Virus record (IMG/VR): IMGVR_UViG_3300027917_000021
Coordinates: 91,896-155,895 of that record
From: a virus
DNA length: 64,000 bases
Direction: 5' to 3' (one strand)
The position numbers and the translations under genes are program-made. The notes under the pieces were generated by a model. It was not told the origin of the DNA. It saw nothing but the letters and a program-made list of their open reading frames with translations, and ran no database searches. Each line of letters begins with the position of its first letter. Within the stretch, counting starts at the first letter, position 1. Of the stretch, positions 1-64,000 are shown piece by piece.

Positions 1-117
1 GAAATTAGTGGCGAAGTTGGAAGATATAAAATTATTTTAGGAAAAAAGAAAGTTCCAAGCAGAGTGAAAGTAAAAATTACTGAATCTGAAACTATAAAAG
101 GTAAGGTAACTAAATGA
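1..117 (+). CDS. 3' end of an unidentified late gene (partial)
   Basis: The window opens inside a reading frame whose last 38 codons are visible, ending at TGA 115-117. That stop overlaps the ATG of the next gene as ATGA, so the two are translationally coupled. The visible residues are lysine-rich and alternate hydrophobic and polar residues like a beta strand. The position ahead of neck and tail genes suggests a virion protein, but the fragment is too short to name. Confidence 0.55.
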   Translation, partial: EISGEVGRYKIILGKKKVPSRVKVKITESETIKGKVTK

Positions 118-881
118 ATTTAAGCATATACAAAGGCAATGATAAAACCTTTGAAATAGAAGTAACAGACCAGGACGATGAAATTATTAATTTGAGTGGT
201 GGACAATTATTTGTAAATGTTACCGATTGGCAGGAAAACTCAAAAATTACAAAATCTAGCACCGACCCGACTCAAATAGAAATAACAGATCCGGAAGCTG
301 GATTAGCACAAATACATTTTGTTCCTACTGACACGTCGTCTCTTGCTTCTGACATTTATGTTGTTTATATTAATTATATTAACTACGAGGGAAAGACTTA
401 TACTATTTCTCAAGGTGAGTTTCAAATCTTAGATTTGGGAACTATCTCTTATATAAGAAACAGAATAAGAAATTTCAATGGAGACAAAGAAGAATTAAAC
501 GTACTTATTAGAGCATTAGAAACAACAGATGAAGAAATGAATGATTACATACAAAAGGCGGTTGATTTGTTTAACAGCCTTGGGTATACAACCTCATATA
601 CTTTATCTGATTATCCTAATAAGGGAAATTTAATAGAGGGCACAGTAATCCAAATTTTGATGGGCAAAGGTATATTATCAGCAAGAAATATGCTTACTTA
701 TCGGGATGAAGGAGGTATAACTGTACAAGATTTTGACACATATGGTCGGTATATTAATTTGTTTAATGTTTATATTAATCGATATATGCAGCAAGCAATG
801 GATATTAAAAGAAGTCTTAATGTAGATGGTGCATATGGAAGCATTGAAAGCCCAATGAATTATGTAGATATCTGGTATTAA
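114..881 (+). CDS. Neck/baseplate-type structural protein with N-terminal beta domain
   Basis: A 255-residue protein. Residues 1-105 are strand-rich and resemble the Ig/BppU-like N-terminal modules found on phage tail proteins; this is judged by pattern only. Residues 115-255 are helical, with repeated short helices of the kind seen in phage neck or connector-type proteins. Its start overlaps the previous stop by four bases and the next gene follows after three bases, so it belongs to the late structural operon. A specific virion position cannot be assigned. Confidence 0.4.
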   Translation: MNLSIYKGNDKTFEIEVTDQDDEIINLSGGQLFVNVTDWQENSKITKSSTDPTQIEITDPEAGLAQIHFVPTDTSSLASDIYVVYINYINYEGKTYTISQGEFQILDLGTISYIRNRIRNFNGDKEELNVLIRALETTDEEMNDYIQKAVDLFNSLGYTTSYTLSDYPNKGNLIEGTVIQILMGKGILSARNMLTYRDEGGITVQDFDTYGRYINLFNVYINRYMQQAMDIKRSLNVDGAYGSIESPMNYVDIWY

Positions 882-884
882 TAA

Positions 885-3374
885 ATGATTACATTAGAAA
901 ATGTTACAGTAGATACTTTAGGACTGGGCAACAGAAGAATACAATGGGAAGTAGTTCCGACACACGAAGATCTTAACCTATTTTTGTTGGATGTATATCG
1001 TGCGGAAGCTCCCGGGGCATTGTCAGAATTTGACCTGGTTGTATCAGGTTTATCTGTTCTCGATGGTACGTATATTGATAGTGGACTGCAAAGAATGGAT
1101 TATTCTACAAACCGACAGATATACTATTACCTAAATGTATTAGACACAGGTACCGCGGAAACATCACTCGAAGGTCCATATGTGATGGAATCTGAGCCGG
1201 ATTATGCTTCTAATGAAATACTTCGTCGCTATGGCATTTTCTTTGACAATCCACGCTATCAGGTTCGTACATTTTATGTATTAAAGAAACGTACCTGGGG
1301 AAATCAATGCTCATGCATCGATGATGTAACACAGGAACCTAGAAACGAAAATTGTACTATATGCTATGGTACAGGTATAGTAGGCGGTTATTTTAATCCA
1401 ATTGCTGTTCGAGGAATGCGTTCAGACAAGCCAAGTCGCCAAATGATAAACCTGTTTGGAGCATGGCAGGACACTAATGTATTTTTCAAACTGGAAAATA
1501 CCGTTAAGGTAATTCCCGGTGATTATATTGTCGACGAACATAATGAAAGATATCTGATCGAAGGGCCTGTAAATCACCTACAAAAGGGTATTTATACCTT
1601 GATGAGTAATGTTCGTGCCAAAACTGTGTCAAAATCAGATCCGATATATCGGTATGGTATGATTGAAGAACTTGGTGGAACCGAGGAAGAGATTATTATA
1701 AGCGGTAATGAAATAGCGGTATTTAATGGGACATCCTCCTATATGGAAATTATAGACAATGATTTATTGTCTTTTTTAAATGGGTCGTTTAGTATTACTG
1801 GATGGTTTGAATTAAATAATGCTCCTCCCGGACCATCAATTTCAGAAACAATAAGTCAAACGGTTTGCGATGATGAAGGTTTATATGAAGCAGAATCCAT
1901 TACTTTATCAAATGGCAATGTTTTTATGGCATATTCAGATTACACAAATATTTATGCTTCCTACAACATTATTACACAAAGTGGAACTGAAGTAACTGGT
2001 CCAATAGTATTGGAAAACACTATGGGCAGTGTATTTAGTGTTACCCAATTAACCAATAATAATATATTTATATGTTATGCATCAGGACCAGACAGTTCAA
2101 AACCTGCCAAGTATGCCTTAGTAGATGAATCTGGAACTTTGCTGGCTGGTCCCATAGCAGTCCCAGGAATTACATATTCCAATTATTTTGGTTGCACTAA
2201 AACAAATAATGGAAATATTTTTGTAGTATATTCAGACCCCGATGATGGAAATAAAGGGAAATTTATAATTTTAGATAATTCAATTAATTTAATTTTTGGC
2301 CCAACTACCTTCCATTCCAATGTAACATATTATCAGAGAGTATCTTTATTACAAAATGGTAATATATTTTTAAGTTATTCTAACCAATCGGATAATCGTG
2401 GAGAATTTGTAATTTATTCTCAAGCCGGAGCACTTATTAAATCTGCTACTATTTTTGAAACAAATCCTGTTTATGATTTATGGAGTTCAATATTAGTAGG
2501 AGGAAATATAATTATAGTATATGGAACTACATCAGATTCATCTGGTAAATTTACCATATATGATGAAAACGGAAATATAATAAAAACCCCAACTACCTTT
2601 GAATCAGGAGGAGCATCTTATTATAATTCTGTAGCGCCTACATTAGATGATCGAGCTGTTATAGTATATCAAAATCCTTCTAGTTATTATACATCATGTG
2701 TAATAGTTGATAGTGAAGGAACCATAACACAAAGTTCTTTTAATATTAATACTAATGAAACTTATGATTCACATATAACTCTGCTTGGAAATGGAAATGT
2801 AATGATACTTTATGATGTGTATGATGGAGTAGATACGGCAATTTTACAAGTTTATGATGTAATAGGACAATATCAACCACTATTAGTGAAAGACGATAAA
2901 TCATTGAATCATGAATGGATATTAGTATATGATAATTCAGGCAACATACATATTCGCATAATTGGTTCAAACAATAATTTTATAGGTAAATATTATAATT
3001 ATCCAATAAATGGAGAACTTCATCATTATGCAATTACATATAATGGTAATAATTCCTCAGACGGAATTAATTTATATATAGATAATAATTTAGTTCAGTC
3101 AATACCAAATAATTTAGGAATATATACACCACCAATTAATACAAGTTTAAATGTGTTTATTGGAAAATGGGCAAATTCTTTTTTTGCTGGAAAAGCACGA
3201 GATATTAAAATATTTAATAAGGCATTATCAAGTGCAGATATAAATCAAGAATATGCCCTGGGAAATTATAGAGTTGGAATAGTTGCAAATTACAAATTAC
3301 ACGAAGACACAAATGATTATGGAAGATATAGTTTACACGGTATAAACACAGATATAATATTTACACAGGAATAA
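885..3374 (+). CDS. Neck-type protein fused to a LamG domain split by a seven-bladed beta-propeller
   Basis: An 829-residue protein. Residues 1-265 look like a phage structural domain and hold a cysteine cluster near residues 142-162 (CSC, then CTICYGTG), a likely metal site. From about residue 275 a LamG/concanavalin-like fold begins (AVFNGTSSYMEI, SFSITGWFEL). It is interrupted at about 312-655 by seven repeats of 45-50 residues, each with an N-G-N-hydrophobic-(2-3)-Y core (for example NGNVFMAYSD, NGNIFVVYSD, NGNIFLSYSN). The LamG pattern then resumes to the C-terminus (DGINLYIDNN, KARDIKIFNKALS). Seven repeats suggest a seven-bladed propeller. Such modules bind carbohydrate or proteins, so this may be a virion surface decoration or receptor-binding module; that role is inference. 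Confidence 0.5.
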   Translation: MITLENVTVDTLGLGNRRIQWEVVPTHEDLNLFLLDVYRAEAPGALSEFDLVVSGLSVLDGTYIDSGLQRMDYSTNRQIYYYLNVLDTGTAETSLEGPYVMESEPDYASNEILRRYGIFFDNPRYQVRTFYVLKKRTWGNQCSCIDDVTQEPRNENCTICYGTGIVGGYFNPIAVRGMRSDKPSRQMINLFGAWQDTNVFFKLENTVKVIPGDYIVDEHNERYLIEGPVNHLQKGIYTLMSNVRAKTVSKSDPIYRYGMIEELGGTEEEIIISGNEIAVFNGTSSYMEIIDNDLLSFLNGSFSITGWFELNNAPPGPSISETISQTVCDDEGLYEAESITLSNGNVFMAYSDYTNIYASYNIITQSGTEVTGPIVLENTMGSVFSVTQLTNNNIFICYASGPDSSKPAKYALVDESGTLLAGPIAVPGITYSNYFGCTKTNNGNIFVVYSDPDDGNKGKFIILDNSINLIFGPTTFHSNVTYYQRVSLLQNGNIFLSYSNQSDNRGEFVIYSQAGALIKSATIFETNPVYDLWSSILVGGNIIIVYGTTSDSSGKFTIYDENGNIIKTPTTFESGGASYYNSVAPTLDDRAVIVYQNPSSYYTSCVIVDSEGTITQSSFNINTNETYDSHITLLGNGNVMILYDVYDGVDTAILQVYDVIGQYQPLLVKDDKSLNHEWILVYDNSGNIHIRIIGSNNNFIGKYYNYPINGELHHYAITYNGNNSSDGINLYIDNNLVQSIPNNLGIYTPPINTSLNVFIGKWANSFFAGKARDIKIFNKALSSADINQEYALGNYRVGIVANYKLHEDTNDYGRYSLHGINTDIIFTQE

Positions 3375-3378
3375 ATCA

Positions 3379-3777
3379 ATGAAATATTTTGAAAAAAATG
3401 CAGATATACAATATGCCTTGAAAGGAATGGTCAAGGGATTTAAAGCTGGAACAATGGATTTAGCTACCGCAGCAGATAGAATTAAGAGGTTAGCTGAAAG
3501 AAAAAAGAATTTAATGCAATATATAGACTTAAATCCAAATGTATTTGATCAAAATCCTGCCATGGTAGATAAAGTACATCGTTATTCTAAAATGCTTGTT
3601 GGAAGTAATATGTTATATAATAAAAGGCAGGTTGACCTACTTAAGTTAGGTGCAGCACCAGTGCATCCTATGCAAGGCACACTGCTGAATGTGCAAACAA
3701 GAGAATCACAAACAAAATACAACTCTAAAGTTTTAGGTAAAAAAAGAGCTGACATTTTAGTACCACTATGGCGTTAA
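3379..3777 (+). CDS. Small basic helical protein of the late operon
   Basis: A 132-residue, lysine- and arginine-rich, mostly helical protein with no recognised family. It sits between the LamG-containing structural gene and the GGDEF gene, overlapping the latter by ten bases. Length, charge and context are compatible with a minor structural or neck-associated protein. No motif supports a function. Confidence 0.4.
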   Translation: MKYFEKNADIQYALKGMVKGFKAGTMDLATAADRIKRLAERKKNLMQYIDLNPNVFDQNPAMVDKVHRYSKMLVGSNMLYNKRQVDLLKLGAAPVHPMQGTLLNVQTRESQTKYNSKVLGKKRADILVPLWR

Positions 3778-5009
3778 AAGAATACATTCTGAATAATTTT
3801 CAATATCTTATAGAAAATAATCCGGATGGTATTGTAATACATTCAGATGGTATCATAAGATATGCAAATAAAAGTATTCTTACTATATTTGGTGCTTCAT
3901 CGGCTGATGAAATTATAGGTAGAAATATTTTTGATTTCATACAACCGGATTATCATGAAGCTGCAAAAATACGTATTGCCAAAGCACTAAACAATATGGA
4001 ACCCGCTCCACTAGCAGAATATGAAGCAATAAAATTAGATGGAGCAAAAATATATATAGAAATACTTTCAATACCTTTTATGAGAGGAGAAGCTAAGGCA
4101 TTACAAGTATTAGTTAAAGATATTTCTGAAAGAAAAAGACAATATAAAGCTTTACAATACTCTGAAGAAAAATTTCGTGCTTTATTTCAAACAGCGCCTG
4201 ACGCAATTTTATTGTCAAATAAAGAAACAAATATTATTTCTTTAAATTCTGCTTTGGAAGATATGTTTGGTTATACTTACGATGAATTAATTGGTAAATC
4301 ATGGATGTTGCTTGTTGCCAAAAGGTTGCGAAATGATCGAATGGAGCGTATAGAATATATAAGAGAAAAACTAAAAGCTGGTGAATTTCTTAAAGAAGAA
4401 GTATATGGAACAACTAAATTTGGCAAAGACATCCCTGTAGAAATAAAAGTTGGGCGATGGCAAATAAATGGTGAACCTTTTTATACTACCATTATAAGAG
4501 ACATATCGGAAAGAAGAGAGTTTGAAGCCAAATTAAAGCAATTAGCTGATATTGACCATCTAACTGGAATATATAATCGTCGTGCCGGTTTAATACTTAC
4601 AGAACAATTGTTAAAAACTTCTAGAAGAACTAACCAACCTATTACTTTATGTTATTTGGATCTCGATAATTTTAAATATGTAAACGATTCACATGGGCAT
4701 GTTGCAGGAGATAAAGTTTTAAATGCTGTAGCGAGTTTAATAAAAGATAATCTTCGTGAATCAGACATATTTTTTAGGCTTGGTGGTGATGAATTTATAA
4801 TTGTCTGGAACAATACATTTCTAGAACAGGGACATCAACAATGGTCCAGAATATTAAATAAATTTAATGAGTGGAATAAAGAAAATTATTCTACTCGATT
4901 GGGGATAAGTGCTGGATTTGTATGTCCAGATCTTAAGAAAGACATAAACATTGATCGTATTATAGATATTGCAGATAAGGAAATGTATAAATCCAAAGGA
5001 AACAAATAA
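3768..5009 (+). CDS. PAS-PAS-GGDEF diguanylate cyclase
   Basis: A 413-residue sensory diguanylate cyclase. Two PAS domains (about 8-118 and 130-245) each end in the DISER linker typical of PAS/PAC modules. The GGDEF domain spans about 255-413, with the intact active-site sequence LGGDEF near residue 339. An RESD sequence lies exactly five residues before it and matches the RxxD inhibitory I-site. The family condenses two GTP into cyclic di-GMP. No transmembrane segment is visible, so the enzyme should be cytoplasmic, or conceivably packaged. It overlaps the previous gene by ten bases and the next start by one, so it is co-expressed with virion genes. Identification is secure; its role in a phage is not. 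Manipulation of host c-di-GMP signalling is the simple inference. Confidence 0.93.
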   Translation: MALKEYILNNFQYLIENNPDGIVIHSDGIIRYANKSILTIFGASSADEIIGRNIFDFIQPDYHEAAKIRIAKALNNMEPAPLAEYEAIKLDGAKIYIEILSIPFMRGEAKALQVLVKDISERKRQYKALQYSEEKFRALFQTAPDAILLSNKETNIISLNSALEDMFGYTYDELIGKSWMLLVAKRLRNDRMERIEYIREKLKAGEFLKEEVYGTTKFGKDIPVEIKVGRWQINGEPFYTTIIRDISERREFEAKLKQLADIDHLTGIYNRRAGLILTEQLLKTSRRTNQPITLCYLDLDNFKYVNDSHGHVAGDKVLNAVASLIKDNLRESDIFFRLGGDEFIIVWNNTFLEQGHQQWSRILNKFNEWNKENYSTRLGISAGFVCPDLKKDINIDRIIDIADKEMYKSKGNK

Positions 5010-6355
5010 TGGAGTATGCACCAGGAATACCTGATAAAAGCTCTAAATCAGTAATACCTTCTTCTCAAGACAAAATATGGTCATATGTAATTCAGTATCA
5101 TATGGCAGATGTTGCTGGGCCACACTATGATTTTAGAATATCTGATGGGGCAGTAGCATACTCTTGGGCAACGAGAGCAGGGTTGCCGAGCTTAGGAGAT
5201 AAGGTACTGTGGATACGACAGCCAGACCATACTCCAGAATATATGTCTTTTTCAGGAGAAATTGCCGATGGATATGGAAAAGGATCAGTTAAAGTCATTG
5301 ATTCAGGCCAGATCCATGTAATTAGTGCAACCCCGGAAAAAATATCATTTAATTTATATAAAGGTGCAGGAACGCAAAAATTTACTCTTGTTTATACAGG
5401 AGGAAATAATTGGTTATGCATGAACACAACGCCAACCAAAGAAACACGCCCAGAAATACCAGAGAAAAAAATACAAGCAAGATCTATTGATCCATCTAAA
5501 ATATCTTTTACAAATTCTAACCAAATTTTAACTGAAAAGATAGATGGGGCTGCCAGTTTATTTGTATTAAGAAAAGGACGACCAGTAGAAGTTTTTAGTT
5601 ATAGGAAAAGCAAGCGAGGTCCGGAACTTATAAATCGGACATATAAATATCCTGATTTATATAATACCATGGTGCCTGAAGAATTAGATAAAACTACTTT
5701 ATGGGGAGAGGCCTATGTTAGTGATGCTGAAGGACGAACACTTCCACACAGAGAAGGTACTGGCCTGCTCAATGCTAATGTGTGGAGAGCAAGAGATGAG
5801 GTAGCTAAAAGACACCTTAAATTCGACAATGTAATATTTAATATTGATAAATACAAAGGTGTGGATTACTCTAAAAAACCATATGGTGAAAAAATAGAGC
5901 TATTGAAAGAGATCCAAAGTAAGCTGCCTCAACTCAAGCTCCCTATTATGGCTGAAACTCCTTTAGAAAAAAGAAGATTATATGATGCTATAAAATCCGG
6001 GAAACACCCTCACACAACAGAAGGGTGGGTTATTTGGGATTTGAATTCAGACCGCCCAATTAAATCTAAATTAAAATTGGATACAGAATTATATGTACAG
6101 GGATATGAAGAAGGCAAAGGAAGATTAGAAGGAAAACTTGGAAAAATTTTGGCAACTCCCGATCCACAAGGAAAGGGCCCTATTACGAGAGTAGGTGGAG
6201 GATTTACAGATTTTGAGCGAGAACAAATCTGGAATAACCGGTTAACATATTTGGGAAAACCGATTACTATAGAATATCAAGAAAAATTACCGTCTGGTAA
6301 ATATAGAATGCCCATTTTTAAAGTATTTCGTACTGCAGAGTTTTGGCCTACCTAA
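5009..6355 (+). CDS. LigD-like phosphoesterase fused to an ATP-dependent DNA ligase-like domain
   Basis: A 448-residue protein. Residues 25-130 match the 3'-phosphoesterase domain of LigD, including the GPHYDFRI segment (H39, D41, R43), a domain that trims 3' ends in bacterial non-homologous end joining. Residues 160-440 resemble a nucleotidyltransferase ligase core: the KxDG motif is EKIDG near K177, and later motifs include LWGEAYV, EGWVIW and the KLKLD stretch. No polymerase/primase domain and no Ku partner is seen nearby. It could seal or repair phage DNA ends, but an RNA substrate is not excluded. Start ATG overlaps the stop of the GGDEF gene. Confidence 0.75.
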   Translation: MEYAPGIPDKSSKSVIPSSQDKIWSYVIQYHMADVAGPHYDFRISDGAVAYSWATRAGLPSLGDKVLWIRQPDHTPEYMSFSGEIADGYGKGSVKVIDSGQIHVISATPEKISFNLYKGAGTQKFTLVYTGGNNWLCMNTTPTKETRPEIPEKKIQARSIDPSKISFTNSNQILTEKIDGAASLFVLRKGRPVEVFSYRKSKRGPELINRTYKYPDLYNTMVPEELDKTTLWGEAYVSDAEGRTLPHREGTGLLNANVWRARDEVAKRHLKFDNVIFNIDKYKGVDYSKKPYGEKIELLKEIQSKLPQLKLPIMAETPLEKRRLYDAIKSGKHPHTTEGWVIWDLNSDRPIKSKLKLDTELYVQGYEEGKGRLEGKLGKILATPDPQGKGPITRVGGGFTDFEREQIWNNRLTYLGKPITIEYQEKLPSGKYRMPIFKVFRTAEFWPT

Positions 6356-6400
6356 TTAAGCAACTTGCCTAAAGCCAATTTTTTGTGTATATTTGTCTTG

Positions 6401-7264
6401 ATGAAAAAAATTTTAATAGTGCTAGGGCATAATCGCCTTACCGGAGTTAATACATGGGCATTTACTCTTGGTGATTTTTTAATAAGAAAAGGATATAGAG
6501 TTGACTTTGAGATAAAAAAAGATTTTGAATATGAACCTAAATTAGAGATAAGTATTCTAAATTCTTTAAATACTCTTAGAACAACTATATATGAAAAAAC
6601 TTTACCAGATTATAATTCATACGATCGTTGTATATTGAATTATAACGTACATCAAAAATTTATGTTACCAGAACAAATAATTTTTGTATCACATGGATCG
6701 ATGTTTGAACCATATACACCCTTTGGCAAGGTTTACGCGCATGTTGCTGTAAGTGAAAGGACAAAAAAAGCTACAAATGCTGATTTAGTTATACATAATG
6801 GTATTGATCTTAATAAATTTAGTATTAAAAGATTTCCAAGGACTCCTCCAACTAAGGCTTTAAACATTTTTCGTGGTATTCCTAATTATAGTATATATCG
6901 GGCGTGTACTAATTTGGGTATAGAATATAGACATGTTGGAGCAGCGTTAAATATTGAAACTGAAATAGTCCCTAATGACATAATTATTGGCTATGGAAGA
7001 TCTGCTTATGAGGGAATGGCTTCTGGTAAAGCAGTATTGGTACATGGCCCATTCGGAACTGATGGTTGGGTAAAACCTGAAAATTTTGAAAAGCTATTGT
7101 ATAGAAATTGTTCAGGTTGGACTGGAGCATACTTTCCAACTCTTCAAGAATTGATGGAACTTATCGATCAATATGATGCTGTAGACGGTAGACATAATAG
7201 GGCATTGGCAGAAAAATATTTATCTGCAGAAACAATGGCTAATAAGTTTGAAGAATTGTTTTGA
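6401..7264 (+). CDS. Glycosyltransferase, GT4-like
   Basis: The ATG at 6401 (MKKILIVLGHNRLTG) is preferred over an upstream TTG at 6365, because it gives the usual first strand of a GT-B fold. Later blocks fit GT4 enzymes: VSHGSMFEPY, VAVSERTKKA and VIHNGIDLNKF mark the interdomain region, and GYGRSAYEGMASGKAVL carries the nucleotide-sugar site with its conserved glutamate. At 288 residues it is shorter than many GT4 enzymes. It may glycosylate a virion protein or a host surface; the neighbouring structural genes favour a virion target, by inference. Confidence 0.72.
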   Translation: MKKILIVLGHNRLTGVNTWAFTLGDFLIRKGYRVDFEIKKDFEYEPKLEISILNSLNTLRTTIYEKTLPDYNSYDRCILNYNVHQKFMLPEQIIFVSHGSMFEPYTPFGKVYAHVAVSERTKKATNADLVIHNGIDLNKFSIKRFPRTPPTKALNIFRGIPNYSIYRACTNLGIEYRHVGAALNIETEIVPNDIIIGYGRSAYEGMASGKAVLVHGPFGTDGWVKPENFEKLLYRNCSGWTGAYFPTLQELMELIDQYDAVDGRHNRALAEKYLSAETMANKFEELF

Positions 7265-7309
7265 TAATTAGTTGTTGACAATTTGAAGTAAAAGGTTTAT
7301 ATTTTCTAT

Positions 7310-7531
7310 ATGCTTAGGCCTGTAATATACCGCGCGACGGAAGGATCAAGTGGTGAAAAGATAGTAGAGATGATAGCACAGAAATTATCTAGACTATCAT
7401 ATAATCTACATTTTGATGCACAGGGAGATGTTGTAACAGTAATATCTATGCAAGCCCCAATGTCGATGTCTGACTATTTTACTAAACGGATGTCACAAAA
7501 GGAAATAAAAGAACTAATTAGGATGCTTTAA
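7310..7531 (+). CDS. Small conserved-looking protein, function unknown
   Basis: A 73-residue protein with an alpha-beta pattern, a methionine-rich middle (MQAPMSMSDYF) and a charged C-terminal helix. Its last base overlaps the ATG of the following tail-completion-like gene, so the two are coupled. No family recognised. Confidence 0.4.
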   Translation: MLRPVIYRATEGSSGEKIVEMIAQKLSRLSYNLHFDAQGDVVTVISMQAPMSMSDYFTKRMSQKEIKELIRML

Positions 7532-8385
7532 TGGGATTTTCTATAGATGCGAAAAGAATATTTATTGGGTTTGCACAGAAATTATTTGCAGAGAATTATG
7601 CACTTACATGGACGTTAGATCCCAAAACTACTGGTATTTTAATAGGAGATAAGCATTTTATTGAAAGTCCTTTGATTGAAATGAAACCGGCTATAATTGT
7701 TAGCCGTGGCCCATTGAGATGGGGACAACATACAATAGACCAGAGAATGAGTTATAGTTTGGCAAACTTAGATAAAAAGTTTTCAGACATAATTTATGGG
7801 ACTATTGTATATAACGTTCTTTCACAGAATGAATTTATAACAGAGCGATTAGCAGATTATCTATTTACAAAATTAACTGGATATAGAGACCAATTTCGTA
7901 GAAATGGCATTAATAATATTATAAATATTGCCATGGGAGATACAGTACTTTTAAAAAACAATACAGAAGTAGAGTTTATAAACGTACCAATATCTGTTAA
8001 TTATGCGATGCAAAGAAATATTGACCTTGTGCATGATACTTTTTCTAGTATGTATATTACCTCAGAAGCACTAGACATAGAAAATGTTGATGGTGCTGAA
8101 CTGGGGGCCGGAATAACAGGAACATATGGAAAAGGTCTTTATATACAGGGTATCGATTATACAATAAGCGGTTCTGATATTCATTTTATAACTATTCCAA
8201 GTGGAGTAAAATTAACATTTGTATATACAGGAAGTACTACATTATCTACTTATTCTGAAGAAATTATTGTACCAACAAATAATCCACTACTCAGTTATGA
8301 TTTGATAGAACCGGTAGACTATATATATCCATTATACTCAGGAATCATTATCTATGACCAACTCTACTCAGGAATATCTAATTAG
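7531..8385 (+). CDS. Possible tail-completion or neck protein
   Basis: A 284-residue protein. Residues 1-165 have the mixed alpha-beta look of phage tail-terminator/neck proteins (helix, then long strands such as PAIIVSRGPLRWG, then FINVPISVNYAM). Residues 175-284 are strand-rich and glycine/threonine-rich and may form an added surface domain. The location just before the sheath gene fits a head-tail joining role, but there is no diagnostic motif. Confidence 0.4.
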   Translation: MGFSIDAKRIFIGFAQKLFAENYALTWTLDPKTTGILIGDKHFIESPLIEMKPAIIVSRGPLRWGQHTIDQRMSYSLANLDKKFSDIIYGTIVYNVLSQNEFITERLADYLFTKLTGYRDQFRRNGINNIINIAMGDTVLLKNNTEVEFINVPISVNYAMQRNIDLVHDTFSSMYITSEALDIENVDGAELGAGITGTYGKGLYIQGIDYTISGSDIHFITIPSGVKLTFVYTGSTTLSTYSEEIIVPTNNPLLSYDLIEPVDYIYPLYSGIIIYDQLYSGISN

Positions 8386-9103
8386 AAGACAAGCTTTTAT
8401 AGACGAACTTGAAAAGTTAGGGGCTGTTGGCTTAATTGGTAGGTTGGTTACAGGACTAATGTCTCAAAGTCCTATAGCAAAAGAACTATTTGGAAAAGCA
8501 TCAAGATTTGCTACACAATATGCTACTAATCTTGGAAGAGAGGGATTTCGACAATCAGGAAAAGTTTTTCAAGAGGGGATGACAGCATTAAAAAGCACAA
8601 CTGGGAAATCAACAATTCGTCCCATGTTTGGAACCTCTAAACAGGTTATGGGCATTAGGGAGTCAAATAAAATTCCGTTTATGAAAGACCCTATCAGATC
8701 AATTGGTCAGTCGGTTCTGAGAGGCGCTGCTAATTTAGTTAATACAGGAAAAACTATTGCTAAGGAAGGCTTTGGAGCCTATTTGAAAAAAGATTTGGCT
8801 AGAACGCAGCTTTTTACTAAAACAATAACCGGTGAGGGTGGAAAAGCATTTGATGTGCTTGCTAAACGATCTGTAACCGGAAGACTGATAAATCCTGTAT
8901 TGGATACAGGAGTTGGTTTTGGAGGTTTAGCTTTAGCCACAAATAAATATGACGAAGCAGGACGTGCACGCAGTTTTGTATCTCGTATTGGTGGCGCAGC
9001 TAAAGAAAGTATTCTTTGGGGACCACTGAGACCATTGGCTATGGCTCATATGACGACCGTAGAATTACCAAAAATGACAAAAGATATAATTAAAGGCTTT
9101 TAA
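8354..9103 (+). CDS. Unknown protein upstream of the tail sheath
   Basis: A 249-residue, basic, alanine/glycine-rich protein starting at an ATG 32 bases inside the preceding gene. It opens with a charged helix (RRQAFIDELEKLG) and continues with amphipathic segments (GRLVTGLMSQ, GAANLVNTG) but no clear membrane span. It ends 19 bases before the sheath ATG, leaving room for that gene's AAGGAG site. Probably virion-associated by context only. Confidence 0.4.
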   Translation: MTNSTQEYLIRRQAFIDELEKLGAVGLIGRLVTGLMSQSPIAKELFGKASRFATQYATNLGREGFRQSGKVFQEGMTALKSTTGKSTIRPMFGTSKQVMGIRESNKIPFMKDPIRSIGQSVLRGAANLVNTGKTIAKEGFGAYLKKDLARTQLFTKTITGEGGKAFDVLAKRSVTGRLINPVLDTGVGFGGLALATNKYDEAGRARSFVSRIGGAAKESILWGPLRPLAMAHMTTVELPKMTKDIIKGF

Positions 9104-9122
9104 CTATTAAGGAGTAATCTTT

Positions 9123-10733
9123 ATGGCTTACGTAAAACCAGGCGTCGAAGTTACTCAAACCCAAGTACGCGTTTCTCCAAGTTTGATATCTCCAGATTTA
9201 GGAACAGTTTTAGTTGGAAAGGCATTCTTTGTTGAAGAAGTAGGAGACTACTCTTATACTGATGTATATAGTGGTGTCCAAATTGATGTAGATTATGCCG
9301 GTCTTCCATCTGGAGCTGAAGTACATACAGCAAGTGTGTATGTTGATCTTATTGGTGGTACAGGAGCATCAGCTGGAACGAGAGTTCATTTAGAATCTGG
9401 AACAGATTTTACACCTGGAGCAACTTCTGTACAAATTAACGCAGGTTTGGGTTCAACATATCCGGAAGTTACTGGGCTAGAAAATGGCGCAGCAATTGAA
9501 ATTGGATATCGTGCACTTCGTACCGATTTAGATCCATTTTTAACCATGTCAACATTAACTGACATAGAAGAAAAAGTTGGATCCACAATATCTTATAATC
9601 CGCTGGGCGTGGCACTTCATAAAGCTATGTTAAATACTGCTGGATACGTCTTTGCGTCTCCTACACAGGAAGACACACCAGTGGAAACATCAAATGAATT
9701 TACATCTGCTGATGTAGCATTTGACACGTTGAAGACCAAAGAAATTTATGCAATGGTTCCTTTAACAACAACTGATGCCACAATAAGTGCATTTAAAACA
9801 CATGCAATAACATATTCTGAACCGGAAGAAAAAAGAGAAAGAATGGTTGTTGCAGCTCCAAGTATTCCTTGGAAAGACACTGGCGGCTCACCTACATCAG
9901 CTGACCTGGCAGATACAGCAGTGACTGCCGGTGCAATTAAAGAAGCTGCGTACAATCAACAAGAACGTAGACTTGTCTACGTATTTCCAGATACAATGTT
10001 TGTAACTGAAACACGACATGTGTCCACGTTGACGGATACTTATCGTGATGCAGTTCAGGGAGTAACCGGAATACCTTTTTATTTAGGGGAAAATAAAACT
10101 GTTACTGTTAGTGGCACAAAATATTCTTATAAAAAAGGCGATGTTTTGACATCGACAGTGTTATCAAATATAGCTACAGACAATACTTTTCTTATAGTGA
10201 ATTCTCCGGTTCCTGGATATATAGGTGCAGCTGCAATTGGTGGAATGATTTCTGGATATCCTCCTGAAACACCATTCACTAATTTAGCTATTACCGGTGT
10301 TAGTCGTTTGAAATATTCGATGGATAAATTTACTGAATCTGACCTTAACACAATGGCCGAAGGTGGTAATTATCTATTAATTCAAACATCTGAAACAGCA
10401 CCAATTTACTGTAGACATCAACTTACAACAGATATGACTTCTGTTGAAAGACGTGAATTAAGCATTCTAAAGACATTAGACTTTGTTGCAAAATTCATGC
10501 GTAACGGATTATCCGGATATATTGGACGTTATAATATTAGTCCACAGTTTATGAAGCTGCTTACCATGACTATACAAGCACAAATTCTGTATCTTGTTAA
10601 AAATGGCCATGTCAACGACATTAAAATTCTTAGTATTGCACAGGCCGAAGAAGCTGCTGATACAATAGAAGTAAGTCTAAATGTATTGGTCAAATATCCT
10701 GTCAATTACATTAAGATAGATCTACAGTTCTAA
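9123..10733 (+). CDS. Contractile tail sheath protein
   Basis: A 536-residue sheath protein. The N-terminus MAYVKPGVEVTQ, followed soon by an LVGKAFF segment, is the usual opening of phage sheath proteins. The C-terminal part (RRELSILKTLDFVAKFMRN, then LNVLVKYPVNYIKIDLQF) matches the sheath C-terminal domain that interlocks subunits. The order sheath then tube, and the length near the T4-like norm, support the call. It has a strong ribosome site (AAGGAG upstream of 9123). The sheath shortens on infection and drives the tube through the envelope. Confidence 0.92.
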   Translation: MAYVKPGVEVTQTQVRVSPSLISPDLGTVLVGKAFFVEEVGDYSYTDVYSGVQIDVDYAGLPSGAEVHTASVYVDLIGGTGASAGTRVHLESGTDFTPGATSVQINAGLGSTYPEVTGLENGAAIEIGYRALRTDLDPFLTMSTLTDIEEKVGSTISYNPLGVALHKAMLNTAGYVFASPTQEDTPVETSNEFTSADVAFDTLKTKEIYAMVPLTTTDATISAFKTHAITYSEPEEKRERMVVAAPSIPWKDTGGSPTSADLADTAVTAGAIKEAAYNQQERRLVYVFPDTMFVTETRHVSTLTDTYRDAVQGVTGIPFYLGENKTVTVSGTKYSYKKGDVLTSTVLSNIATDNTFLIVNSPVPGYIGAAAIGGMISGYPPETPFTNLAITGVSRLKYSMDKFTESDLNTMAEGGNYLLIQTSETAPIYCRHQLTTDMTSVERRELSILKTLDFVAKFMRNGLSGYIGRYNISPQFMKLLTMTIQAQILYLVKNGHVNDIKILSIAQAEEAADTIEVSLNVLVKYPVNYIKIDLQF

Positions 10734-10744
10734 GGAGGAATTAG

Positions 10745-11374
10745 ATGGCCAAGACAACATACCAAGATTGGGAATTTAAAGAAGCACACGTAGAGCCAGA
10801 TGTATTAAATAATAATGAAAATTTTGTATCATCTGAATCCATAGTTATTTGTGCTGGTCCTTCCTACGTGGACGAAGGTACAGATTTAGCCGGTCAATTG
10901 TATCCTATAGGTATTCTTGAGAGTGCTGCAGTAGTGCAGAATAAACAAATTCAACAATTGTTTGAAATTGGTTCAAGAAAACCATACATGATTCCGGGAC
11001 GTACAAGAGTACAAGTAGGACTTAGTCGAGTAATATTTAATGGTGATTCACTATTAGCTGCTATGTACTATGGAAAGTATAGTGGAACCTTGCCAGAACA
11101 AGATGCAAGTGAAGATTCTCCTGGACATGCTAGCAATTATCCTGCGACAGGTGAAGGACACTTCTATTTAAATCTGGCTTCTAGTTTCTTTAATAAGCCA
11201 TTTGGATTAGCTCTAATAGTACACGATAGTGAGGATGAACAAACAGCAATGATATTACTTCAAAACTGCATGGTTCAATCTCATCAAATGAATGTTGGTG
11301 CAAATCAGACGATAGTAATGGAAAATGTTAATATTATCGCAGATAGTATCCAGCCAATTATTGTTAGTGCTTAA
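10745..11374 (+). CDS. Tail tube protein
   Basis: A 209-residue protein immediately after the sheath, with an AAGGAGG ribosome site ending eight bases upstream. Strand-rich blocks (QQLFEIGSRKPYMIPGR and TRVQVGLSRVIFNG) are typical of myovirus tube proteins, which stack as hexameric rings inside the sheath. It is the last plus-strand gene before a terminator hairpin, closing this tail transcription unit. Confidence 0.85.
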   Translation: MAKTTYQDWEFKEAHVEPDVLNNNENFVSSESIVICAGPSYVDEGTDLAGQLYPIGILESAAVVQNKQIQQLFEIGSRKPYMIPGRTRVQVGLSRVIFNGDSLLAAMYYGKYSGTLPEQDASEDSPGHASNYPATGEGHFYLNLASSFFNKPFGLALIVHDSEDEQTAMILLQNCMVQSHQMNVGANQTIVMENVNIIADSIQPIIVSA

Positions 11375-11393
11375 AAATTAATGTAAAAATATA

Positions 11394-11412
11394 GGGAGGA
11401 GCATTTCCTCCC
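11394..11412. terminator. Bidirectional terminator between convergent blocks
   Basis: GGGAGGA (11394-11400) pairs perfectly with TCCTCCC (11406-11412) around a five-base loop and is followed by TTTATTTT on the plus strand. It ends the sheath-tube unit. It lies two bases from the end of the convergent minus-strand gene and may stop that transcript too. Confidence 0.8.
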
Positions 11413-11413
11413 T

Positions 11414-11629
11414 TTATTTTGCATTTCCACTAATCGCTATTTCAGTCTCATCCAGGACTTTTTCTGTTTCTTGAAATATTTTTTCTATTTCTTCAAGACG
11501 CTTGTTAACCTTTTCTAGTCGTATTGTAAGAAGTTCCGAAATTGGATTTCCATCATCCTTTAAAGTTTTAATTCTTGATTCGAGATATTTTTTTTCCATT
11601 AGGCACATCTCTTTATTCGGACAAACCAT
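11414..11629 (-). CDS. Small coiled-coil protein with N-terminal Cys pair
   Basis: A 71-residue protein, start ATG preceded by AAAGGAG. Residues 3-9 carry CPNKEMC, a possible metal or disulfide pair. Residues 12-60 are strongly heptad-like and charged, predicting a coiled coil. It is the last gene of the minus-strand block, directly downstream of the large structured RNA region. No family recognised. Confidence 0.5.
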   Translation of the reverse strand: MVCPNKEMCLMEKKYLESRIKTLKDDGNPISELLTIRLEKVNKRLEEIEKIFQETEKVLDETEIAISGNAK

Positions 11630-11675
11630 AATTTTCTCCTTTTTTATTTATATTTTTCTTATACCAGCTTAAGAT

Positions 11676-11691
11676 AAAAAAAAGAGCTGTA
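11676..11691 (-). terminator. Possible 3' end and terminator of the large RNA
   Basis: On the minus strand the helix strand TACAGCTC (11691-11684) is followed by eight U (11683-11676). Its partner lies 99 bases upstream with a smaller hairpin inside, so this is a terminator only if the intervening segment folds first. It fits a closing helix of the RNA plus a U-tract. Confidence 0.45.
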
Positions 11692-12390
11692 CTTTACATC
11701 CCCTTGTCTTCGGCAGTTAATTTTAATTTGAAGATGCTTATTTTTTCTAATTTGTTAGTCGTTGCAACTAACGAAGTATTCTGTTTTATCTACAGCTCAC
11801 ATCGCAAGGCGGCACAGCTGGGAATATTTCCCAGCTGGTGCTTGCTATTTATCCGCCGGACTAGAGCGGTTACAAATAAACTCGGAGATTTATCTCCGAG
11901 TTTTTTGGAATGCGATTGCTCGGCGGATAAAATGAGATGTTCTGGCAAAACGAAACGTCATGCTCATCTCTTCTAGAAATATTTAACTAATACTCCTAGA
12001 AGAAACGAGCGGGGGACGCCACCCCGATGCATCTCATTTCTTCTGCTTCGACGACGATCGCGTCTCTCTCGGGCTCCAGCCGCCAGAAACCTGGATCCGG
12101 ATCCGAGCGTGCGCGCGACGGCCGCCTTGCATGGTCCCACTGGCCGGCGTACCCCAGGCGCCCTAGGCGCCCGCGGTCCTGAAGGGGGGTACCTTCACGT
12201 GGCAGCCCGTCGACTGGAATCAGGGCACAGTACTCTCGCGCATGCACTGCAGCAGGCCTTAGGCGCTGCAGCTGGCCGCACGTTGTCTCTGGTCGCCTGG
12301 TCGGGGACGGTTTTGTTGTAACGGAGACAGGGACGTCAGAGTTACAACAAATAGAGCCTTAAACGAAAGACGAGACGTCTCTCTAGGCTC
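11676..12390 (-). ncRNA. Large, elaborately structured non-coding RNA candidate (about 700 nt)
   Basis: No credible gene lies here, yet inverted repeats are dense: GAGCTGTA 11684-11691 with 11791-11798; CAGCTGGGAA with TTCCCAGCTG around 11815-11837; TTATCCGCCG 11849-11858 with 11921-11930 enclosing CTCGGAGAT/ATCTCCGAG; an 11-pair helix 11999-12009 with 12033-12043; GTACCCC with GGGGTAC near 12150/12188; CTGCAGC with GCTGCAG near 12250/12270; TTGTTGTAAC 12313-12322 with 12341-12350; GAGCCT 12354-12359 with 12385-12390. The middle, 12000-12310, is far more GC-rich than the phage. The 11-pair helix has a G-U wobble only if read on the minus strand, and a run of eight U follows the last minus-strand helix. 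Both favour minus-strand transcription. GOLLD and ROOL RNAs of phages have this size and style; assignment to either is not established. Confidence 0.7.
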
Positions 12391-12403
12391 AGGCAGGAGC
12401 AAG

Positions 12404-12598
12404 TTACTCCTTTGCGTCAATTGTTTCTTTCGAAACAGGCGTTTCTGCTTTTGCCGCCTGTCTTTTTAATTTACGTTGTTTGGCCTTTTCCATCTTCATT
12501 TCATAGCGAAATTTTTTTTGTTCTTTATTTTTTTCTCGACGATGTTCCAATTTGTATGCTTCGCACTTCTTTTTATTCCTGCCTTGTTTTTTGCCCAT
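12404..12598 (-). CDS. Very small, highly basic protein, possible RNA binder
   Basis: A 64-residue protein; about a third of the first 45 residues are Lys or Arg and the rest mostly polar helix formers. Start ATG is preceded by AGGAAAGG. The stop lies directly upstream of the large structured RNA and the gene follows the tRNA-like RNA at 12621-12844. The composition resembles ribosomal-protein-like or nucleic-acid-binding tails. RNA binding is inferred from charge and position. Confidence 0.55.
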   Translation of the reverse strand: MGKKQGRNKKKCEAYKLEHRREKNKEQKKFRYEMKMEKAKQRKLKRQAAKAETPVSKETIDAKE

Positions 12599-12620
12599 AA
12601 CACCTTTCCTAAAAATTAAA

Positions 12621-12844
12621 GAGGTCCGCTGAGGATTCTAACCTCTTGCACAAGATTAATTTTTCATCACTTATCCCCTGTACCGCGATGGATTTACACC
12701 AATGCACTCGGTGTAGGTGTCTGCGAGGCCTTGTTCGCTCCGAACGAAAAGGATGTGCTTTTTCAAGTAAGAGCTCTTATACCATCATTACGGAAGCTCC
12801 AAGGAAGTACTACGTCACGCGCCGGAAATACTTCCGCGGACCTC
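12621..12844 (-). ncRNA. Structured RNA candidate with a tRNA-like T-arm at its 3' end
   Basis: GAGGTCCGC at the 5' end (12844-12836, minus strand) pairs perfectly with GCGGACCTC at the 3' end (12629-12621). Just inside the 3' strand is GAGG-TTAGAAT-CCTC (12645-12631). This is a four-pair stem with a seven-base loop matching the tRNA T-loop pattern except for A in place of the invariant C56. Other local stems: GGAAGTA/TACTTCC (12801-12833), GTTCG/CGAAC (near 12735-12747), TACACC/GGTGTA (12695-12715). It has no D-arm and no CCA, so it is tRNA-like rather than a tRNA. Confidence 0.55.
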
Positions 12845-12875
12845 AAATTTTCTTAATTATGTTTGTTTGTCTTTA

Positions 12876-12996
12876 GAGGGACGAATAATAAATTCGCATC
12901 TCGCCGCTGCCGTATAACCTGCCTCTTTTTCACGGAAAAGGCTCCTAGCTTCAGGGCTTATGCCGACACGCGTTTTCAATTTGTTAAACTACCCTC
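12876..12996 (-). ncRNA. Second small folded segment, possibly part of the same transcript
   Basis: GAGGG 12876-12880 can pair with CCCTC 12992-12996, enclosing hairpins CGAAT-(5)-ATTCG (12882-12896) and an AAAA/TTTT plus GCC/GGC stem near 12920-12941. No reading frame is credible. It lies between the vWA gene and the tRNA-like RNA and may be a 5' domain of that RNA or a separate element. Confidence 0.35.
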
Positions 12997-13008
12997 CGCA
13001 GGTCAAGT

Positions 13009-13030
13009 ATACCGATAATTATATCGGTAT
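13009..13030. terminator. Nine-pair hairpin after the vWA gene
   Basis: ATACCGATA (13009-13017) and TATCGGTAT (13022-13030) form a perfect hairpin with a four-base loop, adjoining the TAA of the minus-strand vWA gene. T-rich sequence follows only on the plus strand. On the minus strand it may instead be a processing or stability hairpin. Confidence 0.5.
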
Positions 13031-13696
13031 TTATTCTTCATCTTTTTTATTAATAATGATGTCTGGTGTATTCGGATCATAAAAATTATTAAGCTGTGTA
13101 ATTCCAGACCGCCTTGCGTCAAAATATTTTGCAAATCCTTCTGCAGTTGCCGCGTAGGCTTCAGCGCGTCCGGCATTAGAACTTGTATATGAAAATGTGT
13201 TATTTGTAACAAAGTTTAATTCTTGTTTATCTTCTAGTCCTTCAATTCCTTGAAATACAAATGTCCAATTTCCCTTTTCTTCCCTTTCCAAAATCATGTT
13301 ATTGATTTCGTCTCGAGAAAATATAGATGAGCTGTTTTCCCATCCGTCTGTAAATATATAAACTAATGCGGCATCATCATCTTTAATAACACCATCAATT
13401 AATTTTATTGCCTGACCAATGCCATCATACATAGGAATAGATCCAGATGGAACGTAGTTTTGATGATCGAGGTGTTTTGCTACCCTAGCATCCTCATTAA
13501 AATAAACTACTTCGCCCTCTCTATTACGAAATAATACTAGAGATACTTTTACTTTTCCAGCGAGTCTTGCCTTTTCAGCTCGCATTAAGTCAATTATTTC
13601 ATTTACTCCGGTGATTGTTGTTTCGATGTCGGCGCTCATGGAGCCACTTCCATCCAAAACTAAAGCGATATAAGTATCGCCTGCCACTTTTGCCAT
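13031..13696 (-). CDS. Stand-alone von Willebrand factor A domain protein
   Basis: A 221-residue protein that is essentially one vWA domain. The metal-ion-dependent adhesion site is intact: DGSGSMS at residues 15-21, a central SIPMYDG segment and FTDGWEN near residue 115. The domain binds a divalent metal and protein ligands. A strong AAAAGGAG site precedes the ATG. It lies directly downstream of the permuted tRNA-like RNA. Ro60-type RNA-binding proteins also contain a vWA domain, but their HEAT-repeat part is absent here. A Ro-like function is therefore a hypothesis based on position. Confidence 0.85.
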   Translation of the reverse strand: MAKVAGDTYIALVLDGSGSMSADIETTITGVNEIIDLMRAEKARLAGKVKVSLVLFRNREGEVVYFNEDARVAKHLDHQNYVPSGSIPMYDGIGQAIKLIDGVIKDDDAALVYIFTDGWENSSSIFSRDEINNMILEREEKGNWTFVFQGIEGLEDKQELNFVTNNTFSYTSSNAGRAEAYAATAEGFAKYFDARRSGITQLNNFYDPNTPDIIINKKDEE

Positions 13697-13716
13697 TAAA
13701 TTCTCCTTTTATAAAA

Positions 13717-13751
13717 AAGCGCGACTGCCCTACCCTGGGTATGCCGCGCTT
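13717..13751 (-). terminator. Terminator after the permuted tRNA-like RNA
   Basis: On the minus strand AAGCGCG (13751-13745) pairs with CGCGCTT (13723-13717), with a smaller ACCC/GGGT pairing inside, followed by a run of T. It would end the RNA transcript just before the vWA ribosome site, allowing some read-through into that gene. Confidence 0.75.
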
Positions 13752-13849
13752 ATAATGTATTCTTCAAAAATACAATGTGTTAGATTGTTCTATCCAAAGA
13801 ATGACTGCTTATGCCCTATAATGTAATTTCATCAACTTATTTTTTTAAT

Positions 13850-13886
13850 CTGAAACGTCCACGTCCTACCTCTGGACTACCGCGCC
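13850..13886 (-). tRNA. 5' half of the permuted tRNA (acceptor, D-arm, anticodon 5' side)
   Basis: Minus strand: acceptor GGCGCGG (13886-13880), TA, D-stem GTCC, D-loop AGAGGTA, GGAC, G26, then TGGAC and GTTTCAG (13856-13850). The D-loop has the expected A14, G18-G19 and A21. If GTTTCAG is the anticodon loop, the anticodon is UUC (glutamate). This half is found downstream of, not upstream of, its partner. Confidence 0.75.
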
Positions 13887-14123
13887 ATATAAGGATTTGG
13901 ATGTCACTGTCCTTTACAAACTGTCAACTATGTTTGTCGCGCGAATCCTGGCTACGCGAGTTTTGTAATGAAACCAACATGAAGGTTTTCGCACAGAGCA
14001 AACCTACAAATACTGACTACTGTCTCGTCGTAGCCACCGTTATCATGTAAGAGTGATAACCTCCTCTCATTGCGTAGAGATCCCGGTTTTTGTTAAAGGT
14101 GGTATTCTCCATCTTGTGACTTG

Positions 14124-14157
14124 AGGCGCGGAAGGGAATCGAACCCCTGCTTTGGAG
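14124..14157 (-). tRNA. 3' half of the permuted tRNA (variable loop, T-arm, acceptor)
   Basis: Minus strand: CTCCA (14157-14153), variable AAGC, T-stem AGGGG, T-loop TTCGATT (14143-14137), CCCTT, acceptor CCGCGCC (14131-14125) and T at the discriminator. All seven acceptor pairs match the 5' half at 13886-13880. TCCA pairs with TGGA of the other half, while positions 31 and 39 would be a C-C mismatch. CCA is not encoded. Confidence 0.78.
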
Positions 14158-14346
14158 GAATATAAAATAAGCGATTACTTTCGGGCGTGTGGCAGTATAA
14201 ATCTGGACACAATAAGCTAAGTTTGAATCGAATTACACTCCGTTCTCCCAATAGAGGGCCATTGCTACAATTATGTAACAATGGCGATTAGGATACTGGT
14301 AAGATACGATGTATGAGTCTAAGTCTTAGCGTGAGTCTAGTGTCGT

Positions 14347-15114
14347 TTATACTGATAAACCACCATGTAAAATATTACCTGTTATTATTTTACCAAGTTT
14401 TTCGTCTTCAACGATCTTGGCATTATTGGCTCTTTGGCGAGCATCTTTAACCGCCAATTCCCATTTATCATGACGAGAAAGAATTTCTGATTTCATTTTA
14501 GGGGTAATGGCTCCAGATACTTTTGTCTCATTCCAAGTGCCGACTACCATATCTTCATGTACTAATTCGGTTTGTGCCGGGTGTTCTTTTGTTGCCTCAT
14601 ATTTTACTAGAACTTTCGGAACTTTTTTGGATTTGAATGTTTGGAGTGGATCGGTTTTGTAATAATTATTGTCCTTGTCCCATTTCCAATTAAACTTTGG
14701 GTCTAAGGTTGGAATTGACATCAACAATGATCTTAATTGTTTTAATTTGTTTTCCAAGCTTAGTAAAGACGTTGCATGTAAATTTTCTGCAATAGTATAT
14801 CCTTCATAAACCAAATTAGCAGTTGCCACTGCATTGGTTTCTTCTTTCACTATCGAATGATTGATAGCATCTGACAGAGCATCAAAATAATATGATATTT
14901 TTTCTTGCACAGTTGTTACCAAAGGCTCTGTCTCAGGAGGAAATTGTTCTCCACCCTCTTCTTTGGGCTGGTATACACGAAATCTGCCAGCGAAATGATG
15001 CTGTTTTTTGCCTAGCGTATTTTCTGCCTCTTTAGCCAAATTTCTTTCTTTTTCTTTAACATTTGGCTCTGCAGCAAGGTGCTGGTGTAGCTGAGTTTTA
15101 CTTTCTTCTGCCAT
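14347..15114 (-). CDS. Phage protein resembling the DUF7873 family
   Basis: A 255-residue charged protein. The segment HHFAGRFRVYQPKEEGGEQFPPE (about 39-61) resembles a conserved opening of a widespread actinophage family I recall as DUF7873, whose function is unknown. Residues 65-135 are helical, and the C-terminal third (KWELAVKDARQRANNAKI) ends in a long basic helix. The ATG is preceded by AAAGGAA. It sits between two structured RNA regions. The family assignment is from memory of the pattern and is moderate at best. Confidence 0.5.
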   Translation of the reverse strand: MAEESKTQLHQHLAAEPNVKEKERNLAKEAENTLGKKQHHFAGRFRVYQPKEEGGEQFPPETEPLVTTVQEKISYYFDALSDAINHSIVKEETNAVATANLVYEGYTIAENLHATSLLSLENKLKQLRSLLMSIPTLDPKFNWKWDKDNNYYKTDPLQTFKSKKVPKVLVKYEATKEHPAQTELVHEDMVVGTWNETKVSGAITPKMKSEILSRHDKWELAVKDARQRANNAKIVEDEKLGKIITGNILHGGLSV

Positions 15115-15170
15115 AGAAATATTCCTTTAGTTAATTAGTCTAAGTCTAAATATTAAAAAGAAAAATGACA

Positions 15171-15440
15171 GGGCTCTCCGACGGGCCCAACATTTTTCTT
15201 AATTTGTATTTTCTCCAGGATTACTGCGGTTTGGGTTCTTTTTCCCGGACTTGCCTGTGTGCCTAGGGGGCCGATGACCGAGTGCGTACTCAGCGAGCTG
15301 GCCGCAGCAAGGGGCCTACAGCAAGGAAGGTGCCCTTCTTTGCTGGAGGGACCGAAGACGCGGCTTGCGAGGAGGACGTGCCGGTCGAAGGCTATGTAGC
15401 ACACAGGAATATCAATAATGTTGCGAAACACAACAAATAG
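15171..15440. ncRNA. GC-rich structured RNA candidate
   Basis: No credible gene lies in this GC-rich gap. CCTGTGTGC 15254-15262 pairs perfectly with GCACACAGG 15399-15407 and encloses CAGCAAGGAAGG (15319-15330) pairing with CCTTCTTTGCTG (15334-15345), a GAGT/ACTC hairpin near 15280-15292 and GGCC/GGCC pairings. GGGC/GCCC at 15171-15187 followed on the minus strand by a T-rich stretch could be a terminator. The 12-pair hairpin contains a G-U pair only on the plus strand, while all neighbouring genes are on the minus strand, so the sense strand is unresolved. The end at 15430-15440 shares ACAACAAATAG with 12344-12354 of the large RNA. Confidence 0.55.
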
Positions 15441-15444
15441 ATAT

Positions 15445-15819
15445 TTATGAATTTTTTGCCTTTTTTCGTCTTTTACGTCGCTTACGCTTTGTCGGAGATT
15501 TTGAAGTAGAAGGCTTGGAATTCTTTTTTCTTATTCCAGGATTTTTTAAAAGCTTGCAATCCTTTGCTAATAAGGTTCTTAATCTTTGGTCATTGTCAAT
15601 ACATTCAACACAAAGTTGTTGTTTTTCATCAATATAAATATTTTTAATAGTTAATTTATAGCGACTTCCTTCATAACAATTAATAATTTTTTGTCCGATT
15701 AAGTTCTCATCTTTTTTTGTGATTAATTGTGATTTGGGCACCAACTTCATTTGAAATTGTGGTTTTCTAAGAATTATTGTCCATTCCTTTTCTGTAATAC
15801 TTTTTTTACGTTTGACCAT
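15445..15819 (-). CDS. Small protein with highly basic C-terminal tail
   Basis: A 124-residue protein. Residues 20-95 look like a small beta-barrel (KLVPKSQLITKKDENLIG, YKLTIKNIYIDEKQQLCVECI). Residues 96-124 are an extreme Lys/Arg/Ser tail of the kind that binds nucleic acid non-specifically. It overlaps the upstream HAD gene by 46 bases and is directly upstream of a structured RNA region. No family recognised; nucleic-acid binding is inferred from composition. Confidence 0.5.
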   Translation of the reverse strand: MVKRKKSITEKEWTIILRKPQFQMKLVPKSQLITKKDENLIGQKIINCYEGSRYKLTIKNIYIDEKQQLCVECIDNDQRLRTLLAKDCKLLKNPGIRKKNSKPSTSKSPTKRKRRKRRKKAKNS

Positions 15820-16376
15820 GAATGTGCTTCATAATCTGGTTTAGGGTCATAATCATAAATTTCCATAAGGCCAGCATGATTATACCAAATTGATGTTAAA
15901 TCAGGCCAATCTTGTTTTACTGAAGAAACATTTTTTGGTTTATCATCAATAAAAGCCACGGGATTTTCATACTCTCCAACTATCCTTGATTTATCCCTAT
16001 GTGATTTTGCAAACCTCAAATCGGCTTTTAAATCGTCAAGAATACCAAGATTATTTAGGTTTTTTACCCTTTTTTCTCTGTATGCTTCTGGCACTGTAGT
16101 ATTATATATTATTTTGAAGCGTTTGGATGACCATTCTAAAAATTGTTTGGCTCCTTTTATAAATGAAAGATTTTCAAATAAATCCGATTCCCAAGTTTTT
16201 ACTACAAGTTTATATACCTGTCTGCGACTATATCCTCTTGATTTTAAAAGATCCCATTGCTTAAAGTCATCTTCGTTTAGATCTATATTTTCGTTTTCTT
16301 TTAGTATGACGGCATAGGCTTTATCAAAAGAAAGAATACACCCGTCTACATCTAGAATGATAGGCCTTTTTTGCAT
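15774..16376 (-). CDS. HAD-superfamily phosphatase (5'-nucleotidase-like)
   Basis: A 200-residue HAD hydrolase. Motif I is ILDVDGCIL (nucleophile D9, D11), motif II is the Thr/Ser-containing IIYNTTVP near residue 93, and motif IV is VAFIDDKPKN near residue 143. The family removes phosphate from small substrates. The adjoining dNMP kinase and polymerase favour a nucleotide substrate. It overlaps the dNMP kinase gene by 25 bases. Confidence 0.72.
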   Translation of the reverse strand: MQKRPIILDVDGCILSFDKAYAVILKENENIDLNEDDFKQWDLLKSRGYSRRQVYKLVVKTWESDLFENLSFIKGAKQFLEWSSKRFKIIYNTTVPEAYREKRVKNLNNLGILDDLKADLRFAKSHRDKSRIVGEYENPVAFIDDKPKNVSSVKQDWPDLTSIWYNHAGLMEIYDYDPKPDYEAHSWSNVKKVLQKRNGQ

Positions 16377-17029
16377 AGAAACTCCTTTATGTCATTTAAC
16401 ATTTCCTGAGGAGGTTGATTAGAGTCTACAATGCATTCAGTTGGGACCCGAATACTGTCTATTTCCTTCTCTGAAGGATGCTCTAAAACGGATTTATCAA
16501 ATTCTCCATATAACTTTTTTATTCGTGCTTCTTGGGTTTCTTTTGATATAAACAAAAATATAGATTGCCAATTATTTCTATCAAACCATTCAAATTCATT
16601 TTTAAATCTGCAATCATCTATTATCCATACTGTATTTGGATCCTTTTTAGATTTGGCATCTGCTATTTTTATCCATATTTGATCATCTATCCTTTTTCTA
16701 GCGCCATCTGTACCAAGAAACTGTAATCGTTTGCGAGGTTTAGGTTTTTCATGTGGAATAAAACGAGTTTCAAAAATAATTTTATGCCACGCAGTATAAA
16801 ATTCTTCAGGAATATCTAACCCTAATTTTGTTTGTATTTCGTCCCTGGGATCGTAATATGGAAGAATATATTTATTGATAAGGCTTTTCCAGTCTTCGTC
16901 AATATTGTTAACCAGGTCATAAACTGGTCCGGCCAATCTTAATATTTTACTATTAGGTATTTCCTTAACAAGTAGGTTAGCGGCCGTTGTTTTACCACTT
17001 GTCATTTTACCTACGATTAATATGTTCAC
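16352..17029 (-). CDS. Deoxynucleoside monophosphate kinase-like P-loop kinase
   Basis: A 225-residue kinase with Walker A GKMTSGKTT at residues 7-15. FLGTDGARKRIDDQIWIK and VWIIDDCRFKNE match the T4 gene 1-type dNMP kinases, where the second block contacts the acceptor nucleotide. It phosphorylates dNMPs for DNA synthesis in that family. Neighbours are a HAD phosphatase and DNA polymerase, consistent with nucleotide supply. Confidence 0.75.
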   Translation of the reverse strand: MNILIVGKMTSGKTTAANLLVKEIPNSKILRLAGPVYDLVNNIDEDWKSLINKYILPYYDPRDEIQTKLGLDIPEEFYTAWHKIIFETRFIPHEKPKPRKRLQFLGTDGARKRIDDQIWIKIADAKSKKDPNTVWIIDDCRFKNEFEWFDRNNWQSIFLFISKETQEARIKKLYGEFDKSVLEHPSEKEIDSIRVPTECIVDSNQPPQEMLNDIKEFLCKKGLSF

Positions 17030-17041
17030 AATGTTTTCTGG

Positions 17042-17551
17042 TTATTTTTTCCAATGGTCTGCTACGTAAGCATCTACTTTCACTGGCGTATGTTTTATCC
17101 ATAATTGTGCAGCATCAACCATAAGTTTACTTAACATATTTTTTGCATCTTCTGCAATATTTTCTCTGGCTTCCAATAAAATTTCATCATGGATAGTACT
17201 AATGATTTTACAGTCATTGTCCCAACCACGCGCGATAATTTCATATTTAACCAGAGTTAATGCTTTCTTTGTAATACTGGCATTGCCGCTTTGCAAAGAC
17301 ATATTCTTTGCAATATTTGCTGCGTGTGCTCGTTGTTTTGGAAGTCTAAGATTAAAACCTTTAAGCCACCTTAGTCGGTTATCCATATAACATCTTACAC
17401 ATTCACTTTCTAAAGCTTCTGCAGCTCTAGCATCGAGGAATTCCCTTACTTTTGGAAATGCATGCCAGAACTTGGACAATAGCCTTTGGGCTTCATCGTA
17501 TTCAACTTCTAATTGGTTTGCTAGCCTTGTAGGACCAAGGCCATAAGCTAC
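17042..17551 (-). CDS. polA: DNA polymerase family A, C-terminal exon
   Basis: After intron removal this exon begins VAYGLGPTRLAN and completes motif B started in the other exon. Motif C is STIHDEILLEA near the end, holding the catalytic aspartate. An internal ATG seven codons upstream of the splice junction (17572) could start a free fragment but gives no useful protein alone. With exon 1 the spliced product is about 611 residues: 3'-5' exonuclease plus polymerase, a common phage PolA layout without the 5' nuclease. Confidence 0.88.
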   Translation of the reverse strand, partial: VAYGLGPTRLANQLEVEYDEAQRLLSKFWHAFPKVREFLDARAAEALESECVRCYMDNRLRWLKGFNLRLPKQRAHAANIAKNMSLQSGNASITKKALTLVKYEIIARGWDNDCKIISTIHDEILLEARENIAEDAKNMLSKLMVDAAQLWIKHTPVKVDAYVADHWKK

Positions 17552-18085
17552 CAGGTACCCCAATGTTTCCAATGGGCCTGGACTATCCCTTTATGTATCT
17601 ACCCGTAATTGGGTTGCGTGTGCAATGATGCTTTTGGTGACAACTTTTACACAATATTTCTAGATTTGATAGATCATTATTTGTTCTGTCTTTGTCTATA
17701 TGATGTGTTAATAAGTTATTCACTGAATCACAACGATTGCATTTTTTATCGTAGTGATCAAAAGCTCGTTTACTAAAATTTCTAATTCCATTTTTATACA
17801 TATGGTTTGTGGTGCCAAATTGATTACCACCACTACCAACACCAGGCTTAGATATAAATCCATGTTTCACTCTCCAATTGTAAGAGTGAAATGCTGATGA
17901 GCATTTTGTAGAACAAAATTTTCGTTTTCTTTTTGGCAATTCATTGCCACAACGCATACATACCGCTCGTCTAGCCTCTACACTTTCTCTTGCCAAAGAG
18001 CTTAGCTCGGGATTGCCATCACCATTATGTGTTAAGGTTTCCCCGAATTTGGGCGGTTTTATTTCGGCATAATTAGTTTTCATCT
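17552..18085 (-). other. Group I intron in the DNA polymerase gene (534 nt)
   Basis: The 5' exon ends TTCGGT and the intron holds GCCGAA (18068-18063), pairing six for six with a U-G wobble at the splice site, the signature of group I P1. Core blocks follow: AATCCCGAGCTAAGC (about 18013-17999), GAGGCTAGACG (around 17978-17966) and AAAGGGATAGTCC (17592-17580). GGCTA of the second pairs with TAGTC of the third as P7. The intron ends in G at 17552. Joining the exons there restores NFGVAYG, the exact spacing of polymerase motif B. It resembles the SPO1-type polymerase introns. Confidence 0.9.
17583..18083 (-). CDS. HNH homing endonuclease of the polymerase intron
   Basis: A 166-residue protein. 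It has a Cys4-type zinc cluster (CMRCGNELP...CSTKC, about residues 42-60) and an HNH nuclease domain at the C-terminus (CNRCDSVNNLLTHHIDKD, then NLEILCKSCHQKHH). The ATG is at the third base of the intron and overlaps the polymerase exon-1 stop (ATGA). The stop codon lies inside the P7 strand of the ribozyme, so nearly all the intron is both coding and catalytic RNA. It would cut intronless polymerase alleles to spread the intron. Confidence 0.9.
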   Translation of the reverse strand: MKTNYAEIKPPKFGETLTHNGDGNPELSSLARESVEARRAVCMRCGNELPKRKRKFCSTKCSSAFHSYNWRVKHGFISKPGVGSGGNQFGTTNHMYKNGIRNFSKRAFDHYDKKCNRCDSVNNLLTHHIDKDRTNNDLSNLEILCKSCHQKHHCTRNPITGRYIKG

Positions 18086-19411
18086 ACCGAAGTTAATATT
18101 TTTTCCGATTGGTCTTAGATCAGCATTGACATCTTCAGTTGCTACTTTAACAATTCCTTTATCTAAATACTTATCGCCTTTACGGATAACAAGTTTATCT
18201 TGAATCATTGTAGCAACGTGTCCATGTGCATCCAGTCCCAAATCAAATATCTTTTTGAATTCTGGGTCTTCTGAGAATTCCGCAAGTAATACTAATTCCA
18301 TGCCAGCGTAGTCGGCACCTACAATTTTCCATCCTTTTTCTGCAGTGAATGCCGCACGATAATTAGTATCACGTGGAATATTTTGTGCATTTGGCTCGCG
18401 ACTAGAGTAACGACCGGAGTCAGTGCCACCTACTTGTACAAATGTAGGATGTATTCTTCCGGTTTTTGGATGTACGTGTTCTTTATAAAAACCTGTGCCG
18501 TACGTTGTTACGCGTTTTTCATATTCCCGATATTTAAGTAATGCCCTTACAGCAGGATGTACAATACGTTCAAGGACCTCTTTGCCAGTCCCAGGAATAC
18601 TATGCCCAAGAATTTGTTCTAATAATGGTTTTAATTGTACATGAGAATTATAATTTACAATTGGATCTCCAAATAAATCCTTTTCACAATGTTGCAAAAA
18701 ATGTTTATCCAATTCCTGTTTTTTAAGCAAACTTTCTTTTTTGGCAGTTGCTTCTAATGCACTCCATTTTGCAAAATCAAGATGCAGGCCATTAAGTTCC
18801 ATATCACCGGTGACAGAAATTACCTCACATTCTAAATTATATACAGAGTCTAATTTCAAATCAACAATATCAAGGACAAGTACTTTGTGTAATTTATGTA
18901 AATAGGCCACATCATCGGCTGCATATTTTATTTGCTCGTCTGTAAAAGGGCCTTTGTGGTTTTCAAATGTTTGTCTAACTGATTTTGACAAATCAGCTAA
19001 ATTATAATCATGAGTTAAATCATCTAATCCGAAACCTTTCTTTTGTAGTCCGGCCCGAATTAATTGTGCAGCGATCATTGTATCTTTTAGATAAAGAAGT
19101 TCTATTCCAAGAGACTGCTTTATCATTTTATAATCAAATTTTGCATTATGCAGAATAAAAACTTGTTGTGGATGTTCCATAACAGTTTTAAATTCTGATA
19201 ATAATTCAGGAAATGTTCCTAATGTTTTTTGTACGTCTATAACCGCCTGGTTGCCTTGTTCAGTGCCAAGCTGTATTAATAATAATTTCGAAGTGAATGG
19301 GTCTAGTCCGGTAGTCTCTGTGTCAAGAGCTAGTGGGGCATTATCCAAACGTCTAATTGCTTCCAGCAAATCAGTGAAAGCATCCTTGGTGTCTATAAAT
19401 AAAACGCTCAT
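18086..19411 (-). CDS. polA: DNA polymerase family A, N-terminal exon (exonuclease and palm/fingers)
   Basis: 442 coding residues before the splice site. A DnaQ-like 3'-5' exonuclease occupies about 1-190: LALDTETTGLD is Exo I, ILHNAKFDYKM is Exo II, and YAADDVAYLHKL is Exo III. The polymerase domain then begins; TDSGRYSSREPNAQNIPR leads into motif A VGADYAGMELVLLAEFS. The exon ends inside motif B (RPIGKNINFG). Unspliced, the frame reads Arg-stop into the intron. With no other polymerase seen here it is probably the replicative enzyme. Confidence 0.9.
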
Positions 19412-19432
19412 TTATTTTTGGTTGGTTTGGTT

Positions 19433-19585
19433 ATGTTTGATTGTGGAGGATTAACAAAAGAAAATGTACAAATATTATGTAAATCTTGTAATAGTTTAAA
19501 AGGAATAAATTGTGAAGATTATAGAATATTATTCCATATTACAAATATTTGTCTAATAAATTACGAGCACGTGGATTACGTCTAA
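19433..19585 (+). pseudogene. Remnant of an HNH endonuclease
   Basis: A 50-codon plus-strand frame between two minus-strand genes contains GGLTKENVQILCKSCNSLKG. This is the usual C-terminal block of HNH nucleases (GG-L-x-x-ENVQ-LC-x-x-CN-x-KG). The upstream His-containing half is missing, so it is an eroded fragment. It overlaps the 3' end of the sigma factor gene on the opposite strand. Confidence 0.5.
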
Positions 19586-20321
19586 TTTTTTTGAGGGATT
19601 TTTTCTTTATTTGTCTGATCCTTTCTCGCGTTAAACCAAGAATGTTTCCTATCTCTTCCAAAGTAAAAGGTCTAAATTCATCCACACCGTGATAATATTT
19701 TAAAATTTCTATTTCCCTATCGTTTAAATTGTCTAATATTGTTTCTAAATCTATCCTTAAAGATTCTGCTTCGAACCTGTTGTCCGGCGGCAATGCATCT
19801 TTATTTGGAAATAATTCAATCATTGGCTGATCGGTCGAAGTTTCAGAATCAAGTCTTACTGGAAATGCTGAATACATTTCAAGAATTTCATGATCAACCT
19901 CGTACTCAGAGGGAGACAAGTCTCCCTTTTCTTGCATATCTTGTTCCATCAATTTTCGTGTTTTCTGTATCTCATTAATTTTATTAATTGGAATTCGCAC
20001 CACACGAGTATTTTCGGAAAGAGCTTGGAGAATACTTTGTCGTATCCACCATACGGCATATGTTATAAACTTCATGCCTTTTTCTGGATCAAATCTTTCT
20101 GCTGCTTTGCATATTCCATAATTGCCTTCAGCTATTAATTCTTCCAATGGCAGGCCTTGACCTTGATATCCTTTTGCCACATCTATTACATACCGAAGAT
20201 TTCTTATAATTAATTCATCCTTTGCACGTTTATTTCCACGTACTGCTTTTCGTGCTATTTTTCGCTCTTCTTCGGCTGTAAAAAGCTCTGTTTTTCCGAC
20301 GTCTTTTAAATATTTGTCCAC
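19539..20321 (-). CDS. Sigma-70 family RNA polymerase sigma factor
   Basis: A 260-residue sigma factor with regions 2 to 4. Region 2: LIIRNLRYVIDVAKGY, LIAEGNYGICKAAERFDPEKGMKFITYAVWWIRQSI. Region 3 follows (VRIPINKINEIQKTRK). Region 4: LDNLNDREIEILKYYHG, FTLEEIGNILGLTRERIRQIKKKSL, with a helix-turn-helix for the -35 element. Region 1.1 is absent. It would redirect host RNA polymerase to phage promoters. It sits downstream of the E1/AAA operon and upstream of the polymerase. Confidence 0.93.
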   Translation of the reverse strand: MDKYLKDVGKTELFTAEEERKIARKAVRGNKRAKDELIIRNLRYVIDVAKGYQGQGLPLEELIAEGNYGICKAAERFDPEKGMKFITYAVWWIRQSILQALSENTRVVRIPINKINEIQKTRKLMEQDMQEKGDLSPSEYEVDHEILEMYSAFPVRLDSETSTDQPMIELFPNKDALPPDNRFEAESLRIDLETILDNLNDREIEILKYYHGVDEFRPFTLEEIGNILGLTRERIRQIKKKSLKKIRRNPRARNLLDKYL

Positions 20322-20578
20322 TAAGATTTACTTTCGTAATATTTATCTGCGCGCTCAAAGTATTCATGGTGCGTTCTTATAAGAGTATGTTTCAACATTC
20401 CCCACAAGAACCTTTGCCAGTGATTGTCAGGATTCCACCCCATGCTAATTATTACAGCATTTTTTATTTTCAAACTATTTTCAGTGTTTTCCATAAAGTC
20501 TGGTTCGCCAGAGTTTAAAGATAAAACGTTGTCAATTTCAATTTCAAATTCAGGAATAGCAGGTTTCTTTTTAGCCAT
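20321..20578 (-). CDS. Unknown 85-residue protein upstream of sigma factor
   Basis: The N-terminal half is acidic and possibly disordered; the C-terminal half is helical and Trp/His-rich (WNPDNHWQRFLWGMLKHTLIR). Its last base overlaps the sigma factor ATG, so the two are coupled; a sigma-modulating role is conceivable but nothing shows it. Confidence 0.45.
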   Translation of the reverse strand: MAKKKPAIPEFEIEIDNVLSLNSGEPDFMENTENSLKIKNAVIISMGWNPDNHWQRFLWGMLKHTLIRTHHEYFERADKYYESKS

Positions 20579-20583
20579 AATAA

Positions 20584-20868
20584 TTAACTGGATGGTAGAT
20601 ATAATTTTGCAAAATTTTGTAAATTAATCGTATGAGAAGTATTGGCGCCATCAGTGTATGTTATAGTGCCATTGGCATCGTAAGTAGTTATTGTACCTAC
20701 GCTGGAAGTACCGTCGGAAGTTCCAGACCAATTGATTTTAAATACATTGCTTGTGTCGGAAGCTACTGACCATTCTCCAATCTGATCAAGCACTTGCTGA
20801 TTAAAAATAAATTCGTAAGTAAGTACTTTTTCTTTTACGCCATTCGCTTCTATTATTCTTACTTTCAT
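20584..20868 (-). CDS. Small beta-rich protein, unknown
   Basis: A 94-residue protein dominated by Thr/Ser/Gly-rich strands (TSSVGTITTYDANGTITYTDG) with a lysine-containing N-terminal strand. This looks like a small beta-sandwich. No cysteine, no signal peptide, no recognised family. It lies between the DUF5131 operon and the sigma factor. Confidence 0.4.
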   Translation of the reverse strand: MKVRIIEANGVKEKVLTYEFIFNQQVLDQIGEWSVASDTSNVFKINWSGTSDGTSSVGTITTYDANGTITYTDGANTSHTINLQNFAKLYLPSS

Positions 20869-20916
20869 ATTTCTAAGTGGTTAACGATTTTAATTTAAGA
20901 AATAAAAATACAAAAG

Positions 20917-21300
20917 TCAATTTAATATAGTAATTCCTTTTGGAATATTTTTTGGATTTATTTCTATCGTACTTTTTAATGTATAAAAGGGTTGTCCTAT
21001 TCTTTTATCATCAACAAAAAAATCGAATTCGTACACATAAGTAAATGGATATTTAAACAGCATATTGAGTATTTTTGGAATTTGATATCTATCTGTTTTA
21101 TGTATCCATAAATGCATGGTTGCATTTTTTACGTCTATTTTTGTTATTTTTATTTCCTTTACATTTTTCTTTTTTACAAGAAATCCGTAGCGATGTTGCA
21201 TGTCTTTTTTCATCATGCGTATAACACCTGTCAGTGTTTTTGGATATTCCGGAGCAGGTTTTGCGGACTGGTTATCCATTAATTTCCATTCTCCCTTCAT
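20917..21300 (-). CDS. Unknown 127-residue protein
   Basis: A basic alpha-beta protein whose second half alternates strands (VYEFDFFVDDKRIGQPFYTLKSTIEI). Its first base overlaps the stop of the DUF5131 gene, suggesting coupled expression. The N-terminal ten residues before a second methionine may be an over-extension. No family recognised. Confidence 0.42.
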   Translation of the reverse strand: MKGEWKLMDNQSAKPAPEYPKTLTGVIRMMKKDMQHRYGFLVKKKNVKEIKITKIDVKNATMHLWIHKTDRYQIPKILNMLFKYPFTYVYEFDFFVDDKRIGQPFYTLKSTIEINPKNIPKGITILN

Positions 21301-21980
21301 TATATAATTAATCCTTTTGGAAGTTGTGTATATATTGTTCCATCCAAATATGGATTTCTTATTAGTTTTCCGCCAATTAAAGCTTGCCTATAATAAAATG
21401 GAATGTTTAAATAATCAGCATAATGATGAATACTTCTTACTATATCAGTACGCATATACTGTCGTTTATCACCAGACACTACTATCCATTCTATCATGTA
21501 TTTATTTGTATATCCGTCGCCCGGACATGTTTGGCAGGGATATGCAGGCTGCCACCCCTTTTCACCATAGTGTACTTTATTATCACATCTAAATAAAGGT
21601 GACAAGTCTATGTTTTTTGTTAGACCATCGAAGAATAACCATCTTTTAACAAATGGAAGATGTTCGATGGACCTTAATAAAACATTAAGGTTAGTATTAT
21701 TATCTATTTTTAATCCTATCCAGGTATTTGGCAAGATACATGTAAGATCTGGCTGAGAACTCGGAATCAAAAAGATGTGTTGTTTTTGTTTATTTATTAT
21801 TTCAACAGCATCTTTTCTCCACATATGAGGAACATCTGGGTCGAAAAAATCAGCCTCCGTACCTACAAATATTCTAATAGGATTTTTATATGTAAAAGGA
21901 CGAAAAAAGGTAGTATTAGACGTACGCCGTAATCTACCTTTTTCGTATATCCATGGATTCCAAGTTTTATGATACATCAT
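21300..21980 (-). CDS. DUF5131 (phage Gp37/Gp68-like) protein
   Basis: A 226-residue protein matching DUF5131 blocks in order: TWNPW at the start, RIFVGTEADFFDPDVPHMW, HIFLIPSSQPD, LPNTWIGLKIDN, RWLFFDGL, IEWIVVSGDKRQYMRTDIVRSI and IPFYYRQALIGG. Most relatives carry a cysteine cluster just after the TWNP block (GCxxxSxGCxxCYA); it is absent here, and only a CQTC pair remains in the middle. The function of the family is unresolved. It overlaps the AAA ATPase start by four bases. Confidence 0.72.
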   Translation of the reverse strand: MMYHKTWNPWIYEKGRLRRTSNTTFFRPFTYKNPIRIFVGTEADFFDPDVPHMWRKDAVEIINKQKQHIFLIPSSQPDLTCILPNTWIGLKIDNNTNLNVLLRSIEHLPFVKRWLFFDGLTKNIDLSPLFRCDNKVHYGEKGWQPAYPCQTCPGDGYTNKYMIEWIVVSGDKRQYMRTDIVRSIHHYADYLNIPFYYRQALIGGKLIRNPYLDGTIYTQLPKGLII

Positions 21981-23197
21981 GTATTAAAACCCATGCTTTC
22001 TGTTTGTACGTTGAATTTGTTATATTTTTCCAGTTCTACAACTATATAATCGGCTTCTTTGATTGAGATGGTTTGTCTTTCATAATGTGTTATACTTGAC
22101 ATAACAAAATCTTCTACAAAAGCCATACTAAATCCTTTTTTAACTAATTTCGGGACATATTCTTCTGTAGTTTTTTCATTTTTAATTTCGAACTGGCGCC
22201 TTTTGAAAAACCCAAGAATTCCGGAAATATCTGGTTTTTTAAATTCGTAAATGCGGTCGAATCTTCCAGGTCTTCCTAATATAGCACTTGACAACTGATC
22301 CGTATTATTTGTAGTACCAATTATGATTAATCCGTTCGCAAGACGAGAAACACCATCTATAGCTGTTAAAAAATCAGATAAAGTTATTTTTGCATAATCA
22401 TCATCGTTTCTTCCTATAACTTTATCCATATCTTCCAAGTAATATATGGATACTGGATTATCTGTTTCGTGTCCTATGGCAAATTTTTCAATGTCGAATG
22501 ATCTGTCATCAGCAAAAGGTTGGTCATAATATTCATGTGGCATTTTTATAGTGCCATCTTTTTCTATTCTGGTAATAATATCAACCATTTCTATCCCAAA
22601 TGCCAAACCTAACTTTCTCAAAAATAAAGTTTTACCATTTCCTGGAGGACCATGAAATATGTATCCTCTTTTCCAGATCATGCCAAACTTTTCGTATTTT
22701 TCTCGGCTTTTAAGAAATTTCTCGAAGTCAGATAATATAGCATTTTTTAGATTATATGGTAAAATTACATCTTCTAAAATTTGTTTTCCCTTAAGAAATT
22801 TTGTTTCTTGAAGTGATTTTTTATATTTTATGTATATTTTTGACAATTCTTTTATAATATTAAAAGCGTTTTCCTGTGTCATATTTTGCTTTAATATTGA
22901 TGCTTTCCATATATAATCTGCACCATCAAAAATTGTATAAAAAATCCCATAGAAACCAAACCCAAGATCAAAAACATATTCTATCGGAGGCTCGTCTGAT
23001 GAAAAGTGACCATTTATTTTTAACAAACCTTTATTGCAAGAAGCAATTAAAGGAAAAGTATCAGCAAACATTTGCAATATACCGTTGCCAGAAGAAATTC
23101 CAAATCCACTATATTTCTTATCTTTATCTGCAAAAAACTTTTCTTCTACAACATTCAGATTAATTATTTCATTGCCTAACTTAAAATAATCATTCAT
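21977..23197 (-). CDS. AAA-family ATPase
   Basis: A 406-residue protein. Residues 1-170 are an unassigned alpha-beta domain. The AAA module follows with Walker A GPPGNGKT (about 187-194), Walker B IYYLEDMD (about 250), sensor I IIIGTTNN and an arginine-finger-like GRPGRFDRIYEF. The arrangement resembles BCS1/proteasomal-type AAA proteins that unfold or remodel proteins. It is the seventh gene of the operon that holds the ubiquitin-like gene, JAMM protease and E1. Substrates are unknown. Confidence 0.85.
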   Translation of the reverse strand: MNDYFKLGNEIINLNVVEEKFFADKDKKYSGFGISSGNGILQMFADTFPLIASCNKGLLKINGHFSSDEPPIEYVFDLGFGFYGIFYTIFDGADYIWKASILKQNMTQENAFNIIKELSKIYIKYKKSLQETKFLKGKQILEDVILPYNLKNAILSDFEKFLKSREKYEKFGMIWKRGYIFHGPPGNGKTLFLRKLGLAFGIEMVDIITRIEKDGTIKMPHEYYDQPFADDRSFDIEKFAIGHETDNPVSIYYLEDMDKVIGRNDDDYAKITLSDFLTAIDGVSRLANGLIIIGTTNNTDQLSSAILGRPGRFDRIYEFKKPDISGILGFFKRRQFEIKNEKTTEEYVPKLVKKGFSMAFVEDFVMSSITHYERQTISIKEADYIVVELEKYNKFNVQTESMGFNT

Positions 23198-23203
23198 ATT
23201 AAA

Positions 23204-23554
23204 TTATCCTATTGTTAATTTTAGTATTAGCATTCCAATTAAGCAACCGGACAAATTCCATACAAAAGCATCTTGTAACGAAAATTTATCTGAATAACAA
23301 AAGTTTTCTCTTAACCAATTTAACCAGTATGGCTTACTTTCATCATATTCAAATTCATAATACCATGGGTTAATGCCATCCCACATCTCCCATAAAATTC
23401 CAAGCATCCATACGGCTAATGCGGCATGCACTACGTTTTTCTCTGGCATTATAAAGTAAAATCCAATTGTTAGAATAAGGCTAGCACAGAAATGAAACCA
23501 GTTATGCCAGCTTTTATATTTTATATTATTTAAATCATTATTTACTTCAAACAT
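23204..23554 (-). CDS. Small integral membrane protein
   Basis: A 116-residue protein with about three hydrophobic spans: near 16-36 (WFHFCASLILTIGFYFI), 41-58 (VHAALAVWMLGILWEMW) and 95-114. The motif H-A-A-L-A-(4)-GI-L-WE-x-WDG resembles small YfiM/DUF2279-like or VanZ-like membrane proteins, but only loosely. It is coupled to its neighbours by one-base and six-base junctions and could place operon products at the membrane. Confidence 0.6.
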   Translation of the reverse strand: MFEVNNDLNNIKYKSWHNWFHFCASLILTIGFYFIMPEKNVVHAALAVWMLGILWEMWDGINPWYYEFEYDESKPYWLNWLRENFCYSDKFSLQDAFVWNLSGCLIGMLILKLTIG

Positions 23555-23943
23555 TAATATCGACCTGTGCCTTCTATTTGCTCAATCATTCTAATCATTG
23601 TGTTTTCATTTAATGGCTCATCTTTTGCACGGTTTACCAAACGTATAGTATAATCATATGATTTGTGCGCCGCGCTAAATAAACCATTAATATTTATTGG
23701 TGGGATATTTTTTAATAATTCATTAAAATCTGATCCCATCATTGCATATCGGTGGCCTTGTAAATCTTCAAATATGGTTCTAAAACTTCCTCGTGTTGAA
23801 TGTACTTCTACCAATCTTAAATCTAATTCTACTTCAAAATTTGGAAGCCATTCTTTTGTATTCTTGTCTGAATGTGCCCAATAATAACTTGATAATTTAC
23901 CATTAGATTTAAGTATTGGTACTGGAAAATTTCTACTTCTCAT
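23554..23943 (-). CDS. Unknown protein following the E1-like gene
   Basis: A 129-residue alpha-beta protein (LRLVEVHSTRGSFRTIFEDLQGHRYAMMGSDFNELLKNI). It has no cysteine, so it cannot be a classical E2 with a catalytic thiol even though it stands where an E2 is often found. It starts two bases from the E1 stop and overlaps the membrane protein by one base. No family recognised. Confidence 0.5.
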   Translation of the reverse strand: MRSRNFPVPILKSNGKLSSYYWAHSDKNTKEWLPNFEVELDLRLVEVHSTRGSFRTIFEDLQGHRYAMMGSDFNELLKNIPPININGLFSAAHKSYDYTIRLVNRAKDEPLNENTMIRMIEQIEGTGRY

Positions 23944-23944
23944 A

Positions 23945-24556
23945 TTAAAATCTGGCTATAAATTTAGGTGAATTTTTTTCATTTCTTAAATAATTAATGA
24001 AAAGCTGAGAACCAATTGCAGCAATTATTTTATTTCCTTGCTGAATAATTCCTTTTTCTAGTTCATGTGCTAATTGGCAACTTGTGCCATCTTCTGGTGT
24101 TTCAGCTAATGTTTCTAACATTTTGTCCAGCGTATTTTTTTCGTGTTTAGTAAAAAATGCAACTGAACGCCCTTCCGATCTAAGATCGATCCAATGTTTT
24201 TCTGGATTTTTTTCTGCCCAATGATATAAAAGTTTCCTGAATTGACTATTATCTACTGCTGCTATAACTATATCATAAGCATCTAACTGAGATTCTTCAG
24301 TTAGTCTATCTACTTCATAGTCAAAATTATATTTCATTCCAAGTACTTCTGATTTTTTATCGCCTAAATCAAATTCTTGGAAATTTTGATATTTGAGATT
24401 TTTGGTATCTACCGTGTCATCATCCCACACAGTTACTTCTATTGAATATGCGCCATATTGTCCGTGTTGTTCAAAATTATATAGCTCTCTACAAAAATAA
24501 CTGCCTATGCCACCACCACCTACTACAGCGATCCTACGTCTTTCCACGATTCCCAA
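23945..24556 (-). CDS. E1/ThiF-like adenylyltransferase
   Basis: A 203-residue ThiF-fold enzyme. The nucleotide-binding loop is VVGGGGIGS (11-19), followed by VTVWDDDTVDTKNLKYQNF (42-59), the acidic ribose- and magnesium-binding region. A conserved-looking Cys160 in DGTSCQLAHE is the candidate thioester cysteine. The CxxC zinc pairs of MoeB/ThiF are absent. Such enzymes adenylate the Gly-Gly end of a ubiquitin-like or sulfur-carrier protein. It overlaps the JAMM protease by 34 bases and lies near a small protein ending in Gly-Gly-Asn, which together define a Ubl cassette. Confidence 0.88.
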   Translation of the reverse strand: MGIVERRRIAVVGGGGIGSYFCRELYNFEQHGQYGAYSIEVTVWDDDTVDTKNLKYQNFQEFDLGDKKSEVLGMKYNFDYEVDRLTEESQLDAYDIVIAAVDNSQFRKLLYHWAEKNPEKHWIDLRSEGRSVAFFTKHEKNTLDKMLETLAETPEDGTSCQLAHELEKGIIQQGNKIIAAIGSQLFINYLRNEKNSPKFIARF

Positions 24557-25035
24557 ATCCTTTCTTGTCCATCCGGATATACTGCATCCGGCGTAATATT
24601 TTCTTCATTTATAGATATTCTTTTAAAATATGTACCATCCCAATACCAGGCGGCCAGATCATCTGCCGCAACTCCATATATTAAATATACGGTATGCCAC
24701 GCCGCACCAGTTACATCATATTGGCTTGGAACTGGTCTTCCATTTGGATGTGTGTGAAAAGTAGCGGTTAAATGCAATGCAGATTCTTTGTTAAATAAAG
24801 TTGTTCTTTTTAATACTGATAAGTATTGATTAGGATCCATTATATAATCCCATTTAAATTGTGTTTTACTAACATTATTTATTGGATGAAAAAATACTGG
24901 CAATGCTCTGTATTCATTATCTATATGATTTATAATACCGGTTAATAATCCACAACATTCTTCTGGATAGTGTTCTTTGCTATATTGTTGTAATTCATCC
25001 AATAATTCTGGTCGTATATCAATTTTATGTATCAT
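24523..25035 (-). CDS. JAB/JAMM metalloprotease
   Basis: A 170-residue MPN domain with a complete zinc site: Glu26 in PEECCG, His94 and His96 in HTHP, Ser104 and Asp107 in PSQYD. JAMM proteases trim the C-terminus of ubiquitin-like proteins to expose Gly-Gly, or remove them from targets. The candidate substrate ends GGN and is encoded next to it, separated by a terminator hairpin. The start has AAGGA five bases upstream. In tail operons JAMM proteins can be tail-assembly factors, but this one is far from tail genes. Confidence 0.9.
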   Translation of the reverse strand: MIHKIDIRPELLDELQQYSKEHYPEECCGLLTGIINHIDNEYRALPVFFHPINNVSKTQFKWDYIMDPNQYLSVLKRTTLFNKESALHLTATFHTHPNGRPVPSQYDVTGAAWHTVYLIYGVAADDLAAWYWDGTYFKRISINEENITPDAVYPDGQERIWESWKDVGSL

Positions 25036-25045
25036 TTTTCCTTAA

Positions 25046-25077
25046 AAAATAAGGGGAGATTTCTCTCCCCTTATTTT
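25046..25077 (-). terminator. Terminator between the ubiquitin-like and JAMM genes
   Basis: A perfect 14-pair hairpin (25077-25064 with 25059-25046) with a four-base loop is followed on the minus strand by TTATTTTTT. It overlaps the last codon of the Gly-Gly-Asn protein. Partial termination would make that protein more abundant than the enzymes encoded after it. Confidence 0.85.
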
Positions 25078-25318
25078 AGTTTCCGCCTGCCAAGGCATTA
25101 GTTAAGATAATATCTTCGGCTAAATCAAGATCTCTTGTTGTAAGCATTTCTGGATTTTTAAAATCACCATCTATATATAGCCATTTTGCCTCATCTTTGA
25201 CCAGAGTACGAATATTATTTAATGCTGTTAGATGGTCAAGCTGATATTCGTCGTCACCATTTGGAGAGACTACTCTAAAATGGATGTTTTCTTTTTCGAA
25301 TTTTTCTGTTTTTTGCAT
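25076..25318 (-). CDS. Candidate ubiquitin-like or sulfur-carrier protein ending Gly-Gly-Asn
   Basis: An 80-residue protein whose last residues are LAGGN. Its pattern fits a beta-grasp fold: two N-terminal strands (NIHFRVVSPN, DEYQLDHL), a helix (TALNNIRTLVKDEA), a strand (KWLYIDG) and a final strand into the Gly-Gly tail (DIILTNALAGG). Removal of the single Asn by the adjacent JAMM protease would give a mature Gly-Gly end for the E1-like enzyme. It starts one base from the stop of the 684-residue gene. Sequence identity to known families cannot be judged by eye. Confidence 0.65.
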   Translation of the reverse strand: MQKTEKFEKENIHFRVVSPNGDDEYQLDHLTALNNIRTLVKDEAKWLYIDGDFKNPEMLTTRDLDLAEDIILTNALAGGN

Positions 25319-25319
25319 T

Positions 25320-27374
25320 TTAATTTATGTTTGAATACAGTGTACTAATTTGTTTAGCCAATAATTGATCATTGACCAGGGCGTAAATTCTATTAACGAA
25401 TTTGTCAACGCCAACTTGTTGATTTGGTGTTTTATCAACTATGCAAACATACTGCATATCTGGGTATGTATATACACCACAATCACTAGTATGCTTGTTA
25501 TTTTCATAGGATACGAAGTATGTTTTTATTTTTCCTGGAACAATGTATCCAGATTTTCTTCCGCCTTTTAAATCTAGCGTGGTTTTTTCTAATTTAAATT
25601 TTTCTATCGTATTTTCCAGCAATTGCTTTGATTTTTCAATTGCATCGGTATACGCTTTACGTGCCAAAATTACTAATTCTTGTAGATCTTCTGGAGTAAT
25701 TCCTTCTATATTTTCAGGATTTAATAATACATCGATTATATCATCTAAATACTCTTTATTTGGTAGATTGACTATTCGTGGAGTATTTTTTATTAAAAAT
25801 GCTTTATTTCCAATCTTCAAATGCTGGCGTTTATTTTTTCTTACCAATTCCAATTTCATTAGAATTGATTCACCTTTTAATGGATTTTTTACTTGTATGT
25901 CAATTCCTGTATCAAGTAGTCCGTGGATCTTTAATGAGCATGTACTTACTTGCTTAAGAAAGGTATTGTATGTTGCTACGTTTTCAAAACAAGCAGTTCT
26001 TCGTAATATTGGTTCAAACTCATCTCGATTTACACGAATTTTATTTATATAATATACCGCGTAGGGTGCACCAGTTTTATTTGTTCCACGTTTTTGATGT
26101 AATACAATATTGATATCTCCGATTCTTGCGGATATGTCTTTATTATATTCATGCATGGTATTGCCTATTAATTCAGATATAAACATTTCAAAAGCACGAT
26201 CATAGTTTATGTCATCTAGATCATGATATCTGTGCATTTTTGTTAATAATTCTTTAATGTCTACATTTGGACTTTCTAGAACTTGTCCAGCATATTCTAT
26301 TTTATTTCCGCTAAATACTGTTTCATTTAACTTCAATGGATCTTTATCAATATTCTTTATACGGGTGTTGATTTTTATAGCCACCTGTTCTTTTTTTAAC
26401 TTGTTATCACGATCCATCGCCTGTTTTATCATGTATTTTTTGTTTGCTTTATCAATCATGTCTTGATTAAAAACAAACACTTGATCTTTTTTACGGCCTA
26501 TATAGTATTCAAGTGGATCAAAGCTTTTGGGAATAGATTTTACACTATTGTCAAATTGTATCTTTCCAGGAATATGGTCTTCAAATTGTGCAGCAAAAGT
26601 TCCTTCATCAACATAATTATAAGCAGGATTCTCATGAGGAATATCATAAGCACACCATTGTAAATCATCGTATGATCTGCCATAACCATAATGATATTGT
26701 CGCTTTGCCCCAAATTTAATTACTACCGCAAGACGTCTATTATTATCAATATCTTTTACACGAAAGAAATTATGTATTTGCCACGAGAAATCTTTAAATT
26801 TACTATTTAAAGCATCTATTTTTTTAGAAACAAAACCAGTTGTATCGATATCAGTATCATATAACCAATTTAGATGTTGTACGAATCCCTTTACTTTTTC
26901 AATATCAGTATAAATATGTGGATTTATTGTGCCATACCCTGTATTTGAGAGGGTATCGTGCGTACGAATATAATCAATAATGGCATATTTGTAATCATCC
27001 ATATTATCGAAAATACCTCTGGGCTTTGCCCATACTCGCATATTCAATTTTATATAGTTTATGGCTTTTATGTCTGTTATAGTTGGAACAAAACTAAACC
27101 TGGTTTCTGCAGTTTCAAACCAACGTCCGTTATCATCTTCTTTTCCGCATCGTTCTTGTAATCCAACCACTTTATCATCATTTCCATAAGGTGGTTTTGA
27201 TAAACGAGTTTTTAAAATATATTTTTGCTGAAAAATGCAGTATGCAAATTCATTTTCTAATTTATTAGTTTTGTGTTTTTTGTATACGTCTTCTGCTTCT
27301 TTAAATATTTCATCGGGTATATTTAAGTCTAGCAGTTTGTTAGAAATTTTTAAGTTACGAAAATTTGTTCTCAT
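25320..27374 (-). CDS. Large protein of unknown function upstream of the Ubl gene
   Basis: A 684-residue protein, soluble by composition, with no P-loop or obvious catalytic motif. Residues 95-330 are aromatic and strand-rich (AKRQYHYGYGRSYDDLQWCAYD). Residues 560-610 form a long charged helix (DAIEKSKQLLENTIEKFKLEKTT), and the last 80 residues are strand-rich with two cysteines (TSDCGVYTYPDMQYVCIVD). It is cotranscribed with the Gly-Gly-Asn protein and separated from the upstream gene by a terminator, so both share one start of transcription. It could be a target or partner of the Ubl, by position only. Confidence 0.55.
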   Translation of the reverse strand: MRTNFRNLKISNKLLDLNIPDEIFKEAEDVYKKHKTNKLENEFAYCIFQQKYILKTRLSKPPYGNDDKVVGLQERCGKEDDNGRWFETAETRFSFVPTITDIKAINYIKLNMRVWAKPRGIFDNMDDYKYAIIDYIRTHDTLSNTGYGTINPHIYTDIEKVKGFVQHLNWLYDTDIDTTGFVSKKIDALNSKFKDFSWQIHNFFRVKDIDNNRRLAVVIKFGAKRQYHYGYGRSYDDLQWCAYDIPHENPAYNYVDEGTFAAQFEDHIPGKIQFDNSVKSIPKSFDPLEYYIGRKKDQVFVFNQDMIDKANKKYMIKQAMDRDNKLKKEQVAIKINTRIKNIDKDPLKLNETVFSGNKIEYAGQVLESPNVDIKELLTKMHRYHDLDDINYDRAFEMFISELIGNTMHEYNKDISARIGDINIVLHQKRGTNKTGAPYAVYYINKIRVNRDEFEPILRRTACFENVATYNTFLKQVSTCSLKIHGLLDTGIDIQVKNPLKGESILMKLELVRKNKRQHLKIGNKAFLIKNTPRIVNLPNKEYLDDIIDVLLNPENIEGITPEDLQELVILARKAYTDAIEKSKQLLENTIEKFKLEKTTLDLKGGRKSGYIVPGKIKTYFVSYENNKHTSDCGVYTYPDMQYVCIVDKTPNQQVGVDKFVNRIYALVNDQLLAKQISTLYSNIN

Positions 27375-27412
27375 ATATTATTCTAATTTATCTGTTATTG
27401 TCCAAAATGAAA

Positions 27413-27434
27413 AAACCTGACATAAATCAGGTTT
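27413..27434 (-). terminator. Terminator upstream of the Ubl operon
   Basis: On the minus strand AAACCTGA (27434-27427) and TCAGGTTT (27420-27413) form an eight-pair hairpin with a six-base loop, followed by TTTTTC. It overlaps the stop codon of the gene ending at 27433 and isolates the 684-residue/Ubl unit from upstream transcription. Confidence 0.8.
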
Positions 27435-27804
27435 AATCTGCACTACCAACTAGCAAGTCTTTTTCTCCAACGAAGAGATCAATTTCAAGTCCTACTAAAT
27501 CCTGTATAGTGGTTTTTCCGTATTTTCTCATAAATTTTCCGAGTGTAGAAAAGTAGTTCACTGATCCGGAAGCATCAGTAGATACCCACAATCCTCGTTG
27601 TTTCTTTGTCCCTTTATAATCTTGTACAAATACTTCATTAACTCGAATAATTTTTCCATCTTCCCGTTTGATCATTAAGCAAATCTTATCTCTTTGTTTA
27701 GGCGGCTCATTCTCTTCCATGGGAATATTAACTGTTTCTATTTGAATTTCTTCAACAGTGCCCTTTTTTGAATAGGTTCCTAAGGGCGTTGATAAGTCTA
27801 TCAT
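27433..27804 (-). CDS. Unknown 123-residue protein
   Basis: A mostly beta protein (EEIQIETVNIPM, KICLMIKREDGKIIRVNEVFVQDYKG) with a helical lysine-rich segment (TLGKFMRKYGKTTIQDLVG). It ends at a terminator. The neighbours upstream are a WGR-domain protein and the ribonucleotide reductase. The OB-like strand pattern and context allow a nucleic-acid-binding role, but no motif proves it. Confidence 0.45.
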   Translation of the reverse strand: MIDLSTPLGTYSKKGTVEEIQIETVNIPMEENEPPKQRDKICLMIKREDGKIIRVNEVFVQDYKGTKKQRGLWVSTDASGSVNYFSTLGKFMRKYGKTTIQDLVGLEIDLFVGEKDLLVGSAD

Positions 27805-27841
27805 TTTTTAGTTAGATGGTTAAATTCTAGTTTTCTTATAC

Positions 27842-28087
27842 CTATTTTTTATCCGATACTTTTTGATATCCTCTTTGCTCTCTTCTTTTGATTAATCTTT
27901 GCATCTCTTTAAAACAGGTATTCCAGTCTCCTGCCGCTTTTATTTCGGCACGTGGACGGGGGGTATCAATTTTTCCCCATTTAGCACGTACTGCAAATGT
28001 TTCTCTTCCTTGAGAATCGTCTGGTCCTGGAATTAAATCAATTTCATAAAACTTATTGTGTCCGTTTTTGCGATTTTCATACCGCAT
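27842..28087 (-). CDS. WGR-domain protein
   Basis: An 81-residue protein that is a single WGR domain: KFYEIDLIPG, then FAVRAKWGKIDTPR with the Trp-Gly-Lys version of the signature, then a helix CFKEMQRLIKRREQRGY. WGR domains bind DNA or break ends in PARPs and occur in bacteria with MolR-type proteins. The gene ends just after and starts just before tightly spaced neighbours (four bases after the reductase stop). Confidence 0.75.
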   Translation of the reverse strand: MRYENRKNGHNKFYEIDLIPGPDDSQGRETFAVRAKWGKIDTPRPRAEIKAAGDWNTCFKEMQRLIKRREQRGYQKVSDKK

Positions 28088-28091
28088 AATT

Positions 28092-30077
28092 TTACTCCTT
28101 GTCAGGTATTTTCATTTCGCAACTGTCGTTTGAGCAATATTTTTCGTCATAATCATGTACAGTTCCGTTGCCATTTAGTTTATCATAATTTAAAGGTTTT
28201 AATTTTTTAATTATTTCTTTATATCGTTCTTTTGTTATTTCTTCATATGGTGGTTGTTCATATCCGTGCTCTGTCAAAGGCAAAAAACTTATTGATTTTA
28301 GTGAGTCTTCATATGTTTCTAGTACCGTTTTTATGTCTTGTTTTTCATTTTCTTTGACAGTCACAGTTATACTAACCTGATTGTCAGACCAATAATACTG
28401 TAAATCTGCAGCATTTTTTACCTGTTCCCAAATAGTAACATCGTTTTTTCCTTTACTAAAATATATTTCTTCTATAGGAAAAGAAATAACCGTGGTGCTG
28501 GGAGAATATTTGTCTGGCTCTATAGGAAAATTAGCCTTTTTTAATATGGGAACTAAAGGACTATTATCCATCATTCTAATTCGTCTTATATAATATTTTG
28601 AATGAGGATAATGAATACCAGGACTAACTCCAGCTAATAAAGATACTGTGCCCGAAGGTTTAACGGTTGTCATCTTTATAGAGCGAGGAATACATAGCCA
28701 ATCAGAATACATTTTATCTAATTCTTTTATGTACTGATATCCTTTATCCATTGCTATTAATGTATTTCTTTTTCCAAATTTATTAAATGTATCAATTATT
28801 CCAGAAATAGATAGCCCGATTCTTCTGTTACGACCCATTACTGCATTAGTTCTTTCGTCGTGAGTTAATAATAATGTAACGGATTTAGCGTACAAGTACG
28901 CAAATTTTAATGTTTTTATCCAATCTTCCAAAGTTTCATGATTACTAGGATATGTTTCTACTAGGTTACATAATTCAAAACTTTCCAATGTTTGTTCTGA
29001 ACAAGGATTAGTTCCTAATGCTCGTCGATCTTTCCAATTGGGTTTATCTATAAGACGTCCATATTTTTGGGAGTTTTCCAACCAAAAATATCCTGGCTCC
29101 CCATTTATTGCTGTATCTTCTGCATATTTTGAATAATTCATTCCTATATGTGCAATGATAGAATTATTACTAGCCCACCTATGACTCATAAGTTTTTCTT
29201 TATCTTGTTTTAATTTGCGAAAAACTTCATCATCTGGTGCACCTAGCATTAATTCTGCAGATCTTCTAACATTGCCTGCAACGACACAACGGCCTATTAA
29301 ATTGAAAATGTCAACAATTTGATCAGATCTTATTTTATAATCTTCTCCACCATTATTTTTTGGATGCAATATTTTTATTATATCTTCTAGAGCATCTACT
29401 AATGGCCCGGGACCAGAAGCAACACCGCCAAAACCCCTTATTGGTGCTCCAGAGGGTCTTACTTGTGATACATCCAAGGTCTGTAATTTTCCTTTTCCAA
29501 TGAAAGAATTAAGCACCATTTCAAGCGCGGCTACCCAACCTTCTCGAGTATCTGCTACAATAAATTTATCGTCGTCTTCCGCCTGTTTGGGTGTACTTAT
29601 TTTTAAAGTATCTGCCCCCTTTGTATCTCCTGATACACCGACTCCAAGCATAAGCATATCCATCATAAAACAAAAGGGTGCTGAAAAGTTTGTGCTGATT
29701 TCATTAGTACTTACAAAGGCACAATTATTAAGTGCGGCTGATCCACGTTCATACATAAAGTCTGTTCCCATAATCCAAAATCCACGACCTGCAGGAGTAA
29801 ACTTAAATTCCCACATAAGTTCAAACATTCTTTGTGCTGAGCGTTGTGCTTTTTGATCATTCCATGGAAGCTTTAAAGTTTTGGCATGTATTTTTTGCAA
29901 AGAATATACACCGTTTATTACGCGTTCTAAAGTTTCCCAATATTCTTCTGTTCTTTTTTCTTCTTTTATAGATCTAGAATATGTACGTTTGTATGTTATA
30001 TACCCAAGTGGTCCCCAATTAGGCTGTTTACCAATGTATTGTTCTAGAAATGTTTTTGATAATTTAAACCTTTCCAT
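28092..30077 (-). CDS. Adenosylcobalamin-dependent ribonucleoside-triphosphate reductase (RTPR type)
   Basis: A 661-residue class II reductase resembling the monomeric Lactobacillus leichmannii enzyme. Blocks: FTPAGRGFWIMGT, NNCAFVSTNE (first redox cysteine), LMLGVGVSGD, NPCSEQTLESFELCNLVE (thiyl-radical cysteine and active-site glutamate) and TVKPSGTVSLLAGVSPGIHYPH. The C-terminal tail has CSNDSCEM, a redox Cys pair. It makes dNTPs from NTPs and needs host or environmental B12, without a separate activase. It adjoins other nucleotide and DNA genes. Confidence 0.9.
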   Translation of the reverse strand: MERFKLSKTFLEQYIGKQPNWGPLGYITYKRTYSRSIKEEKRTEEYWETLERVINGVYSLQKIHAKTLKLPWNDQKAQRSAQRMFELMWEFKFTPAGRGFWIMGTDFMYERGSAALNNCAFVSTNEISTNFSAPFCFMMDMLMLGVGVSGDTKGADTLKISTPKQAEDDDKFIVADTREGWVAALEMVLNSFIGKGKLQTLDVSQVRPSGAPIRGFGGVASGPGPLVDALEDIIKILHPKNNGGEDYKIRSDQIVDIFNLIGRCVVAGNVRRSAELMLGAPDDEVFRKLKQDKEKLMSHRWASNNSIIAHIGMNYSKYAEDTAINGEPGYFWLENSQKYGRLIDKPNWKDRRALGTNPCSEQTLESFELCNLVETYPSNHETLEDWIKTLKFAYLYAKSVTLLLTHDERTNAVMGRNRRIGLSISGIIDTFNKFGKRNTLIAMDKGYQYIKELDKMYSDWLCIPRSIKMTTVKPSGTVSLLAGVSPGIHYPHSKYYIRRIRMMDNSPLVPILKKANFPIEPDKYSPSTTVISFPIEEIYFSKGKNDVTIWEQVKNAADLQYYWSDNQVSITVTVKENEKQDIKTVLETYEDSLKSISFLPLTEHGYEQPPYEEITKERYKEIIKKLKPLNYDKLNGNGTVHDYDEKYCSNDSCEMKIPDKE

Positions 30078-30091
30078 TCACGTTGTTCTCC

Positions 30092-30400
30092 TTATTCTGT
30101 TTCAGTATTACAATTACAATGTGATGGAAAAGAAACTAATGTTCCTATATGATCTCCGGTCTCAAGATCAACCGGATAAGGAGTTAAATTTATAATTGTT
30201 ATGATTGTAACGCCTGATGTAATAATATCAGGATATAACATTATTTTGTTTTGTTTACCAAAATCTGATGTAGTTATCAGGGCTTTTGGATATTCTTTTG
30301 GCCTGGAAATTTTTACTTCGAATTGATGTATTCCATGACCATTAATTCTTAGTCTGTTCTTTGCCGGTAATCCGGTATCAAATAATATTTTATTAGTCAT
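30092..30400 (-). CDS. Small beta protein with weak dUTPase-like pattern
   Basis: A 102-residue strand-rich protein. SGVTIITIINLTPYPVDLETGDHIGTLV resembles the last strands of dUTPase trimers, but the catalytic aspartate/tyrosine segment is not recognisable. It ends in a CNCNTETE tail. It follows the reductase ATG region closely. A dUTPase-fold structural role is possible; activity is doubtful. Confidence 0.4.
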   Translation of the reverse strand: MTNKILFDTGLPAKNRLRINGHGIHQFEVKISRPKEYPKALITTSDFGKQNKIMLYPDIITSGVTIITIINLTPYPVDLETGDHIGTLVSFPSHCNCNTETE

Positions 30401-30402
30401 TA

Positions 30403-30651
30403 TTATTCTATTGGATTTTTTGGGGAGTCTGTTACATCTATTATGGCTCCAATTAAAGATGATTTAATGGTATGTGGATAACGAATTATCTGTATTTGTA
30501 ATCCTACATTTTTTTCTATTATATCCAACTCTTCCTGTGATGGCATTGGGTCTATTGGTAAAAGTTCAATTTCTAACTTCTCTAATGAAGGTATTTCTTG
30601 AACCATACCAAACATTGGGCTAGTCCCTACCATTGCTATTATTCTTTTCAT
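30403..30651 (-). CDS. Unknown 82-residue protein
   Basis: Alpha-beta pattern starting RIIAMVGTSP, then helices rich in Glu and Pro (LEIELLPIDPMPSQEELDII) and final strands. It overlaps the RecU-like gene by 32 bases and precedes the dUTPase-like gene by two bases. No family recognised. Confidence 0.42.
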   Translation of the reverse strand: MKRIIAMVGTSPMFGMVQEIPSLEKLEIELLPIDPMPSQEELDIIEKNVGLQIQIIRYPHTIKSSLIGAIIDVTDSPKNPIE

Positions 30652-31105
30652 ATAGATTTAAATAGTCTTCTGTTTTTCTCATCCAGGTTTTTTGAAAATC
30701 TGACAGAGGCACAGATTTGCGACCTTTTTTTCTATTATCCCAATATTTTAATATTAAGGAAATAGGAGTCATATAAAATTTTTCAAAACCTTGGACATTA
30801 TAAAATTGTATAAATACGTAGGCTTCACCACCTACCTTATCCCAATATCTTAGAAATTCTATTTGATGCTGTTTCATATTAGACAGGGGGAAACTAGTTG
30901 TCTCCCCCGTCTGTTTTGCGTCAAATGCAATCCCTTTTCCATTGGGACCATATACACCAGTAAAATCCACAGTGGATTGTTTTAGGATATTTCCCTTCAC
31001 CGGTATTTCATGATACTCGATTACCGCCAACTTATCTTTACGATATTTGTAATTTACTTTCTTGATCGAGTTCTCGAAGTTTTTCCACTCTTTTGGTTGT
31101 CCCAT
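30620..31105 (-). CDS. recU: RecU-type Holliday junction resolvase
   Basis: A 161-residue nuclease. The core VDFTGVYGPNGKGIAFDAKQTGETTSFPLS carries the PD-(D/E)XK metal site (Asp in the first part, D-A-K at about 80-82), and is followed by MKQHQIEFLRYW and EAYVFIQF, as in RecU. RecU cuts four-way junctions to finish recombination; these enzymes are typical of Firmicutes and their phages. It overlaps the kinase gene by 68 bases. Confidence 0.85.
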   Translation of the reverse strand: MGQPKEWKNFENSIKKVNYKYRKDKLAVIEYHEIPVKGNILKQSTVDFTGVYGPNGKGIAFDAKQTGETTSFPLSNMKQHQIEFLRYWDKVGGEAYVFIQFYNVQGFEKFYMTPISLILKYWDNRKKGRKSVPLSDFQKTWMRKTEDYLNLYEKNNSNGRD

Positions 31106-31580
31106 CTGGCTTTATAAAATGGATTTCATCAAAACTTTCTTCAAAAGAAGGTTTTGTTAATGTTCGTAATGCTTCTGGAATAAATTCTTCTAACTTTTCA
31201 CGCTGATCTAATGTTTTATCTGTTCTACTTTCATTTCGTAAAACAGCCTCTTTTAAATCAGGTTCAAAATATAAAGCAACAACATACAAGTCTCTTTTTA
31301 TATTTTTTGCCTTATTAATGAATCTTTTCCTAGATTTTGGAGTAAGATTAACTCTATCAATATAAATACTAAATCCAGCTTGAAGGGCAGATTCTAAAAT
31401 TACATTTTCAGAGTCTTTGATAACATTATTTATGTTTTGTGTGTATACTGGCCCAGATAACATTGTATTTATATCATCTCTAGAAATCCTCAATACTTGC
31501 TCTTTGTCAAAATGTTCAGCCCAGTAAGTAGTTTTTCCAGAAGCCGGTATTCCAACCGGAATATAAAGTTTTTGCGTCAT
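31038..31580 (-). CDS. Polynucleotide-kinase-like P-loop kinase
   Basis: A 180-residue protein with Walker A GIPASGKTT (about 9-17), ISRDDINTML as in T4 polynucleotide kinase-type enzymes, and a lid segment FEPDLKEAVLRNESR. A phosphatase domain is absent. It could phosphorylate 5' ends of DNA or RNA, or a small molecule. With the ligase at 5009 and the odd RNA island it may serve nucleic-acid end repair, by inference. Confidence 0.7.
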   Translation of the reverse strand: MTQKLYIPVGIPASGKTTYWAEHFDKEQVLRISRDDINTMLSGPVYTQNINNVIKDSENVILESALQAGFSIYIDRVNLTPKSRKRFINKAKNIKRDLYVVALYFEPDLKEAVLRNESRTDKTLDQREKLEEFIPEALRTLTKPSFEESFDEIHFIKPDGTTKRVEKLRELDQESKLQIS

Positions 31581-31597
31581 ACCATAATTCCTGGGAA

Positions 31598-32272
31598 TTA
31601 TATACCTTTAATAATTTGGATTATTTCCTTAGGAGTTTTTGGAGTAGTTGGGGCTAATCCACGAATAGGACGTAGTTGGGAAATTATTGCTTCTTGCCAT
31701 TGTGCTAATATTGACACTGCTCCAGGAACACCTAGCTGTTCAGCAACTGCAGTCGGTGATGCTGGCCTAGAAGGGGCCATACCAGGAGTATGTTTTCGAT
31801 AAAAACCTTGAATGGTATGTTGCCATCCTTTTAGAATATCTTCTGCAGTATTATCACCTACAATTTTAAGAGGCCTTAACTGATCTTCTGAAGGTCGGCC
31901 GTTTGCAACTGGCGCAGCAATTTCTGGAGGTTTTTCGTCTTTAATTTCGTCTTTATTTTCATCTTCAGATGTAGTTTCACTCTGTATGTCTTCCTCATAT
32001 GTATTATTTACTTCTACTCCCACAGGAATATCTTCTTCAGGGATTGAGGTTTTTGCTACGGCATCCGCAACATCTTCTATAGAAATAGTTAAATCTCCAT
32101 TTTTCAAGACTGGGGCCGCGTCAACCATTTCTTTAAAAGAAGGTTTATGTGTAAAAATTCTTTCTACAAGCTCATTATTTGTACCAGATGCATCAAGATT
32201 TAAGTTTTCGGCGATTTCGATAAGCTGTTTTTTCTTTTTAGATTTCAATTCATTCATTGTGTAACTAGGCAT
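31598..32272 (-). CDS. SAP/HeH-domain protein
   Basis: A 224-residue protein. Residues 5-45 (MNELKSKKKKQLIEIAENLNLDASGTNNELVERI) fit the helix-extension-helix SAP fold that binds DNA. The middle, 65-125, is acidic and probably disordered (EDIQSETTSEDENKDEIKDE). The C-terminal 75 residues form a second helical domain. It follows a terminator and precedes the kinase. Confidence 0.65.
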   Translation of the reverse strand: MPSYTMNELKSKKKKQLIEIAENLNLDASGTNNELVERIFTHKPSFKEMVDAAPVLKNGDLTISIEDVADAVAKTSIPEEDIPVGVEVNNTYEEDIQSETTSEDENKDEIKDEKPPEIAAPVANGRPSEDQLRPLKIVGDNTAEDILKGWQHTIQGFYRKHTPGMAPSRPASPTAVAEQLGVPGAVSILAQWQEAIISQLRPIRGLAPTTPKTPKEIIQIIKGI

Positions 32273-32299
32273 TTATTGTTCTCCTTTTAAAATAAAAAA

Positions 32300-32337
32300 G
32301 AGTTCGGTTAGGCAAAAATCTGGCCATAACCGAACTC
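32300..32337 (-). terminator. Terminator after the DUF669/Sak4 genes
   Basis: GAGTTCGGTTA (32337-32327 on the minus strand) pairs over eleven bases with TAACCGAACTC (32310-32300), extended by GGC/GCC inside, and is followed by TTTTTTATTTT. A strong intrinsic terminator dividing the recombination genes from the SAP gene. Confidence 0.9.
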
Positions 32338-32345
32338 AAAACATA

Positions 32346-32798
32346 CTATTTAAATAAATTACTCTTTGGTTGTCCGATAGGTGTTTCTGTCGGAGCATTA
32401 TCTGTATCTCCGTCAGTTACCTCTTTCCAATTAGTAATTTTATTTCTTGGGTCACCAGAAGGAGTGGTGTCTGGCTCTAGAAATGCTTTACATATTAATC
32501 CTGGCATAGAGGCCACGATTGCGTCTTCGTCAACATCTCCGCGATTAACCAAATCAGATTTTGCTTTTTCCAGAAAAGTTTTTAACGCCCAAAGTGAGTT
32601 GGAACCGAGATTAAAGTTATTCCAAACTTTGCGTTTATCATATTTTGCTGGAGAAAGAATATTAAATTCTGTATTAATTAAAGTTCTGGGGCCATTTTTT
32701 GAATCTTGCAATTCAGCCTTAACAACTTTTACCACATACCAGCCTTCGGGTAAAGCAGTTTTTACGTTTCCTGTTTCAACGTTAGTAAAATTTATCAT
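32346..32798 (-). CDS. DUF669-type recombination-associated protein
   Basis: A 150-residue protein matching DUF669: EGWYVVKVVKAELQDSKNGP, LINTEFNILSPAKYDKRKVWNNFNL and the SLWALKTFLEKA helix. In many phages DUF669 is paired with a Sak4-like RecA ATPase and is thought to act as a single-strand-binding partner. The pairing is present here, with a one-base overlap. Confidence 0.8.
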   Translation of the reverse strand: MINFTNVETGNVKTALPEGWYVVKVVKAELQDSKNGPRTLINTEFNILSPAKYDKRKVWNNFNLGSNSLWALKTFLEKAKSDLVNRGDVDEDAIVASMPGLICKAFLEPDTTPSGDPRNKITNWKEVTDGDTDNAPTETPIGQPKSNLFK

Positions 32799-33730
32799 TA
32801 GTTCTCAGTGGTTATTTCTTGTAATGATGAGATAAACATTGCAGCTTCATCTTCTCTTAAGTCAAGAGCACTTGTAACTGCATATTCGTCCAGAAGTTTG
32901 TGGTTTACTACTTCTTCATCAAGAGTAGAGACTATTGTTTGTAGTTCTTCTAATTGAGCTGCAGTAATTCCTGCAGTTAATACCGTGGTTCCCTGGAATA
33001 CCACTTCATTATTGCGTCCAGCGGCTTGATTAAAACTTGACTGTTGTTCAAATTGAACAGCTTCTCTTTCTAACCCATCCACACCTAAATACTTAACAAA
33101 AGAAGGATAACTGAATTCAAAAGTTTCAGGCATGCGATTACTTCTATCTTTTTCTACTATTGCCAGCCTTTTTCCATCTTCGTCTTTTTCTAGCCTTAAG
33201 ACAACGTCAACCAAGTATGGCAAGTCCTTTGGACCATCTGGTTGTACGCCAATAATTTTCATAAATTCGCCCTCGTCTTCAGAATATTGGTTCTTGGTAG
33301 GGGCGGTTAAAATAATATTCATATCCAAAGATAATATTTTTCTGAAAAGAATATTTCTTTCTTCTTTTATTACTTTGTAATCAAGCGGTTGCAGCGAATA
33401 ATTGGGGTTCGCTTTTTTAACTCGCATTCTTTTTAGTTGTTTTAATACGATACTATCATCAATTCTGCGGATAGGATCTATTACAAATGTTTTAAAATCT
33501 TTTGGATCTGCAAGTAATTCGTCAACTGCTTTATCAACTACTTCATGATCCTGTGTTTGCAGGCGATAAAAATTAAATTTATCACCATAGAAATTAGTTC
33601 CTTTTTCTGTATCAATTACAGCTGGATTCGGGAAATGGAGAGAAGTTACTGTTTTTCCGGATCCAGAGGGACCATAAACATACATCTTTAAGCGATTTGC
33701 TTTTGGTTCTGCTTTTTCAAATAAACTCAT
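32798..33730 (-). CDS. Sak4-like RecA-fold ATPase
   Basis: A 310-residue P-loop ATPase: MYVYGPSGSGKTVTSLHFPNP holds Walker A (20-27), AVIDTEKGTNFYG follows, and FKTFVIDPIRRIDD gives Walker B. This matches the AAA_24/Sak4 single-strand annealing family. The C-terminal 90 residues are acidic and helical and may bind partners. With DUF669 it forms the phage recombination unit. Confidence 0.82.
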   Translation of the reverse strand: MSLFEKAEPKANRLKMYVYGPSGSGKTVTSLHFPNPAVIDTEKGTNFYGDKFNFYRLQTQDHEVVDKAVDELLADPKDFKTFVIDPIRRIDDSIVLKQLKRMRVKKANPNYSLQPLDYKVIKEERNILFRKILSLDMNIILTAPTKNQYSEDEGEFMKIIGVQPDGPKDLPYLVDVVLRLEKDEDGKRLAIVEKDRSNRMPETFEFSYPSFVKYLGVDGLEREAVQFEQQSSFNQAAGRNNEVVFQGTTVLTAGITAAQLEELQTIVSTLDEEVVNHKLLDEYAVTSALDLREDEAAMFISSLQEITTEN

Positions 33731-33734
33731 TTAG

Positions 33735-34076
33735 TTAACTGGTTTCTGTGAGGGTGCGTTGTTCATCCAACTTTTTCCCCACATCCTCTATAATTTTTAG
33801 CATCTCTTTCTTAGCAGATGCTAATGTTTGTTTCAATTTTATTGGATCTATCGGCGCTTTTTTATATTTGATCATATCATCAACTAGATGATTATAAACA
33901 TTTTCTAATGATGTCAAATAAAAGGGCCCGGAATTTCCAAAGTGGTAAATCCACTGCCGAGAATCCCAATCTAGCTTAAGAACGGTTTTTCCAATCTTTG
34001 TTCTTATTCCAGTTTCCGTTTTGATGTTTGAGATAGTTTTTTGTGATTTTGTAGATTTCATAAGTTGCTTCAACAT
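33735..34076 (-). CDS. Unknown protein overlapping the exonuclease gene
   Basis: A 113-residue basic protein starting within the 3' end of the exonuclease gene (101-base overlap); a second ATG lies five codons later. Residues 25-60 look like a small beta unit (TVLKLDWDSRQWIYHFGN), then a long helix. It ends four bases before the Sak4 start. Confidence 0.42.
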   Translation of the reverse strand: MLKQLMKSTKSQKTISNIKTETGIRTKIGKTVLKLDWDSRQWIYHFGNSGPFYLTSLENVYNHLVDDMIKYKKAPIDPIKLKQTLASAKKEMLKIIEDVGKKLDEQRTLTETS

Positions 34077-34707
34077 CTCTCATGGCATATTCTGCTATTT
34101 CTTTTATTTTTCCTTGTTGGAAAGCAGCCGCTACCGTATCTGCCTTCACATCACCTTCTTTTGGTGTAGGGATACCAAAGAATTCACATGCAAGTTCCAA
34201 TGATGGCCTTAAATTCATTGTCCAGTTGGCTAAATGCTGCATAACATCATAATGTGGATAATTTTGATATAATCGTAAATCTAGAAAATCATTATTTGTT
34301 ACTTCTACACGATGCTTCATTGAACGTACCTGTATAAACCAGGTATCAAATCTAAGACTATTGAATCCTACAAACGTACCAGTAAATCCTTTGACATAAT
34401 CCCAAAAATCTTCGAGCAAAATTTTTTCTTCTGGCTCTACTAATCCATTTTTCATTTGTTTGGGAGCTGCTACCAGGGTTGACCGATTACCAGATGGAAA
34501 TCTATCTGAAATTTCATACATTGAAATACAGATGATTTGGCCAAAAAACGGATTGGTGGCTGCTACTAATCGTTCAGCCTCACCAGGATCCATATCACTT
34601 TTTTCTACGTAATAATCTATTCTGTTAGCCATTTTTTCTTTCTGCAATTCACTAAATAGTGAAACCTGCGGGACAGTTTCGATGTCCCATACTATAATAT
34701 TTTCCAT
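33976..34707 (-). CDS. DnaQ-like 3'-5' exonuclease
   Basis: A 243-residue RNase H-fold exonuclease: WDIETVP (D8, E10) is motif I, FVGFNSLRFDTWFIQ motif II, and EIAEYAMRDVEATYEIYK motif III. It resembles the stand-alone PolB-like exonuclease family. It may proofread or resect DNA for the adjacent Sak4/DUF669 pair. Confidence 0.8.
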   Translation of the reverse strand: MENIIVWDIETVPQVSLFSELQKEKMANRIDYYVEKSDMDPGEAERLVAATNPFFGQIICISMYEISDRFPSGNRSTLVAAPKQMKNGLVEPEEKILLEDFWDYVKGFTGTFVGFNSLRFDTWFIQVRSMKHRVEVTNNDFLDLRLYQNYPHYDVMQHLANWTMNLRPSLELACEFFGIPTPKEGDVKADTVAAAFQQGKIKEIAEYAMRDVEATYEIYKITKNYLKHQNGNWNKNKDWKNRS

Positions 34708-34742
34708 AATATTTTGGTTTTTGCGTTGTAAATATACTTAAA

Positions 34743-35078
34743 TTATTCTATCTTTTCAAGCATTTTATTGATTACTTGGGTATGATGATCCCAAATTTTT
34801 AAGTGTTTCATTACTTCGCATTTTATGAGATTTAACTTGTTTATTTCTAATTTTACTGCTAATCCTATTATATTAGGAATGGTTTTTTCTGCATCAACTT
34901 TATAGCCAACATAGAGTTCCATCATTTTTTCTGTCTCGGAATACACAACACCAACATAATCACTTTCAATATTGTATGATGCCATATTGCGTTTTCCAAA
35001 CTTTTTTGATGGTTCAGCCAGGACAGCTTCCAAATGATTTACTTTCCAAACTCTTTTATGGTATGTAGTTACTCTCAT
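34743..35078 (-). CDS. Unknown 111-residue protein
   Basis: A basic alpha-beta protein: strand-rich N-terminal half (NIESDYVGVVYSETEKMMELYVGYKVD) and helical C-terminus. It overlaps the metallo-hydrolase gene by four bases. No family recognised. Confidence 0.42.
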   Translation of the reverse strand: MRVTTYHKRVWKVNHLEAVLAEPSKKFGKRNMASYNIESDYVGVVYSETEKMMELYVGYKVDAEKTIPNIIGLAVKLEINKLNLIKCEVMKHLKIWDHHTQVINKMLEKIE

Positions 35079-35824
35079 TTTAATTCTATAGGGTCCAACG
35101 TGGGAGCAATAAGAAATGTTCCAGAATAATTAGGAAATTTACTTCTTGCCGCTTTTAAAACTTTGTCTGATCTGTTGGTTCGATCTGACAAATGGGCAAA
35201 TATTACAAAAGATGTTTTGTCTATCCCTATTTTTTCAAGGCCATCTAATGCATCGTCGGTACTTAAATGTCCATATGCACTTGCTATACGTTCTTTTAAA
35301 TAATCAGAATAATATTCATAATCTTTTAGCATTTGAACATCGTAATCTGTTTCAATAAAATACGCATCAGCGTGTGTCATATATTGTACCATTAGCGGGG
35401 TAATAATTCCCGTGTCTGTAACATAACATAATGTTTTATTATAAGTTGTATCTTTTATTAAAAATCCAAAAGTATACTTTGCATCATGCTTTGTACTAAA
35501 CGTTTTAATCTCTATATCACCAAATGTTAAAATATCTGATGGTTTTAGATTTACCATTGTAACATCTTCAAACAGATGTTTTTTTGCATTATAACTCCAC
35601 TCATGCATATATACAGGACATTTAAACTTTCTACCAGCAGGGCCGGCGGAGTTAATATGGTCCGAATGTTCATGTGAAATTATAATAGCATCGAACTTAT
35701 CTCTTCCAGTATTTTGTGTTATTTTTTTGACAGAGACACCCACATCTATTAAAATGTGAGCATCCTCTGTCCAAATATAAGTACAGTTTCCGGATGATGA
35801 GCTCGCTATAGGTAATATTTTCAT
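35075..35824 (-). CDS. Metallo-beta-lactamase-fold hydrolase (YycJ-like)
   Basis: A 249-residue metallohydrolase. SSSGNCTYIWTEDAHILIDVG opens the fold, IISHEHSDHINSAG carries the HxHxDH zinc motif (about 52-57), and YVTDTG, IETDYD and AYGHLSTDDALD supply later ligands. Relatives such as YycJ/WalJ are exonuclease-like or RNA-processing enzymes. A nuclease role is the best guess. Confidence 0.78.
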   Translation of the reverse strand: MKILPIASSSSGNCTYIWTEDAHILIDVGVSVKKITQNTGRDKFDAIIISHEHSDHINSAGPAGRKFKCPVYMHEWSYNAKKHLFEDVTMVNLKPSDILTFGDIEIKTFSTKHDAKYTFGFLIKDTTYNKTLCYVTDTGIITPLMVQYMTHADAYFIETDYDVQMLKDYEYYSDYLKERIASAYGHLSTDDALDGLEKIGIDKTSFVIFAHLSDRTNRSDKVLKAARSKFPNYSGTFLIAPTLDPIELK

Positions 35825-35828
35825 TAAA

Positions 35829-36197
35829 TTATTTTGTGACTATAGTGACTGCGTGGCCATGTCCTCTTCTCGTTATCCACGCTTTGAGTGCTCTGGCCTG
35901 TCGCCAGTCAATCTGGTGAAAATTCTTTACAATACTTGAAGCATCGAAATTAGCATAAGCACTTACCCATGCGCGGATTCCAGTAGCATTTATTAGGCGT
36001 GGAATACGCACTTTGTCTTCCAACGTAAAGTTAGTTACATCTTGTACGTTATTTGTTTTACCTGATGCTAGGGCTGTTTTAATATGGTTCGTATGCTTAT
36101 ATGTAACGTTTACAGTGGATTTCTCTAACTTATAATGTATGGATAAATTTTTTATTTCGGTTCTCTGCTTTCTAAATTTTTTAGTCTTGCTTTTCAT
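35829..36197 (-). CDS. Small basic protein, unknown
   Basis: Start taken at the ATG at 36197; a GTG three codons upstream (36206) is the alternative. About 122 residues, rich in Lys, Arg and His, with a C-terminal WRQARALKAWITRRGHGHAV segment. The charge suggests nucleic-acid contact. No family recognised. Confidence 0.42.
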   Translation of the reverse strand: MKSKTKKFRKQRTEIKNLSIHYKLEKSTVNVTYKHTNHIKTALASGKTNNVQDVTNFTLEDKVRIPRLINATGIRAWVSAYANFDASSIVKNFHQIDWRQARALKAWITRRGHGHAVTIVTK

Positions 36198-36212
36198 TAT
36201 TATCACTTTTGT

Positions 36213-36515
36213 CTATTGTACTGGTTCTGTTTCTATCGTTTCTATTATAGTGCACGATTTTAAATATGCATCTATAGATTCAGAAGACCCCCACATATTT
36301 TTTAAGTATATGTAGAAGTCTTCATCTTCGAGATCTTCTGCCTGGAGAGTTCTGACTATACAAAATTTTCTACCAGTTGCATCCATCTTTGGAAATCCGT
36401 GGCTGTGCATCAAATATGTAGTACTAGGTAAACGAACATTATTTAATTCTTTTTCTGTAAGAGTTTCATTTGTTATCAGTATTATTGGCTTTCCAATATA
36501 TGGTGTAAAATCCAT
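36213..36515 (-). CDS. Unknown 100-residue protein
   Basis: An alpha-beta protein (PYIGKPIILITNETLTEKELNN, then acidic EDLEDEDFYIYLKNMW). Its start overlaps the stop of the next gene by one base. No family recognised. Confidence 0.42.
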   Translation of the reverse strand: MDFTPYIGKPIILITNETLTEKELNNVRLPSTTYLMHSHGFPKMDATGRKFCIVRTLQAEDLEDEDFYIYLKNMWGSSESIDAYLKSCTIIETIETEPVQ

Positions 36516-36982
36516 TAGAGGTCCTCTGCTTCTGGGCTTGTATCTACTTCATCTCCAAGAAATGTTTCCATATTTGCTGCAACCTTTATTAGTCTTTTTT
36601 CGTATTCTGGAAACCAGTCTGGTGCATCTTTGATAGATGGTTTAAGAATATTTACCACCATGTTATCCAATTTATTAAGAATGCCAACTAAAGTTGAAAG
36701 ACTTAAGTCAGTGAAATCTTTTCCAAATAAAACAACAACTTCGTCTAAAACAAAATAAAGAATTTCTGTTGGTTTTGGAAAAAATATATTAAAATCGCTA
36801 ACTTTCATGTCAGCATTTTTTTCTTCAATCAATGTACCATCAATTTTATAAATTTTTATATCAATGGTGTTTTTCTTGGCCACAAAAATATACTCATTTC
36901 TGGCCCAGATCTCTTCGGGGGTGATAAATTCTATTTCTTTTGAAGTAGAATTTTCTTGCTCTTGTGTTTTATTCTTACTCAT
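36515..36982 (-). CDS. Unknown protein, paralogue of its upstream neighbour
   Basis: A 155-residue acidic protein. Residues 40-145 share a layout with the next gene upstream (36975-37580): a strand pair, V-V-x-FGKDFxxLxLxxLVxILxKLD, a gap, then a W-F-PEYEKRLIKVAANMETFL helix. Overlaps it by eight bases. The similarity suggests a tandem duplication. Function unknown. Confidence 0.48.
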   Translation of the reverse strand: MSKNKTQEQENSTSKEIEFITPEEIWARNEYIFVAKKNTIDIKIYKIDGTLIEEKNADMKVSDFNIFFPKPTEILYFVLDEVVVLFGKDFTDLSLSTLVGILNKLDNMVVNILKPSIKDAPDWFPEYEKRLIKVAANMETFLGDEVDTSPEAEDL

Positions 36983-37580
36983 TACTCCTCAAAATTTCGT
37001 AAATATACTTTTCCAATTTAGAAATTGACTTATTATATTCTGACACCCATTGGGTGTTTTTATAGTTTTTATCACGAGTATATTTCTGTACTATGATGTT
37101 TGGTGAATCTATCTTTAAAAGTATAGACGCTAATGCATCTAACTTTCTTGTTCCAAATTTTTTACCACAAACAACAAATACAGTCCATAATTGATTAGTA
37201 CAATAACACACTTCTTCATCCTCAATAATATGTATCTCAATATCATTAGAGGTTATTTCTGGCCGTCTCATTACTGGAGTTCTTCCCAATATAGTATACA
37301 TTTTACTGCCTGTAGGAGCAATAAATACCGGAGAATGGTAATTGTTTATTCTTGTTGTAGTAGATAATATTTCCGGATAAGAGGGCTGAGCAATAATGGA
37401 ATTCTTCAAGTTTTCCAACTCGGCCATATCCGATAAATTTATTTTTTGCACTTGCTTTATAAAAGCGTTTGATGCAGAAATTTTAGAAGGCATCCTTCCA
37501 TGTTCTACATGCTCTAAGCTTTTTATAATGTCGTCTAATGCAAAAATTTCTTGATTTTCTTGTTCTTCTTGACTTGGCAT
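36975..37580 (-). CDS. Unknown protein, paralogue of its downstream neighbour
   Basis: A 201-residue protein. Its second half (VFVVCGKKFGTRKLDALASILLKID, then QWVSEYNKSISKLEKYIYEI) aligns by pattern with the adjacent 155-residue protein. The first half is extra, with an acidic helical start. It abuts the primase stop by one base, so a replisome accessory role is possible by position. Confidence 0.48.
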   Translation of the reverse strand: MPSQEEQENQEIFALDDIIKSLEHVEHGRMPSKISASNAFIKQVQKINLSDMAELENLKNSIIAQPSYPEILSTTTRINNYHSPVFIAPTGSKMYTILGRTPVMRRPEITSNDIEIHIIEDEEVCYCTNQLWTVFVVCGKKFGTRKLDALASILLKIDSPNIIVQKYTRDKNYKNTQWVSEYNKSISKLEKYIYEILRSNE

Positions 37581-40271
37581 TTATTTTAATAGTTTGTCTT
37601 TGTCAACAGGATACACAAACATATTTTGATTATTAAATACTTTCTTTACAGGCGATGGACTCTTAATATATTTTGCCTTATGTAGATCCTCAATAATAGT
37701 TATTTTTGAGAATTCAAGGCTTTCACCTGCGCCTCTCAGGTATTTTTCTACTTCTCTTAATGCTGTATCCATTATTAGATAATCTTCTCCACCGCTTCCA
37801 TGGTATCCAATTATTGGAATCATTTTAATGGTTTTGTCCAGATCAACATCTTTACTGGTTTGTAAACGTAACTTGCCGATGGCAAGTAAATCACGCATAG
37901 TAAACCAGAATTTTTCGGCGGGGCGTTGTATAGCAGTAAGTCTTATTAGATTATCTACCTGATCAATTAAATATTGTTTAAATTTATCCTGGTTAGTTTT
38001 TGCCTCTGCTGACGGCCAAAACCATTCAGCAAAGAAATAATAAGAAGTATACAATAAAGACATATTACGAGCAATACGAATATCATTATGCTTGCCTATT
38101 GTATATTTGTAAAATTCTTCATGTGCTTTTCTTTGAAAATCATGATATACAGTTTCCTTATTAGGATATTGCAATACATGATGAATATATTTAGCAGTAA
38201 TGGCGCTGTAATATTTCCTATTATCCAGCACTCTTAATCCTGCCGCGATGTTTTTCTGTGGTTGGCTATAATCCAAAGTAATGGTTCTTGCCATAACTGA
38301 ACTTTGTCCCTCAGCTAAATCTTCGCCGGTGATCAATAATGTGCCGCGCATAGGTTTAGCTTGTTTAAGTTCTGCTTCTTTCGTTAATCTTGTACGAGCA
38401 CTACGATCGGCATAACTTTGAAGAATACCCAAAGCTCCTCTATGGTCCTTAATATTACCTCTTTTCCAGTCATCAATTAAAAATATAGTATCTTTGTAAT
38501 TGAATCCCGCAGTTTCCAAACTATTAGTTGTTGCTGCCCATGATTCATATCTTCCAAAATGCGGGCCATAAAAATGCTGCATAGTTTGTGCTATAAAAGA
38601 TTTACCTTCTCCAGAACTACCACGAATAAATAATATATATCGTGTGCGGTCATTTTGATATAACCAGGGCTCTATAATAGGAGAAAATGTATGTCCTAAT
38701 AAAGCATGTGTAATTCCAAAATCTGTAAGATTTAATAAATCATCATTGATATGTTTTATCAAATCTTTTTCTGCCTGAGCGTCCAGCATGGTTAAATCTA
38801 GCCACTGGGCAGATCCACGATTGCTTAAATCAACGATAATTTCAGAATTGTTTCTAACGCTTTTTGCATCAATTACTACAGATGGACTTATATATCTACG
38901 ATGCGGATCGTGTTCCGGACCATCATATCCAAATGATTCTTTAATCAAGGTAGTGTTAGCTTTCGTAAATTTGTTGATGGCGTTAATAAAATGATTATAG
39001 TTTTCAACAAAAATACCTTCATTTCCAGCTACATTATAAATCTCTGATCTTAGCTTATCTGGATTTCCGAGGTCTTTACTGCTAATCTCAAATGGATAGC
39101 TTTCATCACCTTTAACTAATTGTCCTTTAGAGGTGGTTTTTACTGTTTCACCATCATCATGAATTATTGTGTCTGTAATATCAATAATAAAGCTTGACAG
39201 TAATCGATATTGGTCTTTACCATCTGGCTTATATAAAAATTCCGTTCCCTGTTTTTCATAAATCTCAATTCGTGATTTATAGTCCAAAACAGTATTAAGA
39301 CTAGCACCAGTAGTCATGCCGCCAGCGTGTCTGTGAAAAAATACCGTAGGATTTTTACCACCACGAATATTTGCACACGGCCCCGGGCACATATTATTCA
39401 TGGAAGGCGTTTGTAAAGTTCTACAATTAATAGCTTTATAATGCCTTTGCTTTAATTTTCCAATATAGTAATTGGTTTTACCTTCATCATAATCATCCTG
39501 AAGTTTCATTAATTTTCTTAATTCGTCTTCTCCACCAGGTACATTTAATAATATATATCCAAGAGTGAGCCGTTGTGCATGATTAAGATGGCCTAATGGT
39601 GCCTGTTTTTTGATATCGGCCATTACAGCACAATTGAGAAATATAGCATCTATAGGACTTACGACTTTTCTTATTTTTTCAGAGTCAACATACTCAACAC
39701 CTTTTAGTACATCGTCTAAAAAATAAGAAAAAGTTTTTGATAATTGATGCATACCACAAGGCAATTTTATTAAATTACCATAACCACCATCTCCCAGAGT
39801 GTCCTGTTTTGGAAAAAACTCTAAATGCAAATTAGGGTCAACAACGCCGACGCTACTTAACATTACAGAATTAATATCTCTGGCTGTTCCGGCAGGTATT
39901 GGTTCTTTAAAAAAATACCAAACGTGTGCACCCTTCATTCCAGAAATTTCTGCATATCCGGTTATTCCATATTTGGCAAGTTTATTTTTGATTATACTTA
40001 TCTGTTTATAAATCAGATCTTTCCAATCATCAAACTTATAATCTTTTTTACTCCAAACATCTTTATTTATATCTATGTCTATACAGGAAAAAGTTACTGT
40101 GTCTTGTTTATCTAAATGATAAATACCTAAGGTTTGTTTACCTTTTAAATGTGCATCTAAAGCTACATCACTAATTGGACTATTGCTGGGTAAATATCTA
40201 CCGTCTGGCTTTTGTATAGCGTATATATCTTTACGGTGTACAAACAGTTTCTTTAGAGTTTCTACGTCCAT
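37581..40271 (-). CDS. Primase-helicase with TOTE-type AEP primase domain
   Basis: The start is set at the ATG at 40271, four bases after GGAGG, not the longer frame to 40301. Of about 896 residues, the first 220 form an archaeo-eukaryotic primase: SCIDIDIN (metal Asp pair, about 65-67), EISGMKGAHVWYFF (about 108-120) and NLIKLPCGMH. A cysteine cluster (CRTLQ, CPGPCANIRGG) lies near residue 290. The C-terminal half is a P-loop helicase with GSSGEGKSFIAQT near 553 and a Walker B-like IFLIDDWK. It would prime and unwind DNA for the PolA replisome. Confidence 0.78.
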   Translation of the reverse strand: MDVETLKKLFVHRKDIYAIQKPDGRYLPSNSPISDVALDAHLKGKQTLGIYHLDKQDTVTFSCIDIDINKDVWSKKDYKFDDWKDLIYKQISIIKNKLAKYGITGYAEISGMKGAHVWYFFKEPIPAGTARDINSVMLSSVGVVDPNLHLEFFPKQDTLGDGGYGNLIKLPCGMHQLSKTFSYFLDDVLKGVEYVDSEKIRKVVSPIDAIFLNCAVMADIKKQAPLGHLNHAQRLTLGYILLNVPGGEDELRKLMKLQDDYDEGKTNYYIGKLKQRHYKAINCRTLQTPSMNNMCPGPCANIRGGKNPTVFFHRHAGGMTTGASLNTVLDYKSRIEIYEKQGTEFLYKPDGKDQYRLLSSFIIDITDTIIHDDGETVKTTSKGQLVKGDESYPFEISSKDLGNPDKLRSEIYNVAGNEGIFVENYNHFINAINKFTKANTTLIKESFGYDGPEHDPHRRYISPSVVIDAKSVRNNSEIIVDLSNRGSAQWLDLTMLDAQAEKDLIKHINDDLLNLTDFGITHALLGHTFSPIIEPWLYQNDRTRYILFIRGSSGEGKSFIAQTMQHFYGPHFGRYESWAATTNSLETAGFNYKDTIFLIDDWKRGNIKDHRGALGILQSYADRSARTRLTKEAELKQAKPMRGTLLITGEDLAEGQSSVMARTITLDYSQPQKNIAAGLRVLDNRKYYSAITAKYIHHVLQYPNKETVYHDFQRKAHEEFYKYTIGKHNDIRIARNMSLLYTSYYFFAEWFWPSAEAKTNQDKFKQYLIDQVDNLIRLTAIQRPAEKFWFTMRDLLAIGKLRLQTSKDVDLDKTIKMIPIIGYHGSGGEDYLIMDTALREVEKYLRGAGESLEFSKITIIEDLHKAKYIKSPSPVKKVFNNQNMFVYPVDKDKLLK

Positions 40272-40332
40272 GGATCCTCCGTGGTTTCTGTGGGGACCCA
40301 AATATACAAAATTTCGTTTATCATGTCAAATT

Positions 40333-40731
40333 TTATTTTATTCGGAATTCTTCCCAGAATATTTTCTTTTGTTTTACTTGTTCTTTTATCTTTTTTTGCC
40401 TTTGTGTTAATCGTGAATTTGCTGACTTAATTTCAAGTAGTGTAATTCCTCTTTCTTCAAAGACAATATAGTCTATGGGGTTCCCTAAAAATTGTATTGA
40501 TTGCGGATTATGTTTAAAATCTTTCAAGAAAGGAGCAAGCTTTTCCGCCACCTGTCCTGTCACAATCTCAGACTGTTTCTTTTGAAATATCAACTTACTG
40601 CGGGATTCCTCCCCCTGTCTTACTTGTTCTTCTAATTCTTTTACCCTACTTTTTGTTTTAAGGTAATAATTAATATAAAAAAAGGCAGTTATACCAAGTA
40701 TAACTGCCAATATAATTGTTAGTGAGTCCAT
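40333..40731 (-). CDS. Membrane-anchored Hjc-like nuclease
   Basis: A 132-residue protein. Residues 3-23 are a transmembrane helix (LTIILAVILGITAFFYINYY), then a short coiled coil, then a domain like 'endonuclease related to archaeal Holliday junction resolvase': IVTGQVAEKLAPFL, FLGNPIDYIVFEE and ITLLEIKSANSRLTQRQ give a PD-(D/E)XK site (D, E-x-K). Membrane anchoring of a nuclease is unusual and may tie DNA processing to the envelope. Confidence 0.7.
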   Translation of the reverse strand: MDSLTIILAVILGITAFFYINYYLKTKSRVKELEEQVRQGEESRSKLIFQKKQSEIVTGQVAEKLAPFLKDFKHNPQSIQFLGNPIDYIVFEERGITLLEIKSANSRLTQRQKKIKEQVKQKKIFWEEFRIK

Positions 40732-41156
40732 TACATAAATTGTTTTACATTTATAAAAATACCGGCAATCTGCTCATTATTCATAATCGCGGACTTGAGT
40801 TTACATACACGAGGAGAAATACATGATCCACATAATTCCTGTGGATATTGATGCTTCTTTTCCATTTTACTTATTTCTGTATTTAACAGGACATACCCGT
40901 CCTGCCTTTTATCATGTATGCAAAGCCCGGCATGTAAACGGGATAAATATTGTCCAACCAGGTCTAAAAGCATATCTTGAGCAGGTTCTTCCTGTTGTCT
41001 TCCAAGTTCGGCTTTAGCAATATTTGCTAATGTCATTGACAACTTTCGAATGATATACTGCCTGGTTTTAAAATTTCGGATTTTACAAAACTTTCTTATA
41101 TGGTCTTCAACCAGTTTGACAACTGGATTTTTTACAAATTTATGTTGTCCCATCAA
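40731..41156 (-). CDS. Unknown helical protein with Cys triad
   Basis: A 141-residue, mainly helical, basic protein with a C-terminal CGSCISPRVC cluster that may bind zinc. It overlaps the Hjc-like gene by one base. No family recognised. Confidence 0.45.
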   Translation of the reverse strand: MMGQHKFVKNPVVKLVEDHIRKFCKIRNFKTRQYIIRKLSMTLANIAKAELGRQQEEPAQDMLLDLVGQYLSRLHAGLCIHDKRQDGYVLLNTEISKMEKKHQYPQELCGSCISPRVCKLKSAIMNNEQIAGIFINVKQFM

Positions 41157-41169
41157 CTCTCCTTATGTT

Positions 41170-41433
41170 TTATAAATCCTCTATGTATGTAGCACCGCAC
41201 CAATCCATAACTCCGTCTAGTGATTTACGAGACTTAAACTTATGATTATCACATACGCATGTAATATGGGTAGGTGGTAAGGACTTGTAAAGGTCCTTGG
41301 AATAGAATGCCTTCGGTTTTCTTTTTCCATACCAACATACTCCACGGCGCTGTTTTCCACGATAATAACTGAAATAAGAACAATTGCCACAGCATTTTAC
41401 TTGCCGATGCATTGGTCTTTTTTCTTCTATCAT
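41170..41433 (-). CDS. Cys-rich putative zinc-binding protein
   Basis: An 87-residue basic protein with CCGNCSYF near 14-21, GVCWYG near 32-37, then CVCDNH and a late CGA. These are enough Cys/His for one or two zinc sites. Overlaps the deformylase gene by four bases. Function unknown. Confidence 0.5.
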   Translation of the reverse strand: MIEEKRPMHRQVKCCGNCSYFSYYRGKQRRGVCWYGKRKPKAFYSKDLYKSLPPTHITCVCDNHKFKSRKSLDGVMDWCGATYIEDL

Positions 41434-41897
41434 ATCAATTTACCCTGCAAATGGTCGTATTCATGTTGTATGATTCGAGCATCATACCCAAAATATTTCT
41501 CGGTCTTGTCGATTTGATCCACCGGATCAAAGTATGTTATTATAACGTTTTTATCTCGTTTTTTCATCTTTGGTTTTTTGCCTTGTAACGACATACAATT
41601 TTCCGGCCAGAGCATCTTTTTACCAGTACCTTTAATAGTTGGATTTACAAAAATTTTCCAAAGTTCATTTCCACCAAAATGTACTCTAGCGATGAACATC
41701 GCGGGAGGAGGTTCTTCCGTATCTTTCCAAAGTTGATTGGAAGCAATTCCGACACATTTGCTTTCATTTGCTTTGGCAGTGCTTGTTAAATCCTCCATTA
41801 ACATAATAAATTCTGTCAAATCATTTACAGGTTCAGCTGGTGTGGTCAAAATTTTTCTTTCTTCAGGATTCGATGCCTGATTAAATTCTAAAATCAT
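41430..41897 (-). CDS. def: Peptide deformylase
   Basis: A 155-residue deformylase with all three family motifs: VGIASNQ (49-55), ENCMSLQG (99-106, metal cysteine) and QHEYDHLQG (144-152, HExxDH metal site). It removes the N-formyl group from nascent proteins. Phage deformylases are known, often trimmed as here. Host or phage protein maturation during infection is the likely role. Confidence 0.9.
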   Translation of the reverse strand: MILEFNQASNPEERKILTTPAEPVNDLTEFIMLMEDLTSTAKANESKCVGIASNQLWKDTEEPPPAMFIARVHFGGNELWKIFVNPTIKGTGKKMLWPENCMSLQGKKPKMKKRDKNVIITYFDPVDQIDKTEKYFGYDARIIQHEYDHLQGKLI

Positions 41898-41912
41898 ATA
41901 TTCTCTAATTTC

Positions 41913-43310
41913 TTATTCCACATTATCAAGATATTTATATATCTTGTTTCTACGATAAGCCTGATATTTTAATAGATCAACTTGCATATCTCGAAAGTCT
42001 ACAATCTCTGGTTTCTTTTTTACAGATGCTTTTCGCATTATCCGGCCAATGGATTGTTTCAACTTTATTTCTGATCTTGTTGGGCCGGCCAAAAACAATA
42101 CCTCCAGGCCTTTTATATCTATACCGGTAGAAAATAAACTGAATGTAGATACCACTATTTGAGTTTTTCCACTGTTCAGATTATCAATTACTGCTGCACG
42201 CTGCTTTTTTGGCATCGCTTTGAATTTCTTGCGGTGAGTTGGATGTGGAAGGCGTGATACCAGGTAGTCTGCTTTGTGACCCAGCTTATTTAACTGTTCA
42301 GCTAAAAACATAGCATGTCGCACGCGTGTGGTTAGTATAACCATCTGTTTACCTTTATATTCATCGACTGTATCCAAAATAAGCTTGTTTCTGGGGCCAT
42401 CATCGATCAGATCATCTACCATGGCTGCATATTCATCGCTATTCCACAATGGAAAATAGTAATCTGTTTTAATATGGCGTACAGTTGGAATAACTATCTT
42501 ATCTTTGACATCCGTCAAAGTAAGTTCACTTATTTTAGGCCCTGTGGCCCAATGTATTACAGGTGTTAAACCATCGTCTCTTTCTGGTGTAGCACTAAAC
42601 CCGAATTTGTATTTTGCATTTAAGTTTTTTATTACACCATAAAAAGTCTGTGCCGGAATTATATGTGTTTCATCCACGATCACCTGGCCAAAACTATTAT
42701 TTAGAAACCTATATTGCGTTTTACCGAGGCGTACCATAGTTTGTAGTATAGTCACTGTAACACCACGTACACGCCATTCCCCGCTACCAATAAATCCAAC
42801 CTCGTCTTCATTCTTATTAGTGAATTTAACAAAGTTAGCAATCATCTGATTAGCAAGTTCAATAGTATTTACCATTATCAGCGTTGGTTGCTTGCGTCGC
42901 ATTACATAATCGACTATCATAACGGTCTTTCCGGATCCGGTAGGTGCCTGTATAACACCGATGGTTTTATCCATCATGTCATTGACTACCTTTTCCTGGT
43001 ATGGAAACAGCTTGCCGTTGAACCTCCAGTTGTGTATAGGCGGTGCTTCAAAGCGCGCATCAATCAGGTCTTCCGGAGCAACCTTAATAAAACCAAGTAG
43101 GGTTGGTACAAAACCTACCGGCACTTCTATGCTGTCAGGATGTTCTGTGTAAAAATGCAATTCCTTATCAATGCCAAAAGCAGACTTTCCTAGTTGTACA
43201 ACCTGATTATATTTAGGATTAGCAATAGTTAATTTTTCTTTGATAATTGTTTGTTGTATGTCGTTTATTCCGGCAATTGTTGCTTGATTTTTAATTACTA
43301 CTAATGGCAT
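41913..43310 (-). CDS. SF2 DNA helicase (UvsW/XPB-like)
   Basis: A 465-residue helicase: FPYQEKVVNDM, Walker A QAPTGSGKT, VIVDETHIIPA (motif II DETH), FGFSATPERDDG (motif III) and the C-terminal QIVVSTFSLFSTGIDIKGLEVLFLAGPTRSEIKLKQSIGRIMR (motifs V and VI). UvsW-like enzymes remodel recombination and replication forks. It is adjacent to RNase H, a pairing suited to R-loop removal. Confidence 0.87.
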   Translation of the reverse strand: MPLVVIKNQATIAGINDIQQTIIKEKLTIANPKYNQVVQLGKSAFGIDKELHFYTEHPDSIEVPVGFVPTLLGFIKVAPEDLIDARFEAPPIHNWRFNGKLFPYQEKVVNDMMDKTIGVIQAPTGSGKTVMIVDYVMRRKQPTLIMVNTIELANQMIANFVKFTNKNEDEVGFIGSGEWRVRGVTVTILQTMVRLGKTQYRFLNNSFGQVIVDETHIIPAQTFYGVIKNLNAKYKFGFSATPERDDGLTPVIHWATGPKISELTLTDVKDKIVIPTVRHIKTDYYFPLWNSDEYAAMVDDLIDDGPRNKLILDTVDEYKGKQMVILTTRVRHAMFLAEQLNKLGHKADYLVSRLPHPTHRKKFKAMPKKQRAAVIDNLNSGKTQIVVSTFSLFSTGIDIKGLEVLFLAGPTRSEIKLKQSIGRIMRKASVKKKPEIVDFRDMQVDLLKYQAYRRNKIYKYLDNVE

Positions 43311-43694
43311 TTAATGTCCCAATATTCTTTTCATTTTCTTGTTGTCAGTCCAGGCAACTTCTACATGTTTGCCGTCGTTGATAGACTCTATCAATCCTTT
43401 TGCCTCTTCATACAAAGGTTGCAATTTTTCATTTTTGCATTTCCAGGTATCTCCTAATTGTTTAGTGATTAATTGGGAATCCGTATACAAAACAAAGTCT
43501 TTTTCATTTCTTTTATTTTTTATATAACGTAGTGCTTTAATTAGAGTTAAGTACTCAGCCTCATTATTTGTTTTGTTTCCATACCTAAATTTATGTTTTA
43601 TTTGCTCGCCTTCTACCATAAAAGAGCCGTATGCGTCCCTTTTATCTCCGTGCTGGTTGTTAAAGGAACCACCGTCTGAATAAATTATAACCAT
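43311..43694 (-). CDS. rnhA: Ribonuclease HI
   Basis: A 127-residue RNase H: IIYSDGGS (first catalytic Asp), NNEAEYLTLIKAL (Glu), VLYTDSQLITKQL (Asp) and a final VAWTDNKKMKRI. It removes RNA from RNA-DNA hybrids, such as primers. It is the first gene of the minus-strand block, next to the divergent intergenic region. Confidence 0.85.
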   Translation of the reverse strand: MVIIYSDGGSFNNQHGDKRDAYGSFMVEGEQIKHKFRYGNKTNNEAEYLTLIKALRYIKNKRNEKDFVLYTDSQLITKQLGDTWKCKNEKLQPLYEEAKGLIESINDGKHVEVAWTDNKKMKRILGH

Positions 43695-43756
43695 ATTTTT
43701 CTATTCCTTAGTAAAATTTAGAGTATTCTATACTATTGTGTTTCTTATACCATATC

Positions 43757-43785
43757 TTGACATGAGTTTTATATCATTGTATATT
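43757..43785 (+). promoter_or_regulatory. Sigma70-type promoter for the tail operon
   Basis: TTGACA (43757-43762), a 17-base spacer and TATATT (43780-43785) match the bacterial housekeeping promoter closely. They lie 32 bases before the ATG at 43817 in the divergent gap (43695-43816). A clear minus-strand promoter for RNase H is not seen here. Confidence 0.72.
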
Positions 43786-43816
43786 AAGTCATAAACATTA
43801 ACCAATTATAAATATT

Positions 43817-44212
43817 ATGGAAATATTAGAACAATTAATACTAAATGGATTTGCTACTAAAGATTTTGATTTATTAGACGGCAAAATCAAATTCTCTTTA
43901 AAGACTCTTGCGGGCAAAGAGCAAATGGCAATAGAAAAGTGGATGGAAAATATCAATGGAACTCCGATGTATGTAGTACATAATTTTTCACTTCGCATGT
44001 TAGCTTATGGATTGCTTTCCTATCAAGATAACAAATTTGAAAAGAAAAGTCCAGAGGAAAAATTAGAGTTTATAGAAAATCTTGATACCACTATCCTAGA
44101 TTTAATGGTAAACACTCAAAAGAAATTTTATGAAGAAGCAAAAAATACCATTAATCCAGATGAGTTAGAAAATTTATCGGAGACCCCGTCAGCCGACTCC
44201 GCCTCGAATTAA
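43817..44212 (+). CDS. Tail assembly chaperone (short form, G-like)
   Basis: A 131-residue acidic protein in the position of lambda gpG: first of two overlapping frames ahead of the tape measure gene. The C-terminus holds a slippery heptamer and strong stem that permit a -1 shift into the next frame. The family coats the tape measure during tail assembly. No sequence motif; the call rests on context and the frameshift signal. Confidence 0.75.
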   Translation: MEILEQLILNGFATKDFDLLDGKIKFSLKTLAGKEQMAIEKWMENINGTPMYVVHNFSLRMLAYGLLSYQDNKFEKKSPEEKLEFIENLDTTILDLMVNTQKKFYEEAKNTINPDELENLSETPSADSASN

Positions 44213-44227
44213 TGCTAGACGGGGTCT
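44170..44227 (+). promoter_or_regulatory. Programmed -1 frameshift signal
   Basis: A-AAT-TTA (44170-44176) is a canonical X-XXY-YYZ slippery site in the frame of the first gene. Four bases later AGACCCCGTC (44181-44190) pairs perfectly with GACGGGGTCT (44218-44227), a ten-pair stem. The -1 frame is open from the site straight into the second frame. Confidence 0.85.
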
Positions 44228-44598
44228 ATCCCGAGGAGCCAGGGAGTCCAAAGGAAATGGCCCTTATTTTCATGAAACACCGCCAAAATCGAATAAAATC
44301 TATGGAAACATATTTAATTTCCAAGGCTTTATTTATTTCCGGGACTGAGAATTTAGAAGACAAAAACAAACAGGTAAACGAATACAACAAACTTTTAAAT
44401 GAATATCAAGATTTAATTAATCCTTCTAAAATTGCAGATAGAAAGAAATTCGAACGTACATTCAAAGAAAAAGCAAAAGATCTTGGAGGAAAAACTCTTA
44501 CAGATTTATTGGGTGATAAGAAATTAAGTTTAGGAAAAAAACCAAAAGAAGATTTTTCTAAAACCATTACAACAAAAAACTGGAGTAAAGTTAAATAA
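44212..44598 (+). CDS. Tail assembly chaperone extension (T-like)
   Basis: A 128-residue lysine-rich helical frame overlapping the previous stop as TAATG. It can be made alone from the ATG at 44212, or fused to the first frame by the -1 shift (joining through GDPVSRLRLELMLDGVYPEE). In gpGT-like systems the extension recruits the tube protein. It overlaps the tape measure start by one base. Confidence 0.72.
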   Translation: MLDGVYPEEPGSPKEMALIFMKHRQNRIKSMETYLISKALFISGTENLEDKNKQVNEYNKLLNEYQDLINPSKIADRKKFERTFKEKAKDLGGKTLTDLLGDKKLSLGKKPKEDFSKTITTKNWSKVK

Positions 44599-47500
44599 TG
44601 GCAACAGAGCCTCTAGAATATAAAGTAACATTCGATACCTCTGAGGTTGCACAAAAACTGTCAGAAGTTAAAAATGCAATGGATGTTGCTTTTGGTGCCC
44701 AGGCTTTTAATGCTGCTGGACCAGATTTATATCCTTTTCAACAATTATTCTCTAGCACTGCCTTAACTAGTTTAAATAGTATGGCGCCTGTAAGTTTTGG
44801 TGTGCCCGAAGGTGTAAGCAATGCCATGGTTGCGGCACAGCAAGGCGTACAAATGGCGCGCTCTACATTTTCGGATGTGCAAAATGTATTTAATACAGTT
44901 GCAGAATCCGCACGATTAGGATATAGTAAATTTACCCGTGATCTGGAAATGACAGGACTTATGGCTGGACGCATGGCTGGCCCACAACCAACACTATCAT
45001 ATCCGGAACAATTACAACAAATAAGTAATAATGACTATTGGGGTAATGTAGGTGGAGCACTTGGTTTTGGATATAAACCAACTATGACCATGTCAGCAGC
45101 AGAATATGCTCGTAGAAATGCCGAAGAAACCGCCGATAAATTTATGGAACCTACCTGGGGCGAGGCGATTGGTCTTGGAGTAGGGGCCGTTGCTGCTATG
45201 GGAGGCGGACCGGTAGGTTGGGGACTTCTTGGATTGACAGCAGTGCCTTTTGCAGCAAAAGCTGCATTATATCCTTTTACTTCTGAACTTAGACATCAAA
45301 GAGCCTTGGAAAGTTATGTAAGTGGCACCAGCTGGAGATTCTTAAGTGGCCAATTTAATAGACAAGAAACAGAACAGATGGGGCAATTCCTAAGAGGAAT
45401 TCCTGATCGTGATAATATCGCAGCTCGAGGATATGGAAGATTAGAAGTTGATGAAACTGTAGCTGCTTTTACTGAAGCCGGCGGATTTGATTATGTAAGA
45501 AACGCAAGAGAATACCGACAAAAAGTAGAACGTCTATTTGAAGGTCATAGAGAATTAATGCATACTCTTCATATTACTTCTAAAGAGGCTTCTACATTAA
45601 TGGGTCGGCTATCTCGTGATCTTGGTGTAGAAAATTTTGGAGCTTTTTCAGCAAATGTAGGTGTCCTAGCCGATCGTGCAGGATTAACTCGCAACGAAGC
45701 GGCCACATTCATAATGCAATCCGCAGAGCTAGTACGCGGCACAGGGTATGGGATGGAAAACTTTGCTCTTGGTGCCGGACGCATGTTGGAAAATGTTCGC
45801 AATATGGCCAGAGCAGGAATACTTAGTCCAGAAGACCTACGACAGTTTGGTGGAGAACAAAATATAGCTTTAAATATGGCTCGCTCTGCAATGAATTTTG
45901 CAGGAAGCCCCATGGGATTTGTTACTCAAGCAGCATTTATGTCCGCACAGCTTGGTGGGGGAAATCTTGGGCAAGTGGCAGGAATGGGCATAAACGCACA
46001 ATTAAATGCTGCTGCTGGCCTATTTAGAAGTCCTATGGATTTTGCGAGGTTCTTTGGTCAACAACAAAACCTTGTAGATCAAATGGGACCAGAAGTTGCA
46101 ATGCAACAAAAAACAATGCTAGGAATTGAACAAGCTCAAATGTTATTTAATAGGCGTCAATTTTCTAGCAATGATTTATATGGTGCATTTCGGGCCATGG
46201 GATATAGTCATCAAGAATCCAGAGAAATGGTCTCTACTAGAGATCTTGCCGCTTCTGATGCACCTACCCGCCGTGAACAAGATTATAGTAGAGCATTGGA
46301 ACGATTAAGACAAATGGAAGAAGAAGGAGAAAGTCCATTTGGTCGAGCATGGCGTGGTTTAGGAAGAGAGCTAGAAGGTGCGATTTGGAGACCAATCACA
46401 GGTGCTGCAGAAGATGCATATATTGCAATAGAAAAAGGATATAAAACTGCAGAAAGGGCACTTGGAAGAACCTTTACTGCATTAACTGGAGGAATTTTTG
46501 AAGTACAATCTTCCAAACCTACTGGTTTAATGGCAGCTCTTACATTAGGAAAAGACTTTACTAAACAATATAAAAATTTAATGAATCTTGGCGATGCAGA
46601 TATAGCAGAGTTAGAAAAATCTATTATAAGCAATATGGGCGATTCTCGGCTTATGGTAGATGCAGTTCATAGATCTCTTGTTTCAATTCCAGGAGTTCCA
46701 GGAATTATTCCTATGTCAATTGACGCCGGAACTGTTGGCGTTGGTACCCTTAGTGCTACTGATGCTGCCAGAGAGGTACAAGGAATAATAGAAAACATTG
46801 GAAAAGAAGATAGAAAAAAATATACTGGCAGAGGGCGTGCCAGCTGGGGAGCATCTTTAGTAAACTGGATAACAGGGGCTACATACACATCAAAAGAAAT
46901 GGAAACAATATCTGGACTTGCTGAGGCACTAGGTCCAGATTTTACAGAAGAATCAGTACAATCTACATTAGCACAAGCATTTTATGCTGCTGATGTAGAA
47001 TATGCACAAGCCCAAAAAGCCGGTAAATTAAAAAAAGGCATGACCAGAGAAGAGTTTATAAGAGGAAGAGTCACAACATATTTAGAACCAATAAGAGAAA
47101 AACTCGGTGGCGATAATCTGGAAAACTTAAATAGATTTGTACAAACTGCATCTTCAGAATTAATATCTGCATTATCTGGACAAGGCATGGCAGAAAATAG
47201 AGAAGAACGAGATAAATTTCAAATGACTTTGAAAACTGCAGCAGAAGATCGTATTATGGCAGAAAAAGGAATAACAAGAGATAAAATAACTGAAGACATG
47301 CTAAGAGAAGAGCTTAAAACGACAACTTTTGATGATGCAATTGCTGCTTTAATAGGAGAAAAAACTGGTACAATGCAGGGCAGACAAGATGCAGCCGCAG
47401 TATTCAGACAAAGGTTGGGAGCAACTGCTATTGCTGGACAAGCATTATTTACAATAAAAGATGATCAAGGAACTCCAATATTTGACCAAAATACGGCACA

Positions 47501-47609
47501 AATGATTCAAGCAACAAATAGTCAATTAATAGCTAACGGCATAACTAGAATGACATCAGGACAGCTGTCTGATGCAGAAGCAATACCTGTAAAAATGATA
47601 AAAAATTAA
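44598..47609 (+). CDS. Tail tape measure protein
   Basis: A 1003-residue protein, long, alanine- and glutamine-rich, mostly helical. It has a hydrophobic stretch around 190-230 (GEAIGLGVGAVAAMGGGPVGWGL and following) typical of tape measures that insert in the host membrane. Position after the frameshifted chaperones is diagnostic. Its length would set tail length, roughly 1.5 angstrom per residue in known phages. Confidence 0.87.
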   Translation: MATEPLEYKVTFDTSEVAQKLSEVKNAMDVAFGAQAFNAAGPDLYPFQQLFSSTALTSLNSMAPVSFGVPEGVSNAMVAAQQGVQMARSTFSDVQNVFNTVAESARLGYSKFTRDLEMTGLMAGRMAGPQPTLSYPEQLQQISNNDYWGNVGGALGFGYKPTMTMSAAEYARRNAEETADKFMEPTWGEAIGLGVGAVAAMGGGPVGWGLLGLTAVPFAAKAALYPFTSELRHQRALESYVSGTSWRFLSGQFNRQETEQMGQFLRGIPDRDNIAARGYGRLEVDETVAAFTEAGGFDYVRNAREYRQKVERLFEGHRELMHTLHITSKEASTLMGRLSRDLGVENFGAFSANVGVLADRAGLTRNEAATFIMQSAELVRGTGYGMENFALGAGRMLENVRNMARAGILSPEDLRQFGGEQNIALNMARSAMNFAGSPMGFVTQAAFMSAQLGGGNLGQVAGMGINAQLNAAAGLFRSPMDFARFFGQQQNLVDQMGPEVAMQQKTMLGIEQAQMLFNRRQFSSNDLYGAFRAMGYSHQESREMVSTRDLAASDAPTRREQDYSRALERLRQMEEEGESPFGRAWRGLGRELEGAIWRPITGAAEDAYIAIEKGYKTAERALGRTFTALTGGIFEVQSSKPTGLMAALTLGKDFTKQYKNLMNLGDADIAELEKSIISNMGDSRLMVDAVHRSLVSIPGVPGIIPMSIDAGTVGVGTLSATDAAREVQGIIENIGKEDRKKYTGRGRASWGASLVNWITGATYTSKEMETISGLAEALGPDFTEESVQSTLAQAFYAADVEYAQAQKAGKLKKGMTREEFIRGRVTTYLEPIREKLGGDNLENLNRFVQTASSELISALSGQGMAENREERDKFQMTLKTAAEDRIMAEKGITRDKITEDMLREELKTTTFDDAIAALIGEKTGTMQGRQDAAAVFRQRLGATAIAGQALFTIKDDQGTPIFDQNTAQMIQATNSQLIANGITRMTSGQLSDAEAIPVKMIKN

Positions 47610-49613
47610 ATGAAAACACAATCAGTAGAATTAAAGTTATATTTAGAAGGCGTACCTATTAATTTTATCTCAATTAATATTCAGGAAAGACTTGGTTCTG
47701 CTCCTATTGCGGTTATTAATTTTCCGCCTAAACCTGAAATAAGTCGACTGTTGCCAAAAACACTGGCACACGTTTTTTATAAAATGAAACCTCCGCAAGT
47801 TGAAGAAGAAAACTATTATTTAATTTTTGAAGGAGAACTAACAACTATAGGATTTAGTCGTGCTCAAACAGGTGCTGGGTGCCAATTAACATTTGTAGGC
47901 TTAACCAATAATTGGAAAAATACTTATAAAGGTATTACCGATTTTTCTCTTGACACTTTTATGAAAGGACAATTTTTACTTATTGGGGCAGACGCTAGTG
48001 CATCTCAGCCAGATAAATATAAAGTACATGATACCAAACCAGACGAAGAAAAACAGGCTAATTTTCTAATATCAAAATTTCCAGGAACCAACATTACAGC
48101 AAGATTACAACAAGCAGTAAGACTATTTACAAATGATAATGATAGCGAAGACGCTATAGACCAATCATTTAAGGAGCTTGTATTTAATTTGGCCGATTCT
48201 AATCCTTATTATGGTATGATTCATAACATTTTAAAAATACGTGATAGAATGTACGCCCTTAATAATTCAAAAGCATTAACAACATTGCAAAATGAATCTG
48301 TAGCAGAAGTAATTCTCAGAAGTATAGACCAGTTAAATAATGTAGTAGATGGATCTCAAATAATTGCTACCCTTTTAAATAAAATCGAATATGAGTATAT
48401 GGAACCCGCAGCACCTACTAAAGATGAAAATGGTAATCCTCGTTCTATAATATTTGCTCCTCAAACCATGTTTTTTCTTCCTTTAAGGTGTAATACAATA
48501 TTTCCTGATCAAATTATGCAGGCAGGATACGCCCATGATTATAGTAATGAAATTACGCGTTTAGTTACTTCTACTCCACCAGTTGCTTTAAGTCATGTAC
48601 CTTCGGCTACTCCTTTTACAATGCAACCAAAGCATATTGCTCCACATGCTGGTTTTTATGAATCAACATTTAATGAGCAAAAGCTTCCCGCTATAAGCAT
48701 GACTGATGAAGAAAAACTAAGAGGTATAAATCCTTATCTCCATACATATAATGACGCACAACTTGCATATTCCAGTTTTTGGGGAACATACAATAAAAAA
48801 GATGATAAAGGAAATGAAGAAAATCCAGATAAAGCTTACAATACATTTTTTGAAAAATATAGAACATCCCAATTAGGAAATTATATTTTATCTATTAACA
48901 TGTGGCAATATTTAAAAAGGAAATACATGGTAAGAAGCTTTTCAGTTCATACCACATACACTCCACATAGATTGGTAGGGTTTCCGGGAATGGTGTTAGA
49001 TAAAGAATTGCCAACAATTATTGGTAAAATAGTTACTATTAATTCTACATTAGACGCGAATGGTGTAGGAACATCTACTATAGAATTTCAGGCACCAAGA
49101 GCATACAAAGAGTATGATTTTTCTAATAATGCAAATCCATGGACAGACGGAACATTTGATGAGAATATAGATGAGTGGCCAGGAACCCCATTTTGGATGG
49201 ACGAAACATTTAATGCTGATGTAATTGGGGAAACTTTAAAACCACTAGTTAATCCAGAATCTGCTGATAAAGTTACAATCGATTTTCACGGCGGAGATTT
49301 TACATTTGATGAATCCAATATTTCCAAATCAAATATAAATATTATTGCCAAATCAATATCAAACTTAAAAAAGAAATATAATATTTATCAAGAAAAACAC
49401 CCATTTATAGAAAAAGAAACCCGCAGGAATTTAATGACAGAAACAGATTTTTGGTCTTTCTTACTAGGCAAATCAACCCCAAATTATTTTGTTGATGATG
49501 ATTATAAATCCTATAAAACTGATTTAAGCTATGAACCACGTTCTAGACAATTAACTTATACAACACAACCATTCGTTAAAGAAAGACGAGATAAAGTAAT
49601 AGAGGCAAAATAA
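47610..49613 (+). CDS. Baseplate hub-like protein
   Basis: A 667-residue protein starting on the base after the tape measure stop. Residues 1-120 and 430-510 are strand-rich with a hub-like pattern (SVHTTYTPHRLVGFPGMVLD, then IIGKIVTINSTLDANGVGTSTIEFQ), resembling phage late-control/gp27-type hubs. The middle is helical and acidic. No lytic domain is evident. Confidence 0.5.
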   Translation: MKTQSVELKLYLEGVPINFISINIQERLGSAPIAVINFPPKPEISRLLPKTLAHVFYKMKPPQVEEENYYLIFEGELTTIGFSRAQTGAGCQLTFVGLTNNWKNTYKGITDFSLDTFMKGQFLLIGADASASQPDKYKVHDTKPDEEKQANFLISKFPGTNITARLQQAVRLFTNDNDSEDAIDQSFKELVFNLADSNPYYGMIHNILKIRDRMYALNNSKALTTLQNESVAEVILRSIDQLNNVVDGSQIIATLLNKIEYEYMEPAAPTKDENGNPRSIIFAPQTMFFLPLRCNTIFPDQIMQAGYAHDYSNEITRLVTSTPPVALSHVPSATPFTMQPKHIAPHAGFYESTFNEQKLPAISMTDEEKLRGINPYLHTYNDAQLAYSSFWGTYNKKDDKGNEENPDKAYNTFFEKYRTSQLGNYILSINMWQYLKRKYMVRSFSVHTTYTPHRLVGFPGMVLDKELPTIIGKIVTINSTLDANGVGTSTIEFQAPRAYKEYDFSNNANPWTDGTFDENIDEWPGTPFWMDETFNADVIGETLKPLVNPESADKVTIDFHGGDFTFDESNISKSNINIIAKSISNLKKKYNIYQEKHPFIEKETRRNLMTETDFWSFLLGKSTPNYFVDDDYKSYKTDLSYEPRSRQLTYTTQPFVKERRDKVIEAK

Positions 49614-50548
49614 TGGCAACTAATGAAATAGCATTTGGCACACTTAATCCATCGTATTTGAGTGAGCAGCATGATTCTAATAATCCTTTAATTAGCCAAG
49701 ATTTGACGTCATATAAATCACACTCATCTAAAATACAAGACTATTTAGGATTGCTTTCTATTAATAAATTGCAAAGAAACAGGGTCCATAGTTTTGATTT
49801 TGAAGGAGAAATACCGGCCACTATTTTCATATTGCCTAATATATCAGAAGGTAGCACGGGACAGCCATTGCCACAATCTTTCAGTAATTTTATTTTAACT
49901 AGTGTTAGTGAAGATCGTAGAGAAAAATTTCAAATTTTCGAAACATTCGGCGATCCAGCACTATTCTTTTTTAACAAAAAAACTCCTATATATAGTTTTA
50001 ATGGTTTTTTGATAGACGCAGATCATCTAGATGAAACTCGTCCCGGTGGCATTACCGATTATAAAAGTAGTTGGGCAAACGAATTTAGAAACTTGTGGGA
50101 AAAAGAAATACGCGGAACCAAACTAATTGAAAATAATAAGATTGCTGCTATATCATATAGAAAAACTGTTATATATGGCTATCCAATAAACTTATCGATT
50201 CAAACAGACTCCAGACAGCCTTTTACTGCCGCATTTTCATTCAACATGGTTGTAAAAAAACATAAATTAGAAGAAGTTGGCAATACATTTCTTGATGTTA
50301 GACTATTTATGACTCCTGCACAGCGTGATGCATTTGACATAGGAATGAAAAAGCTTTATGATATGGAAGCATCATTAAAAGATTTGCAAGAACAATATGA
50401 AATGGGAGTGTCTTCCGGGTTAAGCCGTGATGAATTGGCAAATCTAGAATCGCAAATAAGTAAAAAATACACAGATACAGAAACGATATATTTGAACGTT
50501 TTAACATTAATTCAATCTGCTATATCGTTTCCATTTACTGCAAGATAG
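49613..50548 (+). CDS. Tail/baseplate protein, unknown subtype
   Basis: A 311-residue protein between hub-like and sigma-like genes. The middle (ALFFFNKKTPIYSFNGFLIDAD, then YRKTVIYGYPINLSIQTDSRQPFTAAFSFNMVVKK) is reminiscent of tail-tip or LysM-adjacent proteins in myoviruses. The C-terminus is a coiled coil (KKLYDMEASLKDLQEQYEMG). No diagnostic motif. Confidence 0.45.
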   Translation: MATNEIAFGTLNPSYLSEQHDSNNPLISQDLTSYKSHSSKIQDYLGLLSINKLQRNRVHSFDFEGEIPATIFILPNISEGSTGQPLPQSFSNFILTSVSEDRREKFQIFETFGDPALFFFNKKTPIYSFNGFLIDADHLDETRPGGITDYKSSWANEFRNLWEKEIRGTKLIENNKIAAISYRKTVIYGYPINLSIQTDSRQPFTAAFSFNMVVKKHKLEEVGNTFLDVRLFMTPAQRDAFDIGMKKLYDMEASLKDLQEQYEMGVSSGLSRDELANLESQISKKYTDTETIYLNVLTLIQSAISFPFTAR

Positions 50549-50585
50549 TTGATATAATTATTAATTTTGGTTATATTTAAAAACA

Positions 50586-51305
50586 ATGAAATCCTATACA
50601 AAACAAGAAGAATTAGATCTTTGGAAATCATGGAGCCGCGGTAGTTCTGCAGCACAGAACAAACTTATTAAAAGTTTAGATCCTTTGCTTCAAAGCCAGA
50701 TAAACAAATATCAGCATCCTAATATTCCAAGATCTACTTTAGAAGCGGAATCACGACGTTTAGCTATTGAAGCTTTTAAAACTTATGATCCTTCTAAAGC
50801 ACAGCTAGGTACACATGTGACCAACCACCAAAAACATTTACAAAGGTATGTTCTAAATTATGTAAATGTTGGAAAAATACCAGAAAATAGGGCTTTGGCA
50901 GTAGGAAAATTTCAAAAAATAAAGCAAAATTTAATTGAAGACTTAGGAAGAGAGCCTAATACTGTAGAATTAGCAGATTCTTTACAATGGCCACCCAAAG
51001 AAGTGGAAAGAATGGAAAGTGAACTACGAAGAGATTTATCAATTCCACAAGGGGGCGAAGAAGACTTTTTTGAAAATATTCTTTATACAACTGATATAGA
51101 AAAAGAACTGCTTGAATTTATTTATTATGAAGCAGATCCAGAAGAAAAACTTATTTTAGAATATACGGCAGGCTGGGGTGGAAAGCCAAAATTAGAAGTA
51201 CGAGACATAGCTCTTAGAATAGGCAGACCAGAAGCATACGTTAGAAGAAAAAGAGAAATAATAGCTAAAAAATACCACGAAGCACAAAGAAAAGGATTAC
51301 TATAA
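50586..51305 (+). CDS. Second sigma-like factor, encoded in the tail operon
   Basis: A 239-residue protein with sigma-70 features: RLAIEAFKTYDPSKAQLGTHVTNHQKHLQRYVLNY is like region 2 (core-binding and -10 helix); LIEDLGREPNTVELADSLQWPPKEVERM is a region 3-type helix pair; VRDIALRIGRPEAYVRRKREIIAKK looks like region 4. It is divergent from the sigma at 19539. Lying among virion genes, it may direct late transcription or be carried in the particle; both are inference. Confidence 0.7.
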   Translation: MKSYTKQEELDLWKSWSRGSSAAQNKLIKSLDPLLQSQINKYQHPNIPRSTLEAESRRLAIEAFKTYDPSKAQLGTHVTNHQKHLQRYVLNYVNVGKIPENRALAVGKFQKIKQNLIEDLGREPNTVELADSLQWPPKEVERMESELRRDLSIPQGGEEDFFENILYTTDIEKELLEFIYYEADPEEKLILEYTAGWGGKPKLEVRDIALRIGRPEAYVRRKREIIAKKYHEAQRKGLL

Positions 51306-53060
51306 GTGTCTTCATATCTACCTGAAATAAACGTACAAGTTCCTTGTGATCCTTCTGATCTAATATCTAAATTAGAAGAAGATCTAGAAAGAGAATTGGG
51401 AGAATTTAGCAACACTCTCAAAAATAGTAGAATTTGGGGAAATCCATTAATTACCGCTGGAATCTCACAAGTTCTTGGGACAGCCGCTAGTTTTTTTAGT
51501 ACTAACCTGGTAGAAAATTTATTAGAATCAGACGTTGTATCCGAAATAATAGAACGCGCACAAGATTATGTGTCCGTATTTTTGACCAGCGAACCACAAA
51601 TGAAGCTTGCCGCAAATTATTTGTTGATTCAAAACCTTAAATCAGATCTAAAGGCTCGTGTAGAAGTATTAGATTTGTTAGAGAAAAAACTTACAGCAAT
51701 GGATCGCTTTATAAGAGCCTGGGATTATTATGAAATTGCCAATTTTGAATTACGAAAACTAAGACAGGCAGAAGCTTATATGCGCGGGGCAAAATCTAAA
51801 ATGAAAAGATCAAGTGAGTTATTTAAAACTTTTCAGAGATTTGCATCAAATCCATATAGATCTGCAGTACAGGATGTAAAATCTGCAGGCGATTCTTTAG
51901 AAATTAGATATGTAGATCCTAATCGTCCAGATCTATTTGTATATTGGAAAAAATGGTGGGATAAAGTACAAGATGATCTTAAAGAATTTGCAGAAAATTC
52001 ATTAGATGTACTAAGTTTATTGCCGGCTGATAAAAAAATATTAGACGATGTATTTCCTGAGTGGGTGTCTATTTATGGATTACTATCAATTAGATTTGTG
52101 CAGGAAGCTACCAATTCTGGAAAAAGCTCTACCTGGTTACAAGATTTTGCTAAACGAGAAATTAATAGAATATTTAAAGGTAAAGAATTAATACCTTTAA
52201 ATAAAACTATAAGAAAAACTTTATTAGAAATTAGTAATCTTGATTCTACTTGGGAGGGAATGAATCAATTTGCAGGAAATCTTTCAACTCAGCTAGAAGA
52301 AAATTTAAATAATATCACAACATTGCAAGAACAAATGGAGAGAGATGCCTATTTAAATATTCCTTCTGAAGTGAAACTTGCTGCAAAAAATGCCATGTAT
52401 TTAACCCAACTTAGAGCTTTATATACACAACTACTAATAAACAAAGAAATTGTTACAGAATATGATGATTTATTAAGTGACTTTGTTGCTTTAGAAACTC
52501 TAATTACAGAAGCAAGACGATATCCAGAAGAAGGTACACACCCAGCAGAAACTGTGGCTGATTTAGTATTAGAAAGTTATGAAGCAATTATTTTTGGATT
52601 TTTTTCAGAAGGTGGATCTCGACAAGCATTGATAAAAATAGGAAATGTTAAAAGACGAATAAATATAGCATTACAAAATGATCAATATTTAGTAGGACTT
52701 TGTAATGCATTTGATGCTTTAGATAATGCACTTGTTTCTGAAATTCTACGAATTTATAATAAAAATATTGGTTATATAGAAAATCTATTTGAACAAATAG
52801 GAAATACAGCGGCACTCAATGCTGTAATCGAATTAGATTTTTCAGGATTAAAAGACAAATTATGGCCAAAACGTTCTGATGATCGATGTGTAGGAAAACA
52901 AGTTTTGGGTGATTTAGCTGAAAGTAGAGCAGAGATGGATTTAAGACAAAACCAGAGAAAATTAAATTGGACCAAGGCATTAATAGAAAAAATGGATTGG
53001 ATACAAGATCCACTGGCTGCTATAAAAAGTAATTTTGGACTATCGATGTTAGGTGAATAA
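51306..53060 (+). CDS. Helical tail/baseplate protein, unknown
   Basis: A 584-residue, largely alpha-helical protein beginning at GTG 51306, directly after the sigma-like gene's stop. Charged heptad-rich segments throughout (LKARVEVLDLLEKKLTAMDR, LEENLNNITTLQEQMERDAY). Context between hub and gp25-like genes suggests a baseplate or tail-interior component. No family recognised. Confidence 0.45.
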   Translation: MSSYLPEINVQVPCDPSDLISKLEEDLERELGEFSNTLKNSRIWGNPLITAGISQVLGTAASFFSTNLVENLLESDVVSEIIERAQDYVSVFLTSEPQMKLAANYLLIQNLKSDLKARVEVLDLLEKKLTAMDRFIRAWDYYEIANFELRKLRQAEAYMRGAKSKMKRSSELFKTFQRFASNPYRSAVQDVKSAGDSLEIRYVDPNRPDLFVYWKKWWDKVQDDLKEFAENSLDVLSLLPADKKILDDVFPEWVSIYGLLSIRFVQEATNSGKSSTWLQDFAKREINRIFKGKELIPLNKTIRKTLLEISNLDSTWEGMNQFAGNLSTQLEENLNNITTLQEQMERDAYLNIPSEVKLAAKNAMYLTQLRALYTQLLINKEIVTEYDDLLSDFVALETLITEARRYPEEGTHPAETVADLVLESYEAIIFGFFSEGGSRQALIKIGNVKRRINIALQNDQYLVGLCNAFDALDNALVSEILRIYNKNIGYIENLFEQIGNTAALNAVIELDFSGLKDKLWPKRSDDRCVGKQVLGDLAESRAEMDLRQNQRKLNWTKALIEKMDWIQDPLAAIKSNFGLSMLGE

Positions 53061-53476
53061 TGAAAAAAGACATCAAACTATTATACATAAATGACCTCGA
53101 CGATAGGACTTATCGTGGCTTTGGATCTAAAAGTTCGGGGGTTGTCCGTGGTATTGATGCATTATTACAAAAAATTACTAAAATTTTATTTACTATTGTA
53201 GGAAGCGATCTTTATAATCCAAACTATGGAAGCAACTTACAAGTATTTCTAAGCTATGGTCCAAAGTCTGAACAAGAAATGTCTTCATATGTTAGTATGG
53301 CAATAAGCCAAGCAGAAGATTTGATCATAACTGATCAATTAGATAAAGATCTTGAAGACCAAGAAAGATTAATAGATTTATCTTTAAAGTCTGTAACACA
53401 ATTAAATAATAATGATTGGGAAATTGAATTGTATGTGCAGACAGCAAAAAATGAGACATACTTATTAAGAGTATAA
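53060..53476 (+). CDS. Baseplate wedge protein, gp25-like
   Basis: A 138-residue protein. SGVVRGIDALLQKITKILFT and DLYNPNYGSNLQVFL match the gp25/lysozyme-like wedge family, which sits under the sheath in contractile baseplates. The next gene encodes the usual gp47/J-like partner. Its start overlaps the preceding stop by one base. Confidence 0.78.
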   Translation: MKKDIKLLYINDLDDRTYRGFGSKSSGVVRGIDALLQKITKILFTIVGSDLYNPNYGSNLQVFLSYGPKSEQEMSSYVSMAISQAEDLIITDQLDKDLEDQERLIDLSLKSVTQLNNNDWEIELYVQTAKNETYLLRV

Positions 53477-53477
53477 A

Positions 53478-54650
53478 ATGGATACAAAACAATTAATAAA
53501 AAATATAATAGCTGAGCATGATCCAGATATAGATACTTCAGAAGGCTCCGGAGTAACTGATATTCTAATTAACCCATTAGCAAATGTATTAAACTATTAT
53601 CAAACTGTATTACAAGAATTAGAAAATTTTTTATCGGTAATAGATTTAACATCATTATCAAATGCTGATTTAGATGCTATTACTTCTACTTTTCTACTAA
53701 CACGTAAAACAGGATCAAAGGCAACTGGTTATGTTAAAATAGGTTTTGCGGCCCCAGTTAATTTAACTTTGCAAAAAGGACAACAATTCAAAACAAGCGC
53801 CGGAAAATATTATCAAACCACAAGACAGTATTCTATAACAGCTGGACAAATGAGCCTTAATACACAAAATAATTATTTCTTGACCGGAGCCATTCCCGTA
53901 GAGGCTACGGCAGCAGGCGATGATTATACTATTGGACCAAATGAAATTAATGAGGTTGTAAATCCATCTTTTACTTATTTAAAAGTTTTTAATACTACCA
54001 GTTTTTCGAGGGGTGTAGATGATGAAACAAATGAAGCATTGTATGACAGACTTCTAGCTTCAGTAACTTCAGATACATCTTTATCAAAACTTAGCTTCCA
54101 AAAAATTATTTCTGATCATTATGACATCAAGGATTTGGATGTAAAAGGTTTTGGCGATATAGAAATGGTACGAGATGTAAATTATGAAGGCGTAGATTTT
54201 AATGCTTATACAAAATTAGATTATTTTGGAAAAACACAGGGACAAGATACGCTTCCACATAACCAAAATATTGCTGGGGCTTTTATTCTTAGTGGGCAAC
54301 AGCCTCCAGACTTCCAAAATTTATCTCTTAATGAGTTTGATGACGTACAATATGAAAATATTTATAGACTGGATGACGCATTGTACGCGAATACTGTGTC
54401 TACAAATTTACTTAACGAAACTTTTAGCGAATCAACCTTAAGTAGTAATTGGCTAACTTCTGACGGAGAACTAGGTTTGGAAAGATTGAAAGTTCCAGAA
54501 GAAATAACCATTGTTGATAGCACAGTAAGGCTAGGTATTGCACCAGATACTGAGCCTGACATAGAAGTTGTTTTGGATCAAAAGAAATTGAATGCAATAA
54601 TTGCTCAATTAACTAAAGTTATTACATCTGCAGGACAGAGGATATCATAA
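53478..54650 (+). CDS. Baseplate J/gp47-like protein
   Basis: A 390-residue protein. The N-terminal helix region, LDAITSTFLLTRKTGSKATGYVKIGF, KGQQFKTSAGKYYQTTRQY and FSRGVDDETNEALYDRLL are typical of baseplate J/gp47 wedge proteins. It ends 390 residues in, with a helical tail. It pairs with the gp25-like gene just before it. Confidence 0.8.
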   Translation: MDTKQLIKNIIAEHDPDIDTSEGSGVTDILINPLANVLNYYQTVLQELENFLSVIDLTSLSNADLDAITSTFLLTRKTGSKATGYVKIGFAAPVNLTLQKGQQFKTSAGKYYQTTRQYSITAGQMSLNTQNNYFLTGAIPVEATAAGDDYTIGPNEINEVVNPSFTYLKVFNTTSFSRGVDDETNEALYDRLLASVTSDTSLSKLSFQKIISDHYDIKDLDVKGFGDIEMVRDVNYEGVDFNAYTKLDYFGKTQGQDTLPHNQNIAGAFILSGQQPPDFQNLSLNEFDDVQYENIYRLDDALYANTVSTNLLNETFSESTLSSNWLTSDGELGLERLKVPEEITIVDSTVRLGIAPDTEPDIEVVLDQKKLNAIIAQLTKVITSAGQRIS

Positions 54651-56365
54651 TGGCAAGATCTTATAAAGGTGATTTTACCTATGACGAATGGTACAATCTA
54701 AAAAATAAATTATTAAATGATATAAGAACTATATTTCAAAATTTAATAAGTACCACTACAGCTTATAATTTTTCACCTATATTACACAGATATATGGGAT
54801 TACATACTGGTATTAAACTTTCAGGAAAGTTTAAAACAAGTGATCCCAGCGAAAATGGAAATATGTGTTATACTACTTTTTGGAGGAGTGAAAATGTAGC
54901 TATACCACATGATGGTGTAGGAATGGCATGGGTAAAAGGAAGTGGTGGAACTTATAATGTTTATATTGTAGACAATGATGTACTGAGCAACGATGTATTT
55001 ATAGGAAATGGCATTGTTCGAGAAGATCTTGGCATTAATAAATTTATTGCAGCAGGAAAAAAAGAAATATTAATAGATACCTGGTATGAATTTTCTCTCA
55101 AAATAAAAAATGATAATTCTATAATTGCTAAAGTATGGAATAATGGCAGCGGAGAGCCGGGAGATGATGATGCTCCTGGTGCTAATTATATTATTGTAAA
55201 AAGTGGCGCATCAGGAACGGCCTTTAGAGAAGGTACAGCAGAAGATTATCAATTTGGAATAGGTATTCATAATACTAACGGGGGTGAATGGTTCTTTGAT
55301 GACTTGCAAATCTTAGCAATTGATTCTGCGTATCCATATTCATTATTCAAATTTAAAACGGCCCCCGCTACCTTTACTGGTCCAGCTACATTTAAATATT
55401 ATGGATATGCTTATGATGAAGCTACAACATATGGATTAACTGCCTATTTATTATCTTCTGGAGAAGCGTGGGTTGAGATAGGCGATAATTCTTCTACAGG
55501 GGCCTCACAAGTAGAAGACACTGAAATATCTTATGAAATAGATGATATTTCAGATTGGAGAAATGCAGATGGATATTTATACGCTGCGGTTAGACCAGAC
55601 GGTACAGTTGGAGAAAAAAACTTAAATACTTATTATACATCATTAGAAAATGTAATGCTTTCTGGAATTCATACTGGAAATATGATAGACGTTTGGATAG
55701 AAGCACCTGAAAAAATAGTTGAAGAAGAAATATCCATTAATTCAGTAAATGGCATTATAGATATAACGGACACAGATTTTAATGTACCTATACAGGAAAT
55801 AGTAGAATTAATAGACTCAGGGGACAGCACTTTAGACTATGCTGATTGGACAATGACAACAAATATTGGTTCAGCATTTTCTACAGAACCAATACAATAT
55901 ATAACCCTTGGTGGTTCATATACTGGAGTAAGTGAAACATTCACAGTAGTGTCTAGATATTATTCAGATGGTCCAGGAGTACAAACTTTATTAAACTCAG
56001 ATGATTATAGAACACCGGGTGCAAAGAATATAGTTAAAATAAAACCACCACATGCAATACAAATAGATAATTTAGAATTTCGCGGATTATTAACACGTGA
56101 TCAAGCTGTTGAACATATAAAAGATTTTGTTTATAGTATTGATGATTCAGTATTTGAGGTATCTGATATGTTATCATACCTATATAATCATGGGGTAACC
56201 TACGTTAATTTGAATACGTTGAGTATTAAAATAAGATCTTACAATTATAAAAATATAAGAACTAGTGGAGACGGCATACCTGTAACAAATGCTTATTCAT
56301 TTTCTGGAATTGGAAGTTTTTATACTCATACAAATGATTTACTTGGAGTAACTAAGATTGTTTAA
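54650..56365 (+). CDS. Tail fibre or baseplate-surface protein with jelly-roll-like domain
   Basis: A 571-residue protein, strand-rich. Residues 55-220 look like a concanavalin-type sandwich (FSLKIKNDNSIIAKVWNNGSG, GEWFFDDLQILAID). The C-terminal third has mixed helices and strands (AVEHIKDFVYSIDDSVFEV). One-base overlap with the J-like gene suggests direct attachment to the baseplate. Confidence 0.5.
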   Translation: MARSYKGDFTYDEWYNLKNKLLNDIRTIFQNLISTTTAYNFSPILHRYMGLHTGIKLSGKFKTSDPSENGNMCYTTFWRSENVAIPHDGVGMAWVKGSGGTYNVYIVDNDVLSNDVFIGNGIVREDLGINKFIAAGKKEILIDTWYEFSLKIKNDNSIIAKVWNNGSGEPGDDDAPGANYIIVKSGASGTAFREGTAEDYQFGIGIHNTNGGEWFFDDLQILAIDSAYPYSLFKFKTAPATFTGPATFKYYGYAYDEATTYGLTAYLLSSGEAWVEIGDNSSTGASQVEDTEISYEIDDISDWRNADGYLYAAVRPDGTVGEKNLNTYYTSLENVMLSGIHTGNMIDVWIEAPEKIVEEEISINSVNGIIDITDTDFNVPIQEIVELIDSGDSTLDYADWTMTTNIGSAFSTEPIQYITLGGSYTGVSETFTVVSRYYSDGPGVQTLLNSDDYRTPGAKNIVKIKPPHAIQIDNLEFRGLLTRDQAVEHIKDFVYSIDDSVFEVSDMLSYLYNHGVTYVNLNTLSIKIRSYNYKNIRTSGDGIPVTNAYSFSGIGSFYTHTNDLLGVTKIV

Positions 56366-57371
56366 TACCGCACAAGATTTTTGGAAAGGTCTTGGAAGCT
56401 TTTGGCTTCACTTTGAAAACAGGGCTGATTTAGAAGCTTTTTGGGACGGTATGTTTGAAGCTTTAAAAGAAGCCCACCGAAATCTATATAAGGTAAGTAC
56501 GGGAAAATTTCCAGCATATAGCCCGGATGTATGGAATCATAAATATATTTCAATACCATTGGTATGGTCTGGGGTAGAAGATAATCGTATAAATGAAACA
56601 AATTATTTTAGTTTACCAGACGAATATGTCGGTACATTTTCTATACCAGAACTGTCAGGAATAAACACAGGACAAATCTTAGAGCAGGGAACAGATTATT
56701 CAATAGTTGATTGTAATAAAATATACATCACAAATTTAAGTGGTCTAGAGCACGACACATCATATATAGAAAGTCTACAGGTAGATTTATACGCTGAAAA
56801 TTTATATCGTATAGATCCAATGATTTTTAATTTAGTTAGAAAAATGGCAGATACTGAAAATTTAATTACAGATCAAACACCATATTATCCCTTTACATAT
56901 GATGGTAGTGATTCTGATACATTATTACTTGAGAAGGCTAAGTTGATAAAATATATGACATGGGCAATGTTTTATTTAAGATTACAAAAACCAAGCATTA
57001 CCAATTTAAAAAAGATATACAATATTATTTATAATTTACCTTTTGCATATGAGGATGGAACGGCATCTATATCGGGCACATCCTGCACGATAGGAAATTA
57101 TACTTATTATATTTCTGGAGGCGAGAGCTGGGGTATTGGGGATGGAGCGTCTGTTAACAGATTTGATCCATTAACCAGCGGAATAGAATTAAAAGATAGA
57201 ATATCTGATCCAGCAGAAATAATATCTGAATTTGGAAATCTAGGCGATGCCTATAGTTTTATTTTAGAAGTAACTCCATTAACGGCCAGTGTCTATGATA
57301 CAGATTTTATAAGTAAATATGAAGAAGATTTCTTAGATGCAGCTTTTAATATAAAAACAACGTTGATTTAA
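56358..57371 (+). CDS. Baseplate-associated protein, possibly tail-protein-I-like
   Basis: A 337-residue protein starting at TTG 56358, eight bases inside the previous gene. The opening (FNTAQDFWKGLGSFWLHFENRADLEAFWDGMFEALKEA) is a helical, Trp-rich domain and the remainder is strand-rich. Position after J-like genes matches where tail protein I is often found. The start codon is uncertain. Confidence 0.48.
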   Translation: MFNTAQDFWKGLGSFWLHFENRADLEAFWDGMFEALKEAHRNLYKVSTGKFPAYSPDVWNHKYISIPLVWSGVEDNRINETNYFSLPDEYVGTFSIPELSGINTGQILEQGTDYSIVDCNKIYITNLSGLEHDTSYIESLQVDLYAENLYRIDPMIFNLVRKMADTENLITDQTPYYPFTYDGSDSDTLLLEKAKLIKYMTWAMFYLRLQKPSITNLKKIYNIIYNLPFAYEDGTASISGTSCTIGNYTYYISGGESWGIGDGASVNRFDPLTSGIELKDRISDPAEIISEFGNLGDAYSFILEVTPLTASVYDTDFISKYEEDFLDAAFNIKTTLI

Positions 57372-57415
57372 GGTAAAAAAATAATTAAATTTATTAAACA
57401 TTTGAAAGAGAAATT

Positions 57416-59737
57416 ATGGAAAAGGTAATTAGCCCTCGTGGATCAAAAGTTGATCTAAGTGAATTAGTTGATAGTATACAAAATACTGGTGCAAATAATA
57501 TGAAGGACTTAATGGACACCCTATTTAAATCATATGGTGTTCTTTGTTCTGGCATCACAGATACTAGTTTAAAATTATCACAATATTCTACGGACAGTGT
57601 CGAAGTATCACCTGGCATGGCTATAGTACCGGCCGGCCACCCAATATCTGTTACTGGAAATGATCCAGTTGAAGATCGTAGATTAACTATAGACGATGGA
57701 TATAGTGGTTCTGTTTGGATTTCTTACGTACCATTTACTACAGATCCGGTACAAATATTAGATGGATTTGCGTGGTTACCATCCGGAACACAGTTCTCCG
57801 ATTCTATACAATACCCATATTACGCTTTAGTAGCTGACGATCCGGGTATTTCCGGAGTAGAGTTGGCCATAGTGCACCGTGTTGGCTCAACTGTATATAT
57901 AACCGATCAACGAACAGATAATAAATTACAGCTCTATGATCAACTATCACATTTCCAAAATACTGACTGGTATACAACTGCTACAGACTTTAAGGTGGGT
58001 GTTGGTAATCCGGATTTTGGTGATGGCCTTGGATTGTCTGTAAAATTGGTACCAGAAACTCCATTAGATCCTATAAGAATTAGAATATCAGATATATCTC
58101 CTATTAGTTTATATGATTATATTGATGCTACTGCACTAAATTTTATTCCATATCAACTTCGTTCGGCCATAATGTTGCCAACTGCTGGAGTAACAATACA
58201 ATGGGGACTTGATTATATAACTGGTACTGGTGGGAGTAGTACATTTAGAATGGAGGGGTATGAATCAACAATGCATACTGAAACCATTCAATTTAGTGAA
58301 GATGAATTAGTAGGATATTATTTTACGGTAGACAGCACTGACTATCTTATCAGCTCTAATGATGCTACAGATGGAAGTGATTATACACAACTTTATTTAA
58401 CGTTACCAAATGGTGGAGGGGCAGGAACTGTTCCTAGTGCTAATTCTTCTAATCCAGCAAAACTACATCATAATGCAGATAGATATAAAATAAAAGCACA
58501 GGCCTTATTACCAGTTTCGTTGCGCCCACTGCCAATTGGATCTATACAAACAGAGATTGGACTTGGGACAACACCCCCAGAACAAAGCATTAATTTACAA
58601 TTAATGCTTGGATTTGTATATGAAATTAGGGTACAGGCATGTAATGACGAAGAAAAATCCTCCATTGTTACAATGGCGTCTGGAAAATACATGGATAGGG
58701 GAATAACTGAAACTTCTTATGCTTCTCCTTTTATTGTAAAAATACCTGCAATTGATATGACTGGGGCCGCTGTTACTGCCGTTGCAGACGACGCTGGATT
58801 TAAAATAACCATTATTGGAATGGACGATGCCACAGATTTTGAAATTGTTTATACAACGGATAATTCCGGAGCAGACTTCACAAATCCTAATCATCAAAGA
58901 ATAGTAACCAGTGACCGAGTAGTAAACGTTTCTGCTATAGGTATACGAGAATACAATATTAAAGTACGTCCTCTGCGTGGCGGTTTTGTAGCATCTACAA
59001 TAGGTGTTCCTTATGTAGAAACGAGTATTGTAGGTGGCGCTGGAGGTGCTTTGCCAAATGAAAAATTAGTACCTTATGTTAATGTAGATATATATGGGGA
59101 AGCTATAACTGGTGCGAGTTTATTAGATGCAACTAGCAGTTATGCTTTCGTAGAATATCCATACTCTGGGTTACAATTTCCTTTAAGACTTCAAGGAAAA
59201 AATATATTAGATTCTGATACTCCTGACCGTAACAAATATAAAATTGCCGAAATTAAAACATACGAAGATTTGGCAGTTTTTACTAGATTATCAACTGTAT
59301 GGAGTCCAACTAATATCGATGTAACTGGTACATTATATTTAGGAAATGTTGCACCTAATGTATCCGGTATTACTGCACTTTCTGCAATGTCAGATTATTT
59401 AAAACGTCAAAGGTTTATCTATCAACACAATTTTGACCAAGATGTTATTATTACAAGAATAGATTTTGATTGTGATACTACTGATGGAATAGATGTAGAA
59501 CCTGCTATTTTAAGGTTCTATCAATATCAAAATGAATCGCTTGGCAAAGAAGTAGAAATAACTGCGTCGGATTATTTTTTTGGAGACCAGATAATTAATC
59601 TTTCAATACTTAGTTCACGCGGTGTTAGACGGTTAGTAGTTGATGCATGGGATCCGGCTGGCATTGGAAACTTTAAACACGTTAGTGGTATATTGACAAT
59701 TCATTATCGTGATATATACTACCCGCCATCTAGTTAA
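57416..59737 (+). CDS. Tail fibre protein
   Basis: A 773-residue beta-rich protein. Residues 1-180 resemble the N-terminal attachment part of phage fibres (SVEVSPGMAIVPAGHPISVTG, YVPFTTDP). Residues 435-540 include a fibronectin III-like unit (FKITIIGMDDATDFEIVYTTDNSG, REYNIKVRPLRGG). The C-terminal 110 residues form another sandwich. Likely host-recognition role, by fold and position. Confidence 0.6.
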   Translation: MEKVISPRGSKVDLSELVDSIQNTGANNMKDLMDTLFKSYGVLCSGITDTSLKLSQYSTDSVEVSPGMAIVPAGHPISVTGNDPVEDRRLTIDDGYSGSVWISYVPFTTDPVQILDGFAWLPSGTQFSDSIQYPYYALVADDPGISGVELAIVHRVGSTVYITDQRTDNKLQLYDQLSHFQNTDWYTTATDFKVGVGNPDFGDGLGLSVKLVPETPLDPIRIRISDISPISLYDYIDATALNFIPYQLRSAIMLPTAGVTIQWGLDYITGTGGSSTFRMEGYESTMHTETIQFSEDELVGYYFTVDSTDYLISSNDATDGSDYTQLYLTLPNGGGAGTVPSANSSNPAKLHHNADRYKIKAQALLPVSLRPLPIGSIQTEIGLGTTPPEQSINLQLMLGFVYEIRVQACNDEEKSSIVTMASGKYMDRGITETSYASPFIVKIPAIDMTGAAVTAVADDAGFKITIIGMDDATDFEIVYTTDNSGADFTNPNHQRIVTSDRVVNVSAIGIREYNIKVRPLRGGFVASTIGVPYVETSIVGGAGGALPNEKLVPYVNVDIYGEAITGASLLDATSSYAFVEYPYSGLQFPLRLQGKNILDSDTPDRNKYKIAEIKTYEDLAVFTRLSTVWSPTNIDVTGTLYLGNVAPNVSGITALSAMSDYLKRQRFIYQHNFDQDVIITRIDFDCDTTDGIDVEPAILRFYQYQNESLGKEVEITASDYFFGDQIINLSILSSRGVRRLVVDAWDPAGIGNFKHVSGILTIHYRDIYYPPSS

Positions 59738-59746
59738 TGAAGACAT

Positions 59747-60889
59747 ATGGCAGTTTATCCTTACGCATATAATGATAATAGGTTGTACGGCACTGTAACC
59801 AATTCCAAAGGAATTCCCATAGCTAGCATGGGAGTAGTACTATGGAAAGTACAAGAAAATGGGGACTTGATTGCACAGGTAGATTATGATACTACCGAAA
59901 GAACGGGTCTTTGGCAATTTGGCATTACGGAAACTGGTTGGTATACCGTAAAGTTTTATGGTGGTGGAGCAATTCCAAGCAATAATATTAATAGAGTTTA
60001 TTTGGAATATTCTCCTACTGGAACTGATTATCAAGAACTTACTTATACTATTCAACCTACTTTTAACATAATTGAATTAACCAGTAAAGTAGATGTAAAT
60101 AAGGCTGAAAAAGCTATAATACAAATAGCGTTCTCTAATTTAACTCCAGACACGGGCGATTTAAGATCTATAGAAGTTTATTCTCGTAGAACAGAAGATG
60201 CTGTGGATTATTCTCCATTTAAAACTATACCAATTGCAGAGGATGAAATATCCGCATTAAATGTCAGGGCTGAAATAATTTTGGAAGCAAAACCAGATTA
60301 TTTTGATTTTATGGCAATATTTTTTGATGGCCTTGGAATACCATATAAATCTGGTGGAACTGTATATCAAACTTATGATACTAATGTAAAATTAGATGGC
60401 GTTCCTGATGTTTACGAATACGTTGAAGGTGTGGATCTAGAGGCGACCAATACACCTGATCCAGAAAGTGGTACAATTACAGGAAATATTATAAAATTAA
60501 AATGGACGGATTTAAAAAATTTGGCAAGAACTGCATTTCCAATAGAAAGTAAAGATGCTTTTGGCAGAGCAGTAACTATCTCATATGAGATGGCACAGCG
60601 CCTAATAGAGTATATTGTTTTTATGTATGTATCGGACACCGAAACACAGCCCATAAAACCATATCCAGGAATTGCTGCTTTGTATGGTGCAGTTCCATTT
60701 GGTACAACCCAATGGGCTTTTAAAGATTTACAAACACAAACAGCAGGCAAAAAATGGGTATACATGGGGGACTTTGCCACCTCTAGTGCAGAGTTCACTT
60801 TGCCTAGGAATGTTTGGGTTGCATTCTGGGTTGGGTTCAAAACGTACCGTACTAACAGTCAAATAGAAACCGAAAGATATGTTTACTAA
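59747..60889 (+). CDS. Fibre protein with repeated C-terminal module
   Basis: A 380-residue protein. Residues 10-100 form a carboxypeptidase-regulatory-like sandwich (LYGTVTNSKGIPIASMGVVLWK). Residues 245-380 (IKLKWTDLKNLART, VFMYVSDTETQPIKPYPGIAAL, VAFWVGFKTYR) match by pattern the C-terminus of the protein at 62937. This is a shared fibre module. Confidence 0.55.
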   Translation: MAVYPYAYNDNRLYGTVTNSKGIPIASMGVVLWKVQENGDLIAQVDYDTTERTGLWQFGITETGWYTVKFYGGGAIPSNNINRVYLEYSPTGTDYQELTYTIQPTFNIIELTSKVDVNKAEKAIIQIAFSNLTPDTGDLRSIEVYSRRTEDAVDYSPFKTIPIAEDEISALNVRAEIILEAKPDYFDFMAIFFDGLGIPYKSGGTVYQTYDTNVKLDGVPDVYEYVEGVDLEATNTPDPESGTITGNIIKLKWTDLKNLARTAFPIESKDAFGRAVTISYEMAQRLIEYIVFMYVSDTETQPIKPYPGIAALYGAVPFGTTQWAFKDLQTQTAGKKWVYMGDFATSSAEFTLPRNVWVAFWVGFKTYRTNSQIETERYVY

Positions 60890-61521
60890 TGAAATCTTAT
60901 TTTTGTATTATTGTTGGACTTCCCAACATAGACTTTGAAAATGAAAAAATAGAAATTGATCGAGCTGAAACTTTACAAGAGGCAAAAAAATTAATAAAAA
61001 CAAGAATATATGATGCCGCAATAGTAAATGTTGAACTATCGGACGCAGAAGGATATGATATTACTAAATTTTACCCCCATTACCGCACAATAATTGTGGT
61101 AGATGGAAATATAAATTTAATGGATGGAAAAAATGGAGTTCATAAAATCATCGAATGTTGCTTCACAGAACAAATAATTGAGAGTATATTTGATATAATT
61201 TCCAGCTACTCAAATAAAAATGAGGATAGTTTGATGGTCCTATTATCTATTCAAGATTCTATAGAAGAACTTAAAACTTCCTCAGGATTTATGAAAAGCA
61301 GCCTTAATGAAGTTCACAACCGCCTGGATAAATTAGAACAAAACCAAGACACACTAAAAAATACATTCGGAAAATTTTCCGAACAGAGAATAAAAGCAGA
61401 ACAATTCTTCATTGATACGGTCACAGTATTAAGAGGAGATCTAAACGAATTATCGGAACAAGTAGATGGATCGGAAAGAAATAGAGAGGCAATTCGACGC
61501 AATTTGGAAGAAGCTGGATGA
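60889..61521 (+). CDS. Degenerate response-regulator receiver with coiled coil
   Basis: A 210-residue protein. Residues 1-105 follow a receiver-domain layout, with YDAAIVNVELSDAEGYDI in the place of the phosphoacceptor loop; Asn stands where the aspartate should be, so it probably cannot be phosphorylated. Residues 115-205 are a coiled coil (LNEVHNRLDKLEQNQDTL). It sits between fibre genes and a small membrane protein. The receiver call is by pattern only. Confidence 0.5.
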   Translation: MKSYFCIIVGLPNIDFENEKIEIDRAETLQEAKKLIKTRIYDAAIVNVELSDAEGYDITKFYPHYRTIIVVDGNINLMDGKNGVHKIIECCFTEQIIESIFDIISSYSNKNEDSLMVLLSIQDSIEELKTSSGFMKSSLNEVHNRLDKLEQNQDTLKNTFGKFSEQRIKAEQFFIDTVTVLRGDLNELSEQVDGSERNREAIRRNLEEAG

Positions 61522-61789
61522 AACACATAAATTAGCAAGCCAAGCTTCTTCTTTAGCACAACATGCAGACAAAGGCTTTATTGAACTTAACAGTGAAATG
61601 AAAACAGTTCGACAAACCATAGAGCAACAAAATAAAGATATTAATGGACTTGGAAGCAAGTTTGAAGAGTTTACCGAAAAAATAAGAGATAAACTTACAA
61701 AGAATTTGGCATGGACAATAGGAATTATTTTTGCATTGTTGACTCTATATTCAGGATTAATAATTTTAGTAATAACCAATAAAAACTAA
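61466..61789 (+). CDS. Coiled-coil protein with C-terminal membrane span (holin-like)
   Basis: A 107-residue protein. A coiled coil spans 1-75 and a single hydrophobic span 83-103 (LAWTIGIIFALLTLYSGLIILV) ends NKN. This layout matches XhlA/haemolysin-type small proteins encoded near phage lysis genes, or a tail-associated anchor. It starts 56 bases inside the receiver-like gene; no lysin is seen in the window. Confidence 0.6.
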   Translation: MDRKEIERQFDAIWKKLDETHKLASQASSLAQHADKGFIELNSEMKTVRQTIEQQNKDINGLGSKFEEFTEKIRDKLTKNLAWTIGIIFALLTLYSGLIILVITNKN

Positions 61790-62007
61790 TGAAGAAATTT
61801 AAAGTAGTATTTGAAGTAGAAATAGACATCACTCCAGCAGAAGTCGATGCCATAAGAAAAGACAATCGTGCTTTTCTTACTCATGGATTTTTTGCTAAAG
61901 ACGAAAATGTCGCAAAAATAGCTGCTTATAACAAAGCAGTAGATAGAATTACTAAGGGGCAAGAAGTGAATTATGAAATATTGCCCTGGGAAAAAACAAA
62001 ACTATAA
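61789..62007 (+). CDS. Unknown 72-residue protein
   Basis: Begins with a strand KKFKVVFEVEIDITPAEVD, then a helical segment; charged and soluble. It overlaps the membrane protein's stop by one base. No family recognised. Confidence 0.42.
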   Translation: MKKFKVVFEVEIDITPAEVDAIRKDNRAFLTHGFFAKDENVAKIAAYNKAVDRITKGQEVNYEILPWEKTKL

Positions 62008-62018
62008 GGTAAACATAA

Positions 62019-62915
62019 ATGGCTGTCATAGATTTTATAAATTCCACAGATTTTCAGGATTACTATGTTGCTAAAAATAACTGGTATACAACTTTAGCCA
62101 GCGATGTAACTTCCGGAGCACAGATTATTCCTTTGTCTTCTATTACCGGGCTATCTACAAAAGGTTGGGTATCGGTTGACACAGAACATATTTATTATGA
62201 TTATATAGACTCCGGAAGCCAATCATTAGGCAGTGTTACTTATCCGGTAGTACGTGGTACAGATGATAGTGTTGCTGCCGCACATGATGCTGGCGCTTCT
62301 GTAGAACAACGTATCAATGCTGGAGCTTTTAATGCTCTTATGACCGCCGTTAAAAAAAGAAAAGAATATACATTTGAATGTGACCAAGTTGCCGCTGTAA
62401 CCAGTGGATATCAGGACTTAACAGGCTTTGCATCACGTGCATTGATACATGACTTGCGTATTATGTCTACAGGAGGCAGTACGTCTTTTAAAGTAGAATT
62501 TTATCAGACAGATGCATTTAAAGGAATTGAAAAAATATTTGAAAGCAATGTATTAAATTCTATATCAACTACAATTGATGCTACATCTAGTTCTGGTCAA
62601 AAAAATATTTATGTAACTTCTACTACTGGTTTTTTAGTAGGAGAAATGGTTTACATAGTAAATTCTGGCGTTTCAAATGAATTTGCAATGGTAAACAATG
62701 TAGTTGTAGGTGATAGATTAGAGGCTTACGACGATTTAGAAAATACTTATACTTCTTCTGATACAGTTGCTTTTGTTAATAGACAATTAAATAGTTTTTA
62801 TTATGAAGATCTAGATTGGACAGGAGAATTACATGTAAAAATTATAAATACTGATGGATCAAATCCAGTAACTGTTACGTTATTTATTGTAGCAGAAATA
62901 TCAGATGAGCTCTAA
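62019..62915 (+). CDS. Virion surface/fibre protein, unknown
   Basis: A 298-residue strand-rich protein: NWYTTLASDVTSGAQIIPLSS, VRGTDDSVAAAHDAGASVEQR (a repeated surface-protein style) and ITTIDATSS-like strand series near the middle. Its place among fibre modules supports a virion role. No diagnostic family. Confidence 0.45.
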   Translation: MAVIDFINSTDFQDYYVAKNNWYTTLASDVTSGAQIIPLSSITGLSTKGWVSVDTEHIYYDYIDSGSQSLGSVTYPVVRGTDDSVAAAHDAGASVEQRINAGAFNALMTAVKKRKEYTFECDQVAAVTSGYQDLTGFASRALIHDLRIMSTGGSTSFKVEFYQTDAFKGIEKIFESNVLNSISTTIDATSSSGQKNIYVTSTTGFLVGEMVYIVNSGVSNEFAMVNNVVVGDRLEAYDDLENTYTSSDTVAFVNRQLNSFYYEDLDWTGELHVKIINTDGSNPVTVTLFIVAEISDEL

Positions 62916-62936
62916 AATTATAGGAAAAATTTAATT

Positions 62937-63866
62937 ATGACTGATGGCTATATAGGAATGTTTAGAGTCCCGGAAGCGGGAGCTTTAATTCCTTATACAA
63001 ATGACGTGACTGGTATGACAATGCAAATTACTGAAGATGCCGTAGAAATGGGCACAGCGACTATTTCTAATGCCATAGTTGATATTAGCAATGTTGATAT
63101 TTTAACAAGCGGTGCACAAATTACTGAAATAATTTTACAACATAAATTAACTGTTTCTGGGATTTGGGAATATGCAAATTCATACAATGTTAATTGGGTT
63201 GGAGCAGATAACGAGGGAAAATTTGTATATGGACCCGTTTCATGGAGCCTTAGTGGAATAGAACATGATTTTCGTGTTTATTTTCAAAACGCGGACGGGC
63301 AGTTGGCTATTCAAGACTCGGATGGACAGGTAGTTGGTGTAGATGTATGGCTAGACGATACGGATGTTACATTTAATGGATTTGATGATTTATCGGAATA
63401 TCCTGAAGTTTTAAATTTAAAAGCAACAAATGCTACAAATGAAGAGGGCGGAACATACGCCACTCCGGCAGTAATACCTGGAAATGGTATTATCAGGTTA
63501 GCCTGGAAAGATATGAAAACTCAAGCTGTAGATTTAACAAACCATCCATTTGCAGATGGAAGTACAGGAACAGTGGCAGTAAAACAGTGGAAAAATACTA
63601 TTGGATATAAAGTTTTTATGTATATTGCTGTTCTTGTAACAGGTTCCGAGCCACAAAATGGTTACTATCCAAATCCAGCTGAACCTTCTGCAAATGGTAC
63701 ATGGTATTTAGTTGGTGAAACACAAAATAATTATTTAGAAGTTGATTGCCCAAAAGCAGAAAAAATAGCTTTTTGGGTTGGAGCCAATATACGATTAAGT
63801 GGTAGTTCAGCTACAGACCCAGTGCCACCATTAACTTATGACGAATACAGATATAGTACTAGCTAA
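62937..63866 (+). CDS. Fibre module protein (MTDGY family), first copy
   Basis: A 309-residue protein starting MTDGYIGMFRVPEAG. Residues 65-140 are a fibronectin-like sandwich, and the C-terminal 150 residues (IIRLAWKDMKTQ, VFMYIAVLVTG, IAFWVGANIRLSG) match the module at the end of the 59747 gene. The next gene begins with a near-identical N-terminus, showing tandem duplication. Confidence 0.55.
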   Translation: MTDGYIGMFRVPEAGALIPYTNDVTGMTMQITEDAVEMGTATISNAIVDISNVDILTSGAQITEIILQHKLTVSGIWEYANSYNVNWVGADNEGKFVYGPVSWSLSGIEHDFRVYFQNADGQLAIQDSDGQVVGVDVWLDDTDVTFNGFDDLSEYPEVLNLKATNATNEEGGTYATPAVIPGNGIIRLAWKDMKTQAVDLTNHPFADGSTGTVAVKQWKNTIGYKVFMYIAVLVTGSEPQNGYYPNPAEPSANGTWYLVGETQNNYLEVDCPKAEKIAFWVGANIRLSGSSATDPVPPLTYDEYRYSTS

Positions 63867-63875
63867 GGATAAAGT

Positions 63876-64000
63876 ATGACTGATGGCTATGTGGGCATGT
63901 TTCAAAGACCATTGTATCCCGATCCGGTTACTGGCGTTACTTTCAATGAAGTTGGAGATGGTCTTGAAATAACTTGGCCAATAGTAATTTCTGGAGTATC
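63876..64000 (+). CDS. Fibre module protein (MTDGY family), second copy, partial
   Basis: Starts MTDGYVGMFQRP, echoing the preceding gene's MTDGYIGMFRVP, then diverges (VTGVTFNEVGDGLEITWP). It runs off the window, so only 41 codons are visible. Confidence 0.6.
   Translation, partial: MTDGYVGMFQRPLYPDPVTGVTFNEVGDGLEITWPIVISGV

What the first reader, a model, noticed from the sequence alone, without database searches (positions are those of the whole stretch)
13813..14186. Permuted tRNA inside a structured RNA, next to a lone vWA gene
Seen: the T-arm half (14124-14157) precedes the D-arm half (13850-13886) on the minus strand. All seven acceptor pairs match, and so do four anticodon-stem pairs. 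Three further helices join the outer flanks, and a 237-nt folded spacer links the acceptor ends. The next gene downstream is a stand-alone vWA protein. Known: circularly permuted tRNAs are described in algae and archaea, and bacterial Y RNAs carry tRNA mimics and are bound by Ro proteins, which contain a vWA domain. Inference: this is either a permuted tRNA that is rejoined (anticodon probably UUC) or a phage Y-RNA-like tRNA mimic served by the vWA protein.
Basis: partly seen in the sequence, partly recalled or inferred. Interest (0 to 1): 0.88.

Follow-up and report, generated by a model that had tools for sequence, protein, structure and literature searches.

The report
Permuted-tRNA RNA beside DUF7873 gene
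Next to one uncharacterised protein gene (DUF7873), phages and many bacterial chromosomes carry an undescribed noncoding RNA that contains one or two tRNAs with their two halves in swapped order; the window holds the phage copy, and it looks like a dedicated tRNA-mimicking RNA rather than a tRNA gene.

Summary
On the minus strand at 14186-13813 a T-arm half (14157-14125) precedes a D-arm half (13886-13857). They share a perfect 7-bp acceptor stem, four anticodon-stem pairs and two flank helices. The upstream gene (14347-15114) is DUF7873 (PF25283). Permuted tRNA modules follow DUF7873 in 85 of 92 viral or phage loci and in 78 of 80 bacterial loci; 42 and 39 of these have two. On reversed strands the search found 1/92 and 0/80. 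Features not used to pick modules confirm a tRNA fold: tertiary pair 15-48 is G-C or A-U in 65/67 (33.5 expected with partners permuted), the anticodon stem is fully paired in 47/67 (6.9 expected).

It is not a decoding tRNA: no anticodon loop, isotype varies, an ordinary tRNA-Glu is present. It is not a Y RNA by test (Rfam YrlA below threshold, no Ro gene beside it) nor a tmRNA (no G3:U70). The vWA link is seen in two phages only. Likely model: tRNA-processing enzymes cut out the spacer, leaving a two- or three-piece tRNA-mimic RNA that serves DUF7873. Processing, binding and function are inferred.

The parts
14347..15114 (-). DUF7873 protein gene (255 aa), the conserved neighbour and presumed protein partner
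   Evidence: Pfam PF25283 E=1.6e-73; the RNA follows this gene in 85/92 viral and 78/80 bacterial loci; AF2 model pLDDT 85, no fold match in PDB or BFVD at E<=0.001
14314..14351 (-). TATAAA box overlapping the DUF7873 stop codon and conserved start of the RNA (GACACTAGACTCA.GCTAAGACT.AGACT); possible late-type promoter (inference)
   Evidence: near-identical in L002; sigma-70 consensus scan found no promoter above chance
14195..14215 (-). conserved central element TTATTGTGTCCAGATTTATAC, counterpart of TTATTGCTCTA...TTAG in other family members
   Evidence: alignment with L002 and by-eye comparison
14183..14186 (-). P1 helix, 5' strand (GCCC)
   Evidence: C-G to U-A exchange in L002; flank duplexes -26.5 vs -17.05 kcal/mol with permuted partners
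14164..14171 (-). P2 helix, 5' strand (CTTATTTT), preceded by the conserved loop AATCG (14176-14172)
   Evidence: GTTTGT/ACAAAC in L002
14153..14157 (-). anticodon-stem 3' strand (positions 39-43)
   Evidence: 4/4 inner pairs in 47 of 67 family modules vs 6.9 expected
14125..14148 (-). T arm (5-bp stem, TTCGATT loop) and acceptor 3' strand CCGCGCC
13887..14124 (-). 238-nt spacer between the acceptor ends, starting TCAA (position 73 onward); presumed to be cut out
   Evidence: spacer length varies 5-294 nt across the family; 24 nt in L002
13863..13886 (-). acceptor 5' strand GGCGCGG, U8, D arm with A14, G18G19, A21
   Evidence: Levitt pair 15-48 kept
13857..13861 (-). anticodon-stem 5' strand (positions 27-31)
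13844..13856 (-). conserved internal loop GTTTCAGATTAAA, where an anticodon loop would be
   Evidence: near-identical in L002; similar ...AGACTGA... in other members
13836..13843 (-). P2 helix, 3' strand (AAAATAAG)
13813..13816 (-). P1 helix, 3' strand (GGGC)
13713..13750 (-). GC-rich hairpin plus T run, presumed terminator of the RNA; conserved in L002
   Evidence: sequence; the automatic terminator scan did not list it (loop larger than its limit)
13031..13696 (-). stand-alone vWA protein gene (221 aa); next gene, probably not part of the system
   Evidence: Pfam VWA E=1.6e-6; next to the RNA only here and in L002

Best explanation
This is a member of an undescribed noncoding RNA family that travels with the DUF7873 protein gene. 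The RNA carries one (here) or two tRNA bodies whose T-arm half is transcribed before the D-arm half. The tRNA sits at the end of a long stem built from the outer flanks (P1, conserved loop, P2, conserved loop, anticodon stem), so it has no anticodon loop and cannot decode. Shown: the conserved pairing, the tRNA tertiary signature, the linkage to DUF7873. Inferred: host tRNA enzymes (RNase P at the 5' acceptor strand; 3'-end trimming and CCA addition) remove the spacer, giving a two-piece RNA (three-piece with two modules) held by base pairing, as in two-piece tmRNA. Inferred: DUF7873 binds this RNA, and the particle uses the real-looking tRNA acceptor and elbow to engage something that recognises tRNA (ribosome, EF-Tu, a synthetase, or a tRNA-attacking enzyme for which it would be a decoy).
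For: Linkage: modules follow DUF7873 in 85/92 viral regions (42 with two) and 78/80 bacterial regions (39 with two). Controls: shuffles 6/1840 (strict scan) and 0/920 (3-bp D-stem scan), reverse strand 1/92 and 0/80, upstream 7/88 and 1/77. DUF7873 occurs in exactly the three of 25 related phage records that have this RNA. tRNA fold from unselected features: nearest T-arm/D-arm couples have >=6/7 acceptor pairs in 40/44 vs 5.0 permuted; anticodon stem 47/67 vs 6.9; Levitt pair 65/67 vs 33.5 and 64/66 in bacteria; covariation score 0.83 vs 0.24 shuffled and at most 0.24 slid. Flank helices: -26.5 vs -17.05 kcal/mol, sd 0.55. Processing signs: C at position 74 in 63/67, CCA in 36/67, U at -1 in 43/67 against 24% background; acceptor exactly 7 bp with 73:-1 pairing depleted in bacteria (25 vs 49.8); long insertions sit in the spacer. 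Not decoding: tRNA type varies; ordinary tRNA-Glu present.
Against: No transcript, processing or binding data. In bacteria the spacer is usually 6-7 nt, which could also be a capped hairpin loop left uncut. Only 20/116 bacterial spacers begin N-CCA. Seven viral and two bacterial regions gave no module (some truncated or divergent). The window phage has TCAA, not TCCA. DUF7873 has no recognisable RNA-binding fold. My scanner requires acceptor pairing, so module counts alone are selected; the unselected tests carry the argument.
Confidence: 0.62

Rival explanations
1. Divergent Y RNA: the RNA descends from YrlA, keeps a closed (uncut) acceptor hairpin, and DUF7873 has replaced Ro as the binding protein.
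For: Same order T-arm, acceptor, D-arm on a stem with internal loops; Rfam YrlA gives 29-38 bits on six family members and 34 bits on a separate RNA beside a Ro-like gene in the same phage. Bacterial spacers are mostly 6-7 nt.
Against: Scores are about half the 69-bit threshold and not far above junctions of ordinary tandem tRNAs (up to 28.9 bits). No TROVE gene in 25 records. The Ro-linked RNA of phage Chaser has a long capped acceptor stem, whereas here it is exactly 7 bp followed by N-C and preceded by U. Two modules per RNA are common.
Confidence: 0.22
2. Circularly permuted tRNA gene: the halves are spliced or ligated at the anticodon (the phage has RtcB) to give a working tRNA.
For: Correct gene order; RtcB in G000 and G001; the window module looks like tRNA-Glu with UUC in place.
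Against: The 'anticodon' region is a conserved internal loop with a similar motif in modules of different tRNA type; ordinary tRNA-Glu is encoded; joining would give a poor loop with a 31:39 C-C mismatch; no group I or other intron core found.
Confidence: 0.05
3. Permuted tmRNA or tag-less tmRNA relative.
For: Same order T-half, CCA, spacer, D-half; weak Rfam hits to permuted and beta tmRNA models. Permuted tmRNA is a two-piece RNA cut by tRNA enzymes (PMC11915505).
Against: The alanine identity pair G3:U70 is seen in at most 2 of 67 modules; a full D stem is present; no conserved tag frame between the two close relatives (read by eye); two modules common; phage Phendrix has a separate tmRNA.
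Confidence: 0.05
4. Chance or decayed tandem tRNA genes.
For: The RNA lies in tRNA-rich parts of several phages.
Against: All unselected tests above; shuffles and the other strand are near zero; the same arrangement recurs in bacterial chromosomes.
Confidence: 0.01

Closest known systems
YrlA, bacterial Y RNA (Rfam RF02553)
   Same: tRNA-like domain with T-arm, acceptor, D-arm order, mounted on a stem with internal loops formed by the RNA ends
   Different: below family threshold; no Ro/TROVE gene at the locus; acceptor exactly 7 bp with tRNA-like 3' tail and variable spacer; often two modules; DUF7873 as neighbour
Permuted two-piece tmRNA (Rfam RF04321)
   Same: T-half, 3' tail, intervening sequence, D-half; flanks pair to extend the anticodon-side stem
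   Different: no G3:U70, complete D arm, no tag reading frame found, not the SmpB locus, often two modules
Circularly permuted tRNA genes of algae and archaea
   Same: 3' half encoded before 5' half with a spacer joining the acceptor ends
   Different: no decoding loop; conserved motif where the anticodon would be; tRNA type not conserved; bacterial and phage setting without the tRNA splicing endonuclease
tRNA-like decoy and mimic RNAs (for example the tag-less tmRNA of phage DS6A, cited in PMC11915505)
   Same: phage RNA that imitates part of a tRNA
   Different: here the tRNA is permuted, tied to a dedicated protein gene, and found in chromosomes too

Membership tests
YrlA / bacterial Y RNA | reaches the curated score of RF02553 (69 bits) | tested here: not met
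   29-38 bits on family members; no YrlA match within E<=10 for the window RNA; no gathering-score hit on 20 more loci
YrlA / bacterial Y RNA | encoded beside, or bound by, a Ro/TROVE protein | tested here: not met
   neighbour is DUF7873; PF05731 absent from G000 and 24 related records; a Ro-like DUF2828/DUF7788 gene lies elsewhere in the phage with its own YrlA-like RNA; binding itself not testable here
YrlA / bacterial Y RNA | permuted tRNA-like domain on a stem with internal loops | tested here: met
tmRNA (permuted form) | G3:U70 pair for alanine charging | tested here: not met
   window C3:G70; 2 of 67 modules G:U
tmRNA (permuted form) | tag reading frame | tested here: not met
   no frame conserved between window and L002 downstream of the D-half (sequences, read by eye)
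tmRNA (permuted form) | transcript cut into two pieces by tRNA enzymes | not testable with these tools
   only sequence hints: C74, CCA, U-1, G1
circularly permuted tRNA gene | halves rejoin to a tRNA with a 7-nt anticodon loop | tested here: not met
   no such loop forms without a mismatch in the window; conserved non-anticodon motif in the family
permuted group I intron-exon arrangement | group I intron core in the flanks | tested here: inconclusive
   no intron family hit in place; the rearranged order could not be submitted to the Rfam tool

The most novel reading that the evidence does not exclude
A widespread bacterial and phage ribonucleoprotein: DUF7873 with a two- or three-piece RNA displaying one or two genuine tRNA acceptor ends but no anticodons, a third kind of permuted tRNA-like RNA next to tmRNA and Y RNA, acting on translation or on tRNA-targeting enzymes.
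Probability: 0.55. Interest if true: 0.95.

Novelty: categorically new. Interest (0 to 1): 0.9.

Why it matters
Hundreds of loci in Actinomycetota, Myxococcota, Planctomycetota, Chloroflexota, cyanobacteria and diverse phages carry DUF7873, and nearly all those examined have an RNA behind it that no Rfam family covers and that ordinary tRNA finders miss. It shows that permuting a tRNA is a recurrent way to mount a tRNA body on another RNA, and it gives an otherwise uncharacterised protein family a probable RNA partner. Simple experiments (northern blot, RNase P cleavage, pull-down) can test it.

Tried and rejected
Permuted group I intron (PIE): no splice-site G or core motifs found near the halves, no Rfam intron hit. 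Permuted tmRNA: rejected on G3:U70 and lack of a tag. vWA as the partner: searches for the vWA protein show it next to the RNA in only two phages. RNA ligase: RtcB is in G000 and G001 but was not found in the G002 fragment. A first AF2 model with two sequences was poor; 35 sequences gave pLDDT 85, but neither PDB nor BFVD gave a credible fold match. Pattern scans for the D-half and for the Ro-linked RNA found only the one relative plus chance coding hits. A Microbacterium phage hit is an unusual tRNA in normal order. The A6 alignment was too diverse for the genome scan; A9 worked. Literature: no paper for DUF7873 in the held library; no description of phage permuted tRNAs found. The library lacks most subscription papers and preprints, so absence is weak evidence.

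Full report
What is in the window. The minus strand between DUF7873 (14347-15114) and a vWA gene (13031-13696) holds a noncoding stretch. A normal-looking tRNA T-arm half lies upstream of a normal-looking D-arm half. Put together they make a tRNA body: 7/7 acceptor pairs, 5/5 T-stem pairs (one G-U), 4/4 D-stem pairs, 4 anticodon-stem pairs, U8, A14, G18G19, A21, a TTCGA loop and a 4-nt variable region. No tRNA finder or Rfam family reports it. The record is a 155,895-bp virus contig with 27 ordinary tRNAs, including tRNA-Glu(UUC).

First relative. A 169-kb phage (L002, handle G001) has the same gene order and the same RNA. The two RNAs differ by compensatory changes in the anticodon stem, D stem and P1. 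P2 also differs compensatorily once a one-base shift is allowed. Its spacer is 24 nt and begins TCCA. The window's 238-nt spacer is therefore an expansion between the two acceptor ends.

Other permuted tRNAs in the same phages. Using the tail-sheath protein I collected 22 related virus records and two named phages. A scan for T-half/D-half couples gave only three kinds of orphan hit: this RNA; a second RNA in G000 and G001; and an RNA in G002. The G002 RNA lies directly behind a DUF7873 gene, so it occupies the same position as the window RNA although its tRNA sequence is different. The second RNA lies behind a Ro60-like gene (DUF2828/DUF7788) and scores 34 bits with the Rfam YrlA model. It is a likely phage Y RNA, separate from the finding.

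The general rule. DUF7873 genes in named phages of Gordonia, Rhodococcus, Arthrobacter, Rhizobium, Pseudanabaena, Klebsiella and Vibrio are all followed by a noncoding stretch with one or two permuted tRNAs. A profile scan of viral contigs gave 80 more loci. Modules are found downstream in 68/92 regions with a strict D stem and in 85/92 when 3-bp D stems are allowed. Controls: 6/1840 shuffled regions (strict scan), 0/920 shuffled regions (relaxed scan), 1/92 reverse strands, 7/88 upstream regions. A scan of bacterial genomes gave at least 489 relatives of DUF7873, and the best 80 were examined. They come from Nonomuraea, Nocardia, Actinomadura, Myxococcota, Planctomycetota, Chloroflexota, Acidobacteria and cyanobacteria. 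78 of 80 have modules downstream, 39 have two, none on the reverse strand, 1 of 77 upstream. In a complete 9.5-Mb chromosome the locus sits between protein-kinase genes, not obviously in a prophage.

Evidence that the halves form one tRNA. The scanner asks for acceptor pairing, so I tested features it does not use. (1) Taking each good T-arm with the nearest D-arm, regardless of acceptor, 40 of 44 couples have at least 6 of 7 acceptor pairs; permuting partners gives 5.0 on average and 10 at most. (2) The anticodon stem is fully paired over four positions in 47 of 67 modules; permuted 6.9, at most 14. (3) The tertiary Levitt pair 15-48, which joins the D-half to the T-half in three dimensions, is G-C or A-U in 65 of 67; permuted 33.5, at most 49; in bacteria 64 of 66. 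(4) On 52 aligned modules every one of 21 pairs shows changes on both sides; covariation score 0.83 against 0.24 for shuffles. (5) The outer flanks pair: mean duplex energy -26.5 against -17.05 kcal/mol, standard deviation of the permuted means 0.55.

Architecture. From the outside in: P1, a conserved loop (downstream side TTAAAYG in 34 of 61, 0.8 expected), P2, an internal loop with a motif like CAGACTGA, the anticodon stem, the tRNA body. Two-module members have a first module, often with a leucine-type or similar D arm, upstream of a conserved TTATTGCTC element. The window and L002 have a hairpin where others have module 1 (read from the sequence).

What it is not. Not a decoding tRNA: where the anticodon loop should be there is a conserved internal loop. 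Not a tmRNA: no G3:U70 (2 of 67 at most), full D arm. Not a YrlA member by test: Rfam scores are about half the threshold and there is no TROVE gene. It may still share ancestry or working principle with Y RNAs; this is kept as the main rival.

How it probably works. Shown: structure, linkage, wide distribution. Suggested by sequence: position 74 is C in 63 of 67 viral modules and CCA follows in 36; the base before the 5' acceptor strand is U in 43 of 67 (background 24 percent); the acceptor is exactly seven pairs, with pairing of 73 to -1 avoided in bacteria (25 observed, 49.8 expected). These are features that RNase P and 3'-end enzymes read (general knowledge), and insertions up to 294 nt sit in the spacer. 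I infer that the spacer is cut out, as in permuted tmRNA, whose transcript is cut by tRNA enzymes into two pieces (PMC11915505). The product would be a particle with tRNA ends but no anticodon, held by DUF7873. The target is unknown. A competitive-inhibitor role has been suggested for the YrlA tRNA-like domain (PMC7790460) and would fit here, but nothing here tests it.

Why 'categorically new'. The building block (a permuted tRNA body on a stem) is known from YrlA and permuted tmRNA. The RNA as a whole, its one or two modules, its protein neighbour and its distribution match no known family, and membership in both nearest families was tested and not met. If the Y-RNA rival proves right, the rating should drop to a new variant of a known kind.

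Limits. No expression data. Bacterial spacers of 6-7 nt could be uncut loops. The best-80 limits bias the sample towards the query. Literature coverage is partial.

Noticed in passing
L011 (G000:1-1606, outside the window) and L047:18300-19682 with L048:265-720 (G001): A Ro60-like protein gene (DUF2828/DUF7788) followed by a second permuted tRNA RNA that scores 34 bits with Rfam YrlA; its acceptor sequences differ strongly between the two phages yet stay complementary. Likely a phage Y RNA.
   Followed up: partly
G000:5963-6988 and G001:50137-51171: RtcB RNA ligase gene inside the tRNA cluster of both phages; G001 also has an RNA_ligase (PF09414) gene.
   Followed up: partly
L147:3512-3591 (Klebsiella phage FBKp24): Annotated 'tRNA-Sup-TTA' overlaps T-half 2 of the two-module RNA and is probably a misannotation.
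   Followed up: partly
G001 spacers (L052 ~16051-16075; L048 ~332-355): The spacers of the DUF7873-type and the Ro-type RNA in one phage are almost the same (CCA.GGTATGAACAyGTCACA); ordinary tRNAs of these phages often end N-C-TATGAA, so part may be a shared 3' trailer.
   Followed up: no
13713-13750: The terminator-like hairpin contains GCGCGGCATACCCAGGGTAGGGCAG, which resembles the D-half of the same RNA (GGCGCGGTAGTCCAGAGGTAGGACG) and could compete for the acceptor strand.
   Followed up: no
17042-19411: The family A DNA polymerase gene is split into two parts with an HNH-type ORF (17583-18083) between them, as in an intron or similar insertion; no Rfam intron hit.
   Followed up: no
about 11750-12500: A G+C-rich stretch (0.54-0.58 in 500-base windows) in an otherwise 0.30-0.40 region, without an evident long gene.
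   Followed up: no
L235:2574-2954 (Mycobacterium phage Chaser): Downstream of the Ro-like gene lies an RNA with a permuted tRNA domain whose acceptor stem is long and capped, as described for YrlA.
   Followed up: partly
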